From: Granulicella rosea
GTDB lineage: Bacteria > Acidobacteriota > Terriglobia > Terriglobales > Acidobacteriaceae
Length of the DNA stretch: 64,000 nucleotides
Direction of reading: 5' to 3'
Assembly: GCF_900188085.1 (NCBI RefSeq)
Contig: NZ_FZOU01000007.1
Span: 1-64,000 of the forward strand
A program made the translations under genes and the position numbers. Below are positions 1-64,000 of this stretch, in pieces. The notes under the pieces are model-generated. The model did no database searches. It was given only the letters and a program-made list of their open reading frames with translations, and had not been told where the DNA came from. Each line of letters opens with the position of its first letter. Within the stretch, counting starts at the first letter, position 1.

Positions 1-95
1 TCCAGGGCACACGGTTCCAGCCGGCAAAGGACGCCAGCGGAAACCCCATCGATTGGGAGGGTATCGTCAGGGTCAAATTCCAACTGGCCGGATAG
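1..95 (+). CDS. C-terminal fragment, probably TonB-family protein
   Basis: Only the last 30 codons of a reading frame that enters from outside the window are present, ending at TAG 93-95. The tail has the pattern 'RFQPAKDASGNPIDW' followed by an alternating hydrophobic strand ending in KFQLAG. This resembles the end of the TonB C-terminal domain, where a phrase like 'F.PA...G.PV' precedes the last beta strand. If so, the protein is a periplasmic energy transducer or a TonB-like partner. A strong terminator follows 25 bases later, so this is the last gene of its transcript. The family call rests on a short motif and is tentative. Confidence 0.45.
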   Translation, partial: QGTRFQPAKDASGNPIDWEGIVRVKFQLAG

Positions 96-119
96 AAACC
101 CCTTTCACCACGCAATCGA

Positions 120-149
120 GGGCGCATCCACCGTGGATGCGCCCTTTTT
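120..149 (+). terminator. Rho-independent terminator
   Basis: A perfect 11-bp stem (GGGCGCATCCA at 120-130 with TGGATGCGCCC at 134-144), a 3-base loop and then TTTTT. It closes the transcript of the truncated gene at the window start. Confidence 0.9.
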
Positions 150-259
150 CTCTTCCCTGCCGGATGGCTGCCGAGAGCAACCGGAAATCGTTTTCCTAAT
201 GACACTCGCACGAACCGGATGCTAGTATGGCCGCCATTCCAGAGTTGGGGTTTGGCCTT

Positions 260-3200
260 ATGTCGCGTTCTCTTCGGTCCGTGTGTCTGCTGGTTGGGTG
301 TGCCGCGTTGTGGGCGGCGTTGGCCGGTTGCTCTTCGAAGACCGCCGCGACGCCGGTGGCGCCTGCGGTCCCGGCGGTCAGCCTGAGCGCGGCCACCCTG
401 AGCTTTTCCGCGCAGGCCGTCGGGACCAGCAGCGCCGTGCAGACCGTGACGCTCAGCAACACCGGCACGGCGGCGTTGACGCTGAACTCCATCGGCACAG
501 CCGGAACAAACGCCGCGAGCTTCATCCAGTCGAACACCTGCGGGACGAGCGTCGCGGCCGGCGCAAGCTGCACGATCTCGGTCTATTTCTCTCCTGCCGG
601 GGCGGGCGCCAACGCAGCGACGGTGACGATCGCCGACAGCGCCAGCGGATCGCCCCAGAGTATTGCGTTGACCGGTACGGGAACGGCCCCAGCGGCTTCG
701 CTGAGCGCGACGACGCTGGCCTTTACGGCGAATACCGGCACAACCGCGCCCGCGCAGACCGTGACCCTGAGCAATACGGGGACGGCATCGCTCGCCATCA
801 CGAGTATTGTGCTGGGCGGCGCGAACGCGAACAGCTTCACCGAGACCAACACCTGCGGCGCAAGCCTGGCGGCAGGCGCCAACTGCGCCATCACCGCGGC
901 CTTCGCGCAGAGCGCCGCCGGCAGCTACGCCGCGACCTTGACCGTCGCCGACAACGCGTCTGGATCGCCCCAGACCATCACCCTGACCGGCGTGGAGACG
1001 GCCCCGGCGGTCTCGCTCAGCGCCTCCGCCCTGACCTTCACGACGCCTGCGGAATCGACCAGCGCGACCCAGATCGTCACCCTGAACAACACCGGCAACG
1101 GCGCGCTGACGATCTCTGGCATCAGCCTCGGCGGAGCCAACGCGGCCAGCTTCAACCAGACGACCACCTGCGGCGCCACGCTGGCCGCGGGTTCGAGCTG
1201 CACGCTGACTCTCAGCCTGACCGCCTACCTCGCCCAGAGCTACGCCGGAACCGCGACGATCGCGGGCAACATGCCGGGCGGCTCGTCCACCATCTCGCTG
1301 ACCGGGACGGGAACCGGCGTCATCACCCTGAACACGACCAACGCCGCCGACTGGGTCGTCAACAACGGCGCCGTGACGCTCGACTGGGACCCGGCGCAGT
1401 TCCACATCTTCGGCATCCACCTGGCGGGCGATTCGAACAATCTTGTCGACGTGACGAATATCTCCAGCAAGGACGCCAAGCCGCTGGGCCTGTACATGGG
1501 CAACCAGGGCCTCGGCGCGGGCACGATCTATACCGGGTCGAAGCAGGTGGGTAACGCGTACCTCGACTTCTGGGTCGGCGAACAGTCCAACGCGACGAAC
1601 TTCATGACCTACGAGATGCACGTCGTCGTGACGGCGAACGATCCCGGCTTTCACACCTACTATGTCGTGAACCACTCGGCGACCGACATCGCCGGCGCGC
1701 TGAGCCTGGTGCTGTGGCAGTTCCGCACCAATCTCGGCCTCTTCACCCATAGTTATCAGGTGAACTCCGGCCTGAACAACCTCGGCGTCATCGATACGCC
1801 CATTCCATCGCCCTACAACGCGCAGCTCAACGATGTGGGGCGGCAGGTACAGAATGCGGTCGTCGATCTGCACGGCATTACGGATACCGCGACCGCGGCG
1901 TTCATCGCAAGCCAGGGCCGCGAGTTTTATACCAAGTACGACTACAGCACCTACGAGTATCTGCACAAGGAACACGGCGTCTACGGCCCGCAGTACGGCA
2001 CATGGTGCGTGCTGCCCCGGACCGACACCATCGCCGGCGGCCCCAGCAAGCAGGACGTCGACACGCTCGACCAGATCATCCAGCAGGAGATGTCCGGCGC
2101 GCACTACGTCGGGACGCTGAACTACGTGCCGCCGCAGGGCGTCAACACGACCAAGATGTACGGGCCGGTCTACTTCCACTTCAACGAGTTGAACGCGACC
2201 AACACCACCCCGGCCTCGCTCTACGCCGAGGCCCAGACCTGGCTGCCGTGGTTCGATACGCTCTACGACAACGACGCCACCCTGACCGCCGCCAGCTACG
2301 TTCCATCGACCGGCCGGGGCGCCGTGACCGCGACCGTCGCGGGAACCGGCGCCGCGGGAACGAACAACGCCTGGACCGTGCTCTCGGACCCGGCGGCCAA
2401 CTACCAGCTCACCAACCTCGGTTACGACTACTGGGCGAACAACGACACGAGTGGCAAGGCGGTCATGACCGGCGTCGTGCCCGGAACCTATCGGCTGTCG
2501 ACCTACGTGCTGGGCCAGTGGGGAGAGATGCGGCAAGAGGGAGTGAAGGTCGCGGCGAACCAGACCACCACCCTGACCGGAACCTTCGTGCCGGAGAACT
2601 TCGGCACGGCCACGCCCATCTGGACCATCGGCACGCCGGATCGCTCGGCGCACGAGTTTCTGCACGCGCACGACGCCAAGGGCAACGACTTCCGCACCTA
2701 CCAGGGGCAGTTCGACTACTGGAACGACTTCGCCGCCACGGCCGGCAAGCAGATCTACTACGCGACCGCGGTTGGGACCACGCCCGCGACGAACGACCCA
2801 AACAAGATCAACTACGTGCAGTGGAAGACCTTCGACCCGGGGCTCTACGCCGGCGTCTACAACGGGTCCGACGATACGACCGATGGTTATAACTACATCG
2901 TTCCCAGCTACATCGGCGTGGCGAATGTGGCGACCGCCAGCTCGCCGGGGCTGGACGTCCACTTCACCACAACCGCCGCGCAGACCGCGCAGGGCAGCAA
3001 CGTCATCCTGTCGCTGGGCGTGGCCTCGGCCGAGGGCAGTGTGGTCGCGACGCTGAACGGCCACCAACTGATCTGGCACGTCATCAACGACAGCGACGCC
3101 ATGGTGCGGAGCGGCGTCTCCGGCTACTACCAGTGGCTGGTGCTGGACTGGCCCACCACCGACCTGAACGCTCCCGGCACGGACAATGTGCTCAACTTCA

Positions 3201-3349
3201 CCTCCAGCCAGATCGGCTGGATGCCCGACGCGATGCGTCTCGAGATCACGAACAACACCGGCGACCCGGCGACGACGGGCTGGAACGACTACGAATACGT
3301 CTCGGGGTCGAAGTACACGCCGGCCAATGACGCTGTGGCGAATCCGTAG
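260..3349 (+). CDS. Lipoprotein rhamnogalacturonan lyase (PL4) with three choice-of-anchor D repeats
   Basis: Probable surface or periplasmic enzyme that cleaves the rhamnogalacturonan I backbone of pectin by beta-elimination. ATG 260 is preferred over in-frame ATG 227 because it gives a clean lipoprotein signal, MSRSLRSV to lipobox LAGC, for a product of 1029 residues. Residues about 40-350 hold three roughly 100-residue Ig-like repeats, each with 'LSNTGxxxLxI', an NTCG cysteine motif and 'ITLTGTGT' (choice-of-anchor D / ASH type). From about 370 on, the sequence matches polysaccharide lyase 4 (rhamnogalacturonate lyase B): 'MYGPVYFHFNE', a middle 'YRLSTYVLGQWGE' carbohydrate-binding segment, and 'IWTIGTPDRSAHEF'. 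The catalytic residues were not assigned. A GH28 pectinase at 56.7 kb fits the same substrate. The family call is firm; the exact specificity is inferred. Confidence 0.85.
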   Translation: MSRSLRSVCLLVGCAALWAALAGCSSKTAATPVAPAVPAVSLSAATLSFSAQAVGTSSAVQTVTLSNTGTAALTLNSIGTAGTNAASFIQSNTCGTSVAAGASCTISVYFSPAGAGANAATVTIADSASGSPQSIALTGTGTAPAASLSATTLAFTANTGTTAPAQTVTLSNTGTASLAITSIVLGGANANSFTETNTCGASLAAGANCAITAAFAQSAAGSYAATLTVADNASGSPQTITLTGVETAPAVSLSASALTFTTPAESTSATQIVTLNNTGNGALTISGISLGGANAASFNQTTTCGATLAAGSSCTLTLSLTAYLAQSYAGTATIAGNMPGGSSTISLTGTGTGVITLNTTNAADWVVNNGAVTLDWDPAQFHIFGIHLAGDSNNLVDVTNISSKDAKPLGLYMGNQGLGAGTIYTGSKQVGNAYLDFWVGEQSNATNFMTYEMHVVVTANDPGFHTYYVVNHSATDIAGALSLVLWQFRTNLGLFTHSYQVNSGLNNLGVIDTPIPSPYNAQLNDVGRQVQNAVVDLHGITDTATAAFIASQGREFYTKYDYSTYEYLHKEHGVYGPQYGTWCVLPRTDTIAGGPSKQDVDTLDQIIQQEMSGAHYVGTLNYVPPQGVNTTKMYGPVYFHFNELNATNTTPASLYAEAQTWLPWFDTLYDNDATLTAASYVPSTGRGAVTATVAGTGAAGTNNAWTVLSDPAANYQLTNLGYDYWANNDTSGKAVMTGVVPGTYRLSTYVLGQWGEMRQEGVKVAANQTTTLTGTFVPENFGTATPIWTIGTPDRSAHEFLHAHDAKGNDFRTYQGQFDYWNDFAATAGKQIYYATAVGTTPATNDPNKINYVQWKTFDPGLYAGVYNGSDDTTDGYNYIVPSYIGVANVATASSPGLDVHFTTTAAQTAQGSNVILSLGVASAEGSVVATLNGHQLIWHVINDSDAMVRSGVSGYYQWLVLDWPTTDLNAPGTDNVLNFTSSQIGWMPDAMRLEITNNTGDPATTGWNDYEYVSGSKYTPANDAVANP

Positions 3350-3360
3350 CATCGCTGAAC

Positions 3361-3512
3361 GGCGCGGCTTCAGCCGTGCCATCCAGCTTCGACCGCTTTA
3401 GCCGCTGAGGTCCGCTATTGAGCTCGGCGGTAGCACGAACAGAAACCGTACCCAGCGGCTAAAGCCGGAGTCGTGGCCGGGCTATGCGGCATGGCTGAAG
3501 CCATGCCCTTAA
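3361..3512. repeat. Palindromic repeat family A, copy 1
   Basis: The outer arms are GGCGCGGCTTCAGCCGTGCC at 3361-3380 and an inverted copy at about 3488-3512 (ATGGCTGAAGCCATGCCCTT). The inner arms are CTTTAGCCGCTGAGG (about 3396-3410) and CCCAGCGGCTAAAGCC (about 3451-3466). The element sits between two convergent genes. Related copies lie at 18929, 52419 and 54897. It can fold into a long double hairpin as RNA or cruciform DNA. Confidence 0.8.
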
Positions 3513-3555
3513 CGAGGCAAGAGCTTCATGCCATCCTGATGAGATAGCGATTACA

Positions 3556-3584
3556 TACAAAAAGCCCATCCGCGATGGATGGGC
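3556..3584 (-). terminator. Terminator of the rpsF-rpsR-rplI transcript
   Basis: On the minus strand, GCCCATCC pairs with GGATGGGC (8 bp, loop ATCGC) and is followed by TTTTTGT. It lies 26 bases past the rplI stop. Confidence 0.85.
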
Positions 3585-3609
3585 CTTTCGTTGAAGCATT
3601 GCAGCAAAG

Positions 3610-4077
3610 TTACGCGGCGGCAGTCTCTTCCGGCGCATCGCTCTTGATCGTGACCTTGACGTGCGTGGTGACGTCGCGGTACAGCTTGATCGGCACATGG
3701 AACTCGCCGAGCTGCTTGAGCGGCTCTTCGAGCGAGATCTTGCGGCGATCGATGTTGAAGCCCTTGGCTTCGAGCTGCTGCGCGATGTCGCCCGAGGTGA
3801 CCGAGCCGAAGAGGTGATCGTTCTCGCCGACCTTGCGCTCGAACTCCAGCTCGACCTGCGCCATCGTTGCCGACAGCTCTTCAGCCTGCGCCTTCTCCTT
3901 GGCCGACTTACGGATCGCCGAGCCCTTCATCTGCTCGATGACGGCCTTGTTTGCCGGCGTCGCCTCGATGGCGAGCTTGCCCGGCAGCAGGTAGTTGCGT
4001 CCGTAGCCAGCGGCCACCTTCACGACATCGCCGCGATGGCCCAGCTTGTTGACGTCTTCTTTCAGAATGACTTCCAT
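3610..4077 (-). CDS. rplI: 50S ribosomal protein bL9
   Basis: Structural protein of the large ribosomal subunit, binding 23S rRNA near the L1 stalk. The 155-residue length is typical. It opens with the conserved N-terminal RNA-binding domain 'MEVILKEDVNKLGHRGDVVKVAAGYGRN', in which 'GYGRNYLLP' is diagnostic. A long helix (about residues 40-75, rich in Lys, Ala and Glu) leads to the C-terminal domain. It is the last gene of the minus-strand rpsF-rpsR-rplI cluster, 36 bases after rpsR, and is followed by a strong terminator. ATG 4077 has a purine-rich site (GAGAAAT) just upstream. Confidence 0.97.
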   Translation of the reverse strand: MEVILKEDVNKLGHRGDVVKVAAGYGRNYLLPGKLAIEATPANKAVIEQMKGSAIRKSAKEKAQAEELSATMAQVELEFERKVGENDHLFGSVTSGDIAQQLEAKGFNIDRRKISLEEPLKQLGEFHVPIKLYRDVTTHVKVTIKSDAPEETAAA

Positions 4078-4113
4078 TGCATTTCTCCGAATTTCCGAGC
4101 CAGAAAAGGCTAG

Positions 4114-4479
4114 TTAGAACCGCGCGGCGAAGGCGAGCAGGGCGATGTTGCGCGACTGCTTGATGGCGAGCGAGAGGCGGCGCTGGTGCGTCGTGCAGAC
4201 GCCCGTCAGACGGCGCGGGACGATCTTGCCGCGCTCGGCCACGAAGCCCTGAAGCAGGCGGACATCGCGGTAGCTGATCGCGTCGATCTTCTCGGTGCAG
4301 AACTTGCAGACCTTCTTGCGGCGGAAGAACTTGCGTCCGCCAGGACCGCCGCCAGGGCCGCCTGCGGGACGTGCGCCGCCGGGGCCGCCGGCCGGACGCG
4401 GGGTGCGGGGTACGAAGCCTTCCGAGCGCGGCGCGCTGGTCGGTTGCTCGGACGGGGTGCTGCTGGTTTCGTCAGCCAT
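4114..4479 (-). CDS. rpsR: 30S ribosomal protein bS18 with long N-terminal extension
   Basis: Small-subunit protein that pairs with bS6 on the platform. The 121 residues exceed the usual 70-90. The conserved part is residues about 50-121 ('[22 protein letters not shown]', '[14 protein letters not shown]', 'RQSRNIALL'-type end). It keeps a Cys-X2-Cys pair and a further Cys, as in zinc-type S18. The first 48 residues are a Pro/Gly/Ala/Arg-rich, low-complexity, probably disordered tail. AAGGAG lies about 8 bases upstream of ATG 4479, directly after a perfect hairpin at 4493-4511. Confidence 0.96.
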
Positions 4480-4492
4480 GATGCTTCTCCTT

Positions 4493-4511
4493 GTACCTGA
4501 AATCCAGGTAC
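4493..4511 (-). promoter_or_regulatory. Hairpin immediately before the rpsR ribosome-binding site
   Basis: GTACCTG (4511-4505 on the minus strand) pairs perfectly with CAGGTAC (4499-4493) over a 5-base loop. The stem ends 2-4 bases before AAGGAG of rpsR. It sits in a long 176-base rpsF-rpsR spacer that also holds ATGTCC-N4-GGACAT at 4615-4630. The position suggests control of rpsR translation or an RNA processing site. This is inferred from position only. Confidence 0.5.
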
Positions 4512-4655
4512 GTGCGTTGTGCCTTCGCCATGCTCCAGACTCGCGTTGGAGTCTCTGAACCGCCTACCGAGGTAAGGGGAAGCATGGGTCGAGCGTGGTG
4601 TTGCGTTGAGCTTCATGTCCCAAAGGACATAAGGCCAATCTCAAAGGCGGAAGAA

Positions 4656-5081
4656 CTAAGCGGTGACCGGCTCGGCGGCGGCAACGGGCTCGGCGGCAAC
4701 CGGGGCCGGAGCCACGGGGGTCTGCGGCAGCGAGCTGCGCTTTACGTGCGTGTCGCGGTGAGCCTTGATCTTCGCCAGACGCTTCTCTTCCTCGTCGATG
4801 CGGACCGTGATGAACTTGATGACCTGCTCGGAGACGCGGAGACGGCGCTCGAGCTCGGTGATCAGGCCACCCTCGGCGTCGATCGTCAGCAGCACGTAGA
4901 AGCCGTCGTTGAACTTGCGGACGGTGTACGCGAGACGGCGGCGGCCCATCTTCTCGGTCGAACGGATCACACCACCACCATCGGTGATGTTCTTCGAGAA
5001 ACCTTCGATCAGCTTGTCGAGGTCTGCTTCTTCAACGTCCGGACGGACGATGAACATGATTTCGTAGGCGCGGCTGCTCAT
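4656..5081 (-). CDS. rpsF: 30S ribosomal protein bS6
   Basis: Small-subunit ribosomal protein that heterodimerises with bS18. ATG 5081 is chosen over upstream in-frame codons because the product then starts 'MSSRAYEIMFIVRPD', the family N-terminus, with AGAAAGAAG upstream as ribosome-binding site. The product is 141 residues. The ferredoxin-like core runs to about residue 105 ('GRRRLAYTVRKFNDGFYVL' is characteristic), followed by a variable Ala/Pro/Val-rich tail. It is the first gene of the rpsF-rpsR-rplI cluster and has a structured leader at 5099-5147. Confidence 0.96.
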   Translation of the reverse strand: MSSRAYEIMFIVRPDVEEADLDKLIEGFSKNITDGGGVIRSTEKMGRRRLAYTVRKFNDGFYVLLTIDAEGGLITELERRLRVSEQVIKFITVRIDEEEKRLAKIKAHRDTHVKRSSLPQTPVAPAPVAAEPVAAAEPVTA

Positions 5082-5098
5082 AATCGTTACTTCTTTCT

Positions 5099-5147
5099 GC
5101 GAAGTTCTGCTTCGCACCGTGCGGGCGCATGTTCCGCCCGCAACGGT
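5099..5147 (-). promoter_or_regulatory. Structured leader of rpsF (two adjacent hairpins)
   Basis: On the minus strand the first hairpin has ACCGT pairing ACGGT as lower stem (5147-5116) and GCGGGCG pairing CGCCCGC as upper stem. A second perfect hairpin follows at once: GCGAAG pairs CTTCGC with loop CAGAA (5115-5099). They end about 18 bases before the rpsF start. bS6:bS18 is known to autoregulate through a leader RNA in many bacteria, so this is a candidate for that class. Covariation was not tested. Confidence 0.5.
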
Positions 5148-5180
5148 CTGGCTTCTAAGTCAAAACAGCAACTGCATTTA

Positions 5181-5804
5181 CTACTTCCCCTTTGGGTCCG
5201 CGTCCGATTCCCCGCTGACCCGCCGGTTGAACTCATTCATGGCCTTGCCCACGCCGTGGGTCAGGACCGTTTCGACCGCGCGTACCGCCTGGTCGAGCAC
5301 CCCATCGAGCTCTTCGAGCATCATCCTGCGCATCGGAGCCAGCAGGTAGTTCGTACCGCCTGCCTTGATCTCGCGCCCGGTCACCGTCGGCGGCTTGCCG
5401 ACCCCGATCCGGATGCGAATCCACTCCTCTGTGCCAAGCACGCCGGAGATCGACTTCACCCCGTTGTGCCCGCCCGCCGAACCGCGTTCGCGAATGCGAA
5501 GCTGTCCGAGCGGAATGGCCAGCTCGTCGTAGAGCACGATCAAATCTTCGGCCGGTTTGCCCAGCTCTAGTTCCTGCAACAAAGCGGCCACAGATAAACC
5601 GCTCAGATTCATAAAGGTTTCGGGCTTGGCCAGCAGAACGTCCTGCCCAGCCAGCCTTGCCTTCGCCGTCAAAGCCCTGCCCCGACGGTTGGCGACCGTG
5701 ACCCCGCATTGCTCGGCAATGCGATCCACGGCCAGAAACCCGGCGTTGTGCGGCGTGAACTGATACTCGATTCCGGGATTGCCAAGACCGACGATCAGCT
5801 TCAC
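5181..5804 (-). CDS. pth: Peptidyl-tRNA hydrolase
   Basis: Cytoplasmic esterase that releases peptidyl-tRNAs that dropped off ribosomes, recycling the tRNA. The 207 residues are normal. 'MKLIVGLGNPGIEYQFTPHNAGF' carries the signature GNPG and the catalytic His in T-P-H-N. 'KPETFMNLSG' and 'GGHNGVKSI' are the second and third conserved blocks. It lies between rplY and rpsF on the minus strand, 59 bases after rplY. This prs-rplY-pth order is common in bacteria. Confidence 0.97.
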   Translation of the reverse strand: MKLIVGLGNPGIEYQFTPHNAGFLAVDRIAEQCGVTVANRRGRALTAKARLAGQDVLLAKPETFMNLSGLSVAALLQELELGKPAEDLIVLYDELAIPLGQLRIRERGSAGGHNGVKSISGVLGTEEWIRIRIGVGKPPTVTGREIKAGGTNYLLAPMRRMMLEELDGVLDQAVRAVETVLTHGVGKAMNEFNRRVSGESDADPKGK

Positions 5805-5863
5805 AGCGCAAAACTCCAGGGTTCAGGGCCGAGACCGTAGCCTCAAACCCTGAACCCCTGTAA

Positions 5864-6547
5864 CTACTTCTTCTTGGCGTCGGCGGCCGGAGCGGCAGCG
5901 GCAGCATCGCCCTTGCCCTTCTTGGCGACTTCGGGCTCGGTCGTGGGGGTCGCCAGAACGTCGGCGGCGGCCTCTTCCTTCACCTCGGTGACGTGGGCGA
6001 CGAGAGCATTCTCTTCGCCGAGGAACTTGATCGAACCGGAGTGCGGCAGGTCCGAGATGTGGATCGCGCCGTACAGCTCCAGGCCGGAGACGTCGATGTC
6101 GATGTGATCCGGAATATCGCCCGGCAGGCACTCGATCTCGACCTCGCGCAGAACCTGCTCCAGAACGCCGCCCGCAGTCTTGACGCCGATGGGCGAGCCG
6201 GAGAGAAGAACGGGAACGGAGACGCGCATGGCCTTATCCATCGCAATGCGCTTGAAGTCGATGTGCAGCAACTTGCCCTTGATGGGCTCGTGCTGCCAGT
6301 CGACGATCATGGCCTTCGCGAGCGGCGCGCCTTCGACGTTCAGGTCGAAGATCGTGTTGTGGCCGGACTCGGAGTGCAGAATCTTGGTGACCACCTTGGG
6401 GTCCACGGTGACTGCAACGGCGTCAATACCGGCGCCGTACACAACGGCGGGAATGAGGCCGGCCACGCGGACGCGGCGTGCATGATTCTTGTTGAACTTG
6501 CCGGTGCGCGGGGTCGCGACGACGGCTGCAAAGGTCTGGGTCGACAT
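5864..6547 (-). CDS. rplY: 50S ribosomal protein bL25, Ctc (two-domain) form
   Basis: Binds 5S rRNA in the large subunit. The 227-residue length is that of the Ctc/general-stress form, which adds a C-terminal beta domain to the 5S-binding N domain. Residues 1-95 hold the N domain ('ARRVRVAGLIPAVVYG', 'VDWQHEPIKGKLLHIDF'). 'VLEQVLREVEIECLPGDIPDHIDIDVSGLELY' marks the C domain. The last 45 residues are Ala/Lys-rich. It lies 59 bases downstream of prs in the same orientation, so the two are probably co-transcribed. Confidence 0.95.
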   Translation of the reverse strand: MSTQTFAAVVATPRTGKFNKNHARRVRVAGLIPAVVYGAGIDAVAVTVDPKVVTKILHSESGHNTIFDLNVEGAPLAKAMIVDWQHEPIKGKLLHIDFKRIAMDKAMRVSVPVLLSGSPIGVKTAGGVLEQVLREVEIECLPGDIPDHIDIDVSGLELYGAIHISDLPHSGSIKFLGEENALVAHVTEVKEEAAADVLATPTTEPEVAKKGKGDAAAAAPAADAKKK

Positions 6548-6606
6548 GATTGAGTGATTTCCTTTCGGGCACGGATTACTTACCGCTCCCTTTTGTCTTT
6601 ACCGCT

Positions 6607-7734
6607 CTAGTTGAACAGCGTCGAAACGCTGGTCTCCATATGAATGCTTTCGATCGCCCGGCCCAGAAGGCCCGCAATCGAAAGCACTTTGATCTTCTCC
6701 ACCTTCTGAGCGGCTGCGCTCAGCGGGATGGTGTTCGACACGACCAACTGCTCCAGCCGTGAATTGATAATGCGTTCGACCGCCGGTCCGCTCAGCACGG
6801 GGTGGGAGGCGCACGCATAAACTTTTTCCGCGCCCTGGGCCAGCAGCGCATCCACCGTCTTCACCAGCGTACCCGCCGTGTCGATGATGTCGTCCAGGAT
6901 CAGGCAGGTCCTGCCTCGCACGTCGCCGATCACGTTCATCACTTCCGTAACGTTGATGTCGGTGCGCCGCTTGTCGACGATGGCAAGCGGAACCTCCAGC
7001 TTCTTGGCGAAGAATCTCGCTCGTTCCACACCGCCCGCGTCGGGAGAGACCACGGTCAGGTTCGGCAGATTCAACTTCCGGAAGTAATCCACCAGCACCG
7101 GGCTGGCAAACAGATGATCCACTGGAATATTGAAGAAGCCTTGAATCTGGGCGGCATGCAGATCCACAAGTAAGGCGCGATTCGCGCCTGCCGTGGTAAG
7201 CAGGTCGGCCACCAGCTTCGAGCTGATGGCGACGCGCGGCCGGTCCTTGCGGTCCTGCCGGGCGTACCCGTAGTACGGAATCACAACCGTGATGCGCGCG
7301 GCCGAAGCACGCTTGAGCGCATCGATCATGATCAGCAGTTCAAGCAGGTGCTCGTCGACGGGAAAGCTGGTCGGCTGAATCACGAAGACATCCGCGCCGC
7401 GGACGTTTTCGAGCAACTGGAAGTAAATCTCGCCATCGGAGAATCTCTGCATCCGGGTCTCGCCCAGCGGCACTCCGACAAACTTGCAGACCTCCTCCGC
7501 GAGCGGCTTGTTCGCCACTCCGGAGAAGATCTTGAAGCGTTTCGCCTCGCTCAGCCGGCCCTGACGTTTTTTCTCGGGCGCGGCCTTCGCGGAGGCTCCT
7601 TGCTCCCCGGCCGTGGCCGAGGTTGCTGCGGGTGATACCACAAGCTCCGAGTTTGGTTCGCTCTCGGTGGCCTGCTCTGAACTGGCTTTCGCCGAAACTA
7701 GGGGAAGAACCGCAGTCGTGTCCTGGTTGTTCAC
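6607..7734 (-). CDS. prs: Ribose-phosphate pyrophosphokinase with N-terminal extension
   Basis: Makes PRPP from ribose-5-phosphate and ATP for nucleotide, His, Trp and NAD synthesis. The family length is about 315 residues; this product has 375 because of a Ser/Ala/Glu-rich, probably disordered N-terminal stretch of about 60. The enzyme proper starts at 'FKIFSGVANKPLAEEV'. Seen motifs: 'RFSDGEIY', catalytic flexible loop 'YYGYARQDRKDRPRVAISSK', metal-site 'VDLHAAQIQGFF', and PRPP loop 'LILDDIIDTAGTL'. It heads prs-rplY-pth, downstream of ispE and tRNA-Gln. The 250 bases before it (7735-7984) hold no gene. Confidence 0.96.
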   Translation of the reverse strand: MNNQDTTAVLPLVSAKASSEQATESEPNSELVVSPAATSATAGEQGASAKAAPEKKRQGRLSEAKRFKIFSGVANKPLAEEVCKFVGVPLGETRMQRFSDGEIYFQLLENVRGADVFVIQPTSFPVDEHLLELLIMIDALKRASAARITVVIPYYGYARQDRKDRPRVAISSKLVADLLTTAGANRALLVDLHAAQIQGFFNIPVDHLFASPVLVDYFRKLNLPNLTVVSPDAGGVERARFFAKKLEVPLAIVDKRRTDINVTEVMNVIGDVRGRTCLILDDIIDTAGTLVKTVDALLAQGAEKVYACASHPVLSGPAVERIINSRLEQLVVSNTIPLSAAAQKVEKIKVLSIAGLLGRAIESIHMETSVSTLFN

Positions 7735-7984
7735 GTTGAAACCTCTTGGGCCGTTTAGCCCGGTTAGCCTCTGCTGCCTTAGTCTTTTCCGCCGCGCGGT
7801 TGTGGCGACGGTACTTCTGTTACGAAATAGGACCCGGTTCTTCGAACTTCACTTGAATTCACGCCATTTTGGCGGAGATGCAAATCGCTTCACTTCCAGG
7901 GGCTCGCAATGAACCCACAAAAATAACCCTAATACCCGTTCACCTGCGCTAGCGCGGAGTGAACTCCGTGTGATCGACCTCATC

Positions 7985-8058
7985 TGGCTGGGCGACCAGG
8001 ATTCGAACCTGGACTAGATGCTCCAAAGGCACCTGACCTACCATTAGTCGATCACCCA
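7985..8058 (-). tRNA. tRNA-Gln (anticodon TTG)
   Basis: The 74-base gene reads TGGGTGA at its 5' end, pairing as a 7-bp acceptor stem (one G-T) with TCGCCCA. The anticodon stem GGTGC/GCATC holds the loop CTTTGGA with anticodon TTG. The T arm has GGTTCGAATCC. Discriminator G and an encoded CCA follow. It lies between ispE and prs on the same strand, a classic bacterial arrangement. Confidence 0.95.
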
Positions 8059-8112
8059 GTAATTGCTGTCCCGTTCACCTCTGCAAGTACGAGGTTGGCG
8101 GAGCGGACAAAA

Positions 8113-9231
8113 TCACTCTGCGATCATATCGCGCCAGTAGCTCTCCCGGGGCAGGGTTTTCGTCAAAAAGACTTGAACCTTGCAGCCGAAGTCGGCCGAC
8201 TGAACACGCTGTTGAGCGGCTTCCGCATCGGCCTCGGACCGGTAAAGTCCAAACAAGGCAGAGCCAGAACCTGAGAGCGCGGCATAAATCGCCTTCGACT
8301 CCACGTCCGAATCACTTCCCATCAATTGTCGCTTGATCGCATGCAGGGAGGGATACTGAAGAAACACGACCTGTTCAAAGTCGTTTTCGATCCCGGTGCG
8401 GACAAGCGCGAGAAGGGAGTTCTCGGCCAGATCGACGCTCGTTTCGCTCTTGCCCTGGAATTGCCCAAGACCCTGAGATTGTTCAGGAGAGACGTTCAGA
8501 CCATTGCCTGAACTCGAATCGGCGAAGATACCGGAGGCGCCGGACTCTACAATTTCCATTTCCGTACCACCGAAGATGGATGCAAAGACGCGGCTCAACT
8601 CACCTAGAGTATCGCGAACCGGAGAATTGTGCAAATCGGGGTCTGTATATCTCGCGTCCCAGTCGCGAAACGCCTGCGGAGTCGACACCCCCACCTTCGG
8701 AATCGCCATCACGCAGTGGATCGAATCTTCGCCCGCCAGCGTCAGCTCCGGAACAGCCCGCACCACCTCGCCGCGGTTCGAGCCCAGCACCGCGCCGCCG
8801 ATCAGAAACAGCGGCACGTCCGAACCTACCTCCGCAGCAATGCGTAGACGGACAGCCTCGTCCAGAGCCAGGCCAAGCTCCTTTTCAAGCCCGATCAGCG
8901 CCGCAGCCGCGTTGGCCGAACCGGCTCCCATGCCGCCCTGAATCGGCAGATTCTTCTGGATGTAGACCTCGACCTCGGCCATGACGCGAAGCTCGGCGAG
9001 CGCTCGCGTCAGCATCTTGCAGACGGTGTTGCGCCCGTCGGTCGGCACGCGGGAGTCGTTGGACTGGATGAGAATCCGCGTGGCGCCAGCGCGTCGCGCG
9101 GTGACGCTCACCTCGTCGTGTAGCGCGACGGTCTGGTAAAGCGTTGAAAGCCCGTGAAATCCATCCGGACGCGGCGCGCCGATGGCAAGGCCAAGGTTGA
9201 TCTTTGAATAGGAGCGTACGCGTGTAGCCAT
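8113..9231 (-). CDS. ispE: 4-diphosphocytidyl-2-C-methyl-D-erythritol kinase with internal insertion
   Basis: GHMP-fold kinase of the MEP isoprenoid pathway, phosphorylating CDP-ME. ATG 9231 gives the family start 'MATRVRSYSKINLGLAIGAPRPDGFH'. The ATP motif is 'IQGGMGAGSANAAAAL', and 'GSDVPLFLIGG' and 'LSGSGSALFG' complete the fold. The product has 372 residues against a usual 280-310. The excess lies at about residues 215-285, where a Ser/Gly/Gln-rich loop interrupts the C-terminal half. The DNA coding for that stretch (about 8430-8620) uses less GC-biased codons than the rest. Confidence 0.94.
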   Translation of the reverse strand: MATRVRSYSKINLGLAIGAPRPDGFHGLSTLYQTVALHDEVSVTARRAGATRILIQSNDSRVPTDGRNTVCKMLTRALAELRVMAEVEVYIQKNLPIQGGMGAGSANAAAALIGLEKELGLALDEAVRLRIAAEVGSDVPLFLIGGAVLGSNRGEVVRAVPELTLAGEDSIHCVMAIPKVGVSTPQAFRDWDARYTDPDLHNSPVRDTLGELSRVFASIFGGTEMEIVESGASGIFADSSSGNGLNVSPEQSQGLGQFQGKSETSVDLAENSLLALVRTGIENDFEQVVFLQYPSLHAIKRQLMGSDSDVESKAIYAALSGSGSALFGLYRSEADAEAAQQRVQSADFGCKVQVFLTKTLPRESYWRDMIAE

Positions 9232-9248
9232 CGCCCCTATTCTACCGG

Positions 9249-9401
9249 CTACTCCCTGGGCGCGGGCTGGCGGTAGACATCGGGTTTGCTGCCCGGAGGC
9301 GTCGCGATTGGGTCCGGCACCGGCGTGAGCGGCTGGTCGGGGGCGAATTCGTTGTCGCCCTCGGGTGTGGCGATGGTGGGCTTCTTCGGGGTCTCGGGCA
9401 T
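9249..9401 (-). CDS. Small proline-rich acidic protein (50 aa)
   Basis: A 50-codon frame starts at ATG 9401 with GAGG 9 bases upstream. It encodes MPETPKKPTIATPEGDNEFA and a Pro-rich tail ending 'VYRQPAPRE'. It lies in the scpB-ispE gap on the same strand, 63 bases after scpB and 17 before ispE, so it fits an operon. There is no domain, no membrane segment and no signal. The composition (12 Pro) suggests a disordered peptide. ATG 9410 is an alternative start but abuts the GAGG. The function is unknown. Confidence 0.6.
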   Translation of the reverse strand: MPETPKKPTIATPEGDNEFAPDQPLTPVPDPIATPPGSKPDVYRQPAPRE

Positions 9402-9464
9402 CGGCGGCATCCTCTGCCAACCTGAGATGCAAAAACAGAGACAGAAGCAGATTCCCCTCGGGGA

Positions 9465-10403
9465 TTACACCGGCTCGCTGTCGCCATCGGCCTGCGGAGC
9501 GGTTACGCCCTTCTCCAGCTCGACCAGTTCGGCCTCGCGCTTGACCGCCTCTACTTCTTCCGCGTTCGGTTTCGGCGCTTCCATCGGGATCTCCTCCTGC
9601 TCGGCCAGCTCGCCGGCCATCTTCTCGAACTCTTCGATGCTCGGAAGCTCGGAGAGGTCCTTCAGGCCGAAGCGCAGGAGGAAGTCCTTGGTCGTCTTGT
9701 AGAGAATCGGCCGGCCGATCACCTGCTTGCGCCCGGCGGTCGTGATCAGCTTGCGCGCCATCAGCGAGCCGAGCACCCCGCCCGAGTCGACGCCGCGAAT
9801 CTCCGTAATCTCGGGCGCGGTGACGGGCTGCTTGTACGCGACCACCGCAAGCGTCTCAAGCGCTTGTAAAGAAAGCTTCAACGGCGGCTTCAGACCGCGG
9901 ATGAAGCCGCGCACCGCGTCGTGATACTCCGGCTTGGTCGCCATGCGGAAGCCGCCCGCGACCTCGCGAATCTCAAGCCCGCGCTCGCTCGTCGCGTAGT
10001 CGGCGATCAAGCGGTCGAGAATCTCGCGGAAGTACTCGCGCAGCCGCCGCTCCTGATCGCGGATGCGGCGCTTCTCGGCGAGCGCGTCGCGGTTCTCGTC
10101 CTTGATCTGCTCCAGCTCCGAGCCAGACTCTTCCCCAGCGACCGGCTCGGGCGCCGGTTCGACCTCTGGAGCGGGGCCATCGCCCATGGCGGCCGACGTG
10201 TCGTAGATCGCGCCCTCGGGAAAGTCGCTGTCGGGCTGTTCGGACTCGCCCGACTCCGCCGCGAGCACGAGCGAGTGCTGGCGCGCGGCGATCTGGTCGA
10301 GCTCGTTCTGAGCCTCGTGGCCCAGCAGGCCCGCAAGCTGGGCCAGCGTTACCGGCTCTTCGGAGGCGTAAATGACGGCTTCAATCTTTGCTTTAAGGCT
10401 CAT
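9465..10403 (-). CDS. scpB: Segregation and condensation protein ScpB with acidic insert
   Basis: Winged-helix kleisin-associated subunit of the SMC-ScpAB complex that compacts and segregates chromosomes. ATG 10403 gives the family start 'MSLKAKIEAVIYASEEPVTLAQLAGLL'; the frame extends upstream only from a TTG. 'LSLQALETLAVVAYKQPVTAPEITEIRGVDSGGVL' is the ScpB core signature. The product has 312 residues against about 200. The excess is an acidic Glu/Pro/Ser-rich insert between residues about 45 and 105 plus a charged tail. scpA is not adjacent (16787-17707). Confidence 0.93.
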   Translation of the reverse strand: MSLKAKIEAVIYASEEPVTLAQLAGLLGHEAQNELDQIAARQHSLVLAAESGESEQPDSDFPEGAIYDTSAAMGDGPAPEVEPAPEPVAGEESGSELEQIKDENRDALAEKRRIRDQERRLREYFREILDRLIADYATSERGLEIREVAGGFRMATKPEYHDAVRGFIRGLKPPLKLSLQALETLAVVAYKQPVTAPEITEIRGVDSGGVLGSLMARKLITTAGRKQVIGRPILYKTTKDFLLRFGLKDLSELPSIEEFEKMAGELAEQEEIPMEAPKPNAEEVEAVKREAELVELEKGVTAPQADGDSEPV

Positions 10404-10746
10404 AGGGCGTTCGGACCGGACATTGACCTCTAAGTCTATCAACCGCCGCCGCTCAACCCACCGGCGGGATGGTGGATTGAGAGGAAAACCCGTCCCCGTG
10501 CAGATGACTCGGCTACCAACCGTTCGTCATCTCGACCGGAGGCGAAGCCGAAGCGGAGAGCCCCCCGCATTGGCCTTTGCGTTTGCTTGTTCGTGCCTTC
10601 CACGAACGCGAGGACAAAATCAACAACCAATACGGGGGCTCTCCACTCCGCTGCGCTCCGGTCGAGATGACGAAATATGAGACTGCTCATAATTCGGCGT
10701 CCCGGCGGAGCCGCCTTGGTTCCTCGTTTGCTACACTCGCCCCAAC
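10404..10746. other. Gene-free gap holding repeat family B copy
   Basis: This 343-base spacer separates divergent scpB and the M28 peptidase gene. Most of it is the palindromic repeat at 10526-10671. No supported small gene was seen. Promoters for both flanking genes must lie here but no clear consensus was found. Confidence 0.5.
10526..10671. repeat. Palindromic repeat family B, copy 1 (long hairpin)
   Basis: The left arm begins GTCATCTCGACCGGAG and the right arm ends CTCCGGTCGAGATGAC, a near-perfect inversion. Inner blocks also pair: GGAGAGCCCCC with GGGGGCTCTCC, and a central ATTGG/CCAAT. Related copies are at 24001, 34579 and 51572. Confidence 0.8.
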
Positions 10747-12354
10747 ATGCAAACACGCGCCCTCGCCCTCGTGCTCGCCGTTGCCTCCCTTTCGACCGCC
10801 AATGCCCAGAAGCACACGCGCGACGCGGAGATCCACGATCCCGACACGCTGGCCTGGTGGCACACCACCGAGGCGCTCTCGAACGACAAGATGGAAGGCC
10901 GCGACACCGGCTCCGCCGCCTACCTGCGCGCGGCGGACTACGTCGTCAAGCGCTTCAAAGCGGCTGGTCTGCAGCCCGCGGGCGAGGCCGGCACGTACCT
11001 GCAAACCGTTCCGATGCATGAGGTTGCGGTCGATCCCGCCATTGCCAGCTTCACCATCCTGCCCGGCCTGAAGGATGTGAAAGGCGCGCCGGCGACGCCG
11101 GAGAACAAGCCCGTCCCGCTCGCCTTCCTGCAGGAGATCACCGTCACCGCCACGCCCGATCTCTACCCCCTGACCATCGCGCCGATGACCTTTCGCGGCT
11201 ACTGCGGCAAGGACGCGATGAAGGAGATCGCCGGCAAGATCGTCGTCTGCTTCGGCACCCAGCGGACGGGGCTGCCCACCGCCGCCGAGCGCGCGGCCAA
11301 CGCACGGGCCGGCGGCGCGCAGGGCATCGTGAACGTCGACGACCCGTACTTCACCATCGAGCCACCGCGCTGGCCGGCGGCGTACGCCCGCTCGGTCGGC
11401 GTGGGTCCGGCGCCGGCGAAGGGCGCGCTGGGTTCGTCGATGCTGGTGATGAAGCTCAGCTCGACCTCCTTCGGCAAGCTGCTGGCCGGCACCGGCCACG
11501 ATCCCGAAGATCTGCTGGCCGAGGGCGGCGCCAAGCAGCCGCTCGCGTCGTTCGACATCCCCGCGCGGCTGCAGGTGCGCATGCGCGTCACGCAGCGGAC
11601 GTACAGCTCGCCGAACATTATCGCGGCGCTGCCCGGAAGCGACCCGGCGCTGAAAGATGAGTACGTCGTGATCGCCGCGCACCTGGACGGTTACGGCTAC
11701 GGCACGCCCGTGCTGGGCGACAAGCTCTACAACGGCGCGCTGGACGACGCGGCCTACGTCGCCTTCCTCATCCAGTTCGCCGACAACCTGAAAAAGGAAC
11801 AGCGCCCCCTGAAGCGGTCGATCCTCTTCTGCGTCTTCACCGGCGAGGAGAAAGGCCTGCTCGGTTCGAACTGGTTCGTCGACCACCCGACCGTGCCGAT
11901 CGCGAAGCTCGCCGCCGACATCAACCTCGACCAGCTGCGCCCGCTCTTTCCGCTGAAGCTCCTGACCGCCTCGGCCATCGACGACACCACGCTCGGCGTG
12001 ACGGCGCGCGCGGTCGGCGGCTCGATGGGCATCGCGTTGCAGCCGGACAAGGAGCCGGAACGCGGCCTGCTGCGCCGCGCGGACAACTACCCCTTCCTGC
12101 GCGTGGGCGTGCCAGCCATCAGCTTCATCTTCGGCTACGAGCCGGGCACGGAGGACGAAAAGCGCTACCGCGAGTGGTACCAGGTGCGCTACCACCGCCC
12201 ACAGGACGACCTGACCCAGCCCGTCGACTTCGAGGCCGCCGCGAAGCTGAACCAGTTCCTCTACACCCTGACCGAGGCCGTCGCGAACAAGGTCGAGCGG
12301 CCTGCGTTTGTGCCGGGGAGCAAGCTGGCGCCGAAAATCCAGCAAGAGCGGTAA
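10747..12354 (+). CDS. Exported M28-family metallopeptidase with PA domain
   Basis: Probable periplasmic or secreted zinc aminopeptidase. Signal peptide MQTRALALVLAVASLSTANA is followed by a helical cap. Residues about 130-240 look like a protease-associated insert. The M28 metal ligands are visible: H312 and D314 in 'AAHLDGYGYG', D333/D334 in 'NGALDDAAY', E367/E368 in 'FTGEEKGLLGS', a later Asp in 'DINLDQLRP', and H483 in 'RYHRPQDD'. The 535-residue length is typical for acidobacterial members. The bridging motif is LDDAA rather than the usual ADDNAS. It appears monocistronic. The substrate is unknown. Confidence 0.92.
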   Translation: MQTRALALVLAVASLSTANAQKHTRDAEIHDPDTLAWWHTTEALSNDKMEGRDTGSAAYLRAADYVVKRFKAAGLQPAGEAGTYLQTVPMHEVAVDPAIASFTILPGLKDVKGAPATPENKPVPLAFLQEITVTATPDLYPLTIAPMTFRGYCGKDAMKEIAGKIVVCFGTQRTGLPTAAERAANARAGGAQGIVNVDDPYFTIEPPRWPAAYARSVGVGPAPAKGALGSSMLVMKLSSTSFGKLLAGTGHDPEDLLAEGGAKQPLASFDIPARLQVRMRVTQRTYSSPNIIAALPGSDPALKDEYVVIAAHLDGYGYGTPVLGDKLYNGALDDAAYVAFLIQFADNLKKEQRPLKRSILFCVFTGEEKGLLGSNWFVDHPTVPIAKLAADINLDQLRPLFPLKLLTASAIDDTTLGVTARAVGGSMGIALQPDKEPERGLLRRADNYPFLRVGVPAISFIFGYEPGTEDEKRYREWYQVRYHRPQDDLTQPVDFEAAAKLNQFLYTLTEAVANKVERPAFVPGSKLAPKIQQER

Positions 12355-12417
12355 ACACCCAGAACGGCGTTTATCGGGAGTAATCTATAAACCTATCAAT
12401 GGCGCGGAGACGTGAGG

Positions 12418-12705
12418 ATGCTTGCAGCCCGAAGATCTTGGTGTACGCGGCTGGCTTTGGGTTTGATCTCGCTAGCATTGCTGGAGGCTTTGGTAGCTTT
12501 GGCACACCCTTTCCCGTTGATTGAAGACGGTAACGGTGGCTATTCCAATGCGCCGAACTTCTGGGCGACGGTAGCAGCTCTATCGACATCAAGCCTTGCG
12601 GGTCTATTCTCAATCTTCGCCGGAAAGTGGCGTGGCCGCTTGATCGCCGTCAGCGTCTCGATGGTCCTGCTTAGCTACTTGGCACTTTTTACGGACGGAC
12701 ACTGA
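12418..12705 (+). CDS. Small membrane protein, unknown
   Basis: A 95-residue product with a first membrane helix at about 10-32, a Gly/Asn-rich loop, and two further hydrophobic stretches at about 45-65 and 73-90. ATG 12418 is preferred over GTG 12412 because GGAG then has a usable spacing. The codons are markedly less GC-rich than those of the preceding peptidase. It is the first of three small membrane proteins in a row (to 13432). No family is recognised. Confidence 0.6.
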   Translation: MLAARRSWCTRLALGLISLALLEALVALAHPFPLIEDGNGGYSNAPNFWATVAALSTSSLAGLFSIFAGKWRGRLIAVSVSMVLLSYLALFTDGH

Positions 12706-12781
12706 CCAGCGATGAGTATCCGGTACCGATAGGAGAGGCTATGCAGACACTCGGCCTGACTGGTGCACAGCCATAAATGAC

Positions 12782-13201
12782 ATGGATACACGCATCATGA
12801 AGTTACGGCGATGGCGCCTAGTGACCCTGTTGGGAGCTATTCTCACCACCTTCGGGCTTGTGGCCTTCTACGTCGACGTTGCGGCTCATTTTAAGTTCGA
12901 CTTTATTGAGCAGCACTACACAGCCTTCGGCGTTTGCATCCTGCTTGGAACCGTTATTGTCTTCGTCGGGTGCATCGGTTGGGCAAAGCTTCGAAACTCG
13001 AAGGTTAGGGCAATCATGGCCGCCGGCATTTTCGCTGCGCCGTTCTTTGCGCTTCTCATTGGCTCTCCCGTTGATGGAATCAATATTCACGGACCATCAG
13101 CAATAACGATGATGCTTGTCCTTCCGTTCAGCGCCTTGGCATTGATTCTGCTCATCATGGCAGCTGCCGGAAAACGAAGGATTGATACGCTCGGGCAGTA
13201 A
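12782..13201 (+). CDS. Four-helix membrane protein, unknown
   Basis: A 139-residue protein with four hydrophobic segments (about 14-34, 46-66, 78-94, 106-128), short loops and a basic C-terminus (KRRIDTLGQ). The second ATG, six codons later, is also possible; neither start has a strong ribosome-binding site. Base composition is low in GC like its neighbours at 12418 and 13223. This suggests a shared, possibly transferred, cassette. The function is unknown. Confidence 0.6.
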   Translation: MDTRIMKLRRWRLVTLLGAILTTFGLVAFYVDVAAHFKFDFIEQHYTAFGVCILLGTVIVFVGCIGWAKLRNSKVRAIMAAGIFAAPFFALLIGSPVDGINIHGPSAITMMLVLPFSALALILLIMAAAGKRRIDTLGQ

Positions 13202-13222
13202 GCGATCTGAGAAGATTGCTAT

Positions 13223-13432
13223 GTGAGACTTCGTGATTACTTCCCCGACCGGTGGACTTGGCTGTTCGTCTTGGGAATTGCGTTCCTCTCTTATGGAACA
13301 GCAGCGATTATGTACAGCCGCTACAACCATGAGTACAACCGGCATGTGCACCCAGTTTTCCATCCTTGGGCGATACTCGTGGGATGCGGTCTAGTCTGGT
13401 ATTCCGTGCGGAAAAGTCGGAGAACGCGCTGA
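13223..13432 (+). CDS. Small two-helix membrane protein, unknown
   Basis: A 69-residue frame from a GTG start. It encodes a basic and aromatic head (MRLRDYFPDRWTW), a helix at about 13-30, a His/Asn/Tyr-rich loop (SRYNHEYNRHVHPVFHP) and a second helix before a basic tail. It lies 21 bases after the four-helix protein, so co-transcription is likely. The His-rich loop could face the periplasm and bind metal, but that is speculation. Confidence 0.45.
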   Translation: MRLRDYFPDRWTWLFVLGIAFLSYGTAAIMYSRYNHEYNRHVHPVFHPWAILVGCGLVWYSVRKSRRTR

Positions 13433-13492
13433 CTCGCGGATTAGTCCTCATAAGTCGGCTTCTCGTCAGTTGGTCGCCGAGAACTCTCCGCT

Positions 13493-13894
13493 CTAGCCGT
13501 TCTCAACCCGCGCCTTCATATCCGTATACGCCATCTGGATCAACCTGCCGAGCGCCTCTGCATCGATCGCGGTTGCCGGCCTCAGTTTCACATGCCGCAT
13601 AAACTTGCCCGCTCCCTGCAATAGCCCAGCCGGGTCTGGCAGCGACGCGCCCTGGAAGAATCCCACATTCACATGCGCGCTGAAGATGTTGACGTAAGCG
13701 AAAGGTACATCGCCGAAGCATGCGTTCGGGCAGCCGTCGTGGAAGACCTCGCGGACCTCGTCTCCGGCGTCGCGCATCGCCTGCCACCAGTGGCGGGCGG
13801 TGGAGCCCAGTTCGCCAGCGTGGCCTTCGAACCACGCATCGATGGCGGGGTCGTGCTCCACCGTGCCGTCGAACCGTAGCAGCTTCACGCTCAT
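13493..13894 (-). CDS. DUF1801 domain protein
   Basis: A 133-residue soluble protein of the DUF1801 (YdhG-like) type. 'WWQAMRDAGDEVREVFHDGCPNACFGDVPFAYVNIFSAHVNVGFF' holds the conserved core with paired aromatic strands, and 'KFMRHVKLRP' matches the family's 'RHVKL' motif. The biochemical role is not established. It is transcribed toward the small membrane genes and follows the DoxX gene by 52 bases, so the two may form a small operon. Confidence 0.75.
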   Translation of the reverse strand: MSVKLLRFDGTVEHDPAIDAWFEGHAGELGSTARHWWQAMRDAGDEVREVFHDGCPNACFGDVPFAYVNIFSAHVNVGFFQGASLPDPAGLLQGAGKFMRHVKLRPATAIDAEALGRLIQMAYTDMKARVENG

Positions 13895-13946
13895 CGTCGC
13901 CTCACCTCAACAGCGGTTGTCGAAACGTCCGGAGACGGCGAACAGG

Positions 13947-14318
13947 CTAAAGAATCGGCTTGAGGAATATCCGGCCATACACCAGGAACGCCATCGCCAG
14001 ACCGAGCACGGCGCTCATGCCGATGGACCCAGCCTCTCGGTATTTGACGTGTACCCAGATGAAGATCAGGCTCTCGATCGCCAGAACCGCGGCGGCCGCC
14101 ACCGTGAGCATTGGCCGCCAGTGCAGGGCGGCGGGGAGGATCAGCCCCACCGTGCAGACCAGCTCCAGCATACCGAGCAGGTTCCATGCCGTCCGGGGCA
14201 GGGCGCCGAACGACGGGACGCCCTGACTCACCTTGTCGAACAGGAATGCCTTCATGACGCCCGACGCACCATATAGAAGCGCGGCCAGAATCTGTAGAGT
14301 CCACAAGAGAACATTCAT
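13947..14318 (-). CDS. DoxX-like membrane protein
   Basis: A 123-residue four-helix membrane protein. The N-terminus 'LQILAALLYGASGVMKAF' and the later 'WNLLGMLELVCTVGLILP' match DoxX-like proteins, whose exact function varies and is often unknown. It lies 52 bases upstream of the DUF1801 gene on the same strand. The start at ATG 14318 has a purine-rich site (GGCGCC is weak), so the start is likely but not certain. Confidence 0.75.
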   Translation of the reverse strand: MNVLLWTLQILAALLYGASGVMKAFLFDKVSQGVPSFGALPRTAWNLLGMLELVCTVGLILPAALHWRPMLTVAAAAVLAIESLIFIWVHVKYREAGSIGMSAVLGLAMAFLVYGRIFLKPIL

Positions 14319-14431
14319 CGGCGCCTCCGCCTATCCCCGCACCGGCGCGGCTGTACGTGCGTACAGAATGACGGCATACGGTGGGATCAGGATGATTCAG
14401 CTTACAACATGGACAGCGTCAGCTCTGATCT

Positions 14432-14469
14432 ATGCAAAAGAACCCATCCCCGCGAAATGCGAGGATGGG
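14432..14469 (-). terminator. Terminator downstream of the phosphate transporter
   Basis: On the minus strand, CCCATCC-TCGC pairs with GCG-GGGATGGG around a short loop and is followed by TTCTTTT. It lies about 23 bases past the transporter stop. Confidence 0.7.
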
Positions 14470-14491
14470 CCTTTGGGCTTTGGGAGCGCAT

Positions 14492-16102
14492 TTACTTGGC
14501 GATGGCGTTGAAGAGGAAGAACAAGCCACCCGACAGCACCGCCGCAGCCGGCAGCGTGAACACCCAGGCCAGCGCGATGTCGCGCAGCGTGGACATCTGC
14601 AGGCCGCTCTTGTTCGCCGCCATCGTACCGGCGACGCCGGACGACAGCACATGCGTCGTACTGACCGGCAGGCCGTAGTTGTCCGCCGCGAGGATGGTGA
14701 ACATCGCCACCAGCTCGGCGCTCGCGCCCTGCGCGTAGGTGAGGTGCGTCTTGCCGATCTTCTCGCCGACCGTCACCACGATACGCTTCCAGCCGACCAT
14801 CGTGCCGAGGCCGAGCGCCAGCGCGACCGCGACCTTGACCCACGTCGGGATGAAGCGGGTCGCGTGGTCGAGGAAGCCCTTGTAGTTCTTGATCGCCGCG
14901 TTGTCCGCGTCGGTCAACTTCGGCGCGCCGGCGGCCTTGGGCAGGATGCGCAGGGTCTCGCTGGTGAGGTACATCTGGTTGCGGACGTTCGACTGCATAT
15001 CGGCCGGCACCTTGCCGAGCGAGCCGTAGCTGGTCGCCTCGTTGCGGATGTCGATGACCTCCTGCTGGAGGGCGACGATGACGGCGGGTTCGAACTTCTT
15101 CGTGCTGACAAACTTCTCCAGCGTTGGGCCAGCCTCCTGGATCGTCGCCGAAGAGTCCGCGTAGTTGCTGAGCGCGCCGGCCACCTGCGTGGAGACCGCA
15201 GCGAAGGTCTGCACATCCTTCACGCCGACGGTGTGGTTCAGCGCATAGGCCGTCGGAACCGTGCCGACCAGGATGAGCATGATGAGGCCCATGCCCTTCT
15301 GCCCGTCGTTCGAGCCGTGCGCATAGCTGACGCCGCCGCAGGTGAGAATCAGCAGCAGGCGGATGTAGAACGGTGGCGGAGCCGTGCCCTCGGGCGCCTT
15401 GTAAAGACGCGGATCCTTGGCGACCGCCTTGAACAGGAAGAAGACCAGCGCGGCGCAGACGAAGCCGACGACCGGCGAGATGAGCAGCGCCTTGAAGACC
15501 TTGGTGACCTGCTCCCAGTCCACGCCCGCCGTGCCGGAGTTGCCCTGCATGATCTGGTTGGCAATGCCGACGCCGAGGATCGAGCCGATCATGGTGTGCG
15601 AACTCGAAGCCGGCAGACCGCGCCACCAGGTCGCCAGATTCCACAGGATGGCCGCGACCAGCAGCGCGAAGACCATCGAGAAGCCCGAGCCCTTGCTCAC
15701 CTTCAGGATCAGCTCCACCGGGAGCAGTGTGATGATCGAGAAGGCAACCGCGCCGGAGCTCATGAGCACGCCGATGAAGTTCATGACGCCGGAGTAGACG
15801 ACGGCGACATGCGGCTCGAGCGAGTGCGTGTAGATGCAGGTGGCGACGGCGTTCGCGGTGTCGTGGAAGCCGTTGACGAACTCGAAGCCAAGCGCGATCA
15901 GCAGCGCGATCCCCAACAGGACATAGGGAAAGATGCTTGCCGAATGGACGATCGAAAGATCGATCGAAAGCTGGCGGCCGATGTAGATCATGCCGCCGAT
16001 CAACATCGCGATGAAGACGAGTCCGCCGATCTTGCCAGGGCTGGACTTTTTGAGCTTCTCGTCGAGAAGCGATTCGGTGGGCGCGATTGCGGGTGTAGCC
16101 AT
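14492..16102 (-). CDS. PiT-family inorganic phosphate transporter
   Basis: Low-affinity phosphate uptake, typically as a metal-phosphate or with a proton. The product has 536 residues with about ten membrane segments. The two inverted family signatures are visible: 'GFEFVNGFHDTANAVAT' near residue 75 and 'YAHGSNDGQKGMGLI' near residue 265. A hydrophilic loop of about 110 residues ('VKDVQTFAAVS...KAAGAPKLTDADN') splits the two halves. ATG 16102 is followed by a short cytoplasmic head. It has its own terminator and no obvious partner gene. Confidence 0.93.
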   Translation of the reverse strand: MATPAIAPTESLLDEKLKKSSPGKIGGLVFIAMLIGGMIYIGRQLSIDLSIVHSASIFPYVLLGIALLIALGFEFVNGFHDTANAVATCIYTHSLEPHVAVVYSGVMNFIGVLMSSGAVAFSIITLLPVELILKVSKGSGFSMVFALLVAAILWNLATWWRGLPASSSHTMIGSILGVGIANQIMQGNSGTAGVDWEQVTKVFKALLISPVVGFVCAALVFFLFKAVAKDPRLYKAPEGTAPPPFYIRLLLILTCGGVSYAHGSNDGQKGMGLIMLILVGTVPTAYALNHTVGVKDVQTFAAVSTQVAGALSNYADSSATIQEAGPTLEKFVSTKKFEPAVIVALQQEVIDIRNEATSYGSLGKVPADMQSNVRNQMYLTSETLRILPKAAGAPKLTDADNAAIKNYKGFLDHATRFIPTWVKVAVALALGLGTMVGWKRIVVTVGEKIGKTHLTYAQGASAELVAMFTILAADNYGLPVSTTHVLSSGVAGTMAANKSGLQMSTLRDIALAWVFTLPAAAVLSGGLFFLFNAIAK

Positions 16103-16210
16103 CAGAGTGTCACCTTGTCCGGTCGATTAGTGGATGCCACCACGTTAGTGAGGGTTTGCGACGGGAAGATGAAGGGATTGTTAATTGGCGTGGCTGGATA
16201 TATTGGAAAT

Positions 16211-16468
16211 GTGCCCGCCATCCTCCGATTTCGTAACTTTCGGATCGTCATCTTCCCGAACGACCACACGCCTGCGCATATTCACGCCATCGGTCCGGAT
16301 GTCGCGGCGATTTTTACATTGAATTGCTGGCGCGGACCTGTGGTTCGCCGCTCGTCGGACCAAACGAAGTTGGCGGACGAACGTGCATTGCTGCAATTCG
16401 TATCGGATAATTTAGAAGTGTTATGCAAGGCATGGGAGACGATACATGGTGACCCAACAAGAACATGA
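16211..16468 (+). CDS. DUF4160 domain protein
   Basis: A protein of about 85 residues. 'PAILRFRNFRIVIFPNDHTPAHIHA' matches the DUF4160 core, which carries a conserved HIH. GTG 16211 fits the usual family N-terminus ('MPTVLR'); ATG 16169 would add 14 residues. It overlaps the downstream DUF2442 gene by 23 bases. The pair is a recurrent two-gene module suspected of toxin-antitoxin behaviour, which is not proven here. Confidence 0.75.
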   Translation: MPAILRFRNFRIVIFPNDHTPAHIHAIGPDVAAIFTLNCWRGPVVRRSSDQTKLADERALLQFVSDNLEVLCKAWETIHGDPTRT

Positions 16469-16790
16469 CGAGGCTCTCGAGCGCGGACGGGAATTGATCC
16501 GGAACAATCCGGGCGCTGTTCGCGTGCGCTTCGATAAGGAATTGCGCCAGGTCATTGTTGAGTTAAATCGCGGATTCTCCATCACCTTTCCGCCAGAACG
16601 CGCCCAAGGACTGGAGAATGCCTCGGATGAAGATTTGTCTGAAATCGAGATCAACTCCTCGGGGCTTGGAATCTACTTTCCAAGGATCGACGCTGACCTT
16701 TGGGTTCCTGCTCTTGCCAAGGGCCGCTTCGGCAACGACCGCTGGGAGGCTGCCTGGGCGGCGGCGCACTCGCAGGACAAAGCCGCCTAG
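16446..16790 (+). CDS. DUF2442 domain protein
   Basis: A 114-residue soluble protein. The C-terminal half 'SDEDLSEIEINSSGLGIYFPRIDADLWVPALAKGRFG' is the DUF2442 signature (the family phrase is '...G..l.wp.lDeDl.v..ll'). The N-terminal half has a Lys/Arg-rich helix. The start overlaps the DUF4160 frame, which implies coupled translation. The last 4 bases overlap the end of convergent scpA. Confidence 0.8.
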   Translation: MVTQQEHDEALERGRELIRNNPGAVRVRFDKELRQVIVELNRGFSITFPPERAQGLENASDEDLSEIEINSSGLGIYFPRIDADLWVPALAKGRFGNDRWEAAWAAAHSQDKAA

Positions 16791-17707
16791 CTCCAGTCGT
16801 CCCGCACGCTCTGCTGATCCTCGAACACCTGGTCGAAGCCGTCCGTCTTCTTGATCAGGATGTCCCCAAGCTGGTTCGGCTGGTGCAGCAGTACTGCCTG
16901 CAAACGCACTAACTCCAGCAGCGCCAGGAACATGCAGATCACCGCGCGCTCCGTGTGCGTGTTGTGCAGCAGACGGCGCAGGCTGACAGCGCGGTCCTCC
17001 ATCAGCAGGCGCCGTTTCACATAGTCGATCATCTGCGCGACCGTCACCGACTCCTCGTCGACGTTCAACACCGGGCGCGAGCGCAGCCGGGCGAGGATAT
17101 CCTGGAAGATGCGGACGAGGTCGACCGTGTCGGCGGCGATCTCCTGCTCGGCGCCGGAGTCCTCCTTAAACTCCCGGATGCCGGGGTTCGACCACGTCGC
17201 CTCTTCGACCTGCTGCTTCTGCATCAGCATCTGCGCGGCGGATTTGAAGCGTTCGTGTTCGAGCAGGCGCTCGACCAGTTCGCGCCGCGGGTCCTCGGCC
17301 TCGCCGCCAGCGACATCCGACGGATCGCGCGGCAGCAGCACCTTGCTCTTGATGTGGATGAGCAGCGACGCCATGTAGATGAACTCGCCCGCCGCGTCCA
17401 CGTCGGTCGACTTCAGGTGATGCGTGTACTCCAGGAACTGGCCGGTGATGCGCCCGATCGGAATGTCGTAGATGTCGATGTTCTGCTTGCGGATGAGGTC
17501 GAGCAGCAGGTCCATCGGCCCGTCGTAGACCTGGCCGACGGTGATGGAAAAGGGTGAGAGCGAACCCTCCTCCCTGGGCGGCGCGGGCTTCTTCGGCTCG
17601 GGCGGCGGCGGAGGGGTGGGCTTCGGGGCGAGCGCGAAGGGCTCGGCGGCAACGGCCTCGGGCTGCTGTTCGGCGATGCTCTCGGGTTGGAGGATATCTT
17701 CGGCCAT
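16787..17707 (-). CDS. scpA: Segregation and condensation protein ScpA
   Basis: Kleisin subunit bridging SMC heads. The family core starts near residue 55: 'SITVGQVYDGPMDLLLDLIRKQNIDIYDIPIGRITGQFLEY'. 'EFIYMASLLIHIKSKVLLP' follows, and the C-terminal winged-helix part ends near residue 290. The first 50 residues are a Pro/Glu/Ala-rich head not found in shorter homologues. The start ATG lies 2 bases after the trpS stop, so the two genes are surely co-transcribed. scpB is about 7 kb away. Confidence 0.94.
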   Translation of the reverse strand: MAEDILQPESIAEQQPEAVAAEPFALAPKPTPPPPPEPKKPAPPREEGSLSPFSITVGQVYDGPMDLLLDLIRKQNIDIYDIPIGRITGQFLEYTHHLKSTDVDAAGEFIYMASLLIHIKSKVLLPRDPSDVAGGEAEDPRRELVERLLEHERFKSAAQMLMQKQQVEEATWSNPGIREFKEDSGAEQEIAADTVDLVRIFQDILARLRSRPVLNVDEESVTVAQMIDYVKRRLLMEDRAVSLRRLLHNTHTERAVICMFLALLELVRLQAVLLHQPNQLGDILIKKTDGFDQVFEDQQSVRDDWS

Positions 17708-17709
17708 GG

Positions 17710-18897
17710 CTAGTCGATCCCTACCGCGACACGGACTTCTTGCATGGTCTGGTTTGCACGCTTATTCGCAGCGGCATTGCCAGCTTCGAGAATCGCAGCC
17801 ACCTCTTGGGGATGTGCCTCAAAGTAGCGCCGGCGTTCCTGAATCGGCGCAAGCTCGGCAACCACAGCGTCGGCCAGCCAGCCTTTGCACTGAATGCAGC
17901 CGATACCGGCGGTTGTGCAGCCCTCGCGGACATTCACCCGAGTTTCTTCCGACGAGAAGACCTTGTGAAGGTCGAAGACGGGACAGACATCCGGATTGCC
18001 GGGATCGGTGCGGCGAACGCGCGCCGGATCGGTGACCATCGACTTCAACTTGGCACGAATCTCCGGTTCGGGGTCCGAGAGCAGGATCGTGTTGCCGTAG
18101 CTCTTGGACATCTTGCGACCGTCCGTGCCCGGCAGCTTCGGCGATGGAGTCAATAATACTTGCGGTTCAGGAAGAACAGGATTTACACCAGATGCTCGGC
18201 TAGAGGGATCAACAATGGATGTCTCACCCGCAAAAATTTCCCTAACGATCCGGTCATTCGAATACCCATGAGATGGGGGGGCGTTTTCCAACGAATCCAA
18301 CTGGCGACGTAGCGTATCTGCAGTTACAACCGAAGCGCCTCCGGGATCTCCTGCAAACAGGTGATTGAACCGGCGGGCAATCTCGCGAGTGATTTCGACG
18401 TGCGCAGCCTGATCCTGCCCTACCGGTACAAAGCTAGGCTGATATACCAAAATGTCTGCTGATTGAAGCAAAGGGTAACCTAAGAACCCGATGGTCGCAA
18501 GATCCTTTTCCTTCAGTTGTTCCTGCTGATCTTTATATGTAGGCACCCGCTCCAACCAACTGAGCGGCGTGATCATCGCGAGCATATCGTTCAACTCGAA
18601 ATGTGCAGGTACGCGGCTTTGCCGGAATATCGTACAAAGCTTTGGATCAAGCCCAGCCGCAAGGAAATCCAACATCACCTCGCGGATGTTGTCCTTGAGC
18701 TTGCTGGTGTCGGCATAGTCAGTCGTGAGCGCGTGGTAGTCCGCGATGAAGAAGTAGCACTCATACTCATGCTGCAGCTTCACCCAGTTGTAGAGCGCGC
18801 CCATGTAGTTGCCCAGGTGCAGGCGGCCGGTGGGGCGCATGCCGCTTAGGACACGCTTGCGTGGGGTGGTGGTCTCGGTCTGAACTTCGGTCGTCAT
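17710..18897 (-). CDS. trpS: Tryptophanyl-tRNA synthetase
   Basis: Class I synthetase charging tRNA-Trp. 'SGMRPTGRLHLGNYMGAL' holds the HIGH-like HLGN motif and 'GRKMSKSYGN' the KMSKS loop. ATG 18897 is used; the upstream extension begins only at TTG. The product has 395 residues against about 330. An insert of about 55 residues ('SVVTADTLRRQLDSLENAPP...') sits between the dimer-interface region and KMSKS. The DNA from about 18140 to 18600 is visibly less GC-rich than either end. scpA follows at once. Confidence 0.95.
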   Translation of the reverse strand: MTTEVQTETTTPRKRVLSGMRPTGRLHLGNYMGALYNWVKLQHEYECYFFIADYHALTTDYADTSKLKDNIREVMLDFLAAGLDPKLCTIFRQSRVPAHFELNDMLAMITPLSWLERVPTYKDQQEQLKEKDLATIGFLGYPLLQSADILVYQPSFVPVGQDQAAHVEITREIARRFNHLFAGDPGGASVVTADTLRRQLDSLENAPPSHGYSNDRIVREIFAGETSIVDPSSRASGVNPVLPEPQVLLTPSPKLPGTDGRKMSKSYGNTILLSDPEPEIRAKLKSMVTDPARVRRTDPGNPDVCPVFDLHKVFSSEETRVNVREGCTTAGIGCIQCKGWLADAVVAELAPIQERRRYFEAHPQEVAAILEAGNAAANKRANQTMQEVRVAVGID

Positions 18898-18928
18898 CGG
18901 GTCGTCAATCTGCTTCAAATCTCGCTGG

Positions 18929-19158
18929 TTAAGGGCACGGCTTCAGCCGCGCCGTCAGGCTTTCGTTGCTTCCGGCTTCAGCCGCTGAGGTACGGTTGTG
19001 GCTGCGGCGCACCCAGGGACTCAATCCGCAATGGTAAATGATCCTGCTCGCCTACAGAGGCCTATGAGGAATCTGCCGCCGAGCCGAAACCGTACCTCAG
19101 CGGCTGAAGCCGCACTGCAAATACAGCGGTTACGGCACGGCTGAAGCCGTGCCCTTAA
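18929..19158. repeat. Palindromic repeat family A, copy 2 (longest)
   Basis: The outer arms are TTAAGGGCACGGCTTCAGCC (18929 on) and its inverse GGCTGAAGCCGTGCCCTTAA (ending 19158). The inner arms are CGGCTTCAGCCGCTGAGGTA and TACCTCAGCGGCTGAAGCCG. About 100 unrelated bases form the centre. It fills the trpS / site-2-protease-like gap. Confidence 0.85.
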
Positions 19159-19181
19159 CAAGCGGAGCACTTAAACGACCT

Positions 19182-19877
19182 CTACAGCGCGAAGAGCAGG
19201 CCGTTGAAGAAGTTCAGAATCGGGCTGGCGATCGTCAGGATCATCTGAAAGCCGAGGAAAAAGAAGACGAACATCAGGTAGAACCCCAGCCTGTCGTACT
19301 GCTGACGGGCGTTGTAGGGCAAAAAGTGCCGCAGCACCTTGCCGCCGTCGAGCCACGGCAGCGGCAGCAGGTTGTAGGCAAACAGCAGCAGGTTCACCAG
19401 GATGCCGAAGTAAAGAAACAACACAATGGGGAAGATCTGCGGCAGCCCCTCGGTCGCGACACTCGTATTGCGGAAAGAAAGCGCCGCCGCCGTGGGCAGA
19501 GCCTCCGCGACGCTGGGCACGGCATGCTTCAGGATCAGCAGGACCAGCATGCAGCCAAAGGCCGCCACCAGATGGATGACGGGCCCGGAAAGATAGACCA
19601 TCATCTCGTCCCGATAGGTCTTGAAGTTGCGCGAGGTCATCGGGACGTCCTTCGTCCAGCCGATGATGAGCGGGCTACGGATCAGGTAGAAGAGAGGAAA
19701 GACGATCGTGCCCAGCAGGTCGTAGTGACGCAGCGGGTTCATCGTCTGACGGCCGACCATGTTGGCGGTGGGATCGCCCATGCGGAACGCAACCAGCGAC
19801 TGCACCGCATCATGCAGGGAAAGCGACAACAGCAGAACGACGTATTCAAAGATCGCCAGCGCGATACTCAGGTCCAT
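19182..19877 (-). CDS. Site-2 protease-like (M50) membrane protein with altered HExxH motif
   Basis: A 231-residue protein with about six membrane helices, built like short bacterial M50 metalloproteases. Where active members have HExxH, this one reads 'SLHDAVQSLVAFRMGD': H22 is kept, but Glu is D23 and the second His is Q26. The third-ligand region 'NLLPLPWLDGGKVL' with D177 is intact. So two of the catalytic or zinc residues are changed while the scaffold is kept. It may be a pseudoprotease. The gene precedes trpS and scpA on the minus strand, separated by a repeat element. Confidence 0.8.
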   Translation of the reverse strand: MDLSIALAIFEYVVLLLSLSLHDAVQSLVAFRMGDPTANMVGRQTMNPLRHYDLLGTIVFPLFYLIRSPLIIGWTKDVPMTSRNFKTYRDEMMVYLSGPVIHLVAAFGCMLVLLILKHAVPSVAEALPTAAALSFRNTSVATEGLPQIFPIVLFLYFGILVNLLLFAYNLLPLPWLDGGKVLRHFLPYNARQQYDRLGFYLMFVFFFLGFQMILTIASPILNFFNGLLFAL

Positions 19878-19923
19878 GACACCAGCTTACCGAACTCTGG
19901 CGCCTTCTCAGGGTTATTCATCC

Positions 19924-20112
19924 CTATTCCTCGCCCGACCGCTCCGCCTTCTCCAAAATCGTGGCGAGCGTCTCCTTATGCTTCGGGTTGGCGAGCCGCT
20001 TGGCTTTGGGGTCTGGCAGCACGCGCTCCGGCGGCGGCTGCCCGACGCGGTCGCGTGCGTTCTGCTTGACTGCCTTCACGATCGAAAAGACCCGCTTCTT
20101 TGCCTTCTTCAT
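19924..20112 (-). CDS. Small basic protein, unknown
   Basis: A 62-residue Lys/Arg-rich product (MKKAKKRVFSIVKAVKQNAR) with a Pro-rich middle (QPPPERVLPDPKAKRL) and an acidic end. AGGAAA precedes ATG 20112 at a usable spacing. It has no membrane helix. It lies 46 bases upstream of the site-2 protease-like gene in the same orientation and could share its transcript. Its charge suggests nucleic-acid or ribosome association, which is untested. Confidence 0.6.
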   Translation of the reverse strand: MKKAKKRVFSIVKAVKQNARDRVGQPPPERVLPDPKAKRLANPKHKETLATILEKAERSGEE

Positions 20113-20267
20113 TTTCCTTGCCCGATCCTATCTTTCGGTCGCTCAGATAGCTGCGCGCCTCGCTCGATTATGCAATACTCACAGTCGCACGGACAGTGCG
20201 CACGAGACGGTCCGGCAAGGCTGGCATTGTTTTGGCTGCGAACCTCCGGGCCCATGAGGTGAATCAG

Positions 20268-20540
20268 ATGGAAGAACGCGACTTTTACGACGAACGCGCC
20301 GAGAGCCGAACCCACACCATGACCTGCCCGCACTGCCGGCAGGAGGGCCAGTACGAGATCGGCTGGCTGGTGCGACGCAAGAAAAATCAGGTCGGCCGCA
20401 ACGCCGACGAACGCGACCGCGCCAAGTTCGCCAAGTTTCAGAGCTACATGGTCCGCCGCGACGACATGCTGGGCTGCAAAAACATCCGCTGCCGCAAGCG
20501 TTTTGAGATTGCCGGCATCCAGTCCGTCGCCTTCATCTAG
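20268..20540 (+). CDS. Small zinc-ribbon-like protein
   Basis: A 90-residue soluble protein. ATG 20268 is chosen because GAGGTG lies 7 bases before it. 'TCPHCRQEGQYEIGW' near residue 25 and 'GCKNIRCRKRF' near residue 75 give two Cys pairs (CxxC and CxxxxC) suited to a zinc ribbon. The linker is strongly basic (RRKKNQVGRNADERDRAKF). It may bind nucleic acid. No named family is recognised. Confidence 0.7.
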   Translation: MEERDFYDERAESRTHTMTCPHCRQEGQYEIGWLVRRKKNQVGRNADERDRAKFAKFQSYMVRRDDMLGCKNIRCRKRFEIAGIQSVAFI

Positions 20541-20644
20541 CGCTTCGGCGTGAGTCCGCGCGGAAGAAAGCCCTCCGGTTATCGGCGCGAATCTACCGGA
20601 TCGCGGAGGTCTGTGATTTAATGCAGATACGGAGATTTGTGACG

Positions 20645-20929
20645 ATGGCCAACCTGTTGATCCCTGCGGAAGAACGCAACCTGAACCCGGATGATGTAGC
20701 TCACCTCGACCGCCGCCGGCGTCGCGGTCAGCTCTTCCTGGTCATCTCGTTCCAGTGCATCATCGTCTCCACGCTGCTGACCCTGTGGTCGGGGCAGGAT
20801 CTGACCTACTCGCCGGGTGGAGCGCACCCGATCGCCTACTGGAACGCCACCACCATCACGCTCGCGATCATCTTCGGCCTCAACGGTCTGCGCCTGCGCA
20901 GGGGCTCGAACGAGTTCTTCAGCTACTAA
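20645..20929 (+). CDS. Small two-helix membrane protein, unknown
   Basis: A 94-residue protein. ATG 20645 is preferred over ATG 20621 because GGAG lies about 10 bases before it. It has an acidic head, a basic patch (HLDRRRRRGQ), a membrane helix at about 30-50, a short exposed loop (SGQDLTYSPGGAHP) and a second helix at about 66-84. A strong terminator follows 17 bases after the stop. The function is unknown. Confidence 0.65.
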   Translation: MANLLIPAEERNLNPDDVAHLDRRRRRGQLFLVISFQCIIVSTLLTLWSGQDLTYSPGGAHPIAYWNATTITLAIIFGLNGLRLRRGSNEFFSY

Positions 20930-20945
20930 ATTCTGGTTCGTATGC

Positions 20946-20976
20946 AAAAGGCCGGGGCTCGCGCTCCGGCCTTTTT
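20946..20976 (+). terminator. Rho-independent terminator
   Basis: AAAAGGCCGG pairs with CCGGCCTTTT around a loop and runs into TTTTT. It terminates the two-helix membrane protein gene. Confidence 0.88.
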
Positions 20977-21002
20977 GTGTCTGCGGTCAGACTGCGGACG
21001 CA

Positions 21003-21029
21003 GAAAAGCCGTCCCCGAAAGGACGGCTT
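21003..21029 (-). terminator. Rho-independent terminator
   Basis: On the minus strand, AAGCCGTCC pairs perfectly with GGACGGCTT (loop TTTCGG) and is followed by TTCTG. It lies 16 bases past the acyl-carrier-like gene. Confidence 0.82.
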
Positions 21030-21045
21030 CTGAAAGATCGAAAAA

Positions 21046-21495
21046 CTAGGCTGCGGCGATCTCCGCCTTGCGGGGCGAGGCCTGCAGGTAGCGGACCAGA
21101 TCTTCCACCGTGATCAGCGGCGTGTGCATCATGCCGGGCTGACTTTCGCGCTCGGTAAGCGCCAGCAGGTCCGCGACCGACTCGGCGATATCACCGGAGC
21201 CCAGGCCAAGATCCTCGTCGAGCGAGTCGCTGGCTTCGATCGGGAAGCTGACGTTCTGCTTCTCCTGCAGATACTGGTACGTGATGCGCGCAATATTCGC
21301 ATCGAAGCCATAAGCGGAAAGATAGTTCACGAAGGTGTACTCATTGCTGCCAGCCCGTTTTTCGTTCATCGAGGCGCTGCGATTGCGCGCCGAGAGAAAA
21401 AGAACGACCATAATAAAAGCAATGAGGCAGCCTATGATGATGAGCGGGCCTGCCTGCTCGCTCAACCATATCGAAATTGTGCTGGGAATCTGCAT
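21046..21495 (-). CDS. Membrane-anchored acyl-carrier-like protein
   Basis: A 149-residue protein with one membrane helix at residues about 16-35 and a cytoplasmic domain of about 85 residues. Its core 'SDSLDEDLGLGSGDIAESVADLLAL' followed by 'ITVEDLVRYLQ' matches the helix II-IV layout of acyl carrier proteins: S100 sits where the phosphopantetheine Ser of 'GxDSL' lies, though the motif is GSGD. ATG 21495 is preferred because it starts just before the helix; the frame is open further upstream. It is divergent from moaA and has its own terminator. The similarity is by pattern only. Confidence 0.6.
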   Translation of the reverse strand: MQIPSTISIWLSEQAGPLIIIGCLIAFIMVVLFLSARNRSASMNEKRAGSNEYTFVNYLSAYGFDANIARITYQYLQEKQNVSFPIEASDSLDEDLGLGSGDIAESVADLLALTERESQPGMMHTPLITVEDLVRYLQASPRKAEIAAA

Positions 21496-21628
21496 GATGT
21501 GTGGCCCCGGTGAATCTCTAACAGGATTTTGAACCGGCCGAAGCTCGTCTGCTTCAACCGTAACACAAAAGACGCACTCCGGGAACGTGATTTTGTTGTA
21601 GAACGAGATACGCTCCACGGCATCTAAT

Positions 21629-22768
21629 GTGCAGAAGAGAGTCTTCTTTGAAAAGACTCCAGATCGAATCGACTTGACCTTCCCCCTCCTACTTCCGGGC
21701 ACGCCCGCCGCCGTACCCGATACCGGCGAGGACCGGCTGCGCGACAGCTTCGGCCGCGCCATTACAGATCTGCGCGTCTCGGTCACCGATCGCTGCAACT
21801 ATAGATGCGTCTATTGCCGAACAGGGAATGAGGGCGCTCTTTACACCGAGCTGGCCAGCCGGGACTACCTGCGGATGATCCGCCTGTTCGTCTCCCTCGG
21901 CGTTGAAAAGATTCGACTTACAGGTGGAGAGCCGCTGCTCCGCGCCGGCCTGGTCGAGATGGTAGAGGAGATCGCCGGCATGCGGACGGCCTTTGCGCCC
22001 GACGGCAGCCGGACCCCCAACGGCGCGCCGCTCGACATCGCCCTGACCACCAATGGGCACCTGCTGGAGGGGCTGGCCGCGCCGCTGAAGGCTGCCGGAC
22101 TGAACCGCATCACCGTCAGCATGGACGCGGTCGACTCCGAGACCTTCACCGCCATCACCCGCGTACCGCGCAGCTTCGACCGCGTTCTGGCCGGCATTCG
22201 CGCCGCGACGGCGGCGGGGCTGGGTCCGGTGAAGGTGAACTGCGTGCTGCTGCGTGGCTTCAACGATCACCAGATCGAGCAGTTTGCGGAGTTCAGCCGA
22301 CGCGAGGGCGTCATCATGCGCTTTATCGAGTGGATGCCGCTCGAAGAGGCCTCGGACGCCCCCGGCGCGCGCAACTGGAACAAGGAGACGGTGGTCACGC
22401 TGGACGAGATCGTCGCCCGGCTGAATGCCTGGCGACCGCTGGTTCCGCTGCCCGCCAACGCCGCCAGCGAGACGGCGCGGCGCTACACCTTCGACGACGG
22501 CGTGGGCGAGATCGGCATCATCGCCCCCGTCTCCAGGCCGTTCTGCGGACACTGCAGCCGCATCCGCCTCACCTCCGACGGTAAGATCCGCACCTGCCTC
22601 TTCTCACAGACCGACCACGACCTCGAAGGCCGCATGGCGCGCGGCGCGTCGGACGCGGAGCTCGTGGCCTACATCCGGCAGGTGGTGATGCGCAAGGAGG
22701 CGCGCCACCACATCGGCGAGGCGGGCTTCGAGAAGCCCTCGCGCAGCATGGTGCATATTGGCGGCTAA
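21629..22768 (+). CDS. moaA: GTP 3',8-cyclase (molybdenum cofactor biosynthesis)
   Basis: Radical-SAM enzyme that starts molybdopterin synthesis from GTP together with MoaC. The first cluster site is 'VTDRCNYRCVYC' (CxxxCxxC). The second cluster site is 'CGHCSRIRLTSDGKIRTC' near residue 300. The protein ends in the family's C-terminal GG ('VHIGG'). The 379 residues include about 35 extra at the N-terminus. GTG 21629 is the assumed start; later starts are possible. No other moa or moe gene is in the window. Confidence 0.94.
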   Translation: MQKRVFFEKTPDRIDLTFPLLLPGTPAAVPDTGEDRLRDSFGRAITDLRVSVTDRCNYRCVYCRTGNEGALYTELASRDYLRMIRLFVSLGVEKIRLTGGEPLLRAGLVEMVEEIAGMRTAFAPDGSRTPNGAPLDIALTTNGHLLEGLAAPLKAAGLNRITVSMDAVDSETFTAITRVPRSFDRVLAGIRAATAAGLGPVKVNCVLLRGFNDHQIEQFAEFSRREGVIMRFIEWMPLEEASDAPGARNWNKETVVTLDEIVARLNAWRPLVPLPANAASETARRYTFDDGVGEIGIIAPVSRPFCGHCSRIRLTSDGKIRTCLFSQTDHDLEGRMARGASDAELVAYIRQVVMRKEARHHIGEAGFEKPSRSMVHIGG

Positions 22769-22831
22769 CGTACTGTATGTTAAGGGACATATCCTCAGGA
22801 CTACATCCGTTCTAGGCATGGAGTGGTATCG

Positions 22832-23965
22832 GTGAAGGAACATCGCAAGTTCGAGGTGATCGAAAGCCGCCAGATGGACCATCTGCGCGTCTTTCACGAC
22901 GTGGCGCGCACGCTGACCACCTCGCTCGACCTGCAGGAGATCCTGAGCGCGATCATGGACAAGATGGCCAGCTTCTTCGGACCGGAGCGCTGGTCGCTGC
23001 TGATGGTCGACGAAAAACTGGGCGACCTATACTTCGCGATCGCAGTCGGCGAGACGGCCGCCAGCCTGAAGAATCTGCCGAGGGTGGAGATGGGCAAGGG
23101 CGTGGCCGGATGGGTGGCCGCGACCGGCAACCCGCTGATCGTGCCGGACGTGAGCCTCGACCCACAGTGGGCGGCCTTCGCGCGGCAGAACCCGGACCTG
23201 AAGATTCAATCGATCGCCTGCGTGCCGATCCGCCAGGGTTCGAAGACGCTGGGCGTCATCCAACTGCACAACAGCAAGCTGGACCTGCTGAGCGAGTACT
23301 CCATCTCGTTCCTGCGCATCCTGTGCGACTACGCGGCGATCGCCATTCAGAACTCGCGCTCGATGACCCTGATTCAGGAATTGACGATCACGGACGACTG
23401 CACCAGCCTCTACAACGCGCGGCACCTGTACACGCAGTTGGAGCAGTTGGTGAATGTGCCTTCGGCTTCGCGGGTGAAGGGGCAGCGCGGCGTCTTCAGC
23501 CTTGTTTTCATGGACATGGACCGCTTCAAGACGGTGAACGACACCCACGGCCACCTGATCGGCAGCCGGCTGCTGGCCGAGGTAGGCGACCTGCTGCGGC
23601 GCAAGATCGGCCCAGGCTGCTCGGCCTTCCGCTATGGCGGCGACGAGTTCGTGCTACTGCTGCCGGGTTTCGACAAGATCGCCGCGACCGACCTGACGAT
23701 CGACATCTGCCTGACGCTGCGCAAGCTCAGCTTCCTGAACGGCGCGAACCTGCAACTGAAGGTCGCCGGCAGCTTCGGCGTCGCCACCTTCCCCGAGGAT
23801 GGCGACACGGTGCACTCCATCATGAAAGCCGCCGACACGATGATGTACGAGGTGAAGAACTCGACCCGGAACAACGTGGCCGTGCATGGCATCGGCGTGC
23901 TGAAGACGCTGCCGCCGCCTCCCAGGCGAGGCGACGACTCCGGAATCCACATGATCGCCGGCTGA
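22832..23965 (+). CDS. GAF-GGDEF diguanylate cyclase
   Basis: Cytosolic signalling enzyme making cyclic di-GMP. GTG 22832 is preferred because GGAG lies 8 bases before it; GTG 22823 is an alternative. Residues about 15-180 form a GAF sensor domain ('IPIRQGSKTLGVIQLHN'-like core). Residues about 195-350 form the GGDEF domain: 'FMDMDRFKTVNDTHGHLIG' and an intact catalytic 'YGGDEF'. The RxxD inhibitory site normally five residues before GGDEF is absent, so product inhibition is not expected. There is no membrane helix. No partner phosphodiesterase is nearby. Confidence 0.92.
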   Translation: MKEHRKFEVIESRQMDHLRVFHDVARTLTTSLDLQEILSAIMDKMASFFGPERWSLLMVDEKLGDLYFAIAVGETAASLKNLPRVEMGKGVAGWVAATGNPLIVPDVSLDPQWAAFARQNPDLKIQSIACVPIRQGSKTLGVIQLHNSKLDLLSEYSISFLRILCDYAAIAIQNSRSMTLIQELTITDDCTSLYNARHLYTQLEQLVNVPSASRVKGQRGVFSLVFMDMDRFKTVNDTHGHLIGSRLLAEVGDLLRRKIGPGCSAFRYGGDEFVLLLPGFDKIAATDLTIDICLTLRKLSFLNGANLQLKVAGSFGVATFPEDGDTVHSIMKAADTMMYEVKNSTRNNVAVHGIGVLKTLPPPPRRGDDSGIHMIAG

Positions 23966-24000
23966 ATCGCCCTTTATGAATCGCCCTCTCAATGAAGCTG

Positions 24001-24097
24001 TGTCATCCTGAGCGAAGCGAAGGACCTGCGTCTGGGATCGCCATGAATGCTTGGGTTGAAGGACAGAAGCAGATCCTTCGCTTCGCTCAGGATGACA
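24001..24097. repeat. Palindromic repeat family B, copy 2
   Basis: Perfect 24-base inverted arms, beginning TGTCATCCTGAGCGAAGCGA at 24001 and ending TCGCTTCGCTCAGGATGACA at 24097. The loop is about 49 bases. It lies between the convergent cyclase gene and the minus-strand exported protein gene, where it could act as a bidirectional terminator. Confidence 0.88.
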
Positions 24098-24183
24098 GGC
24101 ATATGCGAATGACAGGCATCTGCGGACAACAGGCGTTTGCGAATGGACGGCATTTCGGGCAGGGCGAGAACGCAAAAGACCGA

Positions 24184-25185
24184 CTACGGCCTCCGCCGCT
24201 CCAGCGAAAACGGCCGTTTCGGCTCCGGCTTGATCGCGTCGCGATTCTCGGGCGCGGTTGGGTGAACGCCGAAGTCCCACACGCCCAGGTTGATCTCCTT
24301 ATCGGAGATCACCTCCAGCAGCGCGTACTCGCCGATCAGCAGCGGCTGGTCGGGCGTCACCTTCATCCAGTGGCCGCCGGGCAGTTGCTCGGTCGTGGTT
24401 TCGACGACGTCGTCCTGCTGCTTCGTTCCGCCCAGCAGGCTGGTCTTGAAGCTGTAGACCACGCGTGCGTTGGTGCGAACCTCCGTGCGGACAATGACAT
24501 AGCGGCTGGTCGCGGGGATGACGTTGCCGCGCTGCGGCTGGTTGTTCGCACCGCCGGTGTCGACCGTGAAGGCCTGCCCGCTGCCTGCGGTGTCGCTCTC
24601 ATCGCCGATGCGCAGGTAGAGCACGGGCCGGTCGACATGGACCTGCACAGCGGCCCTTTCGCCCTTGAGCTGGACGACCTGGTGCGCGCTGGCGAAGGGA
24701 TTGAGCGTCGCCTTCAGCATGTTGTGGCCGGTCGAGCGGTTCAGGTCGCCGTCGGACTGGACGAGCGGGACGAGTTCCGGCGCGCCCTGCCAGGTGTCGA
24801 GCGCAAGGACGCTATCCTGCTCCGGCAGATGGAGATCGGGCGCGACCAGCGGGGCGAACGAGGCGCGCTCAGCCTCTTCTTTCAGCAGCTCGGGGTCGAT
24901 CGCGGGTGCGCGGTCGGGCGCATCGGGCGTCGCGGCGGCGCCGGGGCTGTGCTGGCGCTCCCACTTGCGCGTGGCGTCGAGGTCGACCAGGTCGAGCGGA
25001 ATGTCCTCGGTCGCGCCGCCGCGCTCCGCGCTGACATAGCGCACCGTCTGGCCCGCGACCTGGTAGCTCATCACGATCTGGTAGCTGCCGTCCTTCAGGA
25101 TCAGCCGCGTGCGATGCGGCGCGGCGGACTGCTGCGCCGCGCAGGTGAGCGAGGCGAGCAGGACGAATCTGGCAAGGCTTCTCAT
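24184..25185 (-). CDS. Exported protein of unknown function
   Basis: A 333-residue product. ATG 25185 is chosen because GGGGGTGA lies 9 bases before it. It begins with a signal peptide (MRSLARFVLLASLTCAAQQ). Residues about 25-60 read 'LILKDGSYQIVMSYQVAGQTVRYVSAERG', an acidobacterial-type beta motif seen in unannotated exported proteins. The C-terminal half is beta-rich (about 190-320) without a recognisable active site. It is probably periplasmic. No function is assigned. Confidence 0.7.
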   Translation of the reverse strand: MRSLARFVLLASLTCAAQQSAAPHRTRLILKDGSYQIVMSYQVAGQTVRYVSAERGGATEDIPLDLVDLDATRKWERQHSPGAAATPDAPDRAPAIDPELLKEEAERASFAPLVAPDLHLPEQDSVLALDTWQGAPELVPLVQSDGDLNRSTGHNMLKATLNPFASAHQVVQLKGERAAVQVHVDRPVLYLRIGDESDTAGSGQAFTVDTGGANNQPQRGNVIPATSRYVIVRTEVRTNARVVYSFKTSLLGGTKQQDDVVETTTEQLPGGHWMKVTPDQPLLIGEYALLEVISDKEINLGVWDFGVHPTAPENRDAIKPEPKRPFSLERRRP

Positions 25186-25272
25186 ACGACGGCTCACCCC
25201 CAGATTTTAGCCCCTGCGAGCATGCGGCGGCCATGTTCCTCCATATGGCCCGATTTCCGCATCTAAGCAGGT

Positions 25273-25692
25273 ATGAACATGTTGCTGAGACCGTGTTTTC
25301 TCGTAATCGACCGCGAATACGCAGGCAGCATCTCCACCCGCAAGCTCGTCATCGAGACCGCCAAGCTGAACGTCATCACCAGTTACAGCGGCGCCGAGGC
25401 GTTGGAGACGCTGGCGCACTTCCCCAACGTCAGCGGCGTCGTGATGGACGGCGGTATCCAGGATATCCCCTGCTCCGAGCTGATCCGGGCCATCAAGGCG
25501 CTGCACCCTGGCCTGCCGATCATCGTGGTCGCCGCGCCCGGGTTTACGGACTGTCCCGGCGCGGACCACCAGCTCGAAAGTTTCGATCCCGCCAGCCTGC
25601 TGGAGCTGCTAAAGAGCCTCCACCCGGAGAAGAACCGGGAGATCGAACAGCGCAGCGAAGACCTGAGCCGCAAAGATCGACTCCAGCCTTAG
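25273..25692 (+). CDS. Degenerate response-regulator receiver domain
   Basis: A 139-residue stand-alone domain with receiver-fold spacing: strand 1 'CFLVIDRE', strand 3 'VSGVVMDGG' with a candidate phospho-Asp near residue 60, strand 4 'PIIVVAAPGF', and 'FDPASLLELLKSL' after strand 5. The acidic pair at strand 1 is reduced to one Asp. The strand-4 Thr/Ser is Ala. The invariant Lys of 'KPF' is Glu ('ESFDP'). It probably does not switch by ordinary phosphorylation. There is no output domain. A basic and acidic tail follows. Confidence 0.7.
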   Translation: MNMLLRPCFLVIDREYAGSISTRKLVIETAKLNVITSYSGAEALETLAHFPNVSGVVMDGGIQDIPCSELIRAIKALHPGLPIIVVAAPGFTDCPGADHQLESFDPASLLELLKSLHPEKNREIEQRSEDLSRKDRLQP

Positions 25693-25738
25693 GCGATGAC
25701 CGGTTGACCGCGACGCGCCGACACGCATCCAACCGGGC

Positions 25739-26704
25739 ATGTTCGGGCCCCTGAGATGGAGTTGGAGCTGGCTGTCAGGCACAGGCGTCTTGCTGCTGGC
25801 GATGCTTGCGCCGCCAGCCTCTGCCTCCGTCACCGTGCTGGTGGGCGAACCCTTCGGCAGCTTCGGCGCGATGATGCCGAACGGCCACACCTCTATCTAT
25901 CTCGACCGCATCTGCGCCGACGGCCCGACGAAGCTGCGTATGTGCCATCCGGGCGAGCCGCAGGGCGTCGTGGTCGCGCGCTACTTCCACATCGGCGATC
26001 TGGACTGGATCGCCACACCGCCGCTCGAGTTCCTCTACGCCGCCGATCGCGCCAGCGAGATTCCCGCCAGCGCCACAGACGCGCAGGTGGAGGCGTTGCG
26101 GCAGGCCTATCGCGCACGCTACCTTCAGGCTGCCATGCCCGCCGAAGCGGAGAACGCCAAGGCGTGGGAGGAGTGGCGGGAGACCGCCGGCATGGCCTAC
26201 ATCCGGCGCTTCTGGGGTTACGAACTGGCGACGACGCGCGAGCAGGACGAGCGTCTCGTCGCCGCCTTGAACGCCGCGCCCAACCGCCGCCGCTACAGCG
26301 TGATCCGGGCCAACTGCGCGAACTTCGCCGCCGACATCGTGAACTTCTACTACCCCCGCACGGTCCGGGCGGACCACCTCAGCGACCTCGGCATCCTCTC
26401 GCCCAAGCAGGTCGCGCGGCGCGTGGCGACCTACGGCAAAAAGCATCCCGAAGCCGAACTGAAGGTCATCGAGATCGCCCAGACGCCGGGCACGCTGCCG
26501 CGCAGCAAGCCCGTCCGCGGCGGCGCGGAAGGCTTCCTGAAGACCAAGCGCTACCTCGCGCCGCTGCTGGTCGTCCAGCCGGAGGTGGTGATCGGCCTGA
26601 CGGCGGCGTACCTGGACCGCGGTCGTTGGCAGATCGGTCGCGGCGCGGAGGTTGTCGGGCCGGAGGAGTTCGAGCCTGTGCCGGGCGTCGTGAGCAGCCG
26701 ATAG
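25739..26704 (+). CDS. Exported permuted papain-like (LRAT/NlpC-like) protein
   Basis: A 321-residue protein with a signal peptide (residues about 1-30, ending ASAS). H50 in 'PNGHTSIYLD' and C193 in 'RANCANFAADIVNFYY' are arranged His-first, Cys-later in an NCxxF context, as in the circularly permuted papain-like LRAT/YiiX group. Two further Cys at about residues 58 and 68 may form a disulfide. Members of that superfamily act as amidases, acyltransferases or peptidases on lipids or cell wall. The substrate here is unknown. The call rests on motif order. Confidence 0.6.
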   Translation: MFGPLRWSWSWLSGTGVLLLAMLAPPASASVTVLVGEPFGSFGAMMPNGHTSIYLDRICADGPTKLRMCHPGEPQGVVVARYFHIGDLDWIATPPLEFLYAADRASEIPASATDAQVEALRQAYRARYLQAAMPAEAENAKAWEEWRETAGMAYIRRFWGYELATTREQDERLVAALNAAPNRRRYSVIRANCANFAADIVNFYYPRTVRADHLSDLGILSPKQVARRVATYGKKHPEAELKVIEIAQTPGTLPRSKPVRGGAEGFLKTKRYLAPLLVVQPEVVIGLTAAYLDRGRWQIGRGAEVVGPEEFEPVPGVVSSR

Positions 26705-26791
26705 CACGGCCTGCGGATATACTGGCGGTGTAACGCGCAGCTCACACGATGGATGGGCCCTGAAGCCCGGCGCACCAGAACGGCAGTCCGG

Positions 26792-27415
26792 ATGGCGACC
26801 ATGTCGGTTCTCCCGATCTTCCTGTTGATCTTTGTCATCGTTATCTACATGACTGTGAAGGCGTCCTGGAAGACGATCTCCGCAAGCAAACCCTCTCCCG
26901 AAGCCCTTGACCTCATCTCGGTTCGCGACGCCGTGATGGAAAAGCGCGGCTGGAGCGCCGAACGCGCCGAAGCCGCGCGAATCGAATACCTCCGCTTCCT
27001 TACCCTGCTGCAGACACAGCCGGGATTCATGGTCATTCCATGGCCGAACGCCCAAGGCGAGGACGACCTCGACCAGTTCTGGCACCAGCACATTCTCGAT
27101 ACGCGCAAGTATGCCAACGACTGCGATCTGCTCTTCGGCAGGCTGATGCATCACAACCCGCACGTCGTGCAGGGTTCGGAGCAGGAGCTGGAGTCGGTGA
27201 AGAAGACACAGCGCCTGTACGCCCGCCGGTTCGGCTCCGACACCAACGGAGGCGCGGCCGATACTCTGCTGTTGACAGGTTGCAGCACCTGCGGGGCGTC
27301 CAGCTCCTCCCATCACTCCGGCGATGGAGGCCACGGCGGAGACAGCGCGGGTCACGGCTGCGGCAGCCACGGTTGTGGTGGACATAGCTGCGGCCATGGC
27401 TGCGGCGGCCACTGA
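26792..27415 (+). CDS. DUF1399 (glycine-rich domain) protein with Gly/His/Cys metal-like tail
   Basis: About 207 residues from ATG 26792; ATG 26753 is an alternative. One membrane helix (about residues 3-22, 'LPIFLLIFVIVIYMT') leads to a soluble domain with 'DLDQFWHQHILDTRKYANDCDLLFGRLMHHNP'-like text. That text is the DUF1399/GRDP signature, with WHxHILDTR and YxxDC. The last 35 residues are almost only Gly, His, Ser and Cys in HGCGxH repeats. The same Gly/Cys/His tail style occurs in other bacterial DUF1399 proteins. It may bind metal. The function is unknown. Confidence 0.75.
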   Translation: MATMSVLPIFLLIFVIVIYMTVKASWKTISASKPSPEALDLISVRDAVMEKRGWSAERAEAARIEYLRFLTLLQTQPGFMVIPWPNAQGEDDLDQFWHQHILDTRKYANDCDLLFGRLMHHNPHVVQGSEQELESVKKTQRLYARRFGSDTNGGAADTLLLTGCSTCGASSSSHHSGDGGHGGDSAGHGCGSHGCGGHSCGHGCGGH

Positions 27416-27422
27416 AAGAAGT

Positions 27423-27836
27423 ATGCTGGATGCTATGAACACAGAACTTATCTTGCGCGGCATCGACGCAGAGATCGACAAACTACTGCGCGTCCGCGCC
27501 ATTCTGTTAGAGGTTGCGGAGCCGGCGCCCATCAAGCCTGTCAGCGTGAAGCGCGCCTACGCGAAGAGAGCGCCCGTGGTGGACGCTGAGCCGGAGCCGC
27601 GCGTGACGATCCTTCCACCCCGGCAAAAACGCGAGTACACGCGACGGCCAAAGCCCGCGGCCACCGCGCCGAATGCTCTCTCCGCTTCTGTCAGCGATAA
27701 GCCAGTCTTCGTGCCGAAGACCGCTCCCCTCGCCATTCCGGCGCAGGCGGCGCCGCCGCCCGACGACAGTGCGCTGGAGGCAGCGATGCGCCAGCATCTG
27801 CTTGGGGGAGCCGCGCCGGTTCGTAGCGTGAATTAG
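27423..27836 (+). CDS. Small Ala/Pro/Lys-rich protein, unknown
   Basis: A 137-residue product. The helical head is 'MNTELILRGIDAEIDKLLRVRAILLEV'. It is followed by basic repeats (KRAYAKRAPV, KREYTRRPKP) in an Ala/Pro-rich disordered middle, and a short amphipathic end 'LEAAMRQHLLGG'. ATG 27423 or ATG 27435 could start it. The head resembles the 'EIxxLxxARxLL' helix found in small DNA-associated acidobacterial proteins, but no family is claimed. It lies 7 bases after the DUF1399 gene, so co-transcription is likely. Confidence 0.6.
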   Translation: MLDAMNTELILRGIDAEIDKLLRVRAILLEVAEPAPIKPVSVKRAYAKRAPVVDAEPEPRVTILPPRQKREYTRRPKPAATAPNALSASVSDKPVFVPKTAPLAIPAQAAPPPDDSALEAAMRQHLLGGAAPVRSVN

Positions 27837-27881
27837 CGAATTTGCCCGGTATCCAACGCCGTTCACGAGCACGGCGACAAG

Positions 27882-28214
27882 CTACTTGATCTCCGTGGCT
27901 CGCTTCAGGGTCTCGTCGATGCGTGTCTGCCAGCCCGGACCGGTGGCGCGGAAGTATTCGAGAACAGACCTCGAGAGACGTAGAGAGACAAGCTGCTTCG
28001 GCGGCGCCTTCTGCGGGCCCCGCTTGCCGGGGCCGTGGATGATGGTAGCGGCATCCCAGTATGCGTCGACAGCGGCATCGTCGTTCGGATCGTACGGGCC
28101 ATCCTCGGGGTCGTACGGGATCGGCGCGTCGGATTCGGCCATGCGCTTGACGTAATCCCAATCGGTCTTACTTCCGGGCGTCAAGATACCGTCGACGCTC
28201 TTTCCGTGAGGCAT
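27882..28214 (-). CDS. brnA: BrnA-type antitoxin
   Basis: A 110-residue antitoxin of the BrnT/BrnA type II system. ATG 28214 gives 'MPHGKSVDGILTPGSKTDWDYVKRM', like the BrnA head with its WD and 'RM' phrase. An acidic middle (YDPEDGPYDPNDDAAVD) leads to the C-terminal ribbon-helix-helix 'KQLVSLRLSRSVLEYFRATGPGWQTRIDETLKR', which binds DNA and represses the operon. It overlaps the brnT reading frame by 47 bases. The toxin is transcribed first, which is the usual BrnTA order. Confidence 0.88.
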   Translation of the reverse strand: MPHGKSVDGILTPGSKTDWDYVKRMAESDAPIPYDPEDGPYDPNDDAAVDAYWDAATIIHGPGKRGPQKAPPKQLVSLRLSRSVLEYFRATGPGWQTRIDETLKRATEIK

Positions 28215-28440
28215 TGCGAAACGAGATGATGCGGACGTCGGCGCCACGTTCGACGTAGACGAGCGTGAGATATGTCTGGACGACTTGGATGACCGCAACG
28301 TCGGCATAGCGCTGTTCCTCGTTACGGTTCGTCACAACCGTAATCTTCTCCGGATTCTCGTAGACGACATAGGCATCTGCGAAGTCCAGCCGGTGTTTGG
28401 CGAGATTGGCTAGACGCTTCTTCTCGTCCCAAACGTACAT
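28168..28440 (-). CDS. brnT: BrnT-type toxin (RelE-like ribonuclease)
   Basis: A 90-residue toxin. 'MYVWDEKKRLANLAKHRLDFADAYVVYENP' is the BrnT start: the family phrase is 'fewDp.Ka..N..KHgvsF.eA..vf.d'. 'VEMGADVRIISFRNASRKERRRY'-type text at the end supplies the catalytic basic residues ('RIISFRxAxxxERRxY'). BrnT cleaves RNA and halts growth until BrnA binds it. The locus is lower in GC than its surroundings, as expected for a mobile TA module. Confidence 0.9.
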   Translation of the reverse strand: MYVWDEKKRLANLAKHRLDFADAYVVYENPEKITVVTNRNEEQRYADVAVIQVVQTYLTLVYVERGADVRIISFRNASRKERRRYLDARK

Positions 28441-28509
28441 GGGCTTATTGTAGCTACAACAAGTTCTTTTGACAAAGTAGCTTGCTGCTTCGTTATAGCG
28501 CTTGAATTG

Positions 28510-29028
28510 TCATTTCGTCGTGGACTTGCCGTACTCCTCCTGGAGCTGTTTCATGAAGTCAGCCGTCATCTGCTGTATCTGCGGGGTGAGAGCCTCCATC
28601 TTCTGGCGGTTGACCTCCAACATCCGGCTCGTCACCTCGGGCGTTTTGGCGAGGAGCTTTTGGCCGATCGGCGACTTGTAAAAGAGGAGAATCGCAGAGA
28701 TCTCCTCCTCGGAGTAAAGGTCGGCATAGATCTTCTCGTAGGCTGGTCCAAGATTCGTCCAGTCGTACCTCGAAGCGACCAGCTCGGAGAGCTTCTTGTA
28801 GTACGCGTCGACCGATTTCGTCTGGTCGCTGGGCAGGCCAAAGGAGGCAATCTGCTGAGCCGCGAAGTTCTTCGACTGGGCTTCCGCCGCGACCTTCATC
28901 TGCTCGACGCGATCCTGCATGTGCGTCAGTTGAAAGTATTCGAGGAGCTTTGCATGCTTGCTCGCCTCGTCTGCGCGAGCCAGGGTTGAAATGCACAGGA
29001 CGGCGGCGAAACACCAGATGCGACGCAT
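28510..29028 (-). CDS. Exported DUF2059 protein
   Basis: A 172-residue protein with a signal peptide (MRRIWCFAAVLCISTLARA). The all-helical DUF2059 domain contains 'YEKIYADLYSEEEISAILLFYKSPIGQKLLAKTPEV', whose 'FYxSPxGQKLL' is the family hallmark. It is probably periplasmic. The family's role is unknown. It lies 12 bases downstream of nothing in its own direction (the OPT gene starts 2.2 kb further up and ends 12 bases before its ATG), so it is probably co-transcribed with the OPT transporter. Confidence 0.85.
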   Translation of the reverse strand: MRRIWCFAAVLCISTLARADEASKHAKLLEYFQLTHMQDRVEQMKVAAEAQSKNFAAQQIASFGLPSDQTKSVDAYYKKLSELVASRYDWTNLGPAYEKIYADLYSEEEISAILLFYKSPIGQKLLAKTPEVTSRMLEVNRQKMEALTPQIQQMTADFMKQLQEEYGKSTTK

Positions 29029-29040
29029 GGTCTACTCCTC

Positions 29041-31263
29041 TTATTTGGTATCCAACGGCTTGCGCGCGAAGTAGTACAAACTGAACGCCAGCAACCCGAA
29101 CATCACGACGCTGGTCCAGTCGTGCAGCGTGGAGTGCGCGCTGAAGCTGGCCGGGAAGCGCGGGATCGAGCGCTCGGTCGCGGCCTCGTACAGCTTCACC
29201 ACCACGCCCAGCAGGCCAACGATGCCGCCCGCGGCGATCAGGCCCGAGGCGTAGAGCGAGCCGGGACTGATCTCGCTGTCCGTATCGACGGCGGCGGCGT
29301 TCTCGGCCGCCTGTTTAAGCATCGCGCGGTCAACCATCCAGCGCATCACTCCTCCGACGAAGATCGCGAGCGTCGTCGCAATCGAAAGGTACGCGCCGAC
29401 CGCGAAGGTGAGCGAACGCACGCCCAGCAGCTCCACCACGATCACCAGCGCGACGCCCAGCAGGACGAGCCCCCAGGGCAGCTTCTGCGTCAGGATGCCG
29501 TTGATGACGGTCGCCATCAGCTTGCCTTGCGGCGCGGCGGCCTTCTCGCTGCCGATGCCCTGCGTCCACTGAATCTCGATCTGGTTGGTCGCCGGGTTCA
29601 GCAGATACTTGCCGTCGGGCAGCGTGGTCGAGCCGATGGCGTTCAGCAGGATGTAGTCGTGACCGTTGCCGACGATCTCCTTGTTGCCCTGCTTGCTCGA
29701 AAGCGTCAGGCGCTCACGGTCGAAGTGGCCCTTCTGCTGCACACCGTCCTTGAGCAACGCGTCGGTATAGGCCATCGGCGTGGGCAGGCGCTGGAAGGAT
29801 TCGAGTCCCTTGTTCATCGCGTTCAGCGTCGCGCCGATGGAGAAGACGCAGATGATGACGCCGGCCATCAGCGCGGCTTGCTGCTTCCACGGCGTCGCGC
29901 CGATCAGGTAGCCGGTCTTGAGGTCCTGCGAGGTGTCGCCCGCGTTCGACGCCGCGATGCAGACGATGCCGCCGATCGTAATGGCCAGCGCGCCGAAGGC
30001 GGGCGCCGTCCAGCCCTTCACCAGAAAGATCGCGCAGGTCGCCATCAGCGTCGCAATCGTCATGCCGGAGACCGGCGAGGCCGAGCTGCCCACGATGCCG
30101 ACGATACGCGCCGAGACCGTCACGAACAAAAATCCGAAGACCAGCACCAGCAGCGAGGCGGCGATGTTGGCCAGCAGACCAACCTGCGCCCCCGGCACGG
30201 GATGGAACTGCAGGAACGCGACGATCAGAATCAGCAACAGCACCGAACCGCCCAGCACGACCGACATGGGCAGGTCGTGCGCGGTGCGGATCGGGCCGGT
30301 CGTCCGCGTCTCCGTCTTCCCCTGCGACGCCTTGATGTTGCGGACGCCCTCCAGCAGCGCGCTCGCGATGGTGGGCATGGTTCGCATGAGCGTGATGAGT
30401 CCGGCGGCGGCCACCGCGCCCGCGCCCATCGGCCGCACGTAGGTCTTCCAGAGCGTGCTGGGGTCCATAGCCGAGATCGGCAGGGTGCCGGGGTAGATGA
30501 TGAGGTCGCGGCCGAAGAAGTGGATCGCGGGCATCATGACCAGCCACGAGAAGACGCCGCCCGCGAGCATGATCGCCGCCACGCGGATGCCGATAATGTA
30601 GCCCACGCCGAGATACTCCGGCGTGCAGTCGGCGCGAATGGCCGAGCCCTTGAGGATGTGCTGCGCGCCGAAGTCCGGCTCGTAGTTCGGGCCGGAGGGC
30701 CACATCGCGAAGAGATTGTCGTTCTGAAAGAGCGTGTAGAACGCTCCGAGGCCGAGGCCGAAGAACACCCGCGAGGCGAACGAACCGCCGCGCTCGCCCG
30801 CCATCAGGACGTCCGCGCAGGCCGTGCCTTCGGGGTAAATGAGCGTCTCGTGCTCGTCGACGATGAGCTGGCGCCGCAGCGGGATCATGAACAGCACGCC
30901 CAGCCAGCCGCCGAAGAGCGCGAGGGCGAAGATGCGGGTCGACTCCAGGTCGAAACCTAAAAAGATCAACGCGGGCAGAGTAAAGATGACGCCCGAGGCG
31001 ATCGACTGGCCCGCATTGCCGATGGTCTGGACGATGTTGTTCTCAAGGATGCTGGCCTTGCCGAATGCCCGCAGGATCGAGATCGAGAGCACCGAGATTG
31101 GGATCGACGCCGCGACCGTAAGCCCGGCGCGCAGTCCGACGTAGACCGTCACCGCGCCGAAGAGCACGGCGAAGATCGCACCCAGCAGCAACGCGCGGAG
31201 CGTGAACTCCGGCCGGTTGTCGGAGGCTGGGACGAAGGGCTGAAACTGGTTCGGCTCGGGCAT
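29041..31263 (-). CDS. OPT-family oligopeptide/metal-chelate transporter
   Basis: A 740-residue inner-membrane protein with about 14-16 helices. ATG 31263 begins 'MPEPNQFQPFVPASDNRPEFTLRALLLG', where 'PEFTLRAxLLGxxLA' is the family head. 'YVGLRAGLTVAASIPISVLSISILR' and 'NIVQTIGNAGQSIASGVIFTLPALIFLG' are OPT signatures; 'EGTACADVLMAGERGG' is the 'YPxGxxCAxVL' motif. Bacterial members import oligopeptides or iron-siderophore-like compounds; the substrate here is unknown. A hydrophilic loop of about 100 residues lies near position 540. The DUF2059 gene follows directly. Confidence 0.92.
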   Translation of the reverse strand: MPEPNQFQPFVPASDNRPEFTLRALLLGAIFAVLFGAVTVYVGLRAGLTVAASIPISVLSISILRAFGKASILENNIVQTIGNAGQSIASGVIFTLPALIFLGFDLESTRIFALALFGGWLGVLFMIPLRRQLIVDEHETLIYPEGTACADVLMAGERGGSFASRVFFGLGLGAFYTLFQNDNLFAMWPSGPNYEPDFGAQHILKGSAIRADCTPEYLGVGYIIGIRVAAIMLAGGVFSWLVMMPAIHFFGRDLIIYPGTLPISAMDPSTLWKTYVRPMGAGAVAAAGLITLMRTMPTIASALLEGVRNIKASQGKTETRTTGPIRTAHDLPMSVVLGGSVLLLILIVAFLQFHPVPGAQVGLLANIAASLLVLVFGFLFVTVSARIVGIVGSSASPVSGMTIATLMATCAIFLVKGWTAPAFGALAITIGGIVCIAASNAGDTSQDLKTGYLIGATPWKQQAALMAGVIICVFSIGATLNAMNKGLESFQRLPTPMAYTDALLKDGVQQKGHFDRERLTLSSKQGNKEIVGNGHDYILLNAIGSTTLPDGKYLLNPATNQIEIQWTQGIGSEKAAAPQGKLMATVINGILTQKLPWGLVLLGVALVIVVELLGVRSLTFAVGAYLSIATTLAIFVGGVMRWMVDRAMLKQAAENAAAVDTDSEISPGSLYASGLIAAGGIVGLLGVVVKLYEAATERSIPRFPASFSAHSTLHDWTSVVMFGLLAFSLYYFARKPLDTK

Positions 31264-31561
31264 TGGGTAGGGTGACTCCTGTATCGGGTGAATGCGTTTT
31301 GGCTTGGAGCCGAGTGTATCAGGATGGCCGTTCATCGCCCGATTTGGCGTTTTTGCCCGTCGTGGGCTTATACTTCGGTCATCGGCGCAGAGTGGCTTTG
31401 AAACTTCGTTGCGCCGTCGAGTGAGGTGTGTCTTCAGCGAGAGCTTGAATCGACAGACGCTCGGGACCGCGGCCGGAGCTCCACCCGGCGGGTCGTTTGG
31501 ACCGCTCGCCAGTCCGCCTGGCGACGCGGGGCACGAGCGCGCGAGCGGTTGGCGCGCCGTC

Positions 31562-32446
31562 GTGAGGGTGCTGCGAAGTCCCTCCGTTCTGCCCCGGACT
31601 CTACTGCATGACCTTGTAACGACAGTCTTTCCGGCCGATTGCCGCGTCTGCGGCGGGCCGTTGCTGCGGGCTGGGATGGTTCCGGTCTGCGATGCATGTG
31701 CGGATGAGCTTGCTCCGCAGTCCAGCAGCACGTCCGGGACGCTGTGCGGGCGCTGCGGCGAGGCGCTCGGACTCAACCTCGACCTCGAATCCATTGAAGA
31801 TCAAAGATTTCTCGCGGGTATGCTGCCCGAGGGTGTCCTCTGCTCGGATTGCCGGGCCACGCCGCCGCACTTTGCGCGCGCGGTCGCCTATGGCGCGTAT
31901 CGCGAGGGGCTGCGTGAGATGGTCCACCAGTTGAAGTACGAGCGGGTGAGCGCGCTGGCTAAACCGCTGGGCGCGAAGCTGGCCGAGACGATCCGCCAGC
32001 TCGAAACGACGGCGGACCTCAGCCTGATGGTGGTCGCAGTGCCGCTCTTTCCTGCCAGGCAGGCGGAACGCGGGTACAACCAGAGCATTCTGCTGGCGGA
32101 TGCGGCGATCCGTTTTCTAAAGACAACAACACCGGCTTGGAAGCTCACCGCCGCACACGCCGCCCTGAAGCGGACGCGCCACACCGAGAGCCAGTACGCC
32201 CTCTCGCCGAAGGGCCGCCACGCCAACCTGCGCGGGGCCTTCGAGGTTGCGGACAAAGCCGTCTTCGCGGGCAAAGAGGTGCTGCTGATCGACGACATCT
32301 ACACCACGGGCGCGACGGCCGGCGAGTGCGCGCGCGTGCTGCGCAAGGCCGGCGCAGCGCGGGTCTGGGTCGCGACGCTGGCGCGTGCGCAGGTCGAGCG
32401 GGCTCGCGCGGAGCCGGAAGACTCCGTCGCCATGTGGAGCCACTAG
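31562..32446 (+). CDS. comF: ComF-family amidophosphoribosyltransferase-like protein
   Basis: Homologue of competence protein ComF. It has a zinc-binding head with Cys pairs ('DCRVCGG', 'VCDACADEL', 'LCGRCGEAL', 'LCSDCR') and a type I phosphoribosyltransferase domain with 'QLKYERV' and the PRPP loop '[16 protein letters not shown]'. About 294 residues from GTG 31562; the frame is open upstream, so the start is uncertain (GTG 31568 is also possible). It helps DNA uptake in transformable bacteria; in others its role is unclear. It is divergent from the OPT gene across 298 bases of gene-free, GC-rich DNA. Confidence 0.88.
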
Positions 32447-32498
32447 CAAAAGTTCAGGAACTTCAATGCGGGATATCGGAACCGGAGGAACTTGCAGA

Positions 32499-33158
32499 AT
32501 GCAGACGGGAAAGAGTCGGAAGCAGAGGGTGACGAACAGCCGGCACGCCGGACACAACGGCGCGCAGGCCAAGAAGGCGACCACGGAACTGGACGTGCGG
32601 ATCGGCGTATTCCGCCAGCCGGCCATGCAGACGCCGGTGCTGGTGCTGAACGCGAGCTATGAGCCGATCAACATCTGCGGGGCTCGCCGGGCGCTCGTCC
32701 TGGTCTTAAAGGGCGTGGCGCGCGCGGAGGAGCAGCAGGGCGCGGTGTTGCACGCGCAGCGGATGAACGTCGGCATGCCGTCGGTCATCCGGCTGCTGGA
32801 GTACCGCCGCATCCCGCACCAGACCCGCGCTCTCTCGCGCAAGAACATCCTGCTGCGCGACCGCAACATGTGCCAGTACTGCTCGGTGATTCTGACGGCG
32901 AGCGAGCTGACGCTCGACCATGTGATTCCCCGTTCGCGCGGCGGCCTGTCGACGTGGGAGAACCTCGTCGCCTGCTGCCACGACTGCAACCGCCGCAAGG
33001 GCAACCAGATGCTGCACGAGCTGACCGAGATGAAGCTGCAGCGCGAGCCGAGGCCGTTCTCGCTGCACACCTCGCGCCATATCATGCGGATGATCGGCTC
33101 GGCCGACCCGAGCTGGCGGCGGTATCTTTACTTTGAATCGGGGGATGCGGCGGCTTGA
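32499..33158 (+). CDS. HNH endonuclease
   Basis: A 219-residue protein. ATG 32499 has GGAGGAA about 9 bases upstream. '[28 protein letters not shown]' is the conserved lead-in of this acidobacterial and cyanobacterial HNH subgroup. The nuclease core is '[25 protein letters not shown]', then '[15 protein letters not shown]', with the DHV catalytic His and two CxxC zinc pairs. It is probably housekeeping or repair-type rather than a mobile element enzyme, since no intron or intein is present. It lies 52 bases after comF. Confidence 0.92.
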
Positions 33159-33186
33159 TGGCAACCGGTTTCGTTCGGCAGACAGA

Positions 33187-33255
33187 GGCCTGACACCGAT
33201 TTCAAGGAATGAGCACCGATCGGAGCGGTGTCCCTCGTTGAAATCGGTGTTAGGC
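33187..33255. repeat. Inverted repeat between convergent genes (family C)
   Basis: The left arm GGCCTGACACCGATTTCAA (33187-33205) and right arm TTGAAATCGGTGTTAGGCC (33237-33255) pair over 19 bases with one mismatch. The right arm runs into CCCTTTTCG. It lies between the HNH gene and the LuxR gene, so it may serve as a shared terminator. A related CACCGAT-rich stretch lies at 40118-40180. Confidence 0.7.
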
Positions 33256-33264
33256 CCTTTTCGT

Positions 33265-34416
33265 TCACCCCATGCCGGGTAGGGACAGCATCAGCCGGAT
33301 CAGCTCCGACTGTCTCCGCGTGCCGGTCTTTGCGAGTACGCGTTTGACGTGGAAGCGCGCCGTCTCCAGTGTAAGACGGATCTGGAGCGATATCTCCCGG
33401 GCGTCCAGCCCTTGTAGAAGCAGGTCGGCTACGCGGTTTTCGGTCGCGGTGAGGCCGTAGAGCGAGCGCAGCACGGCGGCGCGGGAGAGCGGGCGCTTCG
33501 CCGGATCGTGCAGCACGATGGTCGCGGCCAGCGCCTGCCGGCCCCGGCCAGGTGCGCCGGGAAACGAGCTGGCCGCGAGGTACAGCGGCTCTCCGGGCTT
33601 GCGTTCGAGACGCATCGCGCCCTGTCGCGGCGCGTAGACCCGCGTTCCCTCGCCGACGGCCTGCGCGATCAACCTTTGCAGCTCTTCGTTCTGGCGCGGG
33701 TCGACCGCGGCGAGGCGGTCGTTCTTCAGCCGCAGCGTGACGCCCGCGCGGAGGATGGCCTGAGCCTCCGGGTTGGTGACAACCACGCGCTTCCGCGCGT
33801 CCAGCCCGAAGACGACGTGGTCGAAGGCGGTCAGCGCGGCCTCGAGGCCCGCGATGCCGGTCTGGAGTTCGGCCATCCGGCGGTGCAGCGCAAAGGCTCG
33901 GCGGAGGTGCGGCGCCAGCGCCGACAGGACCAACCCCTCCTCTACGTCGAAGGCGCTGGCGCTGCGCGGACGCTGGAAGCTGAGATACGACGGCGCCTGT
34001 CCGGCCGCGGCGCCGGAGAGCGCGATCTTGATGCCGCAACTGTAGTACATGTCGTGGGGCCGGAAGAAGTCGTGGTAGAACTCCGAGCGCTCGAACTCCG
34101 CGTCCGGCACGGCGAGATGGCTGTAACGCACGGAGCCGGTGGGGAACATGGCGTCGCAGGGCTCGCTGAGGATGTTGACGCCGCCGTAGTGTGCGAGCAG
34201 CTTGTCGATCAGGACGGGATCGGTGCCCGCGCTGCGCAGGACGCCCGGCATGCCGGAGACGGATGCGTCGGTGAAGAGCACCGTCTGGCGTCCGCCGATG
34301 GCTGCGGCCACGCGGTCGAGCGCGTGCGGCCAGAGCTCCGGCGCATGCACCGCAGCGTAGATCGTCTCGATCAACTCAGGGAGCTGCGGCGCGCTGACAG
34401 CAGAAGTTTGAACCAT
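33265..34416 (-). CDS. LuxR-type helix-turn-helix regulator
   Basis: A 383-residue transcription factor. Residues about 1-180 form an uncharacterised sensor-like region ('LIETIYAAVHAPELWPHALDRVAAAIGG'). Residues about 185-300 look PAS-like ('LDARKRVVVTNPEAQAIL'). The C-terminal 60 residues are a LuxR HTH: 'YGLTATENRVADLLLQGLDAREISLQIRLTLETARFHVKRVLAKTG'. There is no receiver domain. The ligand and targets are unknown. It ends 10 bases from inverted repeat C. GC-rich DNA upstream (34417-34578) has no other gene. Confidence 0.88.
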   Translation of the reverse strand: MVQTSAVSAPQLPELIETIYAAVHAPELWPHALDRVAAAIGGRQTVLFTDASVSGMPGVLRSAGTDPVLIDKLLAHYGGVNILSEPCDAMFPTGSVRYSHLAVPDAEFERSEFYHDFFRPHDMYYSCGIKIALSGAAAGQAPSYLSFQRPRSASAFDVEEGLVLSALAPHLRRAFALHRRMAELQTGIAGLEAALTAFDHVVFGLDARKRVVVTNPEAQAILRAGVTLRLKNDRLAAVDPRQNEELQRLIAQAVGEGTRVYAPRQGAMRLERKPGEPLYLAASSFPGAPGRGRQALAATIVLHDPAKRPLSRAAVLRSLYGLTATENRVADLLLQGLDAREISLQIRLTLETARFHVKRVLAKTGTRRQSELIRLMLSLPGMG

Positions 34417-34578
34417 ACTGGGGACCCTTGCGGTTGGCTCGACCTCTTCCTCTGCGTGTCGTAGAAGTTGAGCTTAGCAATGAACCCCTGTGTTTACGAG
34501 CGGCAAAGAAAAGCTCCGGCCCCCTTTTTCGAGGATCGGAGCTACCAGGTGGGAGATTTACTGTACTCAGCGATAAAG

Positions 34579-34700
34579 TGTCATCTTGAGCGGAGCACAG
34601 CGGAGTCGAAAGACCTGCTTTTCGCCTGGGCTGGCATGGTCGTCGGATCGAAAAGCAGATCCTTCGCTTCGCTCAGGATGACACATCGCTCAGGATGACA
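34579..34700. repeat. Palindromic repeat family B, copy 3
   Basis: TGTCATCTTGAGCGGAGC at 34579 faces GCTTCGCTCAGGATGACA ending 34683, with inner pairing GACCTGCTTTTCG / CGAAAAGCAGATC. A second short copy of the right end (CGCTCAGGATGACA) repeats at 34687-34700. The 162 bases before it also hold AGCTCCG...CGGAGCT (34512-34543). Confidence 0.8.
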
Positions 34701-34714
34701 AGCATTTTTAGGAG

Positions 34715-37096
34715 TTAGTACGGCCAGCGCCACTTCGTGATCTCGGGCTTGTCGATGCCGTTCTCGTGCGCGTAGGCGATGGACTCGATGATCTGGTCCT
34801 TTAGCCATTGCTTCACGTGGGCGCCGGTCGCCTGCAGACGCGGCACGCGGTCGATGACGTCGATGGCGAGGTTGAAGCGGTCGACCTGATTTTCAATCGC
34901 CAGCTCGAGCGGCGTGTTGATGTTGCCCTTCTCCTTGTAGCCGCGCACATGCATGTTGTCGTGGTTGGGACGCTTGTAGGCGAGCTTGTGGATGAGCGAC
35001 GGGTAGGCGTGGAAGTTGAAGATGACCGGCTTGTTCGCGGTGAAGAGCGAGCAGAAGTCCTTGTCCGTCAGCCCATGCGGGTGCTCGGTCGAAGGCTGCA
35101 GCCGGTAGAGATCGACGACGTTGACGAAGCGGATCTTCAAGTCCGGGAAGCGCTCGCGCAGAATGGCCGTCGCTGCCAGCGCCTCCTGCGTGGCGATGTC
35201 GCCGGCGCAGGCCATGACGACGTCGGGGTCGACGCCGTTGTCGGTCGAGGCCCAGTCCCAGATGCCGATGCCCTTGGTGCAGTGCAGGATCGCGTCGTCC
35301 ATGTCGAGGTACTGCAGGTGGTTCTGTTTATCGGCGACGATGACATTGATGTACTCGGTCGAGCGCAGGCAGTGGTCGGCGACCGAGAGCAGGCAGTTGG
35401 CGTCCGGCGGCATGTAGATGCGACAGACCTCGGCCGATTTGTTCGTCACGAGGTCGAGAAAGCCGGGGTCCTGATGGGTGAAGCCGTTGTGATCCTGGCG
35501 CCAGACCAGCGACGTGATGAGCATGTTGATGGACGAGATGGCCGCGCGCCAGCCGACCTCTTTCTTGCTGGCTTCGAGCCACTTCGCATGCTGATTGAAC
35601 ATCGAGTCGATGACGTGGACGAAGGCCTCGTAGGTGGAGAAGAAGCCGTGCCGGCCGGTGAGCACGTAGCCTTCGAACCAGCCTTCGAGCGTGTGCTCGG
35701 AGAGCATCTCCATGACGCGGCCGTCGAGGGCCAGCTCGCCGCCGTCGGCGTCCTCGGGCTTGAACTCGGCGTTCCAGACCTTGGGGCTGGCGGTGTAGAT
35801 GTACTGCAGCTTGTTCGAGGCGGTCTCGTCCGGGCCGAAGACGCGGAAGCTGGTCATATTCTGGCGCATGACCTCCGCGAGGAAGTGGGCGAGGATGTCG
35901 GTCGGCGGGGCTTCGCTGTGTCCGCTGACATCGCCCTTGTACGCATAGTCGCGGAAGTCGGGCAGGTTCAGCGGCTTGCGCAGCAGGCCGCCGTTGGCGT
36001 GCGGGTTGGCGCTGATGCGGCGCGTGCCGGTGGGCGAGAGCGCCTGCAGCTCCGGAATGAGCTTGCCCTCCGCGTCGAAGAGTTCGGTGGGGTTGTAGCT
36101 GCGAAGCCACCGCTCCAGCTCGGCGAGATGGCCGGGGTTGTCGACGACGCTGTCGATCGGCACCTGGTGCGCGCGCCAGAAGTCCTCGACCTTGTGGCCG
36201 TCGACCTCCTTCGGGCCGGTCCAGCCCTTGGGCGAACGCAGCACGATCATGGGCCAGCGCGGACGCGTCGCGTCGCCGGTCTCGCGAGCCTTCTTCTGAA
36301 TCTCGCGGATCTCGAGCACGACCGCTTCAAGCGTGGCGGCCATCTTCTGGTGCATGACGAGCGGGTCGTTGCCTTCGACGAAGTACGGCTTGTAGCCGTA
36401 GCCGGTCAGCAGCGCCTCCAGCTCTTCGTGCGGGATGCGCGCGAGAATGGTGGGGTTGGCGATCTTATAGCCGTTCAGGTGCAGGATCGGCAGGACGGCG
36501 CCGTCGCGGATGGGGTTCAGGAACTTGTTCGAGTGCCAGGAGGTCGCGAGCGGACCGGTCTCGGCCTCGCCGTCGCCGATGGCGACCGTGACGATCAGGT
36601 CCGGGTTGTCGAAGGCCGCGCCGTAGGCGTGCGAGAGCGAGTAGCCCAGCTCGCCGCCCTCGTGGATCGAGCCTGGGGTCTCCGGCGTGCAGTGGCTGCC
36701 GATGCCGCCGGGGAAGGAGAACTGCCTGAAGAACTTCAGCAGGCCGGCCTCGTCGCGGCTCTTGTCCGGGTAGACCTCGGAGTACGTGCCTTCGAGGTAG
36801 CAGTTCGAAAGCGTCGCCGGCGCGCCGTGGCCGGGGCCGGAGATGTAGATGGTGTTGAGGTCGTACTTCTTGATGAGCCGGTTCATGTGGACCCAGATCA
36901 ACGACTGTCCGGGGTCCGAGCCCCAGTGGCCCAGCAGGCGGCGCTTGATGTGGTCCTGTGTCAGCGGCTCGCGCAGCAGAGGGTTCGCGCGCAGGTAGAT
37001 CATGCTAGCGGAGATGTAGTTGCAGGCGCTCCAATAGCGGTGCGTGGCGCTGAGTTCTTCAGGAGACAAAGGAGTTTCGTTCGTCTGGATCGGCAT
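34715..37096 (-). CDS. xfp: Phosphoketolase (xylulose-5-P/fructose-6-P)
   Basis: Thiamine-diphosphate enzyme splitting xylulose-5-phosphate (and often fructose-6-phosphate) with phosphate into acetyl-phosphate plus glyceraldehyde-3-P or erythrose-4-P. It has 793 residues, as expected. ATG 37096 gives '[29 protein letters not shown]'. 'GPGHGAPA', '[33 protein letters not shown]' and the ThDP motif '[17 protein letters not shown]' are diagnostic. '[19 protein letters not shown]' belongs to the middle domain. It is divergent from ackA across a 218-base region with a perfect inverted repeat. Together the two make acetate and ATP. Confidence 0.97.
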
Positions 37097-37196
37097 GCGG
37101 CAGCTCTCTGGGTGGATCGTGAGGCGCTTCGTGAACGACGGAAGGACAGGCGGAACAGTCACATTCGCGCCGTATGGACAGCCCTGGCGGAAACTT

Positions 37197-37220
37197 ATCT
37201 GACTTTCTTTATGGTCAGAT
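37197..37220. promoter_or_regulatory. Perfect inverted repeat between xfp and ackA (candidate operator)
   Basis: ATCTGAC (37197-37203) and GTCAGAT (37214-37220) form a perfect 7-base inverted repeat with a 10-base AT-rich spacer. The 24-base size with one DNA turn between half-site centres fits a dimeric regulator. It lies 101 bases before xfp and 95 before ackA, placed to control both. Confidence 0.5.
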
Positions 37221-37314
37221 GAACAATCGTAGGGGTTGGATGTACTGACTGTCTGTGACTCCCATCACGCGCCGGCCTGCATCCAAGCGGAGTATGGTTT
37301 GGTCAGGAGTCGGT

Positions 37315-38418
37315 ATGAACCCGGTGCTTGTCGTGAATAGCGGTTCGTCGTCGTTGAAGTTCGGCTTGTTCGTGCAAAAAGACGCGGACGAGGAGATTCT
37401 GCTCGAAGGCACGGTGAACGGCATCGGTACGCCGGGCGGCACGCTGGTCCTCAAGGACTCGGCCGGGAAAGAGGTCCACACCGAGCCGGCTGTGGCGAAG
37501 GGCCAGTCCGAGGCTTTGACGCTTGGGCTAAAGCTGCTGGCGAAGCAGGACTTGCCGGCGCCGGTCGCGATCGGGCACCGCGTGGTGCATGGCGGGCCAA
37601 AGCTGCTCGACCATACGAAGATCACGCCCGAGGTAATCCAGACTTTGAAGGACTCGACCCACTTCGCGCCGCTGCATATTCCCGCCTCGCTGAAGCTGAT
37701 CGACGCCGCCGGCAAGGCCTACCCCGGCTTGCCGCAGTTCGCGTGCTTCGACACGACCTTTCACAGGACGATGCCCGAGGAGGCCACGCATCTGGCCCTG
37801 CCGTTGGAGCTTTGGGCGCATGGCGTCCGGCGGTATGGCTTTCATGGGCTGTCGTATGAGTCGATCGTGCACAAGCTGGGCGACGCCGTGCCGAAGCGGC
37901 TGATCGTCGCGCACTTGGGCAACGGCTGCAGCGTCTGCGCGATGACCGAGGGCAAATCGGTCGACACCAGCATGGGCTTCACCCCGACGGGCGGCGTGGT
38001 GATGGCGACGCGTACGGGCGATATCGACCCCGGCGTACTGCTCTACCTGATGCGCACGGAGAAGCTCGAAGCCGAGGCGCTGGAGGTGCTGCTGAACAAG
38101 CAGTCCGGCCTGCTGGCGCTGAGCGGCGCGGGCAGCGATGTGCGCGATATCGAAAAGGTCGCCGACGGTGGCGACGCGCGCGCGGCGATGGCGCTTGAGG
38201 TCTTCTACCGGACGATCGCGAAGACGATCGCGGGCTACGTGTCGGTGCTGGGCGGGCTGGACGGACTGGTCTTCACCGGCGGAATCGGCGAGCACTCCGA
38301 GCGCACGCGCAGGGCGATCTGCGAGCGGCTAGGGTTCCTGAATGTAGGGGATATTCGTGCGCTGCCCGCGGAGGAAGAGTTGCAGATCGCTCGGCATTGC
38401 CGTCGGCTGCTGGCGTAG
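37315..38418 (+). CDS. ackA: Acetate kinase
   Basis: Converts acetyl-phosphate and ADP to acetate and ATP. ATG 37315 is supported by AGGAG at 6 bases and the family start 'MNPVLVVNSGSSSLKFGLF'. The product has 367 residues. 'GHRVVHGG', 'FDTTFH', 'YGFHGLSYE', 'HLGNGCSVCA', 'DTSMGFTPTGG' and 'VFTGGIGEHSERTR' are the kinase signatures, with the catalytic Asp in FDT and Arg in HRVVHGG. It directly uses the product of the divergent phosphoketolase. No phosphotransacetylase is in the window. Confidence 0.96.
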   Translation: MNPVLVVNSGSSSLKFGLFVQKDADEEILLEGTVNGIGTPGGTLVLKDSAGKEVHTEPAVAKGQSEALTLGLKLLAKQDLPAPVAIGHRVVHGGPKLLDHTKITPEVIQTLKDSTHFAPLHIPASLKLIDAAGKAYPGLPQFACFDTTFHRTMPEEATHLALPLELWAHGVRRYGFHGLSYESIVHKLGDAVPKRLIVAHLGNGCSVCAMTEGKSVDTSMGFTPTGGVVMATRTGDIDPGVLLYLMRTEKLEAEALEVLLNKQSGLLALSGAGSDVRDIEKVADGGDARAAMALEVFYRTIAKTIAGYVSVLGGLDGLVFTGGIGEHSERTRRAICERLGFLNVGDIRALPAEEELQIARHCRRLLA

Positions 38419-38439
38419 AATACTTTCGAGGGACGCGAG

Positions 38440-38625
38440 ATGACTGACAAACAGCCTTCGCAAGAGTTGCAACTCGACCCGTTTGAGCATTGGCTGCGCG
38501 AGGTTGTGGGGCCGGCGTACGACGCTTTTACGGCCGATCCGTCGAGTGGGCTGTCGCTTGAAGAGGTACGCGCATCACTGAAAGCACACCGCGCAGAATC
38601 GGTCGCTCGCCGCCGATCTCGCTGA
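38440..38625 (+). CDS. Orphan type II antitoxin-like protein
   Basis: A 61-residue protein with GAGGGA 7 bases before ATG 38440. Its C-terminal half 'EVVGPAYDAFTADPSSGLSLEEVRASLKAH' matches the tail of ParD/RelB-like antitoxins that usually precede a RelE/ParE toxin ('VVPAYDAxxADPSRAxSxxQVRxxL'). No toxin-like frame follows: the next gene encodes an exported protein. So this is either an orphan antitoxin or a remnant of a lost pair. It starts 21 bases after ackA. Confidence 0.6.
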   Translation: MTDKQPSQELQLDPFEHWLREVVGPAYDAFTADPSSGLSLEEVRASLKAHRAESVARRRSR

Positions 38626-38637
38626 TACACTCAGCGC

Positions 38638-39300
38638 ATGTCGCGCCCTATCGCTTTCTTCGCATTGCTTTTTTGCATAAGTTCGCCAGCGCAGCCACCA
38701 CAGGCGCGACATAACAGCTTTCGCTGGGATTACCACAAAGCGCAGGAACCGGATGGCGATCATACTTTGGCGAAGGCATCGGGTTTGAGCGCGGCGGATA
38801 ACGCTGCTGCCCATCTTCGAATTATGCAGTTGATGCGACCGTTCTTCGTGGAAGAGCGCGACGCTCTCAAACGGAACCCTGCGGAGATCGTGAACGATAC
38901 GCGACTACGCCTAATCGACTTGAATGGAGATGGAATTCCCGAAGTGATTGCTTCCCCGTCTGGAGCTGATGGCGAGTGTGGAGCCGCGAACTGCGTCTTA
39001 TGGGTTCTACAGAAATCGCCAAGCGGGTATAGAACGATTCTCGATACCAGCAACGGACGCGGAACCGGCGGCGTTCAGTCGTTCACCCTCATGGAGTCGA
39101 AGACCAGCGGATTCCGCGATCTCATTCTTGCGGCTCACGATTCGGCTCGCGACTCCACGCTCTATATCTATCGTTTCGGCAAGGGGCGATATCTCGCTCG
39201 GGAGTGCTATGAGGCAAGCTGGCCGTGGGATATGCCAGACAATGCCGATGTGCCGCCAACCATCACGCCATGCAAGCGGGCAGGAGCGGTTGGCTATTAG
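38638..39300 (+). CDS. Exported protein with calcium-loop-like motif
   Basis: A 220-residue protein with a short signal peptide (MSRPIAFFALLFCISSPA). 'LRLIDLNGDGIPEVIASP' near residue 95 has the DxNxDGxxE layout of FG-GAP/dockerin-like calcium loops. Two later stretches ('YRTILDTSNGRGTGG', 'DLILAAHDSARDSTLYIYRF') resemble beta-propeller-type blades. Two Cys pairs are present. It is lower in GC than ackA. The function is unknown. Confidence 0.6.
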   Translation: MSRPIAFFALLFCISSPAQPPQARHNSFRWDYHKAQEPDGDHTLAKASGLSAADNAAAHLRIMQLMRPFFVEERDALKRNPAEIVNDTRLRLIDLNGDGIPEVIASPSGADGECGAANCVLWVLQKSPSGYRTILDTSNGRGTGGVQSFTLMESKTSGFRDLILAAHDSARDSTLYIYRFGKGRYLARECYEASWPWDMPDNADVPPTITPCKRAGAVGY

Positions 39301-39329
39301 CCTCACCGCTTCCGCCCTCTACGCCAAAC

Positions 39330-40064
39330 TTACCAGGGCAGCTCCTGCCCCAGGTGAATGAATCGCCCATTCGGCCCATCCTCACCGATCAGCGCCAGCT
39401 CCACGCTGGTCTGCGCGCCCTCGGGAATCTCCATCGGCGCGGCCTCGGTGCCCATCTCGGTCTTCACCCAGCCCGGGTGGGCGGAGTTGACCTTGATCTT
39501 CGTGTCCTTCAGCTCCGCCGCGAGGTGGATCGTGAAGGAGTTCAACGCGGCCTTCGAGGCGTCGTAAGCAAAGGCCTTGACGCCGGCGATGGGGCTGTTC
39601 GGATCGGCGTGCAGCGTCAGAGAGCCGAGGATGCTCGACAGGTTCACGATGCGGCCGGCGTCGCTCTTCTTCAGCAGCGGCAGGAACGCACGCGTTACCG
39701 CGACCACTGCGAAGACGTTGGTCCCAAAGATCTTCAGCAGCTCCTCTTCGCTCGTCTCGCTGACCTTCTGGTTGAAGAGATCGTCACCTACACCCGCGTT
39801 GTTGATCAGGATGTCGAGCTTGCCGTAGTGGTCGGCGACGAACTTCGCCGCCGCCTCGCGGTCCGCGGCTTTGGTCACGTCGAGCTTCACAGGAACGACG
39901 TCCAGCCCCTCGGCCTTCAGCTTGTCGGCCGTCTCCTCCGCCGCGCTCAGCGAACGGGCCGCCGCGATGACGGTGATGCCCTTCTGCCCAAGCTGCCGGG
40001 CGGTCTCCAGCCCGATGCCACGATTTGCGCCAGTCACGAGTGCGATCTTCTTATCGGTTGCCAT
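39330..40064 (-). CDS. Short-chain dehydrogenase/reductase
   Basis: NAD(P)-dependent oxidoreductase of the classical SDR family, 244 residues. ATG 40064 has AGGAGA about 9 bases upstream. 'VTGANRGIGLETARQL' binds the cofactor, 'INNAGVGDD' is the NNAG motif, and 'NLSSILGS' with 'YDASKAAL' supply the catalytic Ser, Tyr and Lys. Its closest pattern is the plant-like carbonyl/menthone reductase group. The substrate is unknown. It appears monocistronic. Confidence 0.92.
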   Translation of the reverse strand: MATDKKIALVTGANRGIGLETARQLGQKGITVIAAARSLSAAEETADKLKAEGLDVVPVKLDVTKAADREAAAKFVADHYGKLDILINNAGVGDDLFNQKVSETSEEELLKIFGTNVFAVVAVTRAFLPLLKKSDAGRIVNLSSILGSLTLHADPNSPIAGVKAFAYDASKAALNSFTIHLAAELKDTKIKVNSAHPGWVKTEMGTEAAPMEIPEGAQTSVELALIGEDGPNGRFIHLGQELPW

Positions 40065-40219
40065 GTTGATGAATCTCCTGCAAGAAGAGATGTCGGGGCC
40101 GCGGAAGTCGGTGCATGAATTTAAGACCAATCGGTCGCAAACACCTAACACCGATTGGCGCCGATTGGACCGATCAAAGACGAAAGCAGATCCTCTTCGA
40201 GGATGACAAACAAGAAAAG
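40065..40219. repeat. Spacer with family C-like and half family B repeats
   Basis: About 40118-40180 carries several CCAATCGG / CCGATTGG units in both directions (TAACACCGATTGGCGCCGATTGG type). Next comes AGCAGATCCTCTTCGAGGATGACA-like text at 40186-40209, which resembles the right half of family B. These look like worn repeat remnants. No gene was seen. Confidence 0.5.
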
Positions 40220-41149
40220 CTAAGGCTTGCCGGAGTCCTTTTCCTCGATCACGTTCCCGTTCGCGTCCAGAACGCGGCTCTTCGCCTTGAAGATGTAGCG
40301 TTTGTAGTCGGTGTATTTCACGATCGTGCGGATGTGGACGTCCTGCGAGAGCGCGCCCTGCTGCGCGGCGAAGTGCAGGTTGCCCTCGGCCTTGGTGTAG
40401 GTCGGGAACCAGTATTTACCGTCCACCTGCTCATAGTAGGTGGTGAAGGGCGGCTGAAGGTCTTCGTGGCCCTTGCGCGTATCCTGCGGGACGGTCTTGC
40501 CGTTGATGAGCACGATCTGGAAGTCCTGCTGGTCGACCCAGACCTTGCCCTGGAAGTAGCGCTTGCCCTTTTCGAGCGTCTTCGGTCCAGCCTGGAAGAC
40601 GTAGGTGTCGAGCTCGTCCACCTTCTGCTTGCCCAGGTAGGTGACGTCGTACTTCGGCAGGTCTTCGGTGGTCAGGATGAAGGGCAGGCGGTTGCGGATC
40701 TCGTCGAAGTCGGCCTCGGTCATGATGACGCGCTCGATGGTGTTGGCCGGGGCGAAGAGCACGCGCTCGACGCGGCGGCCCTCGGGCGTGAAGTCGATCT
40801 GCGAGAGCTGCTGGTACTCGCCGTCGGGGCGGCCGGTGTCCTCGGAGATGGTGTCGGTCTTGACGAGCTGTTTGAAGGTGTACTCGTCGCGCGCCTTGCG
40901 GAACTCGGTCTCGCGGATGCCGAGCCGTTTGACGATCTCCTCGGGCGCGATGCCCTGCGGGGCGGAGGTGTCGAGATCGCCGAAGCCGGAGTCCTGCGCG
41001 GACGCCGCAGCCGGCGCCGGACCGGCAACCGGACCGTCCACATTTCGGACAGGTACCAGCGCGCGCAGCGGCGAGGCCGATACCAGAAGCAGCAGCAGAA
41101 CCGGCATCGCGGCGCGTGACGCCAAAGTCGTAGAACGTTTCCCGCGCAC
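40220..41149 (-). CDS. Exported LolA-like outer-membrane lipoprotein-sorting protein
   Basis: About 309 residues from GTG 41149, which gives a normal signal peptide (MRGKRSTTLASRAAMPVLLLL and on) and has AAAGG upstream. ATG 41224 and ATG 41107 are alternatives. Beta-rich motifs such as 'YDVTYLGKQKVDELDTYVFQAGPK' and 'YFQGKVWVDQQDFQIVLINGK' fit the LolA/LolB-like fold. 'GIAPEEIVKRLGIRETEFRKARDEYTFKQ' is an acidobacterial lead-in. It may chaperone lipids or lipoproteins in the periplasm. No partner genes are adjacent. Confidence 0.75.
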   Translation of the reverse strand: MRGKRSTTLASRAAMPVLLLLLVSASPLRALVPVRNVDGPVAGPAPAAASAQDSGFGDLDTSAPQGIAPEEIVKRLGIRETEFRKARDEYTFKQLVKTDTISEDTGRPDGEYQQLSQIDFTPEGRRVERVLFAPANTIERVIMTEADFDEIRNRLPFILTTEDLPKYDVTYLGKQKVDELDTYVFQAGPKTLEKGKRYFQGKVWVDQQDFQIVLINGKTVPQDTRKGHEDLQPPFTTYYEQVDGKYWFPTYTKAEGNLHFAAQQGALSQDVHIRTIVKYTDYKRYIFKAKSRVLDANGNVIEEKDSGKP

Positions 41150-41344
41150 GGACCTTTGGGTGATTGTTACCGGGTTCAGCCGGGCTCTATCGTAAGCAGC
41201 TTGAAGGGTAATTTGGTTCGGCATAAAGGTGTGCAGGACTCCCAGGCTGTGTGGTAACAAACCGCGGTGCCGGAAACGGCTTCGCTACGGATGATTAGAC
41301 GCCGAGGATACGCATTCGGTCGACATGAAGTGAGGGCAGCAGGC

Positions 41345-42988
41345 ATGAATCACGTCTTGGGGCAGCAAACCGCAATGGCAATCGCAACCGGCATGGGCTG
41401 GGACAACGTCGACCTGTGGGCCGGCGCTCACATGATCGCGATGATCTGCGTCCCGATTCTGGCCGTGACCTCGGTCGTGCTCTACCAGCAACTGAACGTC
41501 GAAACCGTGGCCAAGCGCAACGAACGCCGCCGCCGCGAAGAACTTGAAGCCTATGAGCGCATGGACACCGCCCTGCCCGCCAGCATCGGCGCCGGCGGCG
41601 CGTATGCGGTCGACGCCGCGCGCACCATGGCCAAGCAGGTGTGCCGCATCGTGACCGAAAAGAGCGTCTTTCCGCGCGCCGCCATGCTGATGCGCAATGC
41701 CGAAGGCCGCCTTTACTGCGCAGGCTCGGCCGGCGTGGACGACCTGACCCTCAACGCGCTGCTCGCCTGGGGCGAACAGGTGGTGGCGGAAGAGCGTGGC
41801 GCCACCGGCGCGGCCGACCCCAAGTCCGAAGTCGTACCCACCCGCGCCATCCGGCCCGGCAGCAAGAGCTTCACCATCCCCATCGGCACATGGGAGAACT
41901 TCGACCCCGAGGCCAGCAAGCGCAAGGTCGAAGGCAAGCGCGAACGCCGCAAGTGGCGCCGCGCGATCATCTCGCCGCTGCGCACGCCGGGCGGCCGGCT
42001 GGTGGGCGCCATCGCGGTCTGCGCGGACGACAGCGCGCGCCGCAGCCAGGAGTGGATGAAGAGCTCGAACCGAGGCATGAAGCCCGGCGAAGAGCGTCGC
42101 GAGCGCGGCCTCGAACAGGCCATGGGACCGATCGAGGCGCTCTGCGCCAAGCTGGCGACGACGATCGAGAATGCAGCCCTATCCGAGCGGCTCTTGCGTG
42201 CGGAGAAGCTCGCCGGGCTGGGCCAGCTCGCCGGCGGAGTCGCCCACGCGCTGAACAATCCGCTGACCGCGGTGCTGGGCTTCGCCGAGCTGATCGAAGA
42301 GACCTCGACCGACCCGCGCGTGCAGCAGGACGCCCGCACCATCGTCTCCGAGGCGCGGCGCATGCGCGACACCGTGCAGAGCCTGCTGAACTTCTGGCGG
42401 CCGGTCACGAGCGCCGACGAACCCGTGCAGATCGGCCCCATCGTGCGGGAGCTGACCGACGCCTGCGCCGCCACGCTCGAACAGCGCGGCGTGAAGCTGA
42501 TCGTCACCACGCCGGCCGACGCGCCGCCGATCCGCGGCAGCCGCGAACGCCTGCGCCAGGTGCTCGAACATCTGCTGAACAACGCCGCTCAGGCCATCGC
42601 CACACGCAGCGAAGAGCAGGCCAGGGAACAGACCAGCCGGCTCGGCGTCCTGCCCTCCACGGTCGACGAGCCGGAGATCGAGCACTCGATCCGGGTGACG
42701 ATCAGCCACGACGAACGCGCGCTGCATGTGATCGTCAGCGACACCGGCCCGGGATTCCGCGAGCCCGGCCGCGTCTTCGACCCCTTCTACACCACGCGCC
42801 AGCCCGGCGAGGGCGCCGGCCTCGGACTGAGCATCTGCTACGGCATCGTGCGCGAGCACGGCGGTGAGATCAGCGCCTTCAACCTGCATCCACGCGGCGC
42901 CGCGGTGGTCATCGAACTACCCGTCCGCAAGACGGTCACGGGCGAGAGCGGCAGCTCCGACCGCGTGCTGGTGCGGGATGTAGCCTGA
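41345..42988 (+). CDS. Membrane sensor histidine kinase
   Basis: A 547-residue kinase. ATG 41345 has GAGGG upstream. One membrane helix at about 29-50 is followed by a GAF-like cytosolic sensor region (about 95-275). Next come HisKA (H301 in 'GGVAHALNNPLTAVLGF') and HATPase_c (N box 'EHLLNNAAQAI', G1 'DTGPGF', F box 'FDPFYTT', G2 'GAGLGLSI'). The residue after the phospho-His is Ala, where Glu or Asp is usual, which may affect its phosphatase activity. No response regulator is next to it; the nearest receiver (25.3 kb) is degenerate. Confidence 0.9.
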   Translation: MNHVLGQQTAMAIATGMGWDNVDLWAGAHMIAMICVPILAVTSVVLYQQLNVETVAKRNERRRREELEAYERMDTALPASIGAGGAYAVDAARTMAKQVCRIVTEKSVFPRAAMLMRNAEGRLYCAGSAGVDDLTLNALLAWGEQVVAEERGATGAADPKSEVVPTRAIRPGSKSFTIPIGTWENFDPEASKRKVEGKRERRKWRRAIISPLRTPGGRLVGAIAVCADDSARRSQEWMKSSNRGMKPGEERRERGLEQAMGPIEALCAKLATTIENAALSERLLRAEKLAGLGQLAGGVAHALNNPLTAVLGFAELIEETSTDPRVQQDARTIVSEARRMRDTVQSLLNFWRPVTSADEPVQIGPIVRELTDACAATLEQRGVKLIVTTPADAPPIRGSRERLRQVLEHLLNNAAQAIATRSEEQAREQTSRLGVLPSTVDEPEIEHSIRVTISHDERALHVIVSDTGPGFREPGRVFDPFYTTRQPGEGAGLGLSICYGIVREHGGEISAFNLHPRGAAVVIELPVRKTVTGESGSSDRVLVRDVA

Positions 42989-42990
42989 GG

Positions 42991-44181
42991 CTAACTGCCC
43001 AAAGCGCGAAATCCCACACGGGCCGCCGAATAATCCACCATCAACTGTACCGCCAGTACGGACAAGCCGCCGATGTTCATTCCCGGCTGCCCGCGCATGA
43101 ACTCATTCACCTGACACATCACCAGCGTGAGTCCCTGCGCGGAGGCCGGCAACGCGGCTTCGTCGATCGTGTAGGTGAACGACGCGCCCCGATCGTCTCC
43201 CAGTGAGATCTGCAGATTCGCGCTGGTGGAGACGCAGTTGACCGAGCCGCTTGTCCAGGGTGGATTCGCCGCGGCTGGCGGCCATATCGTCCCATAGACC
43301 AGTCCGGTCGGATCGCTCAGATAGACCGACGTGCCGCCGGAATCGACCATCGCAATGGCGTTCGCACCGGGCGCCGGCCAGCCCGTCGCGGTCGAGGCGA
43401 TCTTCAACAGCTTCGGCCTCAGAGCCATCCAGGGGCAATTCGCGACGACCTGCAAAAACTGGTACCCGTTGGGTGCGGCGCCGTAGAGCCGCAGCGTCGA
43501 CTTCTCGGATACGCCCTGTGGGTTTGCGGCATTGAAGACCTCATCGGCGGTTGCGTAGTCGAACTCCGCGAACGGAGTGCCCGTCGCATACGCCAGAGGC
43601 GATTTGAGGGTGACGGGAATGCCTGCCGGAGTATTCCAACCGCTGGCGGTCCATGGCTCGATGCAGCCTGCTCCGAAGTTCGCCGTACGTCCCCCGCCCG
43701 CCGCCGAATCCGCCGTGCAGGCGAGGAAGACGCAGGCCTCAATGACGAAGGGCTCTCCGGTATCGGTGAGAAGCTGGATCGGCCCCTGAACCACATTGGC
43801 GGGACATCCCCAGGGCTCGGTCGCCTGACCCAGAATCGTGTACTGCGCCTGCCAGTTGGGGATCGCCGCGATGTCCTCCCAGCGCGGCACCACCAGAACG
43901 GTATTTCCAGAGTCCAGGATCAGGGACACATTCATGCCCGCCGGGCTTCCCGCGAAACCGGCATAGAGATACGCATCGAAGCTGCTGGCCAGCGATACGG
44001 TCGAAAGGGAGATGTCGACGCTGGCCGGCGGCGCGGCGCCCACCATGCGCATCATCCCGGTGAACAGCTTGCTTACACGTCCCGGCTTCGTTCGACGCGG
44101 CTTCGGCCTATGCTCTCTGGGAAGAGGCACGGCATGGTGCAGCGCCGCGCGAGTAAGCCGGTTTACGGAAAGTAGCTCCAT
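42991..44181 (-). CDS. Pepsin-like aspartic protease homologue
   Basis: A 396-residue protein. ATG 44181 has TTGGAGA 8 bases upstream. 'MNVSLILDSGNTVLVVP' around D90 aligns with the first pepsin lobe motif 'xxFDTGSSxLWVP'. 'AIAMVDSGGTSVYLSD' around D280 aligns with the second 'AIVDTGTSLL'. The Asp-Asp spacing of 190 is close to pepsin's 183. The end 'VDYSAARVGFRA' resembles the pepsin C-terminal strand 'FDRANNRVGFA'. The second motif has one extra Gly and DSG replaces DTG. The basic N-terminus (residues 1-48) is no clear signal peptide. The neighbour at 44254-45246 is secreted. It could instead be an unrelated beta-rich family with chance DSG motifs. Confidence 0.6.
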   Translation of the reverse strand: MELLSVNRLTRAALHHAVPLPREHRPKPRRTKPGRVSKLFTGMMRMVGAAPPASVDISLSTVSLASSFDAYLYAGFAGSPAGMNVSLILDSGNTVLVVPRWEDIAAIPNWQAQYTILGQATEPWGCPANVVQGPIQLLTDTGEPFVIEACVFLACTADSAAGGGRTANFGAGCIEPWTASGWNTPAGIPVTLKSPLAYATGTPFAEFDYATADEVFNAANPQGVSEKSTLRLYGAAPNGYQFLQVVANCPWMALRPKLLKIASTATGWPAPGANAIAMVDSGGTSVYLSDPTGLVYGTIWPPAAANPPWTSGSVNCVSTSANLQISLGDDRGASFTYTIDEAALPASAQGLTLVMCQVNEFMRGQPGMNIGGLSVLAVQLMVDYSAARVGFRALGS

Positions 44182-44253
44182 CGCGAGGGTCTCCAAATTG
44201 GATTGGTCGTACTTTCTTCGAGCCCCTGTTCCACAAAGTCTTTCAACGTCGAC

Positions 44254-45246
44254 TTACTGAGCCGGCTGCGACTGATAGGTGATCGCGAACGACCACGCCT
44301 TGAAGTTGTTGACCTTGGTTTGCGCCATCGTCGTGCTGTCGATGTAGGTCTGCGACGGGCCGAACGCGCGCGAGATCGACACCCTGGCGGAGTTGGTGAT
44401 CAGGATGCCAGCCGATACCTGGCCGATGTCGTTGTTCACCCGCTTGCCGAAGCCGTAGTCGCGGGCGTATCCGTGCGACGTATAGCTGTACCCATACGAA
44501 CCGCCGATAAAGACGGACCCCGCAAAGGCGCCGGAGCCGGAGGCAGGAGCATTGAGCGAATTCACGACGAAGAATGACTCGATCTGCGTGGAATGGTGCG
44601 ATGGCGGAGAGGAGGCGGTCGTGGATGTGCCTGCCTTGAAGTTCTGAATATCGACGCCCTCCCGGCTTACCACGTCGACCTCCCAGCCGGTTCCCCCGGC
44701 CTTTGTCATGTCGTGGTTGTACAAGAGAAGCGGAAAGTCGCCGACGAATTGGATCGTGCCGCCATAGAGCATGTTCTGCGTCGCCTGCCCGGCCGCGCTG
44801 GCGGAGAGAGTAGGGACCGTCCCCTGGACGACGCTGGTCTCGCCGGTCGAACCCGCCTGAATGTTCGAGGTGACCTTGGCCTGCCATCCGCCTGGCATGA
44901 TGAGCGACACCAGATCGGCCGAGACCGTCGCCGAACCGGACGCGCCGTTGTAAACCGAGCCTACCTGAGTCAGTGGCGCGACGGGTCCGTTTGTCCCGAA
45001 GAACGACTGAATCGAGGCGCTATCCTGCCCGATTGTGGGTATGGGGCAGAACGAACATGGGTTTGGGCTGCTTCCGTTTTGCGGCGCAAGCGCAGGCGCG
45101 TGAAGGTTGCTGGCCTTGCCGGATACCTGCGAAGTGCTCGCGGCTGTCGGGACGTGAATCGTCTGCGCGGCGGCGAAGTGAGAGCACAGAAAAAGGCCAA
45201 GGACGGCCACGAAGACATGGGAATGCCTGTTTGAATTGGAACGCAT
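44254..45246 (-). CDS. Secreted protein, unknown
   Basis: A 330-residue product. ATG 45246 has GGGGAGA 6 bases upstream and starts a signal peptide (MRSNSNRHSHVFVAVLGLFL, then cleavage near AAAQ). A Ser/Thr/Ala/Gly-rich linker with 'PCSFCPIP' leads to a beta-rich domain with many aromatic and Gly-rich strands ('FAGSVFIGGSYGYSYTSHGYARDYGF'), like an outer-membrane barrel or surface adhesin. It lies 72 bases upstream of the pepsin-like gene in the same direction, so it is the likely operon partner. No family is recognised. Confidence 0.65.
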   Translation of the reverse strand: MRSNSNRHSHVFVAVLGLFLCSHFAAAQTIHVPTAASTSQVSGKASNLHAPALAPQNGSSPNPCSFCPIPTIGQDSASIQSFFGTNGPVAPLTQVGSVYNGASGSATVSADLVSLIMPGGWQAKVTSNIQAGSTGETSVVQGTVPTLSASAAGQATQNMLYGGTIQFVGDFPLLLYNHDMTKAGGTGWEVDVVSREGVDIQNFKAGTSTTASSPPSHHSTQIESFFVVNSLNAPASGSGAFAGSVFIGGSYGYSYTSHGYARDYGFGKRVNNDIGQVSAGILITNSARVSISRAFGPSQTYIDSTTMAQTKVNNFKAWSFAITYQSQPAQ

Positions 45247-45407
45247 ATTTTCTCCCCTAATTGCTCGATAGTGCAGGGCCCATGTGGTTTGGATTGACAG
45301 GCCAAGTCTCTGTGGGAGAACGATTTGCGTCAACAGGAACAGGTTGGCCCGGTATCCGCCGGGTTAACAGGCGCAAGTCGGTTTAGAGTGATGGGTGGAG
45401 ATACGCC

Positions 45408-45983
45408 TTGCCCTTTGCCAGTACCAAGAAACGCGACCCTGTTGGCGAACCCGAGCTCTTCGAGTACGCCGTTGGGACGCTCGCGCGCAAGATGCGCACC
45501 GTCCGCGACCTGAAGCGGCTGATGAAGCCACGCGCCCACGAGGGCGAGCAGGGCGAGCGCGACATGGACGCTGTCGTGACCCGGCTGATCGAGCTGAAGT
45601 ACCTCTCCGACACGCGCTTTGCCGCCGACTACACCCGCATGCGCAAGGAGAACCAGAGCTTCGGCCGGCGGCGCGTCCAGCAGGATCTGGCGCAGAAGGG
45701 CGTCAGCAAGGAGCTGGTCGAGACCACGCTCGCCGCCGCCTACGACGAGGCCGACGAGGTGGAACTCGCCCGCCAGTACACGGTTCGCAAGCGCATGAAG
45801 CCGCCGGCCGACCAGAAGGAGACCGTCCGGACGATGAACCGGCTGATGCGCGCCGGCTATTCGTCGAACGCGATCTTCAAGCTCTTGCGAACGTGGAACG
45901 TCGCCGAAGAGGCCATTCCGGAGGTGGGCGGCGACTCCGACAGCTACGCGGAGCCGGACGAACGCGCGGAGTCCGATGATTGA
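45408..45983 (+). CDS. recX: RecX-family regulator of RecA
   Basis: Helical-repeat protein that limits RecA filament extension. The 191 residues start at TTG 45408, supported by GGTGGAG about 8 bases upstream. 'LARKMRTVRDLKRLMK', 'VVTRLIELKYLSDTRFAADYTRMRKENQSFGRRRVQQDLAQKGV' and a third repeat 'MNRLMRAGYSSNAIFKLLRTW' are the RecX three-helix units. recA is not in the window. The next gene overlaps its last 8 bases. Confidence 0.9.
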   Translation: MPFASTKKRDPVGEPELFEYAVGTLARKMRTVRDLKRLMKPRAHEGEQGERDMDAVVTRLIELKYLSDTRFAADYTRMRKENQSFGRRRVQQDLAQKGVSKELVETTLAAAYDEADEVELARQYTVRKRMKPPADQKETVRTMNRLMRAGYSSNAIFKLLRTWNVAEEAIPEVGGDSDSYAEPDERAESDD

Positions 45984-46905
45984 GCGTCCTGTAGCGCCCG
46001 ATCGTCTGATCGCGGTCGACTGGTCCGGCGACAAGGGTCCGGGCCAGAAGAAGAAGATCTGGGCCGGCGTCTGGACTCGCTCTGCCAAAGGCCGCATCGC
46101 CGGCGGCAAGGTCATCCTCGAGGACGGTCGCACCCGCGAGCAGCTCGCCGCATGGCTGATCGAACTGGCCCGCGAGACCCCGGCCATGGCCGTCAGCATC
46201 GACTGCTGCTTCAGCTACCCGGCTTGGTTTCTCGCCGAACATGGCTGCGGGGACGTCTTCGAGTTCTGGCAGCACGTCGCCTCCGGACACGGCGAGCGCT
46301 GGCTGGGCGAGACCTGCCTGCCCCACGAGCGAGACCTCCGCTTCTGGGGCAAGCCGCATAAACGTCCTGAGATCTTCTGCGGCGCAGGCCTGCCGCGCAT
46401 GATGCGCCGCACCGACATGGAGAACAAGATCGAGCAGGCGCTCGAAGGCGGCGACCCGGACCGAGCCGCCAGGATGAAGGGCATTACGCCGAAGTCGCCC
46501 TTCCAGATCGGCGGAGCGGGCGCCGTCGGCACGGGCAGCCTGCGCGCCATGCCCTGGCTGCTGAAGCTGTGGCGGCACGGCTTCCGCGTCTGGCCGTTCG
46601 AGGACGCGGCGCCCGCGCAACCGCTGCTGGTCGAGATGTACACCCGGCTGCTGACCGGCGCGGTGAAGAAGTCGAACCCGCTGGCCCGTAAGTCCTATCT
46701 GCTGAAGAAGAAGCAGGAAGATCCGGAGCTTTACGCGGGCCTCACGCGGGCGGTCGTCGCCAAGGCGCAGGGCAGCGAGGACGCCTTCGACGCGCTCGTC
46801 TGCTGCCTGGAGATGGTCCGCTGGCAGGGGGAGTTCCCCACCCTGCGCGCGACCGAGGATCCCATTTTGAAGCTTGAAGGCATTACCTGGCGGCCCGGCG
46901 TCTGA
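45976..46905 (+). CDS. RNase H-fold (DUF429-like) protein
   Basis: A 309-residue soluble protein whose start overlaps recX by 8 bases, so translation is coupled. 'LIAVDWSGDKG' opens with a first-strand Asp, 'AVSIDCCFSYPAWF' gives a second acidic strand, and 'SEDAFDALVCCLEM' gives the C-terminal 'DAxxCA' helix. This layout matches DUF429-type RNase H-like proteins ('DAPLG.P', 'DALVCA'). The middle is rich in Lys/Arg and Cys. The nuclease role is inferred from fold only. Coupling to recX hints at DNA processing. Confidence 0.65.
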   Translation: MIERPVAPDRLIAVDWSGDKGPGQKKKIWAGVWTRSAKGRIAGGKVILEDGRTREQLAAWLIELARETPAMAVSIDCCFSYPAWFLAEHGCGDVFEFWQHVASGHGERWLGETCLPHERDLRFWGKPHKRPEIFCGAGLPRMMRRTDMENKIEQALEGGDPDRAARMKGITPKSPFQIGGAGAVGTGSLRAMPWLLKLWRHGFRVWPFEDAAPAQPLLVEMYTRLLTGAVKKSNPLARKSYLLKKKQEDPELYAGLTRAVVAKAQGSEDAFDALVCCLEMVRWQGEFPTLRATEDPILKLEGITWRPGV

Positions 46906-46943
46906 AAGTGAACCCATCCCAGTGGGACGCCATCTAACCTGCC

Positions 46944-47909
46944 ATGCGGACGATCACCCTCGAAGAACACTTCATCACCAGCAATTTCGTCAAGACCACG
47001 GAGGCCCACGGCCACCATACCCCGGCCGCCATGGCGCGCATGCAGGCCCTGCTGATGGACCTCGGCGCGGGACGGATCGCCGCCATGGACGAGGCCGGCG
47101 TCGACCTGCAGATCCTGTCGCTGGCCGCCATGGGCCTCGACGTGCTGGACGCGCCGACCGCGACCTCCGTCCTGCGCGATGTGAACGATGAGCTGGCGCA
47201 GGCGATCGCCGCCCACCCCAAGCGCCTCGGAGGCTTCGCCGCCGTGAACCTGAAAGATCCCGCCGGCGCGGCCCAGGAGCTGGAACGCTGCATTCGGAAG
47301 CTCGGCTTCCAAGGGCTGCTGCTCGACGGCACGACCGACGGCCTCTTCCTCGACGATCCGCGCTTCCTGCCGGTGCTCGAGGCCGCCGTCGCCCTCGATG
47401 TGCCGGTCTATCTGCACCCCGCGCTGCCGCCAGAGCCGGTCCAGCAGGCGTACTTCTCCGGCCTGCCGGGCGATACGGGCTTCCTGCTCTCGATGGCTGG
47501 CTGGGGCTGGCACTCGGAGACCGCGATCCACACCCTGCGGCTGATCGCCGCCGGCGTCTTCGACCGGCTGCCCACGCTACAGCTCGTCATCGGCCACATG
47601 GGCGAGATGCTGCCGATCGCGCTGGCTCGCACCACGGCCGTGCTCTCGCGGTCGGGCCAGCTCAAGCGGCCGGCGGCGGAGTACTTCCAGACGAACATCC
47701 ACCTGACGACCAGCGGCTACTTCACCCAGCCGCCGCTGCGCTGCGCGCTGGATGTGGTCGGGATCGACCGGCTGATGTTCTCGGTCGACTACCCGTTCAG
47801 CCCGAATACGCATGGGCGCCAGTTCCTGACAGACGCGGCCGGGACGCTGAGCGCAGAGGATATGGCGAAGCTCACGCATGGGAATGCGGAGCGGCTGCTG
47901 AAGCTCTAG
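46944..47909 (+). CDS. Amidohydrolase_2-family metal-dependent hydrolase/decarboxylase
   Basis: A 321-residue TIM-barrel protein of the ACMSD/gamma-resorcylate decarboxylase group. 'TLEEHFIT' is the EEH metal motif at strand 1. 'DVPVYLHPALP' supplies the central His, 'LVIGHMGEMLPI' the next His, and 'DRLMFSVDYPFSPN' the final Asp. Members decarboxylate aromatic acids or hydrolyse related bonds. The substrate is unknown. It ends 4 bases into convergent vapC. Confidence 0.88.
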   Translation: MRTITLEEHFITSNFVKTTEAHGHHTPAAMARMQALLMDLGAGRIAAMDEAGVDLQILSLAAMGLDVLDAPTATSVLRDVNDELAQAIAAHPKRLGGFAAVNLKDPAGAAQELERCIRKLGFQGLLLDGTTDGLFLDDPRFLPVLEAAVALDVPVYLHPALPPEPVQQAYFSGLPGDTGFLLSMAGWGWHSETAIHTLRLIAAGVFDRLPTLQLVIGHMGEMLPIALARTTAVLSRSGQLKRPAAEYFQTNIHLTTSGYFTQPPLRCALDVVGIDRLMFSVDYPFSPNTHGRQFLTDAAGTLSAEDMAKLTHGNAERLLKL

Positions 47910-48352
47910 TCGCCGAAAAGGCCGGAGAGTTCCTCCGGGCTTATCCGAAACGGATTCACGACACGCAGCCTGTCATAGGAATGATCATGTTGCATGTCTT
48001 CTGAAAACAGCACGCTGGCGCCGGCTCGCAAAGCCGTCGCCAGCATAAGGCAGTCGAAAAACTGCAGTTCGAAGCGGGCGTGAAAGCGCATCGCCAGATC
48101 AAGGTCCGGCGGCTGCTGCCCTACGACTGCCAGCTCTGCCTGAAGATCGCGGACTATAGCAGATGCGGCGGCCGGGGCAAGCAGCTTCTTCTTTGTGGCC
48201 GACCGGTAAAACTCGCTCAGGCATTGGAGCGGCATAGGCGCTCTGCGTCGATGAGCGGCTGTCAGCAACAGCTTTGCAGTCCTGTGCTTCTCCGCGTCGC
48301 GCGAATCGAAGGCATAGAAGAGGATGTTCGTATCGAGCGTAAACTCAGTCAC
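47906..48352 (-). CDS. PIN-domain toxin (VapC type), pair 1
   Basis: A 148-residue ribonuclease-type toxin. GTG 48352 overlaps the antitoxin stop by 8 bases and yields 'MTEFTLDTNILFYAFD', the PIN start with its first catalytic Asp. 'LQCLSEFYR' holds the Glu and 'QFFDCLMLATALRAGASVLFSEDMQ' the later acidic residues. VapC toxins cleave tRNA or rRNA. It follows its antitoxin in the same operon. Confidence 0.88.
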   Translation of the reverse strand: MTEFTLDTNILFYAFDSRDAEKHRTAKLLLTAAHRRRAPMPLQCLSEFYRSATKKKLLAPAAASAIVRDLQAELAVVGQQPPDLDLAMRFHARFELQFFDCLMLATALRAGASVLFSEDMQHDHSYDRLRVVNPFRISPEELSGLFGD

Positions 48353-48593
48353 GTTCGTAGAGCTCTTCGCGCCCGCTCCAGACGCCGCCAAGATCGACAC
48401 CCCGATCCATGAGCCGCGTCAGCCGTTGCCAGGCTTCGCTATCGCCCGTCTGCTGCGCAGTCGCTCCACGAAACGGGATAACTTCGGCCACCGGCCTGCC
48501 GTTGCGCAACACCTCGACACTGCGTCCCGCCTGAGCCTCGGAGACCGCGGCGGCAAACTGCTCTTCCTCTTCACGAAGCTGCACCTGGCTCAT
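48345..48593 (-). CDS. Phd/YefM-type antitoxin, pair 1
   Basis: An 82-residue antitoxin. 'MSQVQLREEEEQFAAAVSEAQAGRSVEVLRNGRPVAEVIPF' is the Phd/YefM fold, a DNA-binding head with 'GxxVxVxRxGxPVAxxxP'. The C-terminal 'EELYERD' would bind the toxin. The stop overlaps the vapC start. It lies 53 bases from divergent alaS. Confidence 0.87.
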   Translation of the reverse strand: MSQVQLREEEEQFAAAVSEAQAGRSVEVLRNGRPVAEVIPFRGATAQQTGDSEAWQRLTRLMDRGVDLGGVWSGREELYERD

Positions 48594-48646
48594 TGCGGTC
48601 TCCTCTTCACCGATTGTACCCCTCTCCGCTGCTAAACTAACCGTCT

Positions 48647-51550
<2,904 letters not shown>

Positions 51551-51571
51551 CCCTTCGCGCTCCTTCCAAAC

Positions 51572-51690
51572 GCTCGTCATCCTGAACGCAGTGAAGGACC
51601 CCCGTATTGGCTTTTGCTCGTTCTTGCCATCGCAAAGAGCAACAGCGAAAACCAATACGGGGGTCCTTCGCGTTGCTCAGGATGACGAGC
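51572..51690. repeat. Palindromic repeat family B, copy 4
   Basis: GCTCGTCATCCTGA (51572 on) faces TCAGGATGACGAGC (ending 51690). Inner arms GGACCCCCGTATTGG and CCAATACGGGGGTCC pair perfectly and resemble those of copy 1 at 10526. It follows alaS, where it could end transcription. Confidence 0.88.
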
Positions 51691-51830
51691 CTTTGTGGAG
51701 GTCCACAAGAAACACTGGGAGTGGCAAGGGGGTATCGGTCCGTGTACCGCCCGTCATTTCACCCACTCACACACCGGTAAGAACTTAAACTGGATGAGTG
51801 ACCGTCTCGCCGCCAACCCGCCTCAGAACC

Positions 51831-54191
51831 ATGCGCAGCCTCGCCTATGCGGCGGTTTTGTGCAGCTTTGCGCAGGGCCAGGCGCTTACCCGCAACGCGA
51901 CGCATGCCGCACAGACGCCGTGGGAACAGGCCGTGCAGGGCCGCATCGCGCTCGAAGCGCTTCCGCCCGCCAGCCGCACCCGCGCTCAATACACGCATGC
52001 GATGGACGCCTTTCGGGCGATCTACCACGACAATCCGCGCGACGCGCACGCCGCCGAGGCGATCGACAACGTCGCCGAGCTGCTGGTCGAGCAGGGCCAT
52101 ACGCTGCATGACGAGAAGAGCCTGCGCGCGGCCGTCGGACAGTATGAGTTTCTGCGGACGCAGTATCCGGCCAGCCTTTTACGCTCCTCTGCCCTGTTGG
52201 CGGAGGGCCAGATCGACGAGAACGACCTGAACGATCCCGCAGCCGCGCGCGAACGCTATGCGCTGCTGCTGAAGCTGTATCCGAAGAGCGAATCGGCGGA
52301 GCTGGCGCGGGCTGGGCTGGCGAACCTGAAGTCTCCGAAGGCAAAGACAGTCGAGGTGGCGAGCGAAAATCCGGCGCCGATTCCGGTCGAGAAGCCGGCG
52401 GCTGTGGAGAAGAAAAGCGTACCTCAGGGGCTGAAGCCCCTTTCCCCGGCGGACGATGACGGCACGGCTGAAGCCGTGCCCCTAACGAAGCCGGTAACGA
52501 TGAACGTCGTTCCGAAGCATGGCGCGGCGGCGGCGCAGGTGACGGGGATCCGCCATTGGTCGACCCCGACCTACACCCGCGTGGCGATCGACCTGGGCGA
52601 CGCCGTAACCTTCGAGGCCGCGCGCGTGCCGCATCCGGACCGCATCTACTTCGACCTGCACGGCGCGAAGCTGGCGCAGGAGCTGGCGGGCAAGAGCTTC
52701 GCGGTCACGGACGACGGATTTCTGAAGCGCATCTGCGCCGCGCAGGGGCCGAACGACGTAACCCGCGTCGTGCTGGATGTGAACGACGTGACCGAGTACT
52801 CGGCGTTTCTGCTGCCGAACCCTTACCGGCTGATCATCGATATCCACGGCGCGGGCACGGGCGAAAGGCCCGCGACCGCCGTAGCCAGCGCAAAGCCGGA
52901 CGCCGCGAAACCGCCGGCGGTACTGACCGAGTCTCCCGCCGAGGTTCCGGTCGCTCCGGGCGCCGGACGCCGCGCCAGCGCCGCCGCGAACACCTCCGGC
53001 CTGCCCGCGATGGCGCCGACCGATGGCGGCTTCAGCGGCCAGCCCGCGCCAGCCATCGCCGCCGAGGCGCCGGTCATTCCGCAGCCCCTTGCGCCCGCGC
53101 CAAACAAGCTGGCGGAGTCCGTCCCCGGCCCGCGCGTGGGCGCCGAATCGAAGGCGACCGCCGCGCGGCCCGTGCCGAACACCGTCGCCACGCCTTCGGC
53201 CAACACCGATGTCGCCGCCGTCAGCAAGCTGCCCGGCCGGGTGGAAGCGACCAGCGCGCCTACCTCGCGCCCGATCGCGACCATCGTCCGCAAGGAGACG
53301 AAGCCCGAGCCGCCGCCGGTGGCGGACGCTGCGCCGCAGCCCATCGCCGTGCTGCCGACGGCGCCGGTCGCGACCGGCAAGCGCGGCCGCAAGACGCTTG
53401 CCGAGGCCGATGCGGAGCCGGCCCGCGCCGCCGACAAGACCGCCGACGGCGAGGTCTCGCTCGTTCGCGCGCTGGGCCTGAAGATCGGACGCATCGTCAT
53501 CGACGCCGGCCACGGCGGCCACGACTCCGGCACGCTGGGCGTCGACGGCATCCAGGAAAAGGACGTGGTGCTGGACGTCGCGCTGCGCCTGGGCAAGATG
53601 CTGCACGAGCGGCTGGGCGCGGAGATCATCTACACGCGCTCGGACGACACGTTCATCCCGCTCGAGACGCGCACCGCGATCGCCAACAAGGCGCAGGCCG
53701 ACCTTTTCCTGTCGATCCACGCGAACAGCTCGCAGGACAGCAGCGCGCGCGGCGTCGAGACGTACTACCTGAACTTCACCTCGTCGCCGGACGCGCTGGA
53801 GGTGGCGGGCCGCGAGAACGCCGTGGGCGGCCAGTCGATCCACCAGCTCTCGGACCTGGTGAAGAAGATCACGCTGAAGGACAAGATCGCCGAGAGCCGC
53901 GAGTTCGCGCAGGATGTCGAGGGCTCGCTCTACGCGGGGCTCGAAAAGGGCAACGATGGGCTGAAGAATCGCGGCGTGAAGAAGGCGCCTTTTGTAGTCC
54001 TGATCGGCGCAAACATGCCGTCGATCCTGGCCGAGATCTCCTTCGTCACGAACCCGAAGGACGCGAGCCAGCTCCGGCAGCCGGAGTACCGGCAGCGCGT
54101 GGCGGAGAGCCTGTTCAAGGGCGTCGCCAAGTATGAGGGCGGGTTGAGCGGGGCGAAGCCGAAGGCTACCGAGCGGGCAAGCGTCAAGTAG
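51831..54191 (+). CDS. AMIN-domain N-acetylmuramoyl-L-alanine amidase with TPR-like head
   Basis: Periplasmic peptidoglycan amidase, 786 residues from ATG 51831 (GTG 51798 is an alternative). A signal peptide is followed by TPR-like helices (about 30-170). AMIN is at about 238-345 ('VTGIRHWSTPTYTRVAIDL...VLDVNDV...RLIIDIHG') for septal or wall targeting. A Pro/Ala-rich linker of about 200 residues follows, then amidase_3 ('IVIDAGHGGHDSG' with zinc-ligand H561, 'LFLSIHANSS', 'ILAEISFVTNP' with the catalytic Glu). Residues 197-219 are encoded by a family A repeat. Such amidases separate daughter cells. Confidence 0.92.
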   Translation: MRSLAYAAVLCSFAQGQALTRNATHAAQTPWEQAVQGRIALEALPPASRTRAQYTHAMDAFRAIYHDNPRDAHAAEAIDNVAELLVEQGHTLHDEKSLRAAVGQYEFLRTQYPASLLRSSALLAEGQIDENDLNDPAAARERYALLLKLYPKSESAELARAGLANLKSPKAKTVEVASENPAPIPVEKPAAVEKKSVPQGLKPLSPADDDGTAEAVPLTKPVTMNVVPKHGAAAAQVTGIRHWSTPTYTRVAIDLGDAVTFEAARVPHPDRIYFDLHGAKLAQELAGKSFAVTDDGFLKRICAAQGPNDVTRVVLDVNDVTEYSAFLLPNPYRLIIDIHGAGTGERPATAVASAKPDAAKPPAVLTESPAEVPVAPGAGRRASAAANTSGLPAMAPTDGGFSGQPAPAIAAEAPVIPQPLAPAPNKLAESVPGPRVGAESKATAARPVPNTVATPSANTDVAAVSKLPGRVEATSAPTSRPIATIVRKETKPEPPPVADAAPQPIAVLPTAPVATGKRGRKTLAEADAEPARAADKTADGEVSLVRALGLKIGRIVIDAGHGGHDSGTLGVDGIQEKDVVLDVALRLGKMLHERLGAEIIYTRSDDTFIPLETRTAIANKAQADLFLSIHANSSQDSSARGVETYYLNFTSSPDALEVAGRENAVGGQSIHQLSDLVKKITLKDKIAESREFAQDVEGSLYAGLEKGNDGLKNRGVKKAPFVVLIGANMPSILAEISFVTNPKDASQLRQPEYRQRVAESLFKGVAKYEGGLSGAKPKATERASVK
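52419..52486 (+). repeat. Palindromic repeat family A inside the amidase coding sequence
   Basis: GTACCTCAGGGGCTGAAGCC at 52419 and GGCACGGCTGAAGCCGTGCC at 52461 match the inner and outer arms of family A. The 68-base copy is read in frame as VPQGLKPLSPADDDGTAEAV and onwards, in the linker between the TPR-like and AMIN parts. Confidence 0.85.
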
Positions 54192-54268
54192 GTATTTTTG
54201 TCATTCCCGCAGGGAATCTGCTGCTCCGCTCGAAGTTGCTGATAAGCTGCGGGTGAGGATGCCACGCC

Positions 54269-54835
54269 ATGAACTGGTTGGGACCATCGGCCAGAGTCGA
54301 GAGGTTCGAAGCCGACGGCGAGCTGCGCTTTCAAGCTCGCAATCAACTCAACGGGATAATGTTGCTCTTTCCTTGCATCAGCGGTTTGTCTTTCTTTTAC
54401 TCATTGCTCCACGGGGAATACCGGTACGCCGCTGTCAGCGCAGTTGCTTTCGTGAGTGCGCTACTGGGGCTGTTTCCCACGAAAAAGACGTTGTGGGTCT
54501 CTGGCAAAGGAGTGGAAACCAGCAGCGATCTGTTCGATTCCGCGAGCCATCGATCCTTTCGCTGGTCGGAGATCTGCGCACTCAAATATTCCCTGGGCGC
54601 GGAGGACGATCCAAGTGGCCTCTACATCCGTACCGGTCGCTGGAGCGAGACTTGCGTTCTGGCTGGTGTCGATGAGGCTCAGGCAAACGAGATCATCGAA
54701 GCCATCTTCGAACGCTTCCCCAATATCGAGCTCGCAGACGAGCCAAAGCCGTTGTTTGGCAACCTGCTCGGGCAGGAGAGCGAGTTCATCCGTCTTGGAC
54801 TCTCCGGGCATGGCGAGGGACCGCAATCGACCTAA
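54269..54835 (+). CDS. Membrane protein with PH-like cytosolic part, unknown
   Basis: A 188-residue protein. Two adjacent helices (about 28-70: 'GIMLLFPCISGLSFFYSLLHG', 'AVSAVAFVSALLGLF') follow a short head with 'RFEADGELRFQARNQLNG'. The remaining 115 residues ('LWVSGKGVETSSDLFDSASHRSFRWSEICALKYSLG') have the strand pattern of bacterial PH-like domains. Third positions are less GC-rich than in the amidase gene. The function is unknown. Confidence 0.6.
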   Translation: MNWLGPSARVERFEADGELRFQARNQLNGIMLLFPCISGLSFFYSLLHGEYRYAAVSAVAFVSALLGLFPTKKTLWVSGKGVETSSDLFDSASHRSFRWSEICALKYSLGAEDDPSGLYIRTGRWSETCVLAGVDEAQANEIIEAIFERFPNIELADEPKPLFGNLLGQESEFIRLGLSGHGEGPQST

Positions 54836-54896
54836 GCTCGGACTCGCGGCATTCCAGGAGCCTATTGAAGAAGTCGCCTGCCCAGGCGAAAAGAGT

Positions 54897-55004
54897 CCCT
54901 CAGCGGCTAAAGCCGCATTGCAGGTGCAGCGCTTACGGCACGGCTGAAGCCGTACCCTTAAGCGAGACTGACAGGAGTTCTTCACTTCGTTCAGAATGAC
55001 GAGC
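54897..55004. repeat. Family A half-element next to family B half-element
   Basis: CCCTCAGCGGCTAAAGCCGC (54897 on) and ACGGCACGGCTGAAGCCGTA (ending near 54954) are the right half of family A. From 54975, GTTCTTCACTTCGTTCAGAA then TGACGAGC is the right half of family B. The two families abut in one gap. The rest of 54836-55107 shows no gene. Confidence 0.7.
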
Positions 55005-55107
55005 TTTTGTGATGCAGCCCAACCTTCGATGGAACACCCATGCCCGCGCCGGTGTCTAACGCCATAGGCGGTAACCTTCGCGCCGGAATGGTAGTCTCAA
55101 CCTCAAT

Positions 55108-56301
55108 ATGGGTGTCTCTCTGAAACTTCGATTTGCCGGCGCCGTCCTCAGCCTGTTTGCGGCGAGCCTCGCGCTGCCCGCGCAGGATAGCAAGACCATG
55201 ATCGTCGAGCCTCCGGCTCCGCTCCTGACCGGGCATTTCATGAACTGGGACCGCCAGGGCGATGCCGCCTCGGGTAAGGAGCCCGCGGCTGCCGACGCCG
55301 CCAACGCGGCCATCCTGAAGGAAGACGGGTTAACCCGTTTCGCCACAGCCACTTACACACACTCCGCAGATTCGCCCGAGAAGTCCGGCACGCTCGACGC
55401 GACCGCCATGCAGTTCGTCGACGCGACCGGCGCCTTCAGCGCATTTACCTTCTATCGCAGCCAGCTTCCGCACGCACACGCGATGACCGGCGCGGCGAAG
55501 ATCGGCTCGGAATCCGTCTCCGACGGCGACACGACGCTGATGTGGGCCGGGACCGCCATTCTGCGCACAAAGGGTACGGCGAACGCGAAGGAGCTGCTGG
55601 CGCTGACCTCGTCGCTGCCCAAGGTGAGCGGATCGAAGGGTCTGTCTCCGCTGCTGCCCAGCTATGTTCCGGCCAAGGGGCTGGTCGCCGGCAGCGTCCG
55701 CTACGCGCTGGGCCCCGTGGGCTACAAGCAGATGGGCGGCTTTCTTCCGCCCGACATGCTGGCCTGGGACAAGAGCGCCGAGGTGCTGACCGCCGATTAC
55801 ACCGGCCGCTCCGGCAAGGGCGTGCTGACGCTGCTGATCTACCCCACGCCACAGATCGCCGGCGACCGCGGACGCGCCATCGAGGCGTACATGAACTCGC
55901 CCGAGGTCGCGAAGAGCGAGTCGCACGCGCTGAAGATGCGGCGGATCGGCACGCTGATCGGCGTCGCCACCGGCGGCTTCTCGCCCGAGCAGGCGAAGGA
56001 GCTGATCGAGGGCCTGCACACCAACCAGGTGCTGACCTTCGACAAGAAGATGCCGCTCGAGTTCCATGCCGAGATGGTGAAGACCTACACGCTGATGCAG
56101 AATATCGCGTGGTTCTCGGCCGTGGTGGGCGGCGCGGCGGTGCTGCTGGGGCTGTTCCTCGGCGGCGCGCGGGCGGGCTGGCGCGTGATGCGCGGCAAAC
56201 CCGCCGCGAGCGAGCCGGAGTTCCTGACTATCAACCTGCGTGAAAAACCCAAGGGCGTACTGCTGCCCGACGCCGCAGTCGGCGACGGCAAAGCGACCTG
56301 A
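55108..56301 (+). CDS. Exported, C-terminally membrane-anchored protein, unknown (DUF6599-like)
   Basis: A 397-residue product. The signal peptide runs to about residue 25 (ALPAQ). A soluble domain of about 300 residues contains 'YTHSADSPEKSGTLDATAMQFVDATGAFSAFTFYRSQ', which matches an acidobacterial family annotated as DUF6599. One membrane helix at about 333-352 ('NIAWFSAVVGGAAVLLGLFLGG') precedes a cytosolic basic tail. It is probably a periplasmic domain tethered to the inner membrane. No biochemical role is known. A weak hairpin (GACGCAT/ATGCGTC, 56300-56318) follows. Confidence 0.7.
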   Translation: MGVSLKLRFAGAVLSLFAASLALPAQDSKTMIVEPPAPLLTGHFMNWDRQGDAASGKEPAAADAANAAILKEDGLTRFATATYTHSADSPEKSGTLDATAMQFVDATGAFSAFTFYRSQLPHAHAMTGAAKIGSESVSDGDTTLMWAGTAILRTKGTANAKELLALTSSLPKVSGSKGLSPLLPSYVPAKGLVAGSVRYALGPVGYKQMGGFLPPDMLAWDKSAEVLTADYTGRSGKGVLTLLIYPTPQIAGDRGRAIEAYMNSPEVAKSESHALKMRRIGTLIGVATGGFSPEQAKELIEGLHTNQVLTFDKKMPLEFHAEMVKTYTLMQNIAWFSAVVGGAAVLLGLFLGGARAGWRVMRGKPAASEPEFLTINLREKPKGVLLPDAAVGDGKAT

Positions 56302-56355
56302 CGCATCGTTCATGCGTCGGGCCTTCTCCCCCGTTGCACCACGGCTTGTGCAGCG

Positions 56356-56494
56356 CCTCCGCTAAGCGGCTCATTCAGCGCATTTTCCACAAAAAAGGCG
56401 CGCTAAGAAGCGAAATAAAGGCGAATACTGCACGCGCGCGGATTCCGTGAAAACGAGAATATAACCCTTTTGTAATGAGCCGCTTACGCGGAGG
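56356..56494. repeat. Near-perfect inverted repeat enclosing ~98 bases
   Basis: CCTCCGCTAAGCGGCTCATT (56356-56375) is inverted at 56474-56494 (AATGAGCCGCTTA, then CGCGGAGG) with one extra base. The enclosed 98 bases are AT-richer than the surroundings. It lies just upstream of the promoter at 56506. The 401-base gap 56302-56702 contains this element, the promoter and the RNA candidate, but no protein gene. Confidence 0.7.
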
Positions 56495-56505
56495 AAGAAA
56501 CACTC

Positions 56506-56534
56506 TTGACAGGGCAATTTGGCCCTTCTATGCT
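56506..56534 (+). promoter_or_regulatory. Sigma70-type promoter
   Basis: TTGACA (56506-56511), a 17-base spacer and TATGCT (56529-56534). The match to consensus is the best seen in the window. Initiation would fall near A56541, about 162 bases before the GH28 start. Confidence 0.7.
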
Positions 56535-56540
56535 TGCGCC

Positions 56541-56626
56541 AGACAGTTCCAATGGCTTTGCCTCTATTGGAGCTATTCTCCCTACCAGAAAGGGCTGCCC
56601 TGTTGCCGGGTGGCCCTTTCTCTTTG
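56541..56626 (+). ncRNA. Candidate small RNA or leader attenuator
   Basis: From the predicted start, GTTCCAAT (56546-56553) pairs with ATTGGAGC (56566-56573). AGAAAGGGC (56587-56595) then pairs perfectly with GCCCTTTCT (56613-56621), followed by CTTTGCC. The second hairpin looks like an intrinsic terminator, so the transcript would be about 85 bases. It may be a stand-alone RNA or a leader that stops before the GH28 gene 77 bases on. No known Rfam family was recognised by eye. Confidence 0.5.
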
Positions 56627-56702
56627 CCTGCGCCCTGGCTGTTCGCAAGTTGTAGCGCGCGTGTGCTAGCGTTGCAGTGCAGTTCGCCCGGAGGTAGGAC
56701 CA

Positions 56703-58160
56703 ATGTTTTCCCGCTCGACCCCTTGCTCGTTTGCGCCGCTTTCGGTGTGCCTGACCCTTTTGACCGCGCACGCCTTCGCGCAGGACACCCGGCACGTCGA
56801 AGAGCCGAAGATTCCCGCCTCCTGCGTTCAGCTCTCCGCAAAGCTGCAGGCGGTGAAGGACAAGGTCGCCGAGGCGGACGAGCACAAGCTGGACACCGAG
56901 CGCATCCAGAAGGCGCTCGATAGCTGCAAGCCGGGCATGGCGGTCGAGCTGAAGCAGATGGGCGGCAACAATGCCTTTCTGACCGGCCCGCTCGACCTGC
57001 GCAGCGGCGTCACGCTGCTGATCGACGAGGGCGTGACGCTCTATGGCTCGCGCGACGCGGCGGTTTACGACATGGTCGCGAAGCCGGGCGAGGAGCCGAT
57101 GACGCCAGGACTTTGCGGCACGATTCCCAAGGTCGAGCCGGCGGTCTTCCCCGCGCCGCCCCGTGCGGCCACGGCTCGCGGCGGCTGCCGTCCGCTGCTC
57201 TCTGCCGTGAATGTGAAGGACGCGGCGGTGATGGGCGACGGCGTGATCGACGGGCGCGGCTACGCAAAGCTGCTGGGCAAGGACTATAGCTGGTGGGAGA
57301 TGGCCCGCAAGGCCGAGCCGAAGAACGAGAAGTACTACAGCACGCGGCTCGTGGTGGCAAGCCACGCCGACGGGCTCATCCTCTATCGGATTACGCTGCA
57401 CAACTCGCCGAACTTCCACGTCAGCGTCGGCGGCACGAACGGCTTCACCGCCTGGGGCGTCCACCTGTTGACGCCGACCGACCGCACGCTGGATGCGCGC
57501 AATACGGACGGCATCGATCCGGGCACGTCGACCAACGTGACCGTCGCGCATAGCTGGATCGACAACGGCGACGACAATATCGCGGTCAAATCCGGTACGA
57601 CGCACATGAGCGTGCTGGACAATCATTTCTACACCGGCCACGGCATGAGCATCGGCTCGGAGACGGTCGGGCAGGCGTACCTGCTGGTCGACGGCCTGAC
57701 CGAGGACCATACCTCGTCCGGCATCCGCATCAAGTCGAACGTGACGCGCGGCGGCTCTGTCCACGACCTGACCTACCGGAACATCTGCATGCGCGGCGTG
57801 GCGAACCCGATCGCCATCTCGCCGTATTACACGAACCAGACGACCGAAGGCTTCGTCGACCCCAAGTACACGGGCGACAAGATTCCGGACTACAAGGGCA
57901 TCGTCCTGAAGGATGTGTGGTCGCTGACGCCGGGCGACGTGCTGATCGCCGGGCTGAACGCCGACCACATGACCGGCATCAAGCTGGACAACGTGATCGT
58001 GCGCGACATCCAGCCCACGCAGGTGCACACGGCGTTCGACATGATGAGCTTCGGCGCGGGCGGTACGAACATTCCCTTCACGGCGGAGGGCCTGGTGAAG
58101 TCGAAGCCCGACGCGATGCAGCCGGACGCCTGCAAGGGCGGCTTTCCTCCGATGCAGTAG
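56703..58160 (+). CDS. Exported glycoside hydrolase family 28 (polygalacturonase-like)
   Basis: Secreted or periplasmic pectinase hydrolysing galacturonan or rhamnogalacturonan, 485 residues. A GGAGGT site lies 7 bases before ATG 56703, followed by a signal peptide (to about FAQ). The right-handed beta-helix carries the GH28 catalytic motifs: 'NTDGID' (about residue 266, catalytic Asp), 'DNGDDNIAVKSG' (about 288, two Asp), 'GHGMSIGSE' (about 315, His) and 'GIRIKSN' (about 345, Arg-Lys). It complements the PL4 lyase at 0.3 kb. A consensus promoter and hairpin leader precede it. The DinB gene follows by 12 bases. Confidence 0.94.
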   Translation: MFSRSTPCSFAPLSVCLTLLTAHAFAQDTRHVEEPKIPASCVQLSAKLQAVKDKVAEADEHKLDTERIQKALDSCKPGMAVELKQMGGNNAFLTGPLDLRSGVTLLIDEGVTLYGSRDAAVYDMVAKPGEEPMTPGLCGTIPKVEPAVFPAPPRAATARGGCRPLLSAVNVKDAAVMGDGVIDGRGYAKLLGKDYSWWEMARKAEPKNEKYYSTRLVVASHADGLILYRITLHNSPNFHVSVGGTNGFTAWGVHLLTPTDRTLDARNTDGIDPGTSTNVTVAHSWIDNGDDNIAVKSGTTHMSVLDNHFYTGHGMSIGSETVGQAYLLVDGLTEDHTSSGIRIKSNVTRGGSVHDLTYRNICMRGVANPIAISPYYTNQTTEGFVDPKYTGDKIPDYKGIVLKDVWSLTPGDVLIAGLNADHMTGIKLDNVIVRDIQPTQVHTAFDMMSFGAGGTNIPFTAEGLVKSKPDAMQPDACKGGFPPMQ

Positions 58161-58172
58161 AGAGCGCCTCCG

Positions 58173-58715
58173 ATGACCGAGAAGGAACGGCAACAAGTAT
58201 TGGAGCAACTCGCCGCCAGCCAGAAGAAGCTGGTGGAGGCGGTGCGTCCGTTGACGCCGGCGCAGTGGCGGTTCCGCGAATCGCCGGGGCGTTGGTCGGC
58301 GGAGGAGATCGTCGAACATCTGCTGCTGTTTGAGGGCTTCATCCGCGGCGTCGTCGCAAGGACGCTGGCGCAGCCCGCCGAGCCGGAGAAGCAGACGCAG
58401 GCGCCGGGGAAAGAGCCGTTGGTGCTGGGTCTGGCCAACAGCCGCGACCGGAGGATCGATGCGCGCGAGGTCGTCCGGCCTACGGGGCGTGCTTGGGAGA
58501 GGGACGAGCTGCTCGCCAGACTCGACGCCGCGCGGGCGGAGACGCTGGCCTTCGCCTCCACGACCGAGGCGCCGCTGCACGAACACTTCTTCGCGCACCT
58601 CGCCTTCGGCGATCTGGACTGCCGTCAGTGGCTGCTGGTGTTGTCCCAGCACACCGCGCGGCATGTGCTGCAGATCGAGGAGATCCAGCGGGCCGCGGGC
58701 TACCCAGAGGAATAA
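58173..58715 (+). CDS. DinB-like four-helix protein
   Basis: A 180-residue DinB/YfiT-superfamily protein. 'RFRESPGRWSAEEIVEHLLLFEG' carries the first metal His; two further His lie in 'LSQHTARHVLQIEEIQRA', the typical C-terminal 'HxxHHxxQI' site. Such proteins are metal-dependent thiol transferases or hydrolases of mostly unknown substrate. It lies 12 bases after the GH28 gene, so co-transcription is likely, though a functional link is unclear. Confidence 0.88.
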   Translation: MTEKERQQVLEQLAASQKKLVEAVRPLTPAQWRFRESPGRWSAEEIVEHLLLFEGFIRGVVARTLAQPAEPEKQTQAPGKEPLVLGLANSRDRRIDAREVVRPTGRAWERDELLARLDAARAETLAFASTTEAPLHEHFFAHLAFGDLDCRQWLLVLSQHTARHVLQIEEIQRAAGYPEE

Positions 58716-58767
58716 GACGCATGCGGATTGCGAGATTGCGGCGCAACCGGTAGAATGACAGAGGTAG

Positions 58768-58843
<76 letters not shown>

Positions 58844-58856
58844 CAAATCCCCTACA

Positions 58857-59327
58857 TCAATACTGCAGAATATGCGGCGCTGGCTCGGTCAGTGTGCCAT
58901 CCTTGCGGTCGTAGAACATGAACAGCTTGTGGCTGCTGTTCACATGCACCGCGACGATGACGCCGCTGCCGAAGGTTCCCGATCCGTCGGTCTTCGAGAT
59001 GTCCACATGGTGGCTCAGGATCGGGGCGCCGATAGGGCTTTCGGTGGTCCAGTCCTCGGTAAAACGCTGGAGAGGATAGCCGCTGTTCGGGTGGCCGTTG
59101 GTGTAGATGTCGTAGGCCTTCTGGTAGTCCTTCGCCTCGAGCGCGACGAAGAAGTTGTTCACCTTGTGCTCGATCGGCAGGTTCGAGAAGAGCCAGCCGT
59201 GGCCCAGCGCGAAGCCCACAAAGCTGAGCAGCGCCAGCGACAGGATGCCTGTAACCGTGCCGATAAACAGGTTGCGCTTCAGCTTTTCGAGACCCTCGTT
59301 GTACTCCGGCGCCGCCAGCAGACTCAT
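58857..59327 (-). CDS. Single-helix membrane protein with exposed domain, unknown
   Basis: A 156-residue protein with one membrane helix at about 20-40 ('LFIGTVTGILSLALLSFVGFAL') and an outside domain of about 110 residues ('VNNFFVALEAKDYQKAYDIYTNG', 'GSGVIVAVHVNSSHKLFMFYDRKDG'). This is the shape of NTF2-like or DUF4878-type periplasmic domains ('FxxAxxxxDYxxAYxxy'). It ends 13 bases from tRNA-Thr on the other strand. The function is unknown. Confidence 0.7.
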   Translation of the reverse strand: MSLLAAPEYNEGLEKLKRNLFIGTVTGILSLALLSFVGFALGHGWLFSNLPIEHKVNNFFVALEAKDYQKAYDIYTNGHPNSGYPLQRFTEDWTTESPIGAPILSHHVDISKTDGSGTFGSGVIVAVHVNSSHKLFMFYDRKDGTLTEPAPHILQY

Positions 59328-59389
59328 CGCTCAAATCCCCCCTACATCTCTATAGACACCATACCGCGCCGTTCGGTGCCGTGCCAGCC

Positions 59390-59872
59390 TTAGCGCCACC
59401 CGAGCGCATCGCGGAAGAGCGTGAACTCCGGCGCGGCGCCTTGCAGCAGATAGACCGAGACCACGTCGAAGCGCACCGGGATCCGCTCGCGCTCCTCCCG
59501 CGCGATGCGCCGCAGGTAGGCGCGGGCCATCTCGCGCAGGTTGTCCGCCTTCTCCCGGTCGACCGCAACCTCGGCGGCGATGTTGTCGTGCGCGGTGCGG
59601 GCCTTGACCTCGATGAAACAGAGCGTCTCGCCTTCCCAGGCGACGAGGTCGAGGTCGCCCTTCAGCTCCGGGCTGCGCCAGCGCCTTGCCACGACAACGT
59701 ATCCCTGCCGGCGGAGGTAGAAGAGCGCCTCGAACTCTCCGCGCAGGCCGGTGGCGAGGTGGTTGGCGAGCTTCGGCGCACGGCCCAGGCGATCCGCCGC
59801 CGCGCCCAGCCGCAGCAGGCCCCAGCGCTGCGTGTTCAGCCAGAGTGTGCCGAGTGTGCCTGCTGCCGCCAT
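59390..59872 (-). CDS. YraN-family (UPF0102) endonuclease-like protein
   Basis: A 160-residue protein of the UPF0102 family with a Holliday-junction-resolvase-like fold. 'HLATGLRGEFEALFYLRRQGYVVVARRWRSPELKGDLDLVAWEGETLCFIEVKART' shows the G-E-x-x-A head, the catalytic Asp in 'GDLDLVA' and 'EVKAR'. The family's physiological role is not established. The start could be at a later ATG because the first 35 residues are not conserved. Confidence 0.88.
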   Translation of the reverse strand: MAAAGTLGTLWLNTQRWGLLRLGAAADRLGRAPKLANHLATGLRGEFEALFYLRRQGYVVVARRWRSPELKGDLDLVAWEGETLCFIEVKARTAHDNIAAEVAVDREKADNLREMARAYLRRIAREERERIPVRFDVVSVYLLQGAAPEFTLFRDALGWR

Positions 59873-59953
59873 GCGGGAAGGATATCAGGGTCGCCGAATT
59901 CGAGGCGTTCCGATGGCGGCGAGCCATGTTGCCGAGATTTGCGCTGCAAATAA

Positions 59954-61774
<1,821 letters not shown>

Positions 61775-61993
61775 GCGGAAAAACGGGATTACTCTCAGTC
61801 TGCATCAAGGGTGATCCCGTCTACCGCAGGTTCGGTCATCTTCTGCTTCGGTGTTGAAGCTTTTTCTTAACGCAGACGACCTCACTCCGCGCAGCAGCAG
61901 CTTTCGCATGGTGACTCGCTCGGACTTGGCTCGGGCTTTCCAGTTTAATGAAGTGAATCAGGAAGCGTAAACGTAACTCTCATCGATCCTCCT

Positions 61994-62431
61994 TCACCTG
62001 CCGCTGAGGAGGATTGCGCCCTTCGTCTTACGGGCCAAAGCCTTATCGAAGGTGACGAACCGTAGACCGGCGAGTTCAGCGAAGGCCGTCAAATAGACGT
62101 CTGCCCATTCCTTTGTGGATACTTCGTCTTTTGAAGTCCGCAGCCGCAGCATCTCTTCGATTCCCTTGGGTTCGTCTGCCAGAAACGTCTTGCCGTTTGC
62201 GTGAAAGAGATCGTAAATGCGCCACGCCTCGGCTTGTGTCGCGACGTCGTCTCCCATGGTGCTTGCATTCGTCAACAACCGAAGCAGGCTGAGTTGCGAA
62301 AACCTGCAAAAGTAGAAGCGGGACGACGGATCGACCGATTCGCCCCATGCGACGGCGGCGCGGTGGTGTGGATGCACCTCATGAGCGAGCGCCAACCAAA
62401 CGCTGACATCAAGGAAAAGGAATGTATTCAT
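61994..62431 (-). CDS. PIN-domain toxin (VapC type), pair 2
   Basis: A 145-residue toxin. ATG 62431 starts 'MNTFLFLDVSVWLALAHEVHPHH', a VapC-type head with the first Asp and the 'VWLALAxExHxHH' phrase of one PIN subgroup. 'STKEWADVYLTAFAELAGLRFVTFDKAL' holds the last acidic residues. It overlaps its antitoxin gene by 23 bases. Confidence 0.87.
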   Translation of the reverse strand: MNTFLFLDVSVWLALAHEVHPHHRAAVAWGESVDPSSRFYFCRFSQLSLLRLLTNASTMGDDVATQAEAWRIYDLFHANGKTFLADEPKGIEEMLRLRTSKDEVSTKEWADVYLTAFAELAGLRFVTFDKALARKTKGAILLSGR

Positions 62432-62633
62432 ACACATCCTCCGAACCCAGTTTGAGAGAGCCCGGATTTTTAGCCTTGATGGCCGGGAACTTGATCTTTT
62501 CGGAGGGTTTCTCACCAGCCGCCTGCTGCGTCACGCGTCGCAGGATCAGATCTTTGACAGATCGCCCTTCAAGCGCTGCTTCGCTCTTCAATTCGCGATA
62601 GATGGGATCGGGTATATCGACAGTCGTCCTCAT
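62409..62633 (-). CDS. Ribbon-helix-helix antitoxin (VapB type), pair 2
   Basis: A 74-residue antitoxin. 'MRTTVDIPDPIYRELKSEAALEGRSVKDLILRRV' is a ribbon-helix-helix DNA-binding head. 'PAIKAKNPGSLKLGSEDVYEYIPFP' is the toxin-binding tail. It is transcribed first, overlapping the PIN gene, as is standard for such modules. Confidence 0.88.
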   Translation of the reverse strand: MRTTVDIPDPIYRELKSEAALEGRSVKDLILRRVTQQAAGEKPSEKIKFPAIKAKNPGSLKLGSEDVYEYIPFP

Positions 62634-62712
62634 GACGCAAGGCTACCATATTTATGGCTAAGCTAAACTTCGCACAACCTGTCCGATAACCGGCACGCAA
62701 GCCCTCCGGACC

Positions 62713-62740
62713 GGAACCTTTTCCATGTTTCCCCATCTAA
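62713..62740 (+). promoter_or_regulatory. ECF sigma-type promoter
   Basis: GGAACCT (62713-62719), a 16-base spacer and TCTAA (62736-62740). This fits the GGAAC/TCtAA pattern of RpoE-like extracytoplasmic sigma factors. Initiation would fall near 62747, 14 bases before the FecR gene start. No sigma gene is in the window. Confidence 0.45.
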
Positions 62741-62760
62741 ATAGGTAGAGGTTTAGAACC

Positions 62761-63651
62761 ATGCCAAGGTCGAAAGCACTTGCTCTTATGCTCTCCCTGG
62801 CGACTCTGAGCGCGTCTGCCGTTGCACAGTACGGGCAGAATGCGAGCCCAGCCGGACCAGGTACCGTCAATTACATCGAAGGCCAGGCGATGCTCGCCGG
62901 CCATCCTCTCAACCAGCGTTCGAACGCGACCATTCAGCCCGGACAGGTGCTGACCACCGGCGCCGGTAAGGCCGAGATTCTGCTGACGCCGGGCGTCTTT
63001 CTGCGCATCGGCCCGAACTCCGCCGTTCGCATGGTCTCGCCCGACCTGACCTACACCGAGGTGGAGCTGGAGCGCGGGCGCGCCGACGTGGAGGTCGACC
63101 AGCTCTATAAGCAGAACGACATCGTCATCCGCCAGCAGGGCGTGCAGACGCAGCTCGTCGAGACGGGACTCTATGAGTTCAATGCCGACAACGGCAGCCT
63201 GAACGTCTTCGAGGGCAAGGCGGCGGTCTTCACCGGCGACACCATGGACGTGAAGCCCGAAAACCAGCGCGCCACCGTCGTGAAGGGTGGACACCAGTTC
63301 ACCGTCACCGCGACCGGCAAGCCGCAGGGCTTCGACAAGGCCGCGGCCGAGTCGGACGATCTGTATAAGTGGAGCGGCCTGCGCTCGCAGTATCTCGGTG
63401 AAGCGACCTCGCAGATCGCGCCCTACGGCGAAGCGCCCGGCTGGGCCTATGCGCCGGGCCTCTACGGCTATACCTGGCTGCCGGGCGACGGGCTCTTCTA
63501 TAGCCCGTTCGGCTACGGCTTCTACTCGCCTTTTTACTTCGGCGCCGGGTTCGGCTATGGCTATGGATACGGCGGCTATCGTGGGGGCTTTGGCGGATAC
63601 GGCGCACGCGGCTTCGCCAGCGGCGGATTCCACGGCGGCGGACGCCGCTGA
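62761..63651 (+). CDS. Exported FecR-domain protein with Gly/Tyr-rich tail
   Basis: A 296-residue exported protein. The signal peptide runs to about residue 23 (ASAVAQ). The FecR beta domain (about 35-150) includes 'GQVLTTGAGKAEILLTPGVFLRIGPNSAVRMV', the family motif 'xvxTGxxsrvxLxxgxxxxlgpxS'. A 'GFDKAAAESDDLYKWSGLRSQYLGEA' helix follows. The last 80 residues are a Gly/Tyr/Phe-rich low-complexity tail. Unlike the FecR anti-sigma regulator it has no membrane anchor, so it is probably a periplasmic structural protein. An ECF-like promoter precedes it and a strong terminator follows. Confidence 0.85.
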   Translation: MPRSKALALMLSLATLSASAVAQYGQNASPAGPGTVNYIEGQAMLAGHPLNQRSNATIQPGQVLTTGAGKAEILLTPGVFLRIGPNSAVRMVSPDLTYTEVELERGRADVEVDQLYKQNDIVIRQQGVQTQLVETGLYEFNADNGSLNVFEGKAAVFTGDTMDVKPENQRATVVKGGHQFTVTATGKPQGFDKAAAESDDLYKWSGLRSQYLGEATSQIAPYGEAPGWAYAPGLYGYTWLPGDGLFYSPFGYGFYSPFYFGAGFGYGYGYGGYRGGFGGYGARGFASGGFHGGGRR

Positions 63652-63675
63652 AGACCGCGCCAACCAGCGCAGCAG

Positions 63676-63710
63676 ACGGGCATCCACACAATCGTGGATG
63701 CCCGTTTTGT
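63676..63710 (+). terminator. Rho-independent terminator
   Basis: ACGGGCATCCAC (63676-63687) pairs perfectly with GTGGATGCCCGT (63694-63705) and runs into TTTGT. It terminates the FecR gene. Confidence 0.9.
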
Positions 63711-63774
63711 TTCCCCTCTTTCCCGCATCCTCCTCACGGCATAGAATCGCTCCAACCCTACCCGGAGCCAGCCC

Positions 63775-64000
63775 ATGCGGGTCTTTGCCTTTGCCGTCCT
63801 GATCGCCGCCTCGTCCCTGCGCGCCGCGCAGCCAGAGCAGGTTGTGCCGCCGTTTCCCGAGGTGCATGTGGACGAGCGTTGCCGCATCTTCACGCAGGAT
63901 CGCCCGCGCGGCGATCAGCACTATTCCAAGCCAAAGTTTCGCGCCGACACCTCCATCTGCCAGTTGAACGGCGAGCACCACACCAAACACTGGGAGCAGA
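63775..64000 (+). CDS. Exported protein, N-terminal part only
   Basis: The frame opens at ATG 63775 with CGGAG 8 bases upstream and runs off the window. A signal peptide (MRVFAFAVLIAASSLRA, cleaved near AAQ) is followed by 'VVPPFPEVHVDERCRIFTQD' and a second Cys near residue 62. The 75 visible residues have no recognisable domain. It is probably periplasmic. Confidence 0.6.
   Translation, partial: MRVFAFAVLIAASSLRAAQPEQVVPPFPEVHVDERCRIFTQDRPRGDQHYSKPKFRADTSICQLNGEHHTKHWEQ

What the first reader, a model, noticed from the sequence alone, without database searches (positions are those of the whole stretch)
42991..44181. Bacterial protein with two-lobed pepsin-like motifs
Pepsin-type (A1) aspartic proteases are rare in bacteria. 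This 396-residue protein has DSG motifs at D90 and D280, 190 residues apart (pepsin: 183), each in the correct hydrophobic context, including LxVP after the first. A pepsin-like final strand is also present. Its operon neighbour is a secreted protein that could be a substrate or surface partner.
Basis: partly seen in the sequence, partly recalled or inferred. Interest (0 to 1): 0.62.

Follow-up and report, generated by a model that had tools for sequence, protein, structure and literature searches.

The report
Orphan pepsin-like protein in an acidobacterium
One bacterium of the phylum Acidobacteriota carries a lone, extremely diverged protein whose sequence is laid out like the two-lobed enzyme pepsin, a type rare in bacteria; the resemblance is better than chance, but fold and activity are unproven.

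Summary
The gene is real. It lies on the minus strand (42991-44181; 396 aa, ATG at 44181). The two DSG motifs are at D90 and D280, 190 residues apart, as described. No Pfam, NCBIfam, PHROG, PADLOC or PDB-sequence match exists, and no orthologue was found in about 800 Acidobacteriota genomes or in GTDB contigs. The one relative is a 50-residue C-terminal gene remnant (46% identity) in another Acidobacteriaceae genome.

A three-block pepsin-landmark score beats 0/20,000 shuffles and 0/838 ORFs from its own genome. hhalign against eukaryotic A1 proteases ranks it first of about 900 sequences. Landmarks fit a pepsin-like layout: N-hairpin, D90, NFG168-170, D280, Cys316/Cys356 (pepsin Cys249/282), and NIGG...D383-x5-VGF.

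Strict family A1 membership fails or is open. The residue after each DSG is Asn or Gly, both ψ-motifs begin with Asn, no flap Tyr can be assigned, and HMMER sees nothing. AlphaFold models are unusable (pLDDT 32 and 35). There is no signal peptide, as in bacterial shewasins.

The gene and its secreted neighbour sit between a histidine kinase gene and recX, which are adjacent in three relatives. The pairing is not conserved. Best reading: a diverged bilobal cytoplasmic pepsin-like protease, or an inactive derivative.

The parts
42991..44181 (-). Gene for the 396-aa orphan pepsin-like protein P0001 (stop codon at 42991-42993)
44017..44181 (-). Residues 1-55: basic, non-hydrophobic N-terminal extension (11 Lys/Arg against 2 acidic); not a signal peptide; possible prosegment (inference)
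   Evidence: sequence
43885..43977 (-). Residues 69-99: N-lobe hairpin plus first active-site motif (DAYLYAGFAGSPAGMNVSLILDSGNTVLVVP, D90)
43906..43914 (-). D90-S91-G92 triplet
43672..43680 (-). N168-F169-G170: candidate N-lobe psi-loop motif (G170 is 80 residues after D90; in pepsin G122 is 90 after D32)
   Evidence: assignment by comparison, not significant on its own (psiN P 0.60)
43336..43344 (-). D280-S281-G282 triplet in AIAMVDSGGTSVYLSDP, second active-site motif
43114..43236 (-). C316 ... C356, at the places of pepsin Cys249 and Cys282; C356 kept in the remnant relative
43009..43077 (-). Residues 369-391: NIGGLSVLAVQLMVDYSAARVGF, C-lobe psi-loop and last strands; conserved in the remnant relative
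44254..45246 (-). Upstream gene in the same direction: 330-aa secreted protein, patchy in the family, no known domain
42989..45407 (.). Stretch absent between the kinase gene and recX in three same-genus relatives (L005, L011, L014)
41267..42988 (+). Left flank: sensor histidine kinase, convergent with P0001
45408..45983 (+). Right flank: gene read here as recX (label from my own reading, no family search run), next to the kinase gene in relatives

Best explanation
P0001 is a highly diverged, single-chain, two-lobed aspartic protease homologue of the pepsin type. Each lobe presents one Asp (D90, D280) on a psi-loop. The two would face each other across one cleft and activate a water to cut a peptide bond, without dimerising. 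It has no signal peptide, so it most likely works in the cytoplasm, like the known bacterial pepsin homologues (shewasins). Shown here: the gene, the motifs, their spacing, and a landmark pattern better than chance. Inferred: the fold, the facing of the two Asp, the location and the catalysis. The substrate is unknown.
For: The three-block A1 landmark score of 42.4 beats 0/20,000 shuffles and 0/838 ORFs of the same genome; the best ORF of 300-500 aa scores 24.2. With DSG fixed: pre-D1 P 0.014, post-D1 P 0.047, last strands P 0.0014, sum 0/20,000. hhalign of an 8-sequence A1 profile ranks P0001 first (35.4; next decoy 26.0). Its alternative alignments pair FDAYLYAGF-AGSPAGMNVSLILDSGNTVLVVP with pepsin [32 protein letters not shown], and AIAMVDSGGTSVYLSDPTGLVYGTI...VNCVS with QAIVDTGTSLLTG--PTSAI-ANI...VISCSS. 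MAFFT without guidance aligns both Asp and NIGG...VDYSAARVGF to ILGG...FDFRNSRVTF of Acidobacteriota bilobal proteins. The best self-alignment of the two halves puts DSG on DSG (not significant alone). The MSA-based model, although poor, finds almost only A1 proteases in the PDB. The D-D spacing of 190 is close to pepsin's 183; in the nine tandem retropepsin-like proteins aligned here it is about 131-177 (from coordinates). Known bacterial A1 proteins also lack signal peptides (PMC2761423, PMC4814920).
Against: HMMER sees nothing. A seven-block test gives only z about 2.7, with 8/1000 shuffles and 18/362 ORFs at or above it, and the middle blocks (flap, LLGG) do not fit. The three blocks were picked after seeing that result. 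AlphaFold gave no confident fold and Foldseek no significant match (best E 0.12, TM about 0.2). Canonical Ser/Thr after both DSG, canonical psi-motifs and the flap Tyr are lacking.
Confidence: 0.68

Rival explanations
1. Same fold, but a non-peptidase: a pepsin-like scaffold that binds a ligand or inhibits, as in plant xylanase inhibitors or pregnancy-associated glycoproteins.
For: Asn93 and Gly283 replace the Ser/Thr that hydrogen-bond the catalytic Asp in pepsin; Asn starts both psi-motifs; no flap Tyr assignable. Rawlings and Bateman judged bacterial homologues lacking the hydrophobic-hydrophobic-Gly motifs unlikely to be active (PMC2761423). The only relative is a dead fragment, so the gene is dispensable.
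Against: Both Asp and both Gly of the two DSG motifs are kept, whereas the dead A1 proteins named in PMC2761423 have lost active-site Asp. DSG is an accepted form of the motif.
Confidence: 0.3
2. It is not from the eukaryote-like A1 line but a lengthened member of the tandem (two-domain) retropepsin-like proteins that occur widely in Acidobacteriota.
For: Such two-DTG proteins with TPR repeats were found in this genome (L082, G000:C6:188981-190657) and in other Acidobacteriota. Last strands align without a gap.
Against: The tandem profile does not detect P0001 above decoys (rank 14 of 629, score 20.7), whereas the A1 profile does (rank 1). C316/C356 match an A1 Cys pair. No TPR and no signal peptide.
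Confidence: 0.17
3. The two DSG motifs are a coincidence in an unrelated beta-rich orphan protein.
For: Failed HMMER, weak seven-block score, no confident model.
Against: Landmarks outside the DSG triplets exceed 20,000 shuffles with the triplets fixed; none of 838 ORFs has such a motif pair or reaches the score; hhalign rank 1.
Confidence: 0.15

Closest known systems
Shewasins and other bacterial family A1 pepsin homologues (Shewanella, Colwellia, Marinomonas, Sinorhizobium)
   Same: Single-chain layout with two D[ST]G motifs, no signal peptide, similar length (368-561 aa in PMC2761423), sporadic distribution
   Different: P0001 is not detected by PF00026; DSGN/DSGG instead of D-[ST]-G-[ST] or Ala; no assignable Tyr/Phe75; different phylum; long basic N-terminus
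Eukaryotic pepsin family A1 (pepsin, cathepsin D)
   Same: D-D spacing 190 vs 183; hairpin-Asp-hydrophobic-Val-Pro; Cys pair at 249/282 positions; last strands G-x11-D-x5-VGF
   Different: No significant pairwise similarity for most; psi-motifs NFG/NIG; no secretion signal; middle blocks do not match
Tandem retropepsin-like aspartyl proteases (PF13650/PF13975 twice, often after TPR) of Acidobacteriota
   Same: Two DTG/DSG in one chain; ILGG...FDFRNSRVTF last strands
   Different: DTG motifs closer together (about 131-177), TPR part present, detected by Pfam; their profile does not detect P0001
DUF3443 (PF11925)
   Same: About 400 aa with two DTG/DSG motifs; looks pepsin-like by eye
   Different: No profile similarity to P0001; secreted or lipoprotein-like; different C-terminus (WGLPFFFGR)

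Membership tests
Peptidase family A1 (pepsin) | Two lobes in one chain, each with hydrophobic-hydrophobic-Asp-[Ser/Thr]-Gly, about 183 apart | tested here: met
   D90 and D280, 190 apart, at sequence level
Peptidase family A1 (pepsin) | Ser/Thr directly after D-[ST]-G (Xbb of the A1 motif, PMC2761423; Ala in most bacterial second motifs) | tested here: not met
   Asn93 and Gly283
Peptidase family A1 (pepsin) | Hydrophobic-hydrophobic-Gly psi-loop motif in each lobe | tested here: inconclusive
   NFG 168-170 and NIG 369-371 near the expected places, but the first residue is Asn in both
Peptidase family A1 (pepsin) | Flap Tyr75 (or Phe) | tested here: inconclusive
   No Tyr at the aligned place; the flap block scores -2.5; Tyr114 or Trp124 possible by eye
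Peptidase family A1 (pepsin) | Cys249-Cys282 pair | tested here: met
   C316 and C356 in comparable positions; other A1 Cys pairs not recognised
Peptidase family A1 (pepsin) | Recognised by Pfam PF00026 or by sequence search of solved A1 structures | tested here: not met
   No Pfam match at E up to 1; no PDB chain at E up to 10
Peptidase family A1 (pepsin) | Bilobal fold with facing Asp | tested here: inconclusive
   AlphaFold mean pLDDT 31.8 and 34.8; Foldseek best E 0.12 to cathepsin D
Peptidase family A1 (pepsin) | Pepstatin-sensitive proteolysis | not testable with these tools
   needs purified protein
Tandem retropepsin-like (PF13650/PF13975) | Detected by PF13650/PF13975 or by the tandem profile | tested here: not met
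DUF3443 (PF11925) | Detected by PF11925 or its profile | tested here: not met

The most novel reading that the evidence does not exclude
P0001 is an active, cytoplasmic, bilobal aspartic protease of a new family in clan AA, with DSGN/DSGG active-site motifs and N-h-G psi-loops, separate from both eukaryote-like A1 and bacterial tandem retropepsins, surviving in a single acidobacterial lineage.
Probability: 0.2. Interest if true: 0.7.

Novelty: new variant of a known kind. Interest (0 to 1): 0.42.

Why it matters
Bilobal pepsin homologues in bacteria bear on whether the pepsin duplication came before eukaryotes or was acquired by transfer. The 2009 survey knew seven bacterial species, all Proteobacteria (PMC2761423). 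A diverged example in Acidobacteriota, with both motifs altered after the Gly, would widen the range of the architecture and test which active-site residues are really needed.

Tried and rejected
HMMER with an eight-sequence A1 profile and with a DUF3443 profile: no signal above shuffles. Seven-block chain: weak, middle blocks misplaced. Tandem retropepsin profile: P0001 not above decoys. Alignments mixing DUF3443 with P0001 were out of register in two of three sets, so DUF3443 was dropped as a bridge; the remnant disturbed the register at the last strands and was left out of the modelling alignment. Horizontal transfer from GC3 alone: rejected as proof, since GC3 of the pair is lower than that of the flanks but codon usage is at the genome median. 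Neighbour as substrate or partner: pairing not conserved. pH inference from Gly at pepsin position 218: not used, because shewasin D is active at acidic pH (PMC4814920) although six of seven bacterial homologues have Ala218 (PMC2761423).

Full report
WHAT IS THERE. The gene is on the minus strand of the window, 44181 down to 42991, 396 codons. A GGAG lies about 8 bases before the ATG. Its stop is two bases from the stop of a convergent histidine kinase gene (41267-42988). Upstream in the same direction, after 72 bp, is a gene for a 330-aa protein with a clear signal peptide (44254-45246). The strand was not stated.

WHO ELSE HAS IT. Pfam, NCBIfam, PHROGs, PADLOC and PDB sequences give nothing. 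No relative is in phage or plasmid records, viral contigs or GTDB genome contigs with the single sequence. Among 396 phylum genomes only its own genome matches. Among 398 genomes of its family one more matches: a C-terminal piece, E 1e-7, in G653, apparently the same contig as the GTDB MAG record CAILBQ010000357.1 (L047). The piece is 50 residues, 23 identical (FPIAAQGLRLVMCENNESMMGQQGRNIGDISAVVNSILIDIENHQVGLRS), with nothing recognisable upstream: a gene remnant. Codon positions 1 and 2 are more conserved than position 3 (31, 32, 20 of 50), so it evolved as protein.

IS THE PEPSIN LAYOUT MORE THAN CHANCE. I used eight eukaryotic A1 sequences. HMMER with this profile does not see P0001. A chained seven-block score is weak (z 2.7; 8/1000 shuffles and 18/362 ORFs at least as high), because only three blocks fit: hairpin with D1, D2, and the last strands. 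A test on those three with loose spacing gives 42.4, against a maximum of 37.7 in 20,000 shuffles and none of 838 ORFs from 1.6 Mb of the same genome; for ORFs of 300-500 aa the maximum is 24.2. The best ORF under 1000 aa is a true tandem aspartyl protease (L082), which shows that the method works. Caveats: the three blocks were chosen after the first test, and the gene was chosen for its motifs. To remove the second bias I kept both DSG triplets fixed and shuffled the rest: last strands P 0.0014, pre-D1 hairpin P 0.014, post-D1 P 0.047, D2 flanks P 0.05-0.08, sum above all 20,000. hhalign, with real ORFs and shuffles as decoys, ranks P0001 first (35.4; next 26.0). The alternative alignments place D90 on Asp32 and D280 on Asp215; the top-scoring one puts D90 on Asp215, which is understandable if the lobes are themselves homologous.

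LANDMARKS. By comparison with pepsin: hairpin DAYLYAGFAGSPAGMNVSLILDSG; NFG 168-170 as N-lobe ψ-motif; D280; C316 and C356 at the places of Cys249 and Cys282 (C356 is kept in the remnant); NIGG 369-372; D383; VGF 389-391. MAFFT, unguided, aligned both Asp and the last strands with nine Acidobacteriota two-domain aspartyl proteases in three modes; invariant columns include D90, G92, D280, G282 and G371. Against strict A1 membership: Asn93 and Gly283 follow the two DSG triplets where A1 has Ser/Thr (PMC2761423), both ψ-motifs start with Asn, and the flap block does not fit.

STRUCTURE. AlphaFold alone gave mean pLDDT 31.8, and with a ten-row alignment of tandem proteins 34.8. The second model's Foldseek list is almost all A1 proteases although no A1 sequence was in the alignment, but E is 0.12 at best and TM about 0.2. 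The alignment rows are themselves aspartyl proteases, so this is only weak support. The single-sequence model matches nothing sensible. The fold is therefore not established.

SURROUNDINGS. In same-genus relatives L005, L011 and L014 the kinase gene is directly followed by recX; the two-gene stretch is absent. It was gained here or lost there. GC3 of the pair is 0.77-0.79 against 0.85-0.91 for flanking genes, but codon usage is at the genome median, so recent foreign origin is not shown. The neighbour has relatives in five other Acidobacteriaceae genomes, none beside a pepsin-like gene, and the genome with the remnant lacks the neighbour. Functional coupling of the pair is therefore unsupported.

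HOW IT MOST LIKELY WORKS. A cytoplasmic single-chain protease with one Asp per lobe is the best-supported mechanism, by analogy with shewasin D, which has no signal peptide, accumulates in the cytoplasm and is inhibited by pepstatin (PMC4814920). I put about 0.68 on the bilobal pepsin-like reading; within and beside it stand an inactive relative of the same fold and the tandem retropepsin line, and about 0.15 is left for coincidence. The first 55 residues carry 11 Lys/Arg against 2 acidic residues, which recalls the basic prosegment of pepsinogens; this is inference only.

VERDICT. It is a new variant of a known kind, of moderate interest, to be decided by intact orthologues and a protease assay.

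Noticed in passing
L082:8981-10657 (own genome, G000:C6:188981-190657): A 559-aa TPR protein with two retropepsin-like domains (PF13650); similar two-DTG single-chain proteins occur in several other Acidobacteriota, so bilobal clan-AA proteins of another kind are not rare in the phylum.
   Followed up: partly
L016, L017, L048-L052: DUF3443 proteins (PF11925, function unknown) carry two DTG/DSG motifs and an ANGILGVG motif in pepsin-like order; in two Burkholderia-group plasmids they follow a DUF2844 gene. No paper in the library mentions DUF3443.
   Followed up: partly
L018:1504-1653 (G653; CAILBQ010000357.1): Remnant of a second member of the P0001 family, upstream of a secreted protein gene.
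   Followed up: yes
window 44254-45246 (-): Secreted 330-aa protein of a patchy Acidobacteriaceae family without a named domain; relatives at 54-57% identity in G708 and G503.
   Followed up: partly
window 40220-41260 (-): LolA-like outer-membrane lipoprotein-sorting-type protein (PF17131, below cut-off); relatives align only from residue 93, so the real start is probably further downstream.
   Followed up: no
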